A stretch of 33,070 nucleotides of DNA. Origin: Acidiferrobacteraceae bacterium (GTDB lineage Bacteria > Pseudomonadota > Gammaproteobacteria > Arenicellales > UBA868). Below, piece by piece: positions 1 through 33,070 of this stretch. Position 1 is the first letter of the stretch, and every line of letters begins with the position of its first letter. The translations under genes and the position numbers were made by a program. The notes below the pieces were generated by a model. That model searched no databases and was not told the origin of the DNA. It worked only from the letters and a program-made list of their open reading frames with translations. Where the stretch lies: assembly GCA_018698075.1 (NCBI GenBank), contig JABINT010000077.1, forward strand, positions 1 through 33,070. The letters run 5' to 3'.

Positions 1-1
1 C

Positions 2-739
2 CAGCCCTGGATACGGGCCTATGAAGACTGGAACGTAGACGTGGGCCTCGCTTGTGGCCTGCCTGGACACGCTCAAATCGGCAAAGGCATGTGGGCCATG
101 CCCGATGAAATGGCCGCCATGATGCAATCCAAAGGTGATCACCCCCGGGCCGGGGCCAACACGGCCTGGGTACCCTCGCCCACGGCGGCCACGCTGCATG
201 CGATGCACTACCATGAGACCGATGTGCTGTCTTGCCAGGCCGAACTGACAAACCGAGCGCATGCCAGCCTGGACGATATCCTGACTATCCCCGTGTGTGA
301 AGATCCGAACTGGTCAGACGAGGACATTCAAGATGAAATCGACAACAACTGTCAGGGAATACTCGGCTACGTGGTCCGCTGGATCGACCAGAGCGTCGGT
401 TGCTCCAAAGTACCTGATATCCGTGATGTCGGACTGATGGAAGATCGCGCCACGTTGCGCATCTCAAGCCAGCATATCGCCAACTGGCTTCACCACGGCA
501 TCGTTACCGAGGAGCAGGTCACGGCATCATTAAAGCGCATGGCAGCCGTTGTTGATCGGCAGAATGCCGATGACCCTGACTACCAGGCGATGATGCCTTC
601 GTGTGACGGCGTTGCCTTCAAGGCAGCCTGCGATCTGATCTTTAATGGTCGGCAGGTTTGCAACGGCTATACCGAGCCACCCTTGCATCAGCGCCGTCTT
701 GAGAAAAAATCGGAAGAGTCGATCTCGTCAGTTGCGTAG
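2..739 (+). CDS. glcB: Malate synthase G, C-terminal part (5' end outside the window)
   Basis: Open frame from the window edge; [52 protein letters not shown] is characteristic of malate synthase G. Confidence 0.95.
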
Positions 740-774
740 GCTTGCCCTTGTCGAGAAAACTGAGCGCTTCAGAG

Positions 775-1818
775 TCAACCGAATTTGTCGTAGCGGATAT
801 CTGCCACAGGTGTCCCTACGCCTAGAAGCAGGGCCAAGGAACCTGTCAGCATCGCGGGTGGACCACCGAGAAATGCCAACCGCTCGGAAAAAACGTTGCC
901 ATTCAACTGTTCGGCGACCTCGTGCACGAAGCCATGATGCAAGGCGAATCCATGGACTTGTGAGTCGACACTGCCTCCCGCCTGGAAATCAGAGATCGCT
1001 AGATTAATTTGAATATGCTCCGGAGCACTTTTCTGCACGACTTTGAGTTCCTCAATAAAGAAAAAATCCTCTAGCCGGCGTACCCCAAATACAATAGTCA
1101 ATCGATGCTTCTTAAAGTAATCAAGGGAGGCCGCCTGGCTCAGAATAGACATTATTCCTGCAATGCCGGAACCACCCACAAGACATATAAGGTCACGATT
1201 CTCCCCGGGGTCAAAAGTGGCCAGGCCCATAGGCCCAAATACATCGACCCGATACTCCGCGGCACCACCAGCAAATAACGCTTCTGAAAATCTCCCACCT
1301 GGAAATCGCTTGATCACAAATGTCGCTTGCCGGGTATTGGCGTCGAAGCTGGTCATTGAATAGGGTCGATACCCGGCCATCCCCGGCAGTCGAAGCAAAA
1401 GGTACTGCCCCGCCATGAAATCGATCGGCTTATCGAGTTCCAGTTGAAAGGTAGCCACATCGGGAGCCACCGTCTGCATCCCTTTTAGTCGTGCGGATTG
1501 ATGCAACGGATTCTGGCCAGTGGTTTCTGTCAGAACAAGTTTTCCGGGGACAAGGATTTCACAATCGGCGGCAACAGTACTCTGGCACAGCAGGCACTCG
1601 CCTTTTTCCCGTTTGAGGTTTTTCGCACCCGGCGCCTCGGGCCAACCGTCTCGCACGGTACCTGGCCTTGCCCGAGCAACGCAGGTAGAGCAAACGCCAG
1701 CACCACAACCATAGGGAAGCGGGACTCCCTGGCGTAATCCGGCCTGCAGCAGCGTTTCCTCCTCTTGGCATTCGACCGTCACGCGGCCTTGTTTATTCAA
1801 AAAAGTAACGTTGGCCAA
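775..1818 (-). CDS. Oxygenase reductase component: N-terminal plant-type 2Fe-2S ferredoxin domain plus FAD/NAD(P)-binding ferredoxin reductase
   Basis: CGAGVCSTCVAR...CLLC 2Fe-2S motif, RPYSMTS flavin-binding motif, GGSGIAGIMSIL NAD-binding motif; TTG start assumed. Confidence 0.9.
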   Translation of the reverse strand: MANVTFLNKQGRVTVECQEEETLLQAGLRQGVPLPYGCGAGVCSTCVARARPGTVRDGWPEAPGAKNLKREKGECLLCQSTVAADCEILVPGKLVLTETTGQNPLHQSARLKGMQTVAPDVATFQLELDKPIDFMAGQYLLLRLPGMAGYRPYSMTSFDANTRQATFVIKRFPGGRFSEALFAGGAAEYRVDVFGPMGLATFDPGENRDLICLVGGSGIAGIMSILSQAASLDYFKKHRLTIVFGVRRLEDFFFIEELKVVQKSAPEHIQINLAISDFQAGGSVDSQVHGFALHHGFVHEVAEQLNGNVFSERLAFLGGPPAMLTGSLALLLGVGTPVADIRYDKFG

Positions 1819-1863
1819 AATCTTGCCCTGGCATTAAAAGATGGATAACGGCAAACAACTACC

Positions 1864-2241
1864 TTACCACTCAAAATCATCGTCATCTTCTTCATCAAAA
1901 TCGTAGGTCAGCTCTTCTTCGATGTACGCCCATACCTCATCGCCGCGCAACTCCGAGGGGTATAACAGCAACGGCCTCTCGGCTGGCCCCCGCTGCTCGC
2001 CTGTCAATATATTCCACTGCCATAGATGCTTGGAACAAGTCAGCGTACCGCCCTTACAGATGCCTGACTCGTAAAGTGGTTCGGCCATATGCGGGCAAAA
2101 AGGAGGGAACACTCGAAATTCGTCGCCGGCTCTTGCGACCACCACTGCGATCTCACCAGCGAGATGTTTCTGCAATTGGCCATCGACCAGATCGGCAGCT
2201 ACGCATACGCGAAACCAGGCTTCATCTTTGGAGATATTCAT
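1864..2241 (-). CDS. Rieske-type 2Fe-2S ferredoxin with acidic C-terminal tail
   Basis: CPH-x17-CSKH Rieske motif; small 125-aa protein next to the oxygenase subunits. Confidence 0.88.
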   Translation of the reverse strand: MNISKDEAWFRVCVAADLVDGQLQKHLAGEIAVVVARAGDEFRVFPPFCPHMAEPLYESGICKGGTLTCSKHLWQWNILTGEQRGPAERPLLLYPSELRGDEVWAYIEEELTYDFDEEDDDDFEW

Positions 2242-2335
2242 CTGGTTTTAGTGATCAATGTAAAAAAGCATTCGAAACGTTCGAATGCCGGCAGGGTCGC
2301 GTACAGCCAACGCTCCCTAGACAGATCTGTGTGAT

Positions 2336-2827
2336 TTAAATGGGCCAGTGCGACCCTTTATCGAGACGACGGGTATCGAGTTGAACGATGCGCTCGACAA
2401 AGAGTGGTCGACCCGAATCAATGCGGAACTGATCCCGGTATTTGCCCACGAGGAATACATTGGACTCGCCGGCGAGCACGTGGGAGTTGATACCATCCAA
2501 CTGTGTCTGATAGACCGCAAAAGAAGAGACAGTGCTTGCGGTCTGCTGCGCTTCGTCGACATCAACTGTATAGACCACGGTGTGCCGAGCCAGGGGCGAG
2601 TGATCTGAGTTGTGCTTGGGCAGCATCTCGGTAATCGTGACCATATCTGCACGACTACCGTCCAGATAGGTCATGTTGTAGTTGATTTCCGGACTGAATG
2701 CTCTGATCGCATAATAAAAATCCTCGTGACACAATCCCAGCCAATCCTCCCATTTTCCTTCATCGAGGTACAGGCTCGCCCGGTAAATTGTGCTCTTTAC
2801 ATCCTCAGTAATATTTTGCTCAGTCAT
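2336..2827 (-). CDS. Aromatic-ring-hydroxylating dioxygenase beta (small) subunit
   Basis: 163 aa; ASLYLDEGKWEDWLGLCHEDFYYAIRAF and HTVVYTVDVDEA pattern typical of the SnoaL-like beta-subunit fold; adjacent to alpha subunit. Confidence 0.88.
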   Translation of the reverse strand: MTEQNITEDVKSTIYRASLYLDEGKWEDWLGLCHEDFYYAIRAFSPEINYNMTYLDGSRADMVTITEMLPKHNSDHSPLARHTVVYTVDVDEAQQTASTVSSFAVYQTQLDGINSHVLAGESNVFLVGKYRDQFRIDSGRPLFVERIVQLDTRRLDKGSHWPI

Positions 2828-2960
2828 AACCTTTCCTGTTGATCATTCCCTTCATAACCCAGGCGTTTTCGCCTCTCCGGTTGGGATTACTCAGAGCCCC
2901 CGGCTCAAGTAAGCCCAACCGATCCCTACATCAGCTCCCCGAGCAAAACGGGCTTTCAGT

Positions 2961-4229
2961 TTATGCCGCTTCTTTATTCCGGCCTTCTTCATAAGACAAC
3001 TCGGGGTCGCCCGGCCACCGGTCCATCCGCTGACCCCAAGCGCTGTAAAAATGGCGCATACCCTCTTCATCGTGAATGGTCGGATCTCCTTCAGCATCTA
3101 TCTCATGCCGGCCATGAAGGATGCGGCGCTTGTCTGCCCACTCATTCATAGCCGATTGTTGCGTCGAGACAGCCAGAAGATCCTCATGAAGATTTCGGCC
3201 AAATGGCCCCCAGATCGTGTTGTGGTGCCTTTGCCGAATCAGTCGCTCTTCTGGAGTGTCGCTCTTTAGCCCCAGACCACGGAATTCGATCATGACCTTA
3301 TCGGGACCAAGTGGCGTCATGATATCGGAGCGCAGCGCCGAACCACGCAGATTGAAATTCACTCCTGGGAAAAAATCGATCATCTCCCAATGGTTGGTCG
3401 GCAGATGTGGAAACGAAAGTTCTTCTCGAGATTCAAAGCCTTCGTACTGATCATACTGAACTTCGAAAGAGCCCACATTCACATGGCCGTTTTTAAACCC
3501 TTTATTCTTTCGAGCGAAATACGAGTCATTAAACCCAGTTACCCGGTTATGGTAATGCAGATAGTCATGATAAAACTCTGAGTTGGTGTCGTGCCAGAGC
3601 TTGTAATTACATGGGATGATTGCCTTATGGTAGTGAAACACTTCCAGCGGCTCGGCATCCAATGATTTCTGCATACAGTCAAAAGCGCCTCCAGCCCATT
3701 CTTCTACAGTCTGCTCTATGGCATCGTTTAGTGTGACCCAGACAAAGCCGCCATACTTCACTTCGCAACGGAGTCGTCGTAAACCCACATCACTGCAGGC
3801 AAGACGATCCTGGTAGCCCTCGGTGCCCCGGGATATATGTACGCAATTACCTTTCATATCGAACTGCCAGGCGTGAAACATGCAGGTCATGTGCTTCGGC
3901 GCGCCGGAGGGTGCTGCGGCCTCGAAAGATCCCGATGGGCGGTTCTCGATCATATTGCCGCGATGCGGGCAAACATTCAGGAAGGCACGAATTTCGTTAT
4001 CTGGGCCTCGCACAATCATTATCGGCTCTCGAGCAATGGTCGTGGTTCTGAAACAATAGGGGTCGGGTAATTCGGACTCATGACAAACTGGCATCCAGAC
4101 CTTGCGGAAAATCTTGGCGATCTCCTCTTCAAAGATGCCCCGATCGGAATAGATTCGACTGTCGACGTAGTCTCCGGGGGCTATCTTCCCAGGAATTGTT
4201 GCCCACTGCTTCGCATTTCTGGCTGGCAT
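2961..4229 (-). CDS. Rieske non-heme iron oxygenase alpha (large) subunit
   Basis: Rieske CPH...CMFHAWQF and catalytic-domain NYKLWHDTNSEFYHDYLHYHNR region. Confidence 0.93.
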   Translation of the reverse strand: MPARNAKQWATIPGKIAPGDYVDSRIYSDRGIFEEEIAKIFRKVWMPVCHESELPDPYCFRTTTIAREPIMIVRGPDNEIRAFLNVCPHRGNMIENRPSGSFEAAAPSGAPKHMTCMFHAWQFDMKGNCVHISRGTEGYQDRLACSDVGLRRLRCEVKYGGFVWVTLNDAIEQTVEEWAGGAFDCMQKSLDAEPLEVFHYHKAIIPCNYKLWHDTNSEFYHDYLHYHNRVTGFNDSYFARKNKGFKNGHVNVGSFEVQYDQYEGFESREELSFPHLPTNHWEMIDFFPGVNFNLRGSALRSDIMTPLGPDKVMIEFRGLGLKSDTPEERLIRQRHHNTIWGPFGRNLHEDLLAVSTQQSAMNEWADKRRILHGRHEIDAEGDPTIHDEEGMRHFYSAWGQRMDRWPGDPELSYEEGRNKEAA

Positions 4230-4321
4230 ATCGTTTGATCCCTTGGTATTTGACGCGGCCGGGCACCCTGACCGTGTCTTTTAAAAATGTGCCTTAGGGA
4301 TAATTAGAAAGGCGACAAAGC

Positions 4322-4359
4322 GATTTGTAAAATCATTCAGATCAATAATTTGATAGTTT
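4322..4359. promoter_or_regulatory. Shared bipartite motif upstream of Rieske alpha gene
   Basis: GATTTGTAAAAT (4322-4333) and AATTTGATAGTTT (4347-4359); matched at 17449-17478. Confidence 0.5.
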
Positions 4360-4487
4360 TAACCAATCTATACACTACGCAACAGACAACCGAGATTTCT
4401 CAATCTCATTTGGGTCAAAAAAATTGGAATCTCCTACTCAAATCCAGTAATAATTCACGGTTTGCCGAGTTCGAGAATCGACGATTA

Positions 4488-4517
4488 AGCCCTCGGAACT
4501 GGCCTGTCCCGAGGGCT
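4488..4517 (-). terminator. Stem-loop downstream of the PanB-like gene (possible terminator, weak U-tract)
   Basis: AGCCCTCGG (4488-4496) / CCGAGGGCT (4509-4517), 9-bp perfect stem, 12-nt loop, about 30 bp past the stop codon. Confidence 0.6.
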
Positions 4518-4548
4518 ATTCGCATCCTACCCAATAGCAAAACCCGGA

Positions 4549-5553
4549 CTACTTACGACCTGTTTTCTTCCGGGTAGCCTTCTTCTTGGCTGCCTTCTTA
4601 GTTGTCTTTTTTGCCGGCAATGATGTCTTCTTCGCGGTCTTGCGCTTGGAAGCCTTGCTCGCCTTGGTATCGAGTTGTTCCAGCTTGGACTCCCACTTCA
4701 TCTTACGAGCGAACTTCAGGGCTTCCTCATCACTCATATACACCGTGTGCTCAGGCCCAGGATATATTTCGGCCTTAACCTCATCCCGGTATCGAATAAA
4801 CACATCTTCGATAATCGGTATCAAATCAGTGTAGATCTTTGAATGACGTGGTGTGTGTTCCTCGTAAAGGTGAAAGAGGTCTGAGGTAATGATATGAACC
4901 CCATGCGCTCCCAACCCCGCGCCTAGGCTGATTACCGGAACTGGCAATACCTGAGCCAGGTACTCGTTCACCTCCTGGGTCGTTACCTCGCACATGATCG
5001 AAAAACATCCCGCATCGACCATAGCCCAAGCATCATCGACTAATTCTTCTGCGCGGACTGCTGTTTTGCCCTGAGCAAAAAATCCGCCCAGTTGCGGCAT
5101 ACGCATCGGGGTAATACCAATGTGGCCTTGGACCGGAATACCTGCCCGATTGATCGCTTCGATGTTACGAGCATGGTACTGGTTGCCTTCGCACTTCATT
5201 ACTTCGGCATTCGCCTCATGTACAAAACGGCCTGCATTTTCTACCGCCTGTTCCGGTGAAATGTGAAAACTCCAGTACGGCATATCAACCATGCGTAAAC
5301 CATACTGACTGCCGCGGTCGATAGCTTTGGCCATCATCATCACTTCATCAAAAGTAACTGTAACAGTGCTCTTGTGCCCAAACAGAATCATGCCACCAGT
5401 ATCCGACACGCATAGGATATCGATTCCCAGTCGGTCCGCAATTACCGCGTTGCGGTAGTCATAGATCGCCATCTGTACTATCTGTTCACCTTCGCGCATT
5501 TTGCGTCGCAACTGATTTAGTGTGACCTTGCGCCGGGGCTTGTCGTCAGCCAT
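4549..5553 (-). CDS. PanB-like (ketopantoate hydroxymethyltransferase family) protein with Lys/Arg-rich C-terminal tail
   Basis: Divergent PanB-like blocks (IVQMAIYDYRNAVIADRLGIDILCVSDTGG, VDMPY, VMKCEGN, GIPVQGHIGITPMRMPQLGGF, SLGAGLGAHG); tail KASKASKRKTAKKTSLPAKKTTKKAAKKKATRKKTGRK. Confidence 0.83.
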   Translation of the reverse strand: MADDKPRRKVTLNQLRRKMREGEQIVQMAIYDYRNAVIADRLGIDILCVSDTGGMILFGHKSTVTVTFDEVMMMAKAIDRGSQYGLRMVDMPYWSFHISPEQAVENAGRFVHEANAEVMKCEGNQYHARNIEAINRAGIPVQGHIGITPMRMPQLGGFFAQGKTAVRAEELVDDAWAMVDAGCFSIMCEVTTQEVNEYLAQVLPVPVISLGAGLGAHGVHIITSDLFHLYEEHTPRHSKIYTDLIPIIEDVFIRYRDEVKAEIYPGPEHTVYMSDEEALKFARKMKWESKLEQLDTKASKASKRKTAKKTSLPAKKTTKKAAKKKATRKKTGRK

Positions 5554-6241
5554 GTGCTATCTCCTTGAGTTCTAGTTTATTGCTGCCGCTAAAAGCAGTC
5601 CGGTAACATCAACAGCAGAAAACGCGATCGGTCACGAAATCCTACAGCGACCTATTAATAGTAGACAGCCATCAAATTCGGGTCAAAAAGTATTGACTTA
5701 TCAAACGATAGAGATCGGCTTGTACTGCTGAAAATAAGCGTCTGGCAATATACGGTTAACAGTTCAAATCGAAGATGGTGGCCTCACTCGCACGGCAACA
5801 AGTCGTCTGCCCAGCAGCCTCTCACTACCCTTTTGGCAGGATTTAAAAATGGACGGCTGCGCTAAATCGGGTCGTGGATTATTCCCAGTAGCTCTGCTAG
5901 GGAACCGGTGACCTCAACATCCGTTGTATTCACATAGCCTAAACCCAGCGTGGCCTCCCGCCAAAGGGCTAGAACAGACCGATGTAACCAGCAATTCTTC
6001 AGGCCTGGGCCGTTTCGACTGTGAATCAGGATGACGCTACAAGACAGGCTTTTTCGAAGATTCAGCGAAGAAGCAGGCCAGTATCAATTCCGACTCTGAT
6101 CCGATGACACTGCCTCGGCGAACCGCTCCATGGCAGCCTCCAACGGGTTTACATCTTCGCAACAGCACCTGGCTTGCGCGTAAGGGTCGCCGGCCTCTAA
6201 CGGCTATTGCTCGAAAGGCAACACGACGTGGTGATGGTGAA

Positions 6242-7000
6242 TTAAAGTAGTCCGACAACAATGCGAATCAGCATAGCCGCGCCCACGAGCAATAGGGCAA
6301 AAGCAATGAACCGCTTCAAAGTATCGCGCGACACGTGATGCGCAACGCGGGCACCCACAATGACTCCAGCCGCCAGCATTACCGCAATGCCAAGGCCCAG
6401 CCCAAACTCGATATGGCCAAACGCCAGGTTACCTCCCGTTGCCAGTAGCGCGATTGGAATCTGAATAATCTGGCTTAGGCCCACGGCAGTCAGAACTGGA
6501 ACTTTCAGCCAGATCAATAGGGGCACCAGGATCAGCGGGCCACCCGTTCCGGTTATTGATGAAGCAAATCCTGTGACTACTCCAATAACCAGCAGGAAAA
6601 CCGGGCTCAAAAAGTTCTCTGTACCGGCATTTTCAGCCTGCGGGCGCAAAGCCTGAAGCCCCGACAAAAAAACCAGCAGTCCGATAATGCCCTCGAGAAC
6701 GGCGCCGGGGGTCTGCCAGGTAGCCAGCGCACCCAAATAAGCCCCAGGCATTCCGCCAAGACATAGCCATAGGCCCATGTTCCACTGGATAGAGCCCCGC
6801 CGAGAATACTCAATAGCGCCTACTGCGCCGCTGAAAAGGTAAGAAAACATCGCCGTAGCGATCGCCACATGAATGCCAAAACCAAGAGCATAAGTGAGCA
6901 TTGGGACCAACAAAACGCCGCCGATCCCGATGGCGCCAATCAGCACGCCAACGATAATCGCGACTCCGCCCGCAAGGGCCATAGCCGCTGTACTAAGCAT
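6242..7000 (-). CDS. TauE/SafE-family (sulfite exporter-like) membrane protein
   Basis: 252 aa polytopic; IGAIGIGGVLLVPML and ASSITGTGGPLILVPLLIW paired motifs typical of TauE/SafE. Confidence 0.88.
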   Translation of the reverse strand: MLSTAAMALAGGVAIIVGVLIGAIGIGGVLLVPMLTYALGFGIHVAIATAMFSYLFSGAVGAIEYSRRGSIQWNMGLWLCLGGMPGAYLGALATWQTPGAVLEGIIGLLVFLSGLQALRPQAENAGTENFLSPVFLLVIGVVTGFASSITGTGGPLILVPLLIWLKVPVLTAVGLSQIIQIPIALLATGGNLAFGHIEFGLGLGIAVMLAAGVIVGARVAHHVSRDTLKRFIAFALLLVGAAMLIRIVVGLL

Positions 7001-7824
7001 GAGATTTTCCCGCCCCCGTGATCAGAATCCCCAGCAGCACCCGCCGCCGGCCTATCAGGCTTGGCGCCTATAGATGCGCGAGGCCGGGCGCCATTATAGC
7101 CAGGCCATCGGGCGCCGAGCACCCTTTTGGATCGACTACGGTCGTGGTGACAAAGCGCAGGAACGAAAAACGGTTGGCTGGTTCAGCATGACAGCGATGC
7201 ACTACCCCTCGTTAATCCCCATCGAATATCCTAACGCGAAGGAGGATTCAAAAAATAGCCATTTTGAAGCGGTTTATCAGCTACCCCAGAGTCGTCAGTA
7301 AAGCCGCGATCGCCAGTATCATTAGGGTCATGCCAGGCCACGGAAAAATTGATGCTTGCAGGCCAGCGCGGGAAGCCGCACAGGAGTAACTCACGGGGCA
7401 GCGCGGGCAGTCTACGCCGTCGCAAGGCAATCGGTTAACCCGGTTGTGCCGCCTATTGCGAGTGAATTGGGTGCTGTAACTGCCGATGTCGGCTGACGAT
7501 CTTCTGGAAAACCCTTCGATATGGATTATGGGCATAAGCGGTTCAACCTGCGGACAAGTAATTAACTGAGGCGTTTTAATACTACTTTCAACATGACTGG
7601 GGTTTTATGACTTAAATCAACTACCCGCCTGAATACTGCAGGTAAGGATGCTTTTATGTAGATAACTTCCCAGAATCACAACAAATTATCCACACTTTTA
7701 TAGTGGTTGAATAATGAGGGAAAGATAGTTATTTTTAAACAATAATAAGAAATAATTGATACAGCCTATCAGAAGTTCTGAGCGCAACAGGCTCCGATAA
7801 GGCAAAGAACGAGGGGAGATAGCG

Positions 7825-8766
7825 ATGTTTTTACGGCAATTTGAATATCTGGTCGCGCTTGAACAGGAAGGCCACTTCGGCCGTGCCGCTGAGCGCTGTC
7901 ATGTATCGCAACCAAGCCTGTCCAGCGCGCTACAACAACTTGAATCTGAGCTCGACGTAACTATCATCCTTCGTCACCAGCGTTACCAGGGGTTCACACC
8001 TGAAGGTGAGCGGGTTATCAGTTGGGCCAAGCGCCTGCTGGCTGATCGGAAAAGCATGATCGAAGATCTCGCCATTATGCGGCGTAATCTCAATGGCAAA
8101 ATCCGAGTTGGCGCCATGCCAACCAGTTCTCCAGTTCTACCCCGTATCAGCCAACTTTTTACTCAAGCTTACCCAGCAGTCGAGATAGATATTCAGTTCG
8201 TGGGCTCAGGCAATCTGATCAACGAATTACGAAACTTTGAACTCGACGTTGGCATTACCTACCTCGAAGGTCAGTCGTTGAAAAAGCTAAACACCATGGT
8301 GCTGTACCAAGAACAGCTCAGCCTGATGATTCCAAAAAACATGTTATCGACACGACAAAAAACTATTGGCTGGAAAGAGGCCGCCGAACTACCTCTTTGT
8401 CTGCTTTCTCCAAACATGAAAGAACGCCAGGTCATGGATGAAGCATTTGCCAGTATCGACTGTGCCCCGTCACCAAAACTTGAATGCAATTCAATTTTCC
8501 AGCTGGCATTCCATGTTATGCAGGGCGATCTGGCAACTATTGTCCCCAACGGGTTCAGTCGCGCCAACGATGCCTTTCCCGGCACTCGAGAAATTCAGTT
8601 GATCGACCCGATCATCAGCAAACCTGTTGGCCTGATCTGGGAAAAAGTAACCCCACCTCTACCTATGGCCCAAGCCATGGCAGACCTGCTTATGGAGTCA
8701 AAACATGAGATACAGGAGGCCTTGGGGAAATCGACTGATCTTCCGCACGCAAAGGCAGTCGCTTAA
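7825..8766 (+). CDS. LysR-family transcriptional regulator
   Basis: N-terminal HTH: LRQFEYLVALEQEGHFGRAAERCHVSQPSLSSALQQLESEL; effector domain follows. Confidence 0.95.
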   Translation: MFLRQFEYLVALEQEGHFGRAAERCHVSQPSLSSALQQLESELDVTIILRHQRYQGFTPEGERVISWAKRLLADRKSMIEDLAIMRRNLNGKIRVGAMPTSSPVLPRISQLFTQAYPAVEIDIQFVGSGNLINELRNFELDVGITYLEGQSLKKLNTMVLYQEQLSLMIPKNMLSTRQKTIGWKEAAELPLCLLSPNMKERQVMDEAFASIDCAPSPKLECNSIFQLAFHVMQGDLATIVPNGFSRANDAFPGTREIQLIDPIISKPVGLIWEKVTPPLPMAQAMADLLMESKHEIQEALGKSTDLPHAKAVA

Positions 8767-8822
8767 GTTTCCAGCAGCAACCAGGGGGGAGAGATGCTGC
8801 TATCAGATGAACCTCTCTGACG

Positions 8823-11399
8823 CTAGGCTCTTCGACCCATTGACCTTTTGCGATATCGGAATATTATTCCTGCCAGCAGTACGACCAGCAAAGGACCAGC
8901 GGCCAGGTTAATTAATACCAGACGAGCGCCCAACCCGTCTACCTTGGTACGAATACCACGCCTGACTTCTCGAAGTTCCCGACGGGCAGAAAGTAATTTG
9001 CTTTCAAATTCCTTCAGTTGGCGTTTCATGCTCTCGGGCAACTGCGCATATTCGATGTGCTCGGTTCCCTCGGCCAGACCGCTAATTTGCTGTTCCAGCT
9101 TGGTCACTTCACCAGCAAGACTGGCCTCTTTATCTTGCAACCCAGCTTGTGCCACTCGAAACAAATCAGCCACTCGTGTAAACGGCCGCTGCAACTTCCC
9201 GCGAGACCGTATTCCTATCAACGCCTCATCCCCTGTGGCAAATTCAATCATATTCAATAAAAAAGCCAGATTATCATTGAGTGGTCGAACCACAGTATCC
9301 TCGCCAAGCCGTGTATGCTGAAGCGAGAATGGATCGAACAGCCAGTCCACATCGGCTACCGCAAAGACAACCGGGGCGCCACGGGAGGACTGGAGGTGCA
9401 AAACGCCAGTACTGTGCGACGCTGACAAGTGATACGCACTTTTTAGGGGGCCCTTCACAACCACAGCAAGCGCTCTGGGCTGCGACTGACCAGCAAAGGT
9501 CATTGCCAACTCACGCGGCGTTTTTCGGGCAAACGACTCCCTAGGATAAACGCCTGCATCAACTGTGGTTGTAACCAGAACCGTTCCGTCGGCCACTGAG
9601 TCAAGAGTCAACGCGCCGGGCTCAACCAATAAGAGTTCATTCAGATTAGCGGTCGTTGGGTGAACCGACGACAACCCCGCAGCGCGAACTCTCATCCAGT
9701 AAGGATAGTTAAGGCGGCCCTGCTGATCATCAGCAACCACAGATGCGAGTTGTGTATCACCAACAATCCCCTCGCCCTGGTAATTGATACCGTATCTTGC
9801 AAGCAAATCAGAAATGTCGTTGATCTCATCGGATGGCTGAGGGTTCGTCACGTTGTTGGCAGGCTTGACCCGGGTATATGGATCAATCATCACGATCAGG
9901 CTGCCGCCTCCCATAACGTACTGGTCGATTGCATAAAGCATGTCCTCGTGCAGTATGTCGGTACCGAGCAAAATCAACGCGTCAAGATCGGCCGGTAGCT
10001 GGGTTTCAAAGAAGGGCACTACAGCAAGGTCATAGGCTCGCTTCAGTTCGGCCATGAATGACAGGCCATCGCGCTCGGCGAGAGCTGCTGAGGATGGCAA
10101 CAAGGGGCTGATCAATGCAATCCGGGGTGTTGATTGGCGGGTCAAGCCATTCAAAGCCTGGGCAAGATCGTACTCCAACAGACTCTCCCGACGAATATCC
10201 AGGTACGGAATCCGCCCAAGCCGTCCCCCATGCTCTATTGTGATTCCGAGAAAAAAGTGGTCACCAGACGACATAGGTACCCGATGCATACCGCGGGCCA
10301 TCGCCTGAAGCTCCTGTTCGGTGTCAGGTTCTGGATCAACCAAGGTCCACTCCAATGTGGACCGCCCAGACATTCCTGAAAGCAGTCGCTGAATGCGCCG
10401 AGCATGTGCCTTAATAGACGCTGGAACAGTATCTTCAGTGTCACTCCAGTAGAGGGTCAATTGGGTTTTTTCCGGTAACTGCTCAAGCACCTGCTTCGTT
10501 CCAGAATGAAGACTGAATTCCTTTGCTGCAGTCAAATCAAACTGGCCAGGCAGATTCGCTGCTAACGGGATACCGAGCAGCCACAACAGACACAGCGTCA
10601 GCAGCCGTGCCAGGCGTTTTCCAGAAAACAGTTTACGCAGGTCGCCCCGACGTCTTTCCTCGATCACCCAATGAGTCACCAACAAGGCCAGGCCGATGGT
10701 CAACCCGAAATACAAAAGACCCTGTGGGCGTATCACGCCTTCTCCAAGACGATTCAGCCAGGTAACCGGGCTGTACACTGAAAGTGTTTCCCACGCCCAC
10801 TGGGGCAGCACATTGCGAAGGAGTCGGCCAAAGACGTCCCACCCGCAAAGCATCAGCAGAAATAGCGCCCCAATGCCTGCAACAAAAGCACCTACTGTCT
10901 CGCGAACGAACGCGGCCGCCAGCAACGCAACAGCGAAACACGCGCCAAGCAGTAAAGCGCAAGCTAGATAACCGGCCACCATAACGCCAAAATCTGGTTC
11001 GCCAAGATAGCTCACCGTAATCGCGAACGGAAATGTTAGCGCAAGTGTGAGGAGCAAGAGCAGATAGCCTGCGGTGAATTTCCCGATAACAATGGCAGCC
11101 CGACTGACAGGCAATGAATATATGAGTTCCATTTCGCGATCCGCCTGATTGTCTGCCCAAGCCGACATAGCAAGCGCGGGAACCAGCACCAAGGAGATCC
11201 AGGGAATGAACCCCAGTAACAAACGAAGGGTTGCCTCATCTGACGAATAAAAATCGGCAACCAGAAAAATACAGGCGCCTAACCCAAGCAAAAAGGCTGC
11301 CTGAAAGAGGTAACTCAAAGGCGTGAAAAATAGTAGCCGCAATTCATGGCGCAGTACTGCACTGAATCCAGAAATGATACTGATCTTTAATTCACTCAT
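8823..11399 (-). CDS. ABC-2-type permease fused to a GldG-like auxiliary domain
   Basis: 858 aa: N-terminal ABC-2 permease (multiple TM, ADNQADREMELIYSLPVSR), then GldG-like extracytoplasmic domain (AKEFSLHSGTKQVLEQL..., GGGSLIVMIDPYTR) and C-terminal TM. Confidence 0.88.
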   Translation of the reverse strand: MSELKISIISGFSAVLRHELRLLFFTPLSYLFQAAFLLGLGACIFLVADFYSSDEATLRLLLGFIPWISLVLVPALAMSAWADNQADREMELIYSLPVSRAAIVIGKFTAGYLLLLLTLALTFPFAITVSYLGEPDFGVMVAGYLACALLLGACFAVALLAAAFVRETVGAFVAGIGALFLLMLCGWDVFGRLLRNVLPQWAWETLSVYSPVTWLNRLGEGVIRPQGLLYFGLTIGLALLVTHWVIEERRRGDLRKLFSGKRLARLLTLCLLWLLGIPLAANLPGQFDLTAAKEFSLHSGTKQVLEQLPEKTQLTLYWSDTEDTVPASIKAHARRIQRLLSGMSGRSTLEWTLVDPEPDTEQELQAMARGMHRVPMSSGDHFFLGITIEHGGRLGRIPYLDIRRESLLEYDLAQALNGLTRQSTPRIALISPLLPSSAALAERDGLSFMAELKRAYDLAVVPFFETQLPADLDALILLGTDILHEDMLYAIDQYVMGGGSLIVMIDPYTRVKPANNVTNPQPSDEINDISDLLARYGINYQGEGIVGDTQLASVVADDQQGRLNYPYWMRVRAAGLSSVHPTTANLNELLLVEPGALTLDSVADGTVLVTTTVDAGVYPRESFARKTPRELAMTFAGQSQPRALAVVVKGPLKSAYHLSASHSTGVLHLQSSRGAPVVFAVADVDWLFDPFSLQHTRLGEDTVVRPLNDNLAFLLNMIEFATGDEALIGIRSRGKLQRPFTRVADLFRVAQAGLQDKEASLAGEVTKLEQQISGLAEGTEHIEYAQLPESMKRQLKEFESKLLSARRELREVRRGIRTKVDGLGARLVLINLAAGPLLVVLLAGIIFRYRKRSMGRRA

Positions 11400-11415
11400 T
11401 GAATCAGCGTCGACA

Positions 11416-12147
11416 TTAGGAAGTCGTCAAGGGTTCTTGGTCATGCACGGTCAGTTTTCTGAACTGAGTACCTAGACGCCCCGAACTATCGACCAGATCG
11501 GCCAGACTAGCATCAGCGATCAGCTGACCATGATTGATCACCACAACCCGATCGCACAATTCTTCTGCCTCTTCCAGAATATGTGTCGATAACACAATGG
11601 TTCTGCCAACTTTCATCTTACGTACCAAACGCCTCACCAATTCCTTCTGGTTGGGGTCCAGCCCATCCGTGGGCTCATCGAGAACCAATACCCTGGGTTC
11701 ATGCAAAATGGCCTGAGCAAGCCACGCTCTTTGTCGCCAACCCTTGGATAATTGCGCAAGGGGTCGTGATAGCGCTGGCCCGAGTTCAACCCGATCACAG
11801 GCCTGATCAATCGCGTTCTCAAGCGGCCGGCCTGATAAACGCCGAGCTTGGCCGCAGAACACCAGAAACTCATAAACGGTCAACCGGCCAAAACCGTTGG
11901 GCGCCTCTGGAAGGTAGCCCAGAGACATCTGAGCCGCCTGGGTTTGTCGCACGATGTCCGAACCACAAATTCGAACCGAGCCACTGTCCGGAAGGAGATA
12001 CCCAGAGACCATACGCATAGTGGTGGTCTTGCCTGCGCCGTTGGGGCCAAGAAAACCAACGACTGAATCAGACTCCAGTTTCAGGGAAAGTTTGTTTACC
12101 GCCTGAATATCTCCAAAACTCTTGGAGAGATTTTCTATCTCAAGCAC
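11416..12147 (-). CDS. ABC transporter ATP-binding protein (GldA-like)
   Basis: Walker A GPNGAGKTT, signature LSKGWRQR, Walker B VLVLDEPTDGLDP, H-loop STHILEEAEELCD; GTG start assumed. Confidence 0.95.
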   Translation of the reverse strand: MLEIENLSKSFGDIQAVNKLSLKLESDSVVGFLGPNGAGKTTTMRMVSGYLLPDSGSVRICGSDIVRQTQAAQMSLGYLPEAPNGFGRLTVYEFLVFCGQARRLSGRPLENAIDQACDRVELGPALSRPLAQLSKGWRQRAWLAQAILHEPRVLVLDEPTDGLDPNQKELVRRLVRKMKVGRTIVLSTHILEEAEELCDRVVVINHGQLIADASLADLVDSSGRLGTQFRKLTVHDQEPLTTS

Positions 12148-12218
12148 ACTGTCGCCCGCCTACTTAATTCCTACGACCAGAGTCTAACTGCGTCATAACT
12201 TGCGTGGGGCCGGAAGGA

Positions 12219-12428
12219 TCAGTGATCAGAAAAAAATCCGGCCGTAATAAACAAAGCTACACTAATCCATGAAACGGCATACCCCGAGCGGACCACCAGA
12301 ACACGGATCCGATCACTATGTGAGCCACTTTTTTTGAGAATATAGGGGCCCAAGCTTGCGATCAAAGCACCGGCGATTGCGCAGGAAATCATGACCGGGC
12401 GATTCAACAGGATCTCAAGAACACCCAT
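12219..12428 (-). CDS. Small two-TM membrane protein of unknown function
   Basis: 69 aa with two hydrophobic stretches; ATG start; fits the gap between same-strand genes. Confidence 0.5.
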   Translation of the reverse strand: MGVLEILLNRPVMISCAIAGALIASLGPYILKKSGSHSDRIRVLVVRSGYAVSWISVALFITAGFFSDH

Positions 12429-12481
12429 AGGTTATTCTAGTGTTGGAAGACGGCCGGCGCAGATTCAGAACTGCTAAGACT

Positions 12482-13318
12482 CTAGGGCCTGCGAGAGTAG
12501 GATTCCAGAAAATCTGAACTCGAACCAACCCCCTTAAAGCTCTTTAGTGCCTCCTCGTGGAGCATTTCCATAGCATGACGTTTATATTCATAAGCCTGTG
12601 AAGAACTCAGCATCTCCAGATTTCTCGGCCGTGGCAAATCAATCTGCACTACTTCTCTCACCGTGGCTGGCCGGTTTGACAGTACAACCAGGCTGTCAGC
12701 AAGGATAATAGCCTCCTCAAGCTCAGAGGTGACAAATACGTTAGTCCGAGCCTCCTGCTCGCATAAGCGCATGTAGAACTCCTGCATCAACTGACGAGTC
12801 ATGGCGTCCAGACCGCGGAATGGCTCATCCATGATCATAACCAGCGGTTGGTTAATCAACGCCCGTGCAAGCTCAGCACGCCGTTGCATGCCACCTGACA
12901 GCTGCAAAGGATACTTGTCCCGAAACTCTTTGAGTCCAACCGTTTCAATAATACTGTCGGCCGCCTCTTTTAATTGATCGCGAGGTATATCGCCGCGCAA
13001 CTTGGGGCCAAAGGTGACGTTCTGGTAGGTAGTTAACCAAGGCATCAAAGCGGTTTCCTGAAAGACAACCAGCGTATCTTTGCTGGGACCTGTAACTGGG
13101 CGCCCATCCAGCAGGATTTGACCGCTGTCTGGCTTCTCGAACCCTGCCAACAAGTTGACTACTGTCGATTTGCCACAGCCTGAGGGCCCAACAATCGCGG
13201 TAAGTTGATTGCGTCGAATTTTGAGACTGAGATTCTCAATAACCATCTCACGTTCCCAGTCCTCCCCAAATGCCTTGGAGACATTATTTACTTGCATCAT
13301 GTCAGGTGCGTCTGCCAT
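12482..13318 (-). CDS. NitT/TauT/SsuB-type ABC ATPase A (lacks H-loop histidine)
   Basis: GPSGCGKST, VVFQETALMPW, LSGGMQRR, VMIMDEPFRGLD, VFVTSELEEAI; ATG at 13318 preferred over upstream GTG at 13330. Confidence 0.93.
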   Translation of the reverse strand: MADAPDMMQVNNVSKAFGEDWEREMVIENLSLKIRRNQLTAIVGPSGCGKSTVVNLLAGFEKPDSGQILLDGRPVTGPSKDTLVVFQETALMPWLTTYQNVTFGPKLRGDIPRDQLKEAADSIIETVGLKEFRDKYPLQLSGGMQRRAELARALINQPLVMIMDEPFRGLDAMTRQLMQEFYMRLCEQEARTNVFVTSELEEAIILADSLVVLSNRPATVREVVQIDLPRPRNLEMLSSSQAYEYKRHAMEMLHEEALKSFKGVGSSSDFLESYSRRP

Positions 13319-13387
13319 TAAATCTTCCACCGGTTCAGTTCACGATTTACCATTTTCTATTCTTGAAATTTTCCTGAAATACTACAA

Positions 13388-14230
13388 TCAGAACATCCGC
13401 CGCCACGGCATCGATCTGTAGCCGATATACCGTATAAGACTACTGGAGATATATCCTGCCAATCCTATGCTGATCATGCCGACGATAACCTGATCCATTA
13501 CGCCACCCATGTAGGAACTCCAGATGAAAAAGCCTAATCCCCCGCCACTTTGCTGACCACCACCGGAAATCATCTCAGCCGCTAGCACTACTTCCCATGT
13601 AATTCCCATACCTACGGCGGCGCCGATAAAAATGGATGGCAAAGTGCCGGGCAGAATAATCTTACGAAAAAGATCCCACTGAGTTGCGCCCATCGACTGC
13701 GCCGCCCGTAGGTACTGGATATCTACAGCACGTGCGCCGCCGAGTACATTAATGACGATGGTATAGAACGCTCCAAGAAACGTGACAAACATGATCGACA
13801 ATTCTGTAGTTGGCCAGAAAATGATGGAGGCCGGCACCCATGCAAGCGGTGGTATCGGACGAAGGATCTCAAATGGCGGGAAAAACATGCCTCGAAAATA
13901 TTTATTGACTGCCATCGCTAGTCCAAATGGGATTCCAATAATTTGTGCAATCAAAAAACCTAGGAACACCCGGCCCATACTCAGATACCAACTTTCCCAA
14001 TATCCAGGCAAAAGAACCACATCGCTCCAGCGAGTCGCAACGATTGATGGCGCATCCACCTTTCCCACAAACGGGACCATAACTCCGAACCACTCGTTGA
14101 ATCGAAATCCGATCTCCCACAGAGTAAGAAATATCAGTATTGATAAAACACCACGTCTGAAAGTCAGATCTGAAACTAGGGCTTTAGCTCTAGCGCCTAG
14201 CGTTTCCTGTCTCTTCGATGCCTTTCCCAT
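13388..14230 (-). CDS. NitT/TauT/SsuC-type ABC permease A
   Basis: LRPIPPLAWVPASIIFW and EAA-loop-like YLRAAQSMGATQWDLFRKIILPGTLP. Confidence 0.93.
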   Translation of the reverse strand: MGKASKRQETLGARAKALVSDLTFRRGVLSILIFLTLWEIGFRFNEWFGVMVPFVGKVDAPSIVATRWSDVVLLPGYWESWYLSMGRVFLGFLIAQIIGIPFGLAMAVNKYFRGMFFPPFEILRPIPPLAWVPASIIFWPTTELSIMFVTFLGAFYTIVINVLGGARAVDIQYLRAAQSMGATQWDLFRKIILPGTLPSIFIGAAVGMGITWEVVLAAEMISGGGQQSGGGLGFFIWSSYMGGVMDQVIVGMISIGLAGYISSSLIRYIGYRSMPWRRMF

Positions 14231-14269
14231 CTTATTTCCTCAACTTTCAGTTACTGCGCGCGATGAACA

Positions 14270-15139
14270 TTAAGCAAGCTCTCGCTCACCCGCTTCAAAC
14301 GCTTTGACTGCTTCTTCATGAACCGCTTCTTTGGTCTCTTGTACTAAAATCCTAAACTCTTCAGAAGACAGTAACCGATAATCTCTTGGCCTATTGATTT
14401 TTACTTCGACTATTTTCTTTGTCCTGGCAGGACGCGTCGTCATAACAATGACTCTATCCCCAAGGAAAATTGCTTCTTCCAAATCATGCGTTATGAAAAA
14501 GATGGTAACTCGAGTGCGGTCATATACCTCAAGCAGAGATTCATGCATGATTGACTTGGTCAGCGCGTCCATAGCACGATAGGGTTCATCCAGCAGCAAT
14601 ACTTTGGGATCGTTTATCAACGCGCGAACGATTTCTGCCCGTCGCGCCATTCCCGAGGACACTTCGCCCGGATACTTGTCTGCGACACCCGATAATCCAG
14701 CCTCAGATAGCATCGAAATTGCTTTCTCGCGAGCATCGGCTTTATTCATTAATCCCTGAACAATCGGGCCATAAGCTACGTTATCAGCCAACGTTTTCCA
14801 GGGGAACAGTGCGCCATTCTGGAATACGACAACCCGATCAGCACCCTGATCTGCCAGCGGTTTGTCCGGTCCACAGAGCATTTCACCATCAAGATCTATC
14901 TGCCCTGATGTGATCGAGTGAAAACCGGCAATAGCGTTCAGCAAGGTTGTCTTGCCACAGCCGGATGGCCCAACAATCATACAGACCTCAGCCGGCGCTA
15001 TTTCTAAAGAGCAATCGTCCACCGCAAGGACATTTGCACCCTTTGGGTCATAAATCTTGGTGACATTGCGTATGCTGATCGCCCCCTTAGTGGAAGCGTT
15101 CTTATCTGTTGCCGGCTGCTGATGAGCTGCTGTAGTCAT
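14270..15139 (-). CDS. NitT/TauT/SsuB-type ABC ATPase B (degenerate VSSGM signature)
   Basis: GPSGCGKTT, VVFQNGALFPW, VSSGMARR, VLLLDEPYRAMD, FFITHDLEEAIFLGD. Confidence 0.93.
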   Translation of the reverse strand: MTTAAHQQPATDKNASTKGAISIRNVTKIYDPKGANVLAVDDCSLEIAPAEVCMIVGPSGCGKTTLLNAIAGFHSITSGQIDLDGEMLCGPDKPLADQGADRVVVFQNGALFPWKTLADNVAYGPIVQGLMNKADAREKAISMLSEAGLSGVADKYPGEVSSGMARRAEIVRALINDPKVLLLDEPYRAMDALTKSIMHESLLEVYDRTRVTIFFITHDLEEAIFLGDRVIVMTTRPARTKKIVEVKINRPRDYRLLSSEEFRILVQETKEAVHEEAVKAFEAGERELA

Positions 15140-16009
15140 CTACACACCTCCTTGGCCAAGCGCCTTTGCTCGCCACCGCATCATACGATTGCCGGCAGCG
15201 CGCACCATTGCTGAGGTTATCCAACCAACGAGTCCCAGCGTTAACATGGCCATAACCATGGTGGTGTACTTGTTAACCATATAAGAAGCCATAATCATAT
15301 AACCCAACCCATAATCACCAGAGATCATCTCTGCTGCCACTAGAGAAAACCAAGCTACCCCGATACTGATCTGCAAACCGGTAAATATAAATGGCAAAGA
15401 GCCGGGCACGACCACGTTGATGAAGACATGTCGTTTCTTAGAGCCAAGGCAACCTGCTGCGCGGAAATATGATTCATCAATGGACTCTACACCGAGCATT
15501 GTGTTTAAAGCGGTCACAAAAAAAGAGGCTAAGGTTGCCAGATAGATGATTGGCGTCTCAAACCCCGAGAACATCACAATTGCAAGCGGAACCCATGCGA
15601 GAATCGGAATCGGCCGTAAGGTCTCCAGCACTGGAAAAGTATAATCCTTAAACTTCTTTGACCAGCCCATAAAGAGGCCCAGGGGCACACCGAGAACTGT
15701 TGCCAGAGCGAAGCCAATAATGACTCGCCTGCAACTGACCCAAATATTAATATAGTAGTCTTCGGTAAAAAGCGAGGTACCCCAGATCGGGTCTCTACTT
15801 AGCCATTCGGTTATTACCTCGACCGGGCCCGGGATCTTAAAAAAGGGGAAAATTTTCCAATACTCATTTAAAAGAAAATAGGTCAGTAGCCATAGCCCGA
15901 TACCCGCGAACGCCAGGTATGGCATGGGCGTCTTCAATGATTTCCAGGTCTTGTACAAAAAATACTGAAAGCCTGTTGGAGCGTGCCCGCTGACACCTTG
16001 ATTACTCAT
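15140..16009 (-). CDS. NitT/TauT/SsuC-type ABC permease B
   Basis: LRPIPILAWVPLAIVMF and EAA-loop-like YFRAAGCLGSKKRHVFINVVVPGSLP; abuts ATPase B. Confidence 0.93.
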   Translation of the reverse strand: MSNQGVSGHAPTGFQYFLYKTWKSLKTPMPYLAFAGIGLWLLTYFLLNEYWKIFPFFKIPGPVEVITEWLSRDPIWGTSLFTEDYYINIWVSCRRVIIGFALATVLGVPLGLFMGWSKKFKDYTFPVLETLRPIPILAWVPLAIVMFSGFETPIIYLATLASFFVTALNTMLGVESIDESYFRAAGCLGSKKRHVFINVVVPGSLPFIFTGLQISIGVAWFSLVAAEMISGDYGLGYMIMASYMVNKYTTMVMAMLTLGLVGWITSAMVRAAGNRMMRWRAKALGQGGV

Positions 16010-16139
16010 TCACATCTTCCCCTTTTGCCCATGTCTCTGGTGAACAGTAAGTACTACTCTGCATACCACCGGGCGAGCTTTTTACAGGCAGGCTCGCCTA
16101 CGGCGGGTGATACTTTAACTTTGTTTTTACTTAGAAATC

Positions 16140-16176
16140 AAAAGCGGGCTCCGAGATACTCTCGAGGCCCGCTTTT
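16140..16176 (-). terminator. Rho-independent-type hairpin between the binding-protein gene and the permease/ATPase genes
   Basis: AAAAGCGGGCTCCGAGA-tac-TCTCGAGGCCCGCTTTT: near-perfect 17-bp arms with A/T tracts on both sides; 29 bp past the binding-protein stop. Confidence 0.85.
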
Positions 16177-16204
16177 CAATCAATCTACTAAACTAACATC
16201 TTAA

Positions 16205-17338
16205 TTATTGGTATGCAGAATCCGGCTGTTCACCCACAAATCCGATGGGTGCCGACAAGCCTCGTGATGTCAGAACTTCTTTTGCTACATCATCCATGAT
16301 GGCTTCTGGTCGCAATATCGCATTCGGTACCACCTTCCGGCCATTCAGGAACCTAGTTGCCGCAGAAACCAGTTGCCTGGCCGTATCATCAAACACGTAT
16401 CGCAACGTCAGCTTTTCTTCTCCGCCACCGATCGCAGGAGGGTTCTTACCATACAGTGATGCCCAGAGTACACGTCGATCCATGCCTTCGGTCTGGTCGT
16501 CTGCCATCTGTGATACTGCTGTAGCATTACCCAAATCTTTTAAGAACAACTGGGCGTCTAACTCAGCTTCGAGCCAGCCACGCTGTACATCGGGCCGGTC
16601 ACGAATGATCTCGTAGAGCATCGCCAAAAAGCCTGCATCACCGCCTTCTACGCCATCAAAGCTTTCGCCAGATGCTGCGCGCCGCGCAATACCCTGCAAC
16701 TGAATCTTCGAAGCGGTAGGCTCCCAGATAACTGCGGCATCGAGTTTGTTGTTCTTGAAGCTGGAGGTGATAACCTCGATGTTCATGTTGAGGTATTTTT
16801 TGGGCTGGATGCCAGCCTGCTCGAATGCCCAACGGGCAAAACGGTCAGTACATGCGCCATGGGGGGCAGCAACTAACTTACCGTCCATCCACTTAACCGC
16901 GTCAAGGCCATTTGCGAACTCCGGTGCATCATTCTTCACCAGGAATACGTTGCACTGCTGACGCGACGTTCCCAACACAGCGATCATACGAATATCAACT
17001 TTATCCTTCTTAGTGGTCGATACGATCGCAGGCATATCGCCCATGTAACCAAGATGGTTCTTCTCACCCAACATCTTGCCGACGATGACTGAGCCTTGCA
17101 GTCCAATTTCAAATTTCACATCGGACCCGGCCGGCAGATACTTCTTCCAGGAATTCTGACCATTGATCACAACCCCGGACCATGATTCGGTGTAATAAGG
17201 CTGATACCCAACTACCAGGTTGACGGCCTCACCCGGCTTACCAAAGCCAACCTCGGCAACCGCTGGCTGCACAGCACCCACGCAGAGCATGGCGGCTCCT
17301 GCACTGATAGATAATATGGGCTTATTTAAGTTATACAT
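16205..17338 (-). CDS. NMT1/SsuA/TauA-like periplasmic substrate-binding protein
   Basis: Signal peptide MYNLNKPILSISAGAAMLCVGAVQPAVAEV; NLVVGYQPYY, MGDMPAIV, APHGACTDRFARW, DAAVIWEP. ATG at 17338 preceded by GGGGAG; the longer ORF to 17515 has no signal-like N-terminus. Confidence 0.9.
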   Translation of the reverse strand: MYNLNKPILSISAGAAMLCVGAVQPAVAEVGFGKPGEAVNLVVGYQPYYTESWSGVVINGQNSWKKYLPAGSDVKFEIGLQGSVIVGKMLGEKNHLGYMGDMPAIVSTTKKDKVDIRMIAVLGTSRQQCNVFLVKNDAPEFANGLDAVKWMDGKLVAAPHGACTDRFARWAFEQAGIQPKKYLNMNIEVITSSFKNNKLDAAVIWEPTASKIQLQGIARRAASGESFDGVEGGDAGFLAMLYEIIRDRPDVQRGWLEAELDAQLFLKDLGNATAVSQMADDQTEGMDRRVLWASLYGKNPPAIGGGEEKLTLRYVFDDTARQLVSAATRFLNGRKVVPNAILRPEAIMDDVAKEVLTSRGLSAPIGFVGEQPDSAYQ

Positions 17339-17448
17339 ATTTTCTCCCCTTTTATGAATCCAATATTGGTTTCGCAAAAAACAAGTTCTTCCAGCAGAAC
17401 TGGAGCGCATCGCTTTATTGCTGACCCCAATATCAGCCAAGGTGGAAT

Positions 17449-17478
17449 GATTTGTAAAATGCTTTAATTTGATCGTTT
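17449..17478. promoter_or_regulatory. Shared bipartite motif upstream of importer binding-protein gene
   Basis: GATTTGTAAAAT (17449-17460) and AATTTGATCGTTT (17466-17478); matched at 4322-4359. Confidence 0.5.
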
Positions 17479-17636
17479 GATTGGTCATCCCTATCAGGAT
17501 AACAAGCGCCGACACTAAACCAATATAAATCGCTGAGTCACTCGATACGACTGCGAATACAGCCTAAACCGAACAAGCACGCTTCCCGCTTCACTGGTTG
17601 ATTTGCTATTCGGCGTCGGGCTAACGGCCCTTAGAA

Positions 17637-19112
17637 TCAGCGATTGGGATTTTTCCCTGGTGCGAGGGTATCGTAAATGGTTGCACCGGCTTTTGCTGGG
17701 TCGCTCGATTCGCGCCGGATTGGCATATCGGCAAGTTGGCCAACCGTGATGGGTCGTATGGGTGGCCGGATTCGGTAGTGACCGATGTCGCCCACCGACA
17801 TGTCATGCACCTGCGCCATCAACTGGCTGACGGTAGCGGCGCACTTACGGCCCATGCAAGGGCCCATGCCGCAACGGGTAAACGCCTTGGCCTGATTGGG
17901 CCCCATGCAGCCACGTGCCGCAACGCTGCGGATCTCCCCCGCGGTAACCTCTTCGCAGCGACAGACGATGGTATCGTCATCGAGAGGCAACTGAAACTGC
18001 GAAGTCGGCGGAAAGTATCGATCCAGAAAACGTCGCAAGCGGCGCTGGCGCTTCAACGCTGCGGGTTCAGGCAAAGGTTGTGTACTACCAATGCCGCTCA
18101 ATTTCCCGAGTACTTCATGGGCGACTCGCTCACCTTGCAGCATGGCCACCTCGGCACCTGCAATACCCACAGAGTCTCCCACCATGAATATGGATTCGCG
18201 GCTAGTCATACCAACGCCCCGGATGTCCGGAACCCAAGTCCCTTGGAGAGAATCAAAATGGTGCGCAATACCTGCTGACATCGACAGCCAGGTATTAGAA
18301 ATCACCCCATCATGAACCAACAGCAGTGCCGTTGCCATATCGTACGAACGTCCTGCTGACTGGTAGCTGACTGATCGCAACTTATCGTCACCTTTAGCTC
18401 TTAGGTCAGTCACGTGGGAGGTCACCTCGACCTGTCTTTTTACACCGTGCATCCAGCGGTTGCCCTGGATCACAGCACCTGGGCAAGCCAACAGCGCGTT
18501 CAACCCGAATAAGTACGTACCCCAGGATGCACTCGGCCGGGTATCTAGAATCGCCTGGGGCGTTATGCCCATACCAATCAACTGATTTGCATAAAGATAA
18601 AGCAGTGGACCGGTGCCGGCGAGCACCACGTCATTTTCAGGCAGTAAGCCGGATGATTTGAGCAGGGTCTGCGCCGCACCCACAGTCATCACCCCAGGCA
18701 AGGTCCAGCCCAAAAAGGGTGTTGGGCGCTCCATCGCGCCGGTTGCCAGGATAATATGACGCGGGTAAAGCATTTGCGCAGCGCCGTTTTCTACCAGACC
18801 CAGCGCCAGTTCAGGCTCCTGATCCGAGGTAATCTCCCATACCGAAGTGCCAGGGCGGTAATACGCTCCACTTTCTCTGAAACGTCTGGCCAACTTTATT
18901 CCAGCGCCGTAGCTGGCGCCCAGCGGGTTCAAATCTGATGGCCGCGTCGCATTGACTTTCTCTATTCCCCGGAATACCTGGCCACCAGGTGCCTGCTGCT
19001 CATCAAGCACGACCACATCAACGCCTTTGCCGGCAAGTACACAGGCCGCGGCCAGGCCAGCAGGCCCGGCTCCAACAATGGCTACCTCACAGGTGGATCT
19101 AATATCGCTCAT
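17637..19112 (-). CDS. FAD/NAD(P)-dependent oxidoreductase with C-terminal BFD-like 2Fe-2S domain (HcnB/opine-oxidase A-like)
   Basis: VAIVGAGPAGLAAACVLAGKGVDVVVLDEQ, ATGAMERPTPFLGWTLPGVMTVGAAQTLLKSSG, CRCEEVT...CGMGPCMGRKC. Confidence 0.9.
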   Translation of the reverse strand: MSDIRSTCEVAIVGAGPAGLAAACVLAGKGVDVVVLDEQQAPGGQVFRGIEKVNATRPSDLNPLGASYGAGIKLARRFRESGAYYRPGTSVWEITSDQEPELALGLVENGAAQMLYPRHIILATGAMERPTPFLGWTLPGVMTVGAAQTLLKSSGLLPENDVVLAGTGPLLYLYANQLIGMGITPQAILDTRPSASWGTYLFGLNALLACPGAVIQGNRWMHGVKRQVEVTSHVTDLRAKGDDKLRSVSYQSAGRSYDMATALLLVHDGVISNTWLSMSAGIAHHFDSLQGTWVPDIRGVGMTSRESIFMVGDSVGIAGAEVAMLQGERVAHEVLGKLSGIGSTQPLPEPAALKRQRRLRRFLDRYFPPTSQFQLPLDDDTIVCRCEEVTAGEIRSVAARGCMGPNQAKAFTRCGMGPCMGRKCAATVSQLMAQVHDMSVGDIGHYRIRPPIRPITVGQLADMPIRRESSDPAKAGATIYDTLAPGKNPNR

Positions 19113-19205
19113 CCAATACTCCGATGGGAATCACGCCAGCACTTGTGATTAAAACTGTTCATAGCTGTTGTAGCATGTCTATTTGTTGACAATGATCTAT
19201 CTTGA

Positions 19206-20330
19206 TCAGTCGATGCCAAACCGTTTCAAGACAAACGGTGCAAGTAATTCACTTCGCTCGCCGCTCAAAGCCCACTTTACGATCAAAGTTGCAACGACTG
19301 GCGCAATTGCCCAGCCATGCCCCGACCATCCAGTCGCAACGTAGCCATTGGCAATTCCCGGTACACGATCAATTATCGGAATATCATCAACGCTCATCGC
19401 CTCAAGATGGCCTGCATCGGTCGTTGCAACCTCGACGCCCTGAAGTTCAGGGAAAACTGCGATAGCCTGTGCAAGATTACCTTCGACCGCCGACGGCAGA
19501 ACACGGCCGCGTTGACTCGTAACATCCCATGCGCCGTGCCAGCCGCCGGATATCATCAAACGGTTGTCAGGCTCCGCCTTGATCGAAACCATGCGATGCG
19601 CATGCGCCAGCAGAGTGTCCACATGAACCCGGCCGAACGGTTCCGTGATCATCACCTGCAGGCAGGCGTTCCAAACCGGAAGTTGCAGATTAAACGCCGT
19701 CTTCACCAGCTCATGAGCACCACTGTTGGCAAGGACAAACAGGTTACCGCTGAAGGCAATTGATTCACCCTTTGCGGTGATCACGGCAGTCACACTATCG
19801 CCATGGGTTTCAAAATGACTGATCGCGGTATCCTCCTGGACAACGACCCCCATATTCCTTGCACGATCGGCAACAGCCCGGGTAAAACCGCCATGATCAC
19901 AAACACCATCCTTAGCACAGTAGATACCTGCTTTTATATCTTGTGAAAGCCCAGCCTGAATCTCGCCCAGTTCCCCACCCGCAACAAGACGACAATCAAT
20001 TCCCTGGCTGCGTTGCATCTGCACCCGCGCATCGGCAGAGGCAAGATCATCATCTCGTTCTAGCAGCAGGAGATGTCCAGTGCGCTGATAAAAACCCTGG
20101 CTACCCAGCTCCTCTTCGAGTAAAGGCCATCGTCGGTAAGCCTGCCGCATTAAAGGCAGCTCCCGAAGATCGCGTCCATTGGCCCGGACGCCGCGACGCC
20201 CTGGCCCACCCGACGCACCGCAGGCGACGGACCCCGCTTCCAGCACTTGAACCTGACGACCCAAGCGCGCGAGTTCCAGAGCAACCAGCATGCCGTAGGC
20301 CCCCGCACCGATCACAATATCATCTGGCAT
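19206..20330 (-). CDS. DAO-family FAD-dependent oxidoreductase (HcnC / amino-acid dehydrogenase beta-like), copy 2
   Basis: DIVIGAGAYGMLVALELARLGRQVQVLEAG; VDDIPIIDRVPGIANGYVATGWSGHGWAIAP; ATG at 20330. Confidence 0.9.
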   Translation of the reverse strand: MPDDIVIGAGAYGMLVALELARLGRQVQVLEAGSVACGASGGPGRRGVRANGRDLRELPLMRQAYRRWPLLEEELGSQGFYQRTGHLLLLERDDDLASADARVQMQRSQGIDCRLVAGGELGEIQAGLSQDIKAGIYCAKDGVCDHGGFTRAVADRARNMGVVVQEDTAISHFETHGDSVTAVITAKGESIAFSGNLFVLANSGAHELVKTAFNLQLPVWNACLQVMITEPFGRVHVDTLLAHAHRMVSIKAEPDNRLMISGGWHGAWDVTSQRGRVLPSAVEGNLAQAIAVFPELQGVEVATTDAGHLEAMSVDDIPIIDRVPGIANGYVATGWSGHGWAIAPVVATLIVKWALSGERSELLAPFVLKRFGID

Positions 20331-20342
20331 GCTCACCTCCCT

Positions 20343-20636
20343 TCAGCCGGACTCGGCATGGGTGTTCGGCATCATACGTACCTGCATCCCTTCAGCCACT
20401 TCAATCAGGCACGCTTGTACAGCGCCCTGCCCTTCAATCTCGACCAGACATTCGTAACAGTTGCCGATCATGCAAAAAGGCGCTCGCGCCGAACCGCTCA
20501 CCGGCGAGCGCCTGAGTTGAGATATACCGGCTGCCAACAGAGCGCCGGCAACGCTGTCCCCCCGGTTGGCGAGCACCTCACGGTCCTCGAACCAAAAGCT
20601 CACCGGGTCAGCGATGTTATGGCGACGATGAAACAT
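20343..20636 (-). CDS. Small 2Fe-2S-binding protein (HcnA-like gamma subunit)
   Basis: CMIGNCYECLVEIEGQGAVQACLIEVAEGM; about 97 aa; ATG at 20636. Confidence 0.88.
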   Translation of the reverse strand: MFHRRHNIADPVSFWFEDREVLANRGDSVAGALLAAGISQLRRSPVSGSARAPFCMIGNCYECLVEIEGQGAVQACLIEVAEGMQVRMMPNTHAESG

Positions 20637-21738
20637 CAAAACGCTCTAAACCAAAGCATTGATAAGCAGCCGGTATCTCGCCATCGAGCACCCACTGGGG
20701 GACTTCGTGTGCATGTACCGCCGCCAGGGTAACGCCGCTATGACAGGAAAAAGAAAACGCACCGGGAAACTCCGAGGACTGCGTATAAACAGGAAAGCCA
20801 TCGGGCGTCATGATCCGTAACGCGGCCCAAGTGCGCTGGATGCGCAGATCCCGCAAGTAAGGAAACGCGCGAGTGCATTGGCGGGCAATGTCCTGAAGCG
20901 TTGATGTTTGGGTATCCAAATCAAAGCCTGCATCCCGCGCTGACGGGCCCAACATGAAATTGCCCTCGTCAGTTTGACGGACATAGTTCGTTGGATAGCC
21001 CAAAATATCTGGACTTCTTTCGGTCACGATGATCTGCCCCTGTACCGGAAGTACAGGCACCGAGAGCCGCAGCTGCGCTCCCAGATCACTCGAGCCATGT
21101 CCCGCGGCAATCACCAACCTTTCGCAGCCAACGACAAGCCTCGCGCCACTGAAAAGCTCGAAGCCTCCTGAGTCGAGTGGGCGAATACGGTCGATGTGCG
21201 ATCGCGGCAGATAGGTTCCGCCATTAAGATCAAAACCCTCCTGAAGCGCGCGCAACAACCGCAAGGGATTGACGTGACCATCGTGCGGGCAATAGGTAGC
21301 GCCTGGCACCTCGGGCCCGATTCCGGGCAGCGACTCAGCGAGTGTCGGGTTCTCGACCACCTCGTAGTCATACCCCTCATCGCCTGCGTCCTCGCGTAAC
21401 TGCGCCAGGACGTTGAGGTTTGCACGAAACTCTCCCTCATCTATCGCAATATAGAAGCCACCTGGCCGGTGATAATCTACACAGGTGCCGGTTGTCTCAG
21501 CCAGTTCGTCACTGAATGCAAGCCACTCATCAGCAGATTTGCGCGACCAACGTGCATATTCCGGCATACCTTGGCCTTTCCCTTGAACCCACACCAGGCC
21601 AAAGTTTCCCCGCGCAGTACGGATGGCATTATCACCCTCATCGATCAGCCCAACACTGTCACTGAGTTTGCTCAGCCCATAAGCAAACGCCGAACCCAGC
21701 AGTCCGCCTCCGATCACTGCGATATCAAGTGGCTTCAC
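20617..21738 (-). CDS. DAO-family FAD-dependent oxidoreductase, copy 1
   Basis: DIAVIGGGLLGSAFAYGLSKLSDSVGLIDEG; RIMTPDGFPVYTQSSEFPGAFSFSCHSGVTLAAVHA; GTG start. Confidence 0.9.
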   Translation of the reverse strand: MKPLDIAVIGGGLLGSAFAYGLSKLSDSVGLIDEGDNAIRTARGNFGLVWVQGKGQGMPEYARWSRKSADEWLAFSDELAETTGTCVDYHRPGGFYIAIDEGEFRANLNVLAQLREDAGDEGYDYEVVENPTLAESLPGIGPEVPGATYCPHDGHVNPLRLLRALQEGFDLNGGTYLPRSHIDRIRPLDSGGFELFSGARLVVGCERLVIAAGHGSSDLGAQLRLSVPVLPVQGQIIVTERSPDILGYPTNYVRQTDEGNFMLGPSARDAGFDLDTQTSTLQDIARQCTRAFPYLRDLRIQRTWAALRIMTPDGFPVYTQSSEFPGAFSFSCHSGVTLAAVHAHEVPQWVLDGEIPAAYQCFGLERFDVSSSP

Positions 21739-22729
21739 TGTTAATCTGCTCTAGACGATGGCAGGCAGCCTGGTGCGCTAATGGGGAGTTTGTATCAAGT
21801 TTAATAAAGACCTCGGAGCACGATTGATCCGCATGAGGGCAACGCGAAGCAAACCGACAACCCGGGGGTGGATCAACAGGTCGGGAAATCTCCCCGACAA
21901 TTTTTGGTGGCGAGCGTTTGACCCGAGGATCGGGCACTGGTACTGCGCTGATCAGTGCCCGCGTATAGGGATGCTTAGGATTCTTGATCACGTCGTGGAC
22001 TGAACCCACCTCTACGGCCTGACCCAAATACATAATGAGCAGTCGATCGGCAATGTTTGCCAGAATAGACAGGTCGTGGGAAACATAGATACAGGCAAAG
22101 TTGCGTTGGCGGGAAAGCTCTTTCAAAAGATCAAGAATCCCGGCACGAATGGACACATCGAGCATGGACAGAGGTTCATCAGCGACCACCAGTTCCGGCT
22201 TCATAACCAACGCACTCGCGATCCCAACACGTTGTCGTTCGCCTCCACTTAGTTCATGCGGGTATCGATCCCAGTATTTCCCCGCTGGTAACCCGACACC
22301 GGCGAGCATGGCGGCTACTTGCTCTTCGATCTCTCTTTCGCCCCAAAGTCGCAGAGCCCGCGGCCCTTCCGAAACAATATCCGACACCCGAAAACGGGGG
22401 TTAAGCGATTCATAGGGATCCTGGAAAATCATCTGAACCCGCCGCCGGTGGTCGTTAAGCTCGGAGCTGGTCATCTCGCCAACGTTGCGATCGCGGTACA
22501 GCACCTCACCGGAACTTGGGGGAAGTAGCCCAGCGACCATAGAACAGGTTGTCGATTTACCACACCCTGATTCCCCGGCAATCCCCAGAATCTCGTCTTT
22601 CGCGACACTAAGATTGATTGCCTCAACCGCTTTAATGACACGGGTCTTTCCTCCACGTAAAACCCGCTCAACCACGCCCGGCCGCAGTTCGAAGTGTCGA
22701 CTAACGTTGTTCAGTTCTAGCAGTGCCAT
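21725..22729 (-). CDS. Oligopeptide/dipeptide ABC transporter ATP-binding protein (OppF/DppF-like)
   Basis: GESGCGKST, LSGGERQRVGIA, ELVVADEPLSMLD, YVSHDLSIL; C-terminal GCRFASRCPHADQSC. Confidence 0.95.
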   Translation of the reverse strand: MALLELNNVSRHFELRPGVVERVLRGGKTRVIKAVEAINLSVAKDEILGIAGESGCGKSTTCSMVAGLLPPSSGEVLYRDRNVGEMTSSELNDHRRRVQMIFQDPYESLNPRFRVSDIVSEGPRALRLWGEREIEEQVAAMLAGVGLPAGKYWDRYPHELSGGERQRVGIASALVMKPELVVADEPLSMLDVSIRAGILDLLKELSRQRNFACIYVSHDLSILANIADRLLIMYLGQAVEVGSVHDVIKNPKHPYTRALISAVPVPDPRVKRSPPKIVGEISRPVDPPPGCRFASRCPHADQSCSEVFIKLDTNSPLAHQAACHRLEQINSEAT

Positions 22730-23733
22730 GTTGATTTCTTGCTAGCTTTTTCCCGCAACTCGGTGACGTCCGTATGGCGGTGACAACTCACCTGATGCAT
22801 TTCCCCCACGCTGTGCGATTGCGGAAGAATCTGTGCGCAGGTGGCATCACTGAAAGGACAACGGGGCTCGAACAAACAGCCCGACTCCTCACCGATCAGC
22901 GCTGGTGGTGTTCCAGGGATCGATATCAATTCATTGTCCATAACACTGATCGACGGAAATGCGTTCTTAAGTCCCAGGGTGTAGGGGTGAAAGGGTGACT
23001 CGAATAGATCTATTGCAGTCGCGGATTCCACAATCTTCCCACCGTACATGATCGAAATCCGATCACTCATTTCGGCGATTACCGCAATATCATGGGTAAT
23101 CAGAATTATGGAGCTCGAAACCTCCGCTCGAATCTCGCGAACACGGCGCAGAATCTGCTCCTGCACGAGCACATCAAGCCCTGTTGTCGGTTCATCCATG
23201 ATGATCAATCCCGGATCCAGCGCCAGTGACATTGCGATCATCGCTCGTTGACGCATTCCACCGGAGAATTCATGCGGGTAACTTCTCATCAGTTCAGGCT
23301 GAAGGCCAACAACGTCAAACAGAAATTCGACCCTTTCTCGGGCTTCGGAACGACTCACAGACCGATGAGCACGAATGGCTTCAATCACCTGGTCCCCTAC
23401 CCGGTATACCGGATTAAGCGAATTCATAGCACTTTGCGGCACCAGCGATATGCGCTTCCACAAAATTGCATCCCGAAACTTGTCGTCTGAGAAGCTATTG
23501 ACATCCTCTCCTTCGTAGGTGATAGAGGTGGCAGTGCTAACCCCGTTGTTTGAAAGCAACCGCAGCAACGCCCGTATCAGTGTCGATTTACCGCAACCCG
23601 ATTCTCCCGCGATACCGAATACTTCGTTCCTGCGAACATCAAAAGAAACGTCGCTGACCGCATTAACCACACCTTGGGATGTCGAATAACCAACACTCAA
23701 GTTCGCTACCGATAACAAATTTGTATCAGTCAT
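22717..23733 (-). CDS. Oligopeptide/dipeptide ABC transporter ATP-binding protein (OppD/DppD-like)
   Basis: GESGCGKST, FSGGMRQRAMIAMSL, LIIMDEPTTGLDV, ITHDIAVIAEMSD; C-terminal GCLFEPRCPFSDATC. Confidence 0.95.
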   Translation of the reverse strand: MTDTNLLSVANLSVGYSTSQGVVNAVSDVSFDVRRNEVFGIAGESGCGKSTLIRALLRLLSNNGVSTATSITYEGEDVNSFSDDKFRDAILWKRISLVPQSAMNSLNPVYRVGDQVIEAIRAHRSVSRSEARERVEFLFDVVGLQPELMRSYPHEFSGGMRQRAMIAMSLALDPGLIIMDEPTTGLDVLVQEQILRRVREIRAEVSSSIILITHDIAVIAEMSDRISIMYGGKIVESATAIDLFESPFHPYTLGLKNAFPSISVMDNELISIPGTPPALIGEESGCLFEPRCPFSDATCAQILPQSHSVGEMHQVSCHRHTDVTELREKASKKSTWHC

Positions 23734-24638
23734 CTCTTACGTAGCCTCGGGTTGGCGACTTCTTCATACGCTCGACTGACAAAAACAAGAGAAGTAACCA
23801 GCGTTATGATGCACAAGGACGGCGCAGCGAACCACCACCAGGCAACGCGGGTCTTGCCTGACAACCACAATTCGTAAAGCATACCGCCCCAACTGATCGT
23901 AGTCCCATCGCCAAACCCAAGGAAACTGGCGCTGGCCTCGGTAATAATCGACCAGGCGATATTAAAGGCGGCATAAAGCAGCAACAGTGGCAGGACATTA
24001 GGCAGGATATGTCGGTAAATGATCCTGAGGTTGCTGCAACCCCTCGCCTTTGCCGCAGTAATAAACTGCCTCTGTTTAATCGCTATTGTCTGCGCCCGAA
24101 TCACCCGGGCAGAAGTTCGCCAAATAATCAACACAATTGCCAAGATGACAAATTCAAGTTTTCTGCCAAAGAGCGCGATGAGGATAATAATGAAAGGCAG
24201 AAAAGGCATCCCATAGAGCACATCCGTCAACCGCATCAAAATCTCATCGATCTTGCCGCCATAGTAGCCGGCAACAAGGCCGATATTGGCGCCGATAACG
24301 ATAGAGATAAAACCTGACACCGCGCCAATAATGAGCGTTGTTCGCGTAGCCAGAATCAGCTGTGAAAAAAGGTCATAGCCAAGATGGGTCGTACCCACGG
24401 GGAACTCCAGGGAAGGCGGCCTCAGAGAGGCTATGCTGCCTTCGCTGTCGTACTGCATTGCCCAAGGCTCATGGGGCGCAAGCCAGGGCGCAAAAATCGC
24501 GACAATCGTAAAAACGCTAACCACCCAGAAACCGATTCGACTCAGTGGGTTGGCATGGATAATTCGATAATGCTCGCCCACAGTGCGGGTGATGCGGGCT
24601 AGCAAACCTCGCTCAAATCCTTCAGGCATGACACTCAT
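23730..24638 (-). CDS. Dipeptide/oligopeptide ABC permease (OppC/DppC-like)
   Basis: GTTHLGYDLFSQLILATRTTLIIGAVSGFISIVIGANIGLVAGYYGG; EAA loop FITAAKARGCSNLRIIYRHILPNVLP. Confidence 0.95.
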   Translation of the reverse strand: MSVMPEGFERGLLARITRTVGEHYRIIHANPLSRIGFWVVSVFTIVAIFAPWLAPHEPWAMQYDSEGSIASLRPPSLEFPVGTTHLGYDLFSQLILATRTTLIIGAVSGFISIVIGANIGLVAGYYGGKIDEILMRLTDVLYGMPFLPFIIILIALFGRKLEFVILAIVLIIWRTSARVIRAQTIAIKQRQFITAAKARGCSNLRIIYRHILPNVLPLLLLYAAFNIAWSIITEASASFLGFGDGTTISWGGMLYELWLSGKTRVAWWWFAAPSLCIITLVTSLVFVSRAYEEVANPRLRKR

Positions 24639-25755
24639 CCTTAAGGTAGGTCCTGATCTTGTTTTCGCTCACTTCTATGCCAAGACCCATGCCGCTGGGC
24701 AGTTGCGCCGTGCCGCGGGAAACAAAATCGGAAAAATTGCTGATGTCATCTGACATCCGTAGCGTTGACATATAGGCGTGCCCACAATCTACAAGAGAGT
24801 CCAGGACGCAACCCAGGTGCAACGAGGCGCTTTGGGTGATACCCAACTCAAGCATGCTGTTCATCAGTATTGAAATGCCATGAGTTTTCGCCGTCTTTGC
24901 GATTTCCAGGCCTGCGCGCAGGCCGCCATTTTTCGATACCTTGATACTGAAAATATCCGCAATCCCCTTGGCCGCAATCGTGGATGCGTCATCAAGTGAC
25001 TGTAGGCCCTCATCTACTGACAGGGGTAACTGGCATGCCTCGTGTAATTTTGCCAGGCCGCCATGGTCAGCCGCCGCAAGTGGCTGCTCGATCAACACAA
25101 GCGGTACATCCCTGATGCGATCAGCGAATTCAAGTGCCTCATCCAACTGCCACCCCTGATTCGCGTCAACCATTAACCCAACCTCTGGCGAAAGGGCAGC
25201 AGCGACTTTGCTGAGTCTCTCGACGTCCTCATCAATGCTACGACTGCCCATTTTCAGCATGAACGTGCGAAAACCTTCTGCAAGCTTTGCCTGAATCACC
25301 TGCAGATCGGCGTCTGCTGTACCGCTGGATGTAGGCCACAACGAATCCACTTCGTCCCGTCGCTTGTCTCCAAGCAGAGCCCAGACCGGTTGCCGGTGAA
25401 GTTTGCCCAAGGCATCGTAGGCTGCTATGTCCAGCGCTGCGCCCCAGGAGCCCGAACGCTGTAGTCCCTGTCCGGATTCGACCCAATCATCAACTCGAGT
25501 GCCAATAATTTCCGCTAACAAATCTGTATTGATCGACGCCATGATCATCTCGCCGGTGTCGCCGGTAAAATCAAACCCACCCGGATCACCCTCACCCCAA
25601 CCCTGCGCTCCTCCTGCCGTTGTCATGCGAACAATTACCGTGTCTGCGTGTGTACGAGTTCCATACACTTTTGACAGATGATATGGCTCGGCTAAGGGTA
25701 TTGCTACACGATAAACATCGAGGTTCACAATCGTCTCTGGTGCGGTTGTAGCCAA
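24622..25755 (-). CDS. Mandelate racemase / muconate lactonizing enzyme family (enolase superfamily) protein
   Basis: FMLKMGS (catalytic-Lys region), VDANQG, IEQPL, SVDEGL, FSIKVSKNGG, SMLELGITQSASLHLG; TTG start assumed. Confidence 0.92.
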   Translation of the reverse strand: MATTAPETIVNLDVYRVAIPLAEPYHLSKVYGTRTHADTVIVRMTTAGGAQGWGEGDPGGFDFTGDTGEMIMASINTDLLAEIIGTRVDDWVESGQGLQRSGSWGAALDIAAYDALGKLHRQPVWALLGDKRRDEVDSLWPTSSGTADADLQVIQAKLAEGFRTFMLKMGSRSIDEDVERLSKVAAALSPEVGLMVDANQGWQLDEALEFADRIRDVPLVLIEQPLAAADHGGLAKLHEACQLPLSVDEGLQSLDDASTIAAKGIADIFSIKVSKNGGLRAGLEIAKTAKTHGISILMNSMLELGITQSASLHLGCVLDSLVDCGHAYMSTLRMSDDISNFSDFVSRGTAQLPSGMGLGIEVSENKIRTYLKDECHA

Positions 25756-25769
25756 AACGCTAACTCTTT

Positions 25770-26756
25770 TTAATTCAGGCCTGATGCCGAGATCTTTATC
25801 CGTGGATCAAGGTAGCAGTACCAGACATCGGTTAGAAAATTCAGGCTGATAACCAGGATAGCGAGCATCAGAAAAGTGCCCTGTGCTACCGGGTAATCGT
25901 GGGAGGCCGCCGATTCAACCATCAACTGGCCCATCCCTGGCCAGGAAAAAAGAGCCTCCACTACGACTTGGCCGCCGATCGCAAAGCCAACCATGATCGA
26001 AGCCAGGGTCACAACGGCGAGCAAGGCATTACGGGCAGCATGCTTGATCATCACTACCCGTGGTTTTAACCCTTTGGCTTTGGCGAGCTCAATAAAGTCA
26101 CTGCCCAGCACCTCCAGCATGCTGTCCCGCATGATCAGCATTGGAGTCGTTATGTAGTACAGGCCGACAGTAATCGTAGGCAATACGATCCGATGCCAGA
26201 ATTCGGGCATAAACAGTAATTCCAGCACGCCATCGGGTCGCTGCCCAGGCGGGTACATGCCTCCGGTCGGAAACAACCCTAGTCGATAACTCAGCACCAT
26301 CAACAGTAAAAGTCCGGTGACAAAAGGAGGGGCCGCCTGGAAAATCAGACCGGTAACGGTTCCAATGATGTCTATTGGTCCATTGCGCTTCCATGCCATA
26401 ACCATGCCGATACCGACTCCCAGCATCAATGTCATACACATTCCTGCCGCCATCAGCAGCACCGTGTTCCAGAAGCGGTATTCAAGAATATCTATCACCC
26501 GCCGCGCTGAAACGAACGAGCGTCCCCACTCGAGTGAAACCAAGTTTTTCAGGTAAATGAAATACTGCTGCAATAAAGGTTTATCCAGCCCAAAGGCAGC
26601 CTTCATTCGCTCCTGAACGGCTTCATCCATTGCCGGGCTTATCACCTGCAATGTCGCTTCGCCAGGTAGAAGTCGAAAAATGACAAACAGTATTGATGCA
26701 ACTGCAAAAATTGTTATCAGCATATACAACAATCTGCGCAGAACGTATTCAAGCAT
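25770..26756 (-). CDS. Dipeptide/oligopeptide ABC permease (OppB/DppB-like)
   Basis: MLEYVLRRLLYMLITIFAVASILFVIFRLLPG N-terminus; DFIELAKAKGLKPRVVMIKHAARNALL EAA loop. Confidence 0.95.
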   Translation of the reverse strand: MLEYVLRRLLYMLITIFAVASILFVIFRLLPGEATLQVISPAMDEAVQERMKAAFGLDKPLLQQYFIYLKNLVSLEWGRSFVSARRVIDILEYRFWNTVLLMAAGMCMTLMLGVGIGMVMAWKRNGPIDIIGTVTGLIFQAAPPFVTGLLLLMVLSYRLGLFPTGGMYPPGQRPDGVLELLFMPEFWHRIVLPTITVGLYYITTPMLIMRDSMLEVLGSDFIELAKAKGLKPRVVMIKHAARNALLAVVTLASIMVGFAIGGQVVVEALFSWPGMGQLMVESAASHDYPVAQGTFLMLAILVISLNFLTDVWYCYLDPRIKISASGLN

Positions 26757-26800
26757 GGGGAAAATGTTCCAGTTGCTGGAAATTCAGATAGACAGCCTTC

Positions 26801-26882
26801 GCAGGCATGCCGTCGATGCCTGCCCTAACAGATCATGGTGTCCGAGGCCAACTGGGTGCGCCGCCTCACCAGCCGGCGCACC
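26801..26882. other. Two perfect stem-loops in the binding-protein/OppB intergenic region
   Basis: GCAGGCAT/ATGCCTGC (26801-26808 / 26816-26823) and GGTGCGCCG/CGGCGCACC (26855-26863 / 26874-26882); no U-tract in the minus-strand sense. Confidence 0.75.
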
Positions 26883-26897
26883 GTTCTTTCAGCGGAG

Positions 26898-28532
26898 TCA
26901 GGCCGGATACAGCAATTTGCCTGAGCTATCCCATGAATAGCCCGCCTGCTCAAGAATTGCCCTGGCCTGTTTCACATTATGCTTTCGGGAAACAACAGCA
27001 CTGTTATGCCAGAACTCATTGGCCGGAGCAATCACCGACCCGCCGTTCTCAGCAAAGCCCGCCATCACTATGTCGCGGATGACATCTCGCGGTATGACAA
27101 GATCCAGAGCTTCGCGGAAAGCACGATCCTGCAAAGGACCACGAAGGTGGTTAAACATAAAGCCGTACATACCATGGCTTGGATACCCTTTGCCGACAAT
27201 ACCGTTGATCTTATTCAGATCCTGGGTCAAAGAGGGCTTTAGGATATAGCGGGTTCGATCGCATTCTCCTGCCTCGATGGCAGCAGCCATTGCATCATGG
27301 CTTCCATAGGTAACGCGAATAATGCCAGCACACTTAGGTGCATTGAAGTGACTCTTGTTTGCACTGACTTTCAATTCCTTACCGCGGTCCCAATAATCAA
27401 AGCGGAAAGGTCCGCTGCCCACTGGGTTCTCATTGGCAAAATTCAGGACATCATCCACGTCCACTTTTTCCGGGATATCCTGCCAGATGTGCTTAGGCAA
27501 AATGAAAATCTGGGCAAAAAAGTTGATCATCAGCGGTGCATGGGGTGCAGTCAGTTTGACTCGCAAAGTGTTGGCACCGGTAATCTCGACCGATTCAAAT
27601 TTTTCAAGAGACGAGAGGAAGAAAGGCGCCTTCCACTTGAGGCAGTAATCAAAGGTAAATTTGACGTCCTCCACAGTAACCGGCTTGCCATCATGAAACG
27701 TCATGCCCTCACGCAAAGTGATATCGATAGTGGTCGCGTCCACCGCATTAATTGATGTGGCAGCCCACGGCACAATACCGCCATCTGGACCTACCTGGAT
27801 GAGCCGGTCATAAATCATTCGCAGTTCTTTGAACTCATTGGAGTCATGCACGCCGACAGGATTTAAATTCTTCAGCGCTACAGTCATTCCGGTGCGGACG
27901 TAACCGTCACCGCTCTTGGTGCTCACGTTCAGGTCCGTCCACAGGCTGCCGATTCCCTCTCCGAGTTGTGGCACGATGCCGTCGAGTCGATCCTCGCGGT
28001 ACGCATTGGTCATGCTCGGGTAAACAATCGGACTGGTTGCGGCGTCATCAAAAATTACCTTCTGCGCCTCGTGCACGATGGTCCTGCGCTTGCCCGGATC
28101 CATCTCAACCTGCTGGGCGTCAGCGAGCTCGTTAACCTTGGCATTGTCATAGCCCCATTTGTTATAGGGGCCGTCCCGGTGATGCATCATCGAGATAAAG
28201 GTTTCCGGATCTACCCGGTTCGCCCTGCCCGTCCAGCGGACGATGAACATGTCAAAGTCTTTTTCCTTAAAAACCTTGGTGATTCCCAGGTTGTAGTCCT
28301 CGGCTGCAAGTTCTACCTCCCAGCCTATTCCCTTACAGGCCTGTGTAATCAGCCGGCCCATTTCGGGTCTGACCGGATCGAAACTGGCATTGGCAGTAAG
28401 GAGCGCCATTGGCTCTACCGGATTGCCGCCCGCCCGGGCAAACATCCCATACGACGAGGCGCTGGCTGCAACACCGGCAGCACTAGCCTGCTGTAAAAAC
28501 TTCCGGCGAGAAGAATTAACTTTCCTGCTCAT
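26898..28532 (-). CDS. Family-5 (peptide/nickel-type) extracellular solute-binding protein, Tat-exported, apparently circularly permuted
   Basis: SSRRKFLQQASAAGVAASASS Tat-like signal; family-5 hallmarks (DGKPVTVEDVKFTFDY, FMFNHLRGPLQDRAFREALDLVIPRDVI, YDNAKVNELADAQQVEMDPGKRRTIVHEAQKVIFDDAATSPIVYPS); good SD AGGAGG. Confidence 0.92.
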   Translation of the reverse strand: MSRKVNSSRRKFLQQASAAGVAASASSYGMFARAGGNPVEPMALLTANASFDPVRPEMGRLITQACKGIGWEVELAAEDYNLGITKVFKEKDFDMFIVRWTGRANRVDPETFISMMHHRDGPYNKWGYDNAKVNELADAQQVEMDPGKRRTIVHEAQKVIFDDAATSPIVYPSMTNAYREDRLDGIVPQLGEGIGSLWTDLNVSTKSGDGYVRTGMTVALKNLNPVGVHDSNEFKELRMIYDRLIQVGPDGGIVPWAATSINAVDATTIDITLREGMTFHDGKPVTVEDVKFTFDYCLKWKAPFFLSSLEKFESVEITGANTLRVKLTAPHAPLMINFFAQIFILPKHIWQDIPEKVDVDDVLNFANENPVGSGPFRFDYWDRGKELKVSANKSHFNAPKCAGIIRVTYGSHDAMAAAIEAGECDRTRYILKPSLTQDLNKINGIVGKGYPSHGMYGFMFNHLRGPLQDRAFREALDLVIPRDVIRDIVMAGFAENGGSVIAPANEFWHNSAVVSRKHNVKQARAILEQAGYSWDSSGKLLYPA

Positions 28533-28589
28533 CTGTTTTCCTCCTGAAGGTAATTTATAAGTTTACGCTCGGCGATTGGTGGAACACCT

Positions 28590-28661
28590 AGCGTTAGATT
28601 AGTGAAACGCTGTATATTCCGCAAGGACCAGTTTCTTATTGATCTATTCCTTTTTGGAATA
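28590..28661. promoter_or_regulatory. Divergent promoter with inverted repeats, candidate LysR operator sites
   Basis: AGCGTT-N10-AACGCT (28590-28611) and TATTCC-TTTTT-GGAATA (28645-28661); further TATTCC at 28615-28620. Confidence 0.5.
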
Positions 28662-28672
28662 CATTGAGAGTC

Positions 28673-29659
28673 ATGAAAACCAAAGACCTTGAACTTCTCC
28701 ATGGGCTACTGCTCACCGGCTCAGTTTCTGAAGCCGCTGGCCGCTCACATATGTCTCAACCCAATGCCAGCAAAATTCTCAGGAAGATGGAAACGCGCGT
28801 GGGATTTTCTCTTTTTACCCGAGAGCATGGCCGCCTGAACCCAACCGAAGAGGGTCGATTGCTACTGGACCAGATCGAAAGAACAGTGCATAGCATTCAG
28901 CAATTGGATCGGCTCGCTGTAGAAGTCCGCGAGATGCAGGGTACCCGACTCAGCATTGGCGGAATGCCCCTGTTATCCCGATCCTGGCTGCCGACCTTCC
29001 TAAGTCAGTTTCTTAAAGAGCACCCGAATATCAAGACCTCATTTCATACCCGCAGTTCCCAGAAACTGATTGAGTGGGTCTCTGAAGGCCAAATTGATGT
29101 CGCTGTTGCAATGCTCACCGTTGATGATCCTACCGTCGAACACAATATCCTGATGTCTGTAGACATGGTAACTGCGATACCCCGCAGCCATCCTCTGGCC
29201 AACAAGGAGAGTATTGAACCCGCTGATCTCAATGGTGTTGACTATATTTCGCTGGGCGTTTCTGACCATGCGCGGGAACCGCTGGACCAGCTTTTTTCAA
29301 CTCCCAACAGAAAAGCCACAGGTAGACGGTCTTCACTAACGGCAATCATGCCCAATGAACGAGCGGAGTGCGCTCTTCCTGCTGCTGCAATACAACTGGC
29401 GGACAAAGGTATTGGTGTGACCATCATCGATCACCTGACCGCGAGTGAATACCGCGGACCCAATCTGGTTTTCCGCCCTTTCAGACCGCTGCTTTCGATG
29501 AATATCTGGCTGCTAAAGCCAAAAATGAGACCGCGCTCAAGGGCAACTGACCTGTTCGTTGAAAAAATAAGAGATTCTGTCGAAAAAGAGTGTCTGTCCG
29601 TTCCTCCCGACAGTCTTTTTTGTGATTTCCCGGATTCTGACTGGGCCCGAACTGCCTAG
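28673..29659 (+). CDS. LysR-family transcriptional regulator
   Basis: KTKDLELLHGLLLTGSVSEAAGRSHMSQPNASKILRKMETRVGFSLFTRE HTH; ATG at 28673 preferred over TTG at 28664. Confidence 0.93.
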   Translation: MKTKDLELLHGLLLTGSVSEAAGRSHMSQPNASKILRKMETRVGFSLFTREHGRLNPTEEGRLLLDQIERTVHSIQQLDRLAVEVREMQGTRLSIGGMPLLSRSWLPTFLSQFLKEHPNIKTSFHTRSSQKLIEWVSEGQIDVAVAMLTVDDPTVEHNILMSVDMVTAIPRSHPLANKESIEPADLNGVDYISLGVSDHAREPLDQLFSTPNRKATGRRSSLTAIMPNERAECALPAAAIQLADKGIGVTIIDHLTASEYRGPNLVFRPFRPLLSMNIWLLKPKMRPRSRATDLFVEKIRDSVEKECLSVPPDSLFCDFPDSDWARTA

Positions 29660-29689
29660 TCTGACGGTAACTCAACCAAGCCACCCGCA

Positions 29690-30943
29690 ATGACAAAAGT
29701 GCGCCAATCAACGCCCGCCATTGATCCCTGGCTGGATTTTCAGGCGCTCTGTCACCTGGGTGGACGACTCTGCGGCACATCCAGCGAGGTTGACGCGCGC
29801 CTCTACTTAACCCGCCGACTGAAGAAACTCGCCATTAAATATGGTGGCCGATTTGCGTCGCTCCCAATCGAATACCTAGGCTGGAGCGCAACTAAGGGCA
29901 AGATCATTTCCAAGAAGACTTCACAGAAATATGGTGGCCAGCCATTACTGTACTCTCCTTCTACTGCACCAGGCGGAATCGAGGCCCACATTGTCGATCT
30001 GGGCCGCGGTGCAGAGAGTGATTTTAGGAAAAAAGAGGGAGAAATTGCTGGCAAGCTAGCTCTAGTTCGTCACGAGTTTATGTTCAGCCGCAGTCACATC
30101 CATCGCAACCAGAAGTATGAGTGGGCCGTTGAACATGGTGCCTGTGGATTTCTCATTGCTGGTGGTCCCGATCTGGAAGGCCCTGTTAGCGGCGGGCTTG
30201 GGCTGAGGGGTGCCACAGCAGCTATTCCCGCAATGGGAATTTCTCATGGAACCGCCGACTTACTGGGTAGCAGTATCGAAAATAAAGTTCGTCTGATCGT
30301 TGAGACAAGTACAAAACAATGCAAAACCGAATCCCTGATTTATGAGTTACCCGGAGAGATATCAGAATGGATCGTAGTAAGCGCTCATCTTGACGGTCAC
30401 TGTCTTGGGCAAAGCGCAATTGACAATGCAACCGGGGTTGCTACTGCGATCGCAGCAACTGAATCGGCCATCTCATCATTAACCCCTAAACGGGGGATTC
30501 GACTATGTCTGTTCTCAATAGAAGAATGGGGGTTGCTCAGCTCCAAACATTATGTATCAAGCCTCACGACAAAAGAGATAGAGTCGATCATGCTTAACAT
30601 CAATTTAGATTCTGTTGCCGGAGCGAACGGTTTGGCTGCATTCTTCAGCGACTATTCGAAACTCGGCCAGTTTCTAGAAGAAATTGCCTCTAACTGCAAC
30701 ATGCCTTTAGAGCTGCACCGTCCGCTTGTCGCAAACTCAGATCATTACAATTTTGCTATTGCTGGGATACCCTCATTCCGGCTACTCGCAGGCTTTGAAA
30801 GGCCCAAAACAAATATGCGTCACGTCTTAACTGCCGAAGATACCATTGACAAAGTAGACCAAGCACAGCTGCAATTGGCAGCTCACTTTACAAGTCAGGT
30901 GCTTGGTGAGTCTGTTACCCGCAACCAACTTAGCCTCAGGTGA
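29690..30943 (+). CDS. M28-family zinc peptidase with PA-like insert, apparently cytoplasmic
   Basis: VSAHLDGHCLGQSAIDNATGVATAIAATE, SIEEWG, NINLDSVAGANG, NSDHYNFAIAGIPSFR, MRHVLTAEDT; no signal peptide. Confidence 0.88.
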   Translation: MTKVRQSTPAIDPWLDFQALCHLGGRLCGTSSEVDARLYLTRRLKKLAIKYGGRFASLPIEYLGWSATKGKIISKKTSQKYGGQPLLYSPSTAPGGIEAHIVDLGRGAESDFRKKEGEIAGKLALVRHEFMFSRSHIHRNQKYEWAVEHGACGFLIAGGPDLEGPVSGGLGLRGATAAIPAMGISHGTADLLGSSIENKVRLIVETSTKQCKTESLIYELPGEISEWIVVSAHLDGHCLGQSAIDNATGVATAIAATESAISSLTPKRGIRLCLFSIEEWGLLSSKHYVSSLTTKEIESIMLNINLDSVAGANGLAAFFSDYSKLGQFLEEIASNCNMPLELHRPLVANSDHYNFAIAGIPSFRLLAGFERPKTNMRHVLTAEDTIDKVDQAQLQLAAHFTSQVLGESVTRNQLSLR

Positions 30944-30994
30944 TATCACATAAGATTGCGGCCGCAAGATTTTTTGGTCGGAGCAATCCTATAC

Positions 30995-32236
30995 TCAGAC
31001 CAGTCGATCGTTGTTATCTCCATACCTTAATAACCAACGCACCCCAATCAAGGCCGCTAGAGACCCTGCGGCCATGGCCATGAAGGCAAAACCCCATCCA
31101 ACGATCGATCCCGACCCTGCTGTCAAATCCAACACCAGCCCTACAACCAGAGGGCCTAAAAACCCGCCGGAGAACCCCATAACCGAATGCATGGCCAGCG
31201 TTGCACCTCGCTCGCCCTGGCGAGCTGCGGCGACTACGCCACCTGTGATCGCGGCCGAATCACTCATGATGAAAATAGAATAAAGCCCAGCCAATACCAG
31301 CACATACTCGAACGGCAAAGCACTAGTGAAGCCGAGCAACGAGCCGGCCAGTATTGAAAGAACCATGACCACAGAAATCGTTTGTCGGCGCTCACGGCGC
31401 AACGCCATATGGGCGCCGATCAAACTTGCAGGCATGCCCAGCAGGCTCAATAGCGCAGCAAAACCCGAAACACTCTCCCGGCTGATCACAAAATCCGAAG
31501 CGCTCGCGGCAAAAAGAAGAAACGCCACGATCCAGGCGCGGTAAGCAAAAAGTTCATAGGTGTGGCCGGTATACGCCCAGATATAAGCAAGCGCCGGACG
31601 GTTGCGAAACACGGGCCGAAAATCCAGAGGGTGTCGATCTACCTTAACTGATCCGTCTGGCTGCTTAGGGCTGATCAGGACAATAATCAGCAACAGGCAG
31701 GCCGCCTGCGCTCCGCCGGCCAGTAGAAATACTGTCTGCCAGTCAAAATGTGCACTGAACAAACCGGTGCCATAAAAAGATGCCGCAGTACCCAGGCTGA
31801 AAACACTCAAATACCAGGGCAAGGCCCTTTGCCGATGAGACTCGCTCAGGCGGTCGTTCAGAATCTGCAGACCGGGCATATAGGTGCCTGCCAGAGAGAT
31901 GCCAGCCAAAAAACGAAAACCCATCGCACTGGCAAAACCATCGGCAAATAATCCGAATCCCACGGAACTGACGACACCGGTCGCAACACCAAAGAGGTAG
32001 ATGCGCCGTGCATCAATAGCATCCGTCAGTCCCACCAGAATCGGCACCGCGGCGACATAGCCCGCGAAATAGATGCCACTGATCCAACCAGCCTGAGTGC
32101 TGCTGAGATTCCACAAAACGCCAAAATCATTAAGCAATACCGCAAAATTGGCAAAACCCGCCATCGCCAGTATCTGTGCAATGCACAGGCTGGCCAACAG
32201 AACGATGGGCGACATACTCTGGCTTGGAGTCGACAT
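30995..32236 (-). CDS. Major facilitator superfamily transporter
   Basis: Polytopic protein of about 413 aa; GWISGIYFAGYVAAVPILVGLTDAIDARRIYLFG MFS loop motif; ATG at 32236 preferred over TTG at 32269. Confidence 0.9.
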   Translation of the reverse strand: MSTPSQSMSPIVLLASLCIAQILAMAGFANFAVLLNDFGVLWNLSSTQAGWISGIYFAGYVAAVPILVGLTDAIDARRIYLFGVATGVVSSVGFGLFADGFASAMGFRFLAGISLAGTYMPGLQILNDRLSESHRQRALPWYLSVFSLGTAASFYGTGLFSAHFDWQTVFLLAGGAQAACLLLIIVLISPKQPDGSVKVDRHPLDFRPVFRNRPALAYIWAYTGHTYELFAYRAWIVAFLLFAASASDFVISRESVSGFAALLSLLGMPASLIGAHMALRRERRQTISVVMVLSILAGSLLGFTSALPFEYVLVLAGLYSIFIMSDSAAITGGVVAAARQGERGATLAMHSVMGFSGGFLGPLVVGLVLDLTAGSGSIVGWGFAFMAMAAGSLAALIGVRWLLRYGDNNDRLV

Positions 32237-32382
32237 ACCGTGTCTATTTCCTGGCTGGTTCCGCGACAATGGTATCGGCTATGTAGCACACAATCCGTTC
32301 ATACCGCCCGGCCTGACAGGCTGGGCCGCAAACTTATACACTTAATCCGTTACCAAATTTAAGATCAACCCAGCGATTATCT

Positions 32383-33070
32383 ATGAGAATCACCTGTATC
32401 CGAGTTTTTAGGGCTGACCTGCCGCTGAAAGAAGGCAGTTACAGTTGGTCGACACAATCCCATGCAGCATTTGATACTACGGTAGTACTTGTCGAAACCG
32501 ATCAGGGTATCACTGGTGTCGGTGAGTGCTGTCCACTGGGTCCGACCTACCTGCCTGCCTATGCGCAAGGTGTGCGTGCAGGCATCTCGCAACTCGCGCC
32601 GAGCTTGATTGGTGAGGATCCGACCCAGATTGAGTGCATCAACGACACCATGGATGCCCTGCTTAAAGGTCACCCTTATGTCAAGTCAGCCATTGATATG
32701 GCGTGCTGGGACATTTTGGGAAAAGTATCAGGTCTTCCGCTTTACACCTTGCTGGGCGGACTGCGCCAGGAGAAGGTCACCCTCTATAAAGTGGTTACCC
32801 GTGCTGACCCGGGTGCGATGGCAGAGCGTATCCCCGAATATCGTGCCCAGGGGTATCGCCAGTTTCAGGTCAAAGTCGGTGAGGATCCAGCGACCGATAT
32901 CATCCGCATTCACCGGGTCGCGCAAGAAATGGAAGCGGGCGAGGTCTTAAATGCCGACGCCAACACCGGGTGGAAACAACACGAAGCTTTGCAGGTTGCC
33001 AATGCGATTGCGGATCTGGCAACACAGACCGGTATCCGCCTGACTTTCGAGCAGCCCTGCCTTTCCTACG
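32383..33070 (+). CDS. Mandelate racemase/muconate lactonizing enzyme family protein, 3' end outside the window (resembles cis-3-hydroxy-L-proline dehydratase-type sequences)
   Basis: MRITCIRVFRADLPLKEGSYSWS...FDTTVVLVETDQGITGVGECCPLG, AIDMACWDILGKVSGLPLYTLLGG, FQVKVG, NADANTGW, FEQPC. Confidence 0.85.
   Translation, partial: MRITCIRVFRADLPLKEGSYSWSTQSHAAFDTTVVLVETDQGITGVGECCPLGPTYLPAYAQGVRAGISQLAPSLIGEDPTQIECINDTMDALLKGHPYVKSAIDMACWDILGKVSGLPLYTLLGGLRQEKVTLYKVVTRADPGAMAERIPEYRAQGYRQFQVKVGEDPATDIIRIHRVAQEMEAGEVLNADANTGWKQHEALQVANAIADLATQTGIRLTFEQPCLSY

Follow-up and report, generated by a model that had tools for sequence, protein, structure and literature searches.

A candidate methanesulfonate importer with two sister ATPases predicted to pair one consensus with one altered ATP site

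Results

The DNA analyzed here is a stretch of 33,070 nucleotides (the window) from a draft gammaproteobacterial genome (2.67 Mb, 203 contigs, 89% complete). Five importer genes lie on its minus strand and are transcribed in the order binding protein (MsmE, 16205–17338), permease (MsmF, 15140–16009), ATPase B (14270–15139), second permease (MsmH, 13388–14230) and ATPase A (12482–13318). ATPase B has a 99% match in a gammaproteobacterial MAG. Scanning GTDB genomes with ATPase B yielded 80 loci, distributed over alpha-, beta- and gammaproteobacteria. Within the window's own family, a search with ATPase A gave 13 loci, the window itself among them; the genomes sampled were Pseudomonadota, and other phyla were covered only by scans of genome contigs and plasmids. 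MsmF was present in 77 of the 80 loci and MsmH, which is also assigned by synteny, in 79. Both permeases contain a BPD_transp_1 domain, and because MsmF differs from MsmH the transmembrane domains are probably heterodimeric. The ATPases and permeases are closest to the Nrt, Tau and Ssu families, which marks the system as a NitT/TauT-type importer. MsmE (73 of 80 loci) is a predicted periplasmic substrate-binding protein, SsuA-family-like and identified by synteny with msmE. It has no Pfam match, scores 56.9 bits against TIGR01728 (cut-off 163.5) and falls below the cut-off for all named sulfonate-binding families. Three msm-type loci (L026, L067 and L073) are in MAGs labelled Crocinitomicaceae and Bordetella parapertussis (ATPase B identity of 79% and 68–69%), which are probably mis-binned or mislabelled.

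Methanesulfonate is a common marine sulfur compound, and the window contains a methanesulfonate island. In addition to msmEFGH, the minus strand encodes the monooxygenase large subunit MsmA (2961–4229), the small subunit MsmB (2336–2827; SnoaL_4 and Ring_hydroxyl_B; 51 of 80 loci), the Rieske ferredoxin MsmC (1864–2241; PF00355) and the reductase MsmD (775–1818; Fer2, FAD and NAD domains). The flanks of related loci carry a Rieske oxygenase whose homolog in the window is MsmA. This protein is 70% identical to a Hansschlegelia protein encoded near msmE, and its Rieske motif (CXH-X26-CXXH) has the 26-residue spacer that is reported to occur specifically in large subunits of methanesulfonate monooxygenase (PMC4433239). 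A TauE/SafE-type transporter (6242–7000, minus strand; PF01925) is a candidate sulfite exporter of the island; a sulfite exporter has likewise been reported for the Filomicrobium msm region (PMC4433239). Between msmA and tauE lies a ketopantoate hydroxymethyltransferase-like gene (4549–5553; PF02548), and a similar one is listed for the Filomicrobium region. Two more minus-strand genes fall outside the importer: an ABC-2 ATPase next to ATPase A (11416–12147; 49 of 80 loci) and a GldG-like ABC_transp_aux membrane protein of 858 amino acids (8823–11399; 47 of 80). The pair (8823–12147) is downstream of ATPase A in about 48 of the 80 msm loci. A cluster of FAD-dependent oxidoreductase genes with BFD/sarcosine-oxidase A3 domains (17637–21738) adjoins an oligopeptide-type ABC transporter and resembles an operon for an amino acid or opine oxidase.

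In Filomicrobium, msmE, F, G and H are followed by a gene annotated as a "nitrate/sulfonate/bicarbonate ABC transporter ATPase" and by two "ABC transporter" genes (PMC4433239). The msmE-F-G-H order is present in the window, so ATPase B corresponds to MsmG and ATPase A to the unnamed fifth gene; ATPase A is syntenic with the unnamed ATPase gene beside msmH in Filomicrobium Y. The same gene order, with MsmA/B/C/D nearby, is shared by the MsmEFGH systems of Methylosulfonomonas, Filomicrobium and SAR116. The arrangement differs in that MsmA lies 8 kb past ATPase A on the same strand in the window, whereas it is divergent from msmE in the published layout. Transport of methanesulfonate by MsmEFGH has been proposed in the literature (PMC4433239). 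Among 50 full-length loci, MsmA adjoins the transporter in 38 and is absent within ~6 kb in the other 12. Judged by gene content and order, the importer locus is a probable uptake pump for methanesulfonate.

ATPase A contains Walker A (GPSGCGKST), Q-loop (VVFQ), signature (LSGGM) and Walker B (MIMDEP) motifs, and its H-loop (VFVTSELEEA) places Ser198 (codon TCT, 12725–12727, minus strand) at the position of the switch histidine. ATPase B has the corresponding motifs GPSGCGKTT, VVFQ, VSSGM and LLLDEP, with a serine for glycine at the third position of the signature (14648–14662, minus strand), and retains the switch histidine (His218 in FFITHDLEEA). The Walker A lysine, the Walker B Asp-Glu pair and the Q-loop glutamine are intact in both proteins. 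Re-reading of the open reading frames, strands and motifs confirmed to the base the original prediction that A combines an intact signature with a serine switch and that B combines a switch histidine with an altered signature; its statement that Walker A and the Walker B glutamate are intact holds for both ATPases. AlphaFold single-chain models of the two proteins are reasonably confident predictions (pLDDT 86 for A and 81 for B), with best PDB fold matches to NrtD/CmpD for A and CmpD/NrtD for B. An arginine follows Walker B in both (DEPFRGLD in A, DEPYRAMD in B), where most canonical relatives have glycine (DEPFGALD). It is invariant in both subunits and is a derived feature common to the A+B clade.

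The two changes are conserved without exception. Among the 88 readable ATPase A sequences from the 80 and 13 loci, the switch residue is serine in 70 and threonine in 18, and never histidine; the signature is LSGGM in 89 of 89. ATPase B has serine at the third signature position (SSG) and histidine at the switch in 93 of 93 sequences. A canonical switch was thus found in 0 of 88 A sequences and a canonical signature in 0 of 93 B sequences. All 89 A and all 93 B sequences retain the Walker B glutamate, and the Walker A lysine is invariant in every A and B sequence that reaches that far. All four TCN codons encode the serine at the switch of A (TCA 27, TCG 18, TCC 16, TCT 9) and that in the signature of B (TCG 30, TCC 27, TCA 23, TCT 13), and the 18 threonines are encoded by ACN, which indicates that the amino acid is held and not the DNA. 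The genes also occur together: A was found in all 86 B loci with downstream room, and B in all 76 A loci with upstream room. As a baseline, 36 NBDs were read from 30 loci of the window's own genome. ATPase A was the only one of these with serine at the switch; the other non-histidine switches belonged to LivF-type domains and were glutamine. Outside ATPase B, a residue other than glycine at the third signature position occurred in just two domains of this set, both of the ABC-2 type (LSKGW and LSRGY).

In two trees (271–272 columns, of which both trait columns are included and make up a negligible share), A and B form sister clades inside the NitT family. Support is 100/99 for A, 100/98 and 99/99 for B, and 91/97 and 96/96 for A+B; TauB, SsuB, NrtD, CmpC, CmpD and a dozen genome-derived ATPases fall outside. 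The canonical NitT relatives that were read have LSGGM, ISGGM or LSGGQ with a switch histidine. They include CmpCD as well as SsuB, TauB and NrtCD, relatives against which the original prediction proposed to align the ATPases. A second, divergent system, present in the same genus and also in one further genome (G087), has A ~48–51% and B ~55–59% identical to those of the window (L128:5579–10158 in G087:C55; L130:6746–11006 in G023:C16). It has both changes (ISSGM/LSSGM in B, TSE within ITSELEE in A), so these were present before the two systems split, following one duplication. An NMT1-like binding protein of its own accompanies this second system, and MsmA does not adjoin it; at L130 the system is next to three PLP enzymes and a 513-residue protein without a Pfam match, and it may import a different sulfur compound. 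Together with the 12 full-length loci without nearby MsmA, it indicates that the asymmetry is not confined to methanesulfonate.

No sequence with just one of the changes was seen among the matches that were read out of 369 genomes at class level and 398 at phylum level. Every A/B-clade sequence there had the expected change, and every canonical one had neither. One locus (L118, LSGGMQRR), considered as an intermediate, was rejected because it lies outside the A+B clade and has a switch histidine and a long branch. In the plasmid collection, the matches listed were 39–48% identical, and the two that were read (Tistrella and Paracoccus) were canonical.

Discussion

We propose, with a probability of roughly two in three, that the locus encodes a methanesulfonate importer driven by an A/B heterodimer of NBDs with one consensus and one altered ATP site. 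This reading comes from sequence comparison. The transporter would be a type I importer of the NitT/TauT family, built from the MsmE binding protein, the MsmF and MsmH permeases, MsmG (ATPase B) and ATPase A as a fifth subunit. A and B would have arisen by a single gene duplication and would pair with each other. The consensus site would then comprise Walker A and B, the Q-loop and the switch histidine from B with LSGGM from A, and would carry out the hydrolysis that drives import. The other site would bring together Walker A and B from A, serine or threonine in place of the switch histidine, and VSSGM from B. It probably still binds ATP, since the Walker motifs and the second (serine) and fourth (glycine) signature residues are kept, and would most likely serve as an ATP clamp with a structural or regulatory role and slow or no hydrolysis. 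Because A keeps its Walker B glutamate, this site may still hydrolyze some ATP.

Assuming an A/B dimer, the catalytic motifs are altered in only one of the composite sites. The complementary changes, the strict co-occurrence of the genes and their sister paralogy fit, and support, an obligate NBD heterodimer. Pairing itself is suggested by co-occurrence, by paralogy and by the precedent of NrtCD and CmpCD; an A/B dimer is the natural expectation because the closest relatives of solved structure, NrtBCD and CmpBCD, each have two distinct NBD chains. The heterodimer of the original prediction is thus consistent with conservation, co-occurrence and descent; the link to methanesulfonate was not part of that prediction. 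Its description of the second site as degenerate goes too far in that both Walker motifs are kept and ATP is probably still bound there, and we refer to the site as altered.

Four other explanations were weighed. An A/B heterodimer might hydrolyze ATP at both sites, with the serine/threonine switch and the signature serine tolerated or jointly functional, and so use two ATP in the manner of DppDF; DppD and DppF both hydrolyze (PMC12136057). The retention in the altered site of both Walker motifs and of signature residues two and four is compatible with this, as is the invariant presence of a small hydroxyl residue at both changed positions, which is unlike a decaying site. Neither change was found in any canonical NitT relative that was read, however, and elsewhere degenerate sites come with H-loop and signature changes (review, PMC7756269), so we regard two active sites as unlikely, though the most serious of the alternatives. 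Somewhat more doubtful still is that the substrate is a different small sulfonate, or some related C1/C2 sulfur compound, and that the transporter merely adjoins the monooxygenase in some genomes. The loci without MsmA, the second A/B pair beside PLP enzymes and the low scores of MsmE against each named sulfonate-binding family would agree with this; against it stand the gene order shared with msmEFGH of organisms proven to use methanesulfonate, the diagnostic Rieske spacer of the window's MsmA and the presence of MsmA in most full-length loci.

Separate A and B homodimers acting on shared permeases are highly improbable, as either homodimer would be defective in both of its sites, and both the strict co-occurrence of A with B and the existence of two different permeases favor one asymmetric complex. 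The draft state of the source genome raises the question of sequencing error or pseudogene decay. The same residues recur across many genomes (88 and 93 sequences) with varying synonymous codons, the reading frames are intact and the predicted folds are confident, and we give this explanation almost no weight; conservation together with codon variation excludes chance or sequencing error as the origin of the changes.

A further step, which we put forward only tentatively, is that the altered site is purpose-built to hold ATP, with hydroxyls fixed at both positions, and that one ATP is hydrolyzed per methanesulfonate. If so, importers have reached a motor with one consensus and one altered site at least three times (LivFG, RbsA/NupO and Msm), and in two of these cases the same two positions were changed. 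Work on degenerate ATP sites has dealt almost exclusively with exporters, in which such sites are entangled with large multidomain chains. The asymmetry between A and B is minimal, at two residues, does not vary and is located on separate small subunits, so that the two sites can be mutated independently of each other in an importer of a single small substrate. The published msm operon counts one ATPase and lists ATPase A merely as an extra ORF, which suggests that it is without an essential subunit; this would matter for heterologous expression of methanesulfonate uptake.

Among known systems, the NitT-family importers NrtBCD and CmpBCD (cyanobacterial nitrate and bicarbonate transporters) have two NBD chains and are the best match in sequence and fold. 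Unlike A and B, their NBDs are canonical (LSGGM/ISGGM and THD), and the NrtC/CmpC chains extend to 665–690 residues, an extension that A and B lack. TauB and SsuB belong to the same NitT/TauT sulfonate-importer family, but in their systems only one ATPase gene is present, and its product has LSGGQ and THD. The original prediction held that such asymmetry would be unusual in an importer. It is not new in kind there, as LivF/LivG pairs of the HAAT family and RbsA/NupO already show such layouts; complementary defects in importers are rarely described, but other cases exist. RbsA and NupO, of sugar and nucleoside importers, have been described as having one degenerate site (PMC11466899). They have two NBDs fused in one chain and have lost a Walker A lysine, whereas A and B are separate chains that keep it. 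The new element is a case from the NitT family that has hydroxyls fixed at both positions and keeps the Walker B glutamate, in a pump with a likely ecological role.

One parallel among importers is the branched-chain amino acid transporter. E. coli K-12 LivF has MSGGE and a glutamine switch (VEQN), and LivG has LAYGD and IEHD, which makes the two subunits complementary at the very positions that are changed in A/B (livF and livG are at L174:3725–5207; the other LivF/LivG loci are L177–L203). Of the LivF-sorted domains in Pseudomonadota loci, E. coli and Paracoccus included, 20/20 combine SGG with glutamine; readable LivG-type domains have LSYG, LAYG or LSHG with histidine, apart from one in the window's own genome with LSGG and histidine. 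LivFG uses glutamine and tyrosine/histidine, and A/B uses serine/threonine and serine. A and B are not in the LivF/LivG clades (100/99 split), with canonical NitT members between. Given the different family, the intervening canonical members and the different residues, the LivFG changes are probably independent. The open-access literature searched gave no description of a degenerate site in NitT importers or in LivFG, a weak negative, and the A/B case directs attention to LivFG as a very common type of importer with this pattern.

CFTR, TAP, TM287/288 and BmrCD combine one consensus and one degenerate site from opposite subunits, as proposed for A/B, but these are exporters or a channel, whereas A and B belong to an importer. 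CFTR has serine at the NBD1 switch and LSHGH in NBD2, and is thus altered at the same two positions as A/B. Degenerate exporter sites usually also change the Walker B glutamate, although ABCG5/G8 differs (PMC7756269). The altered site of A/B keeps this glutamate, unlike most degenerate exporters.
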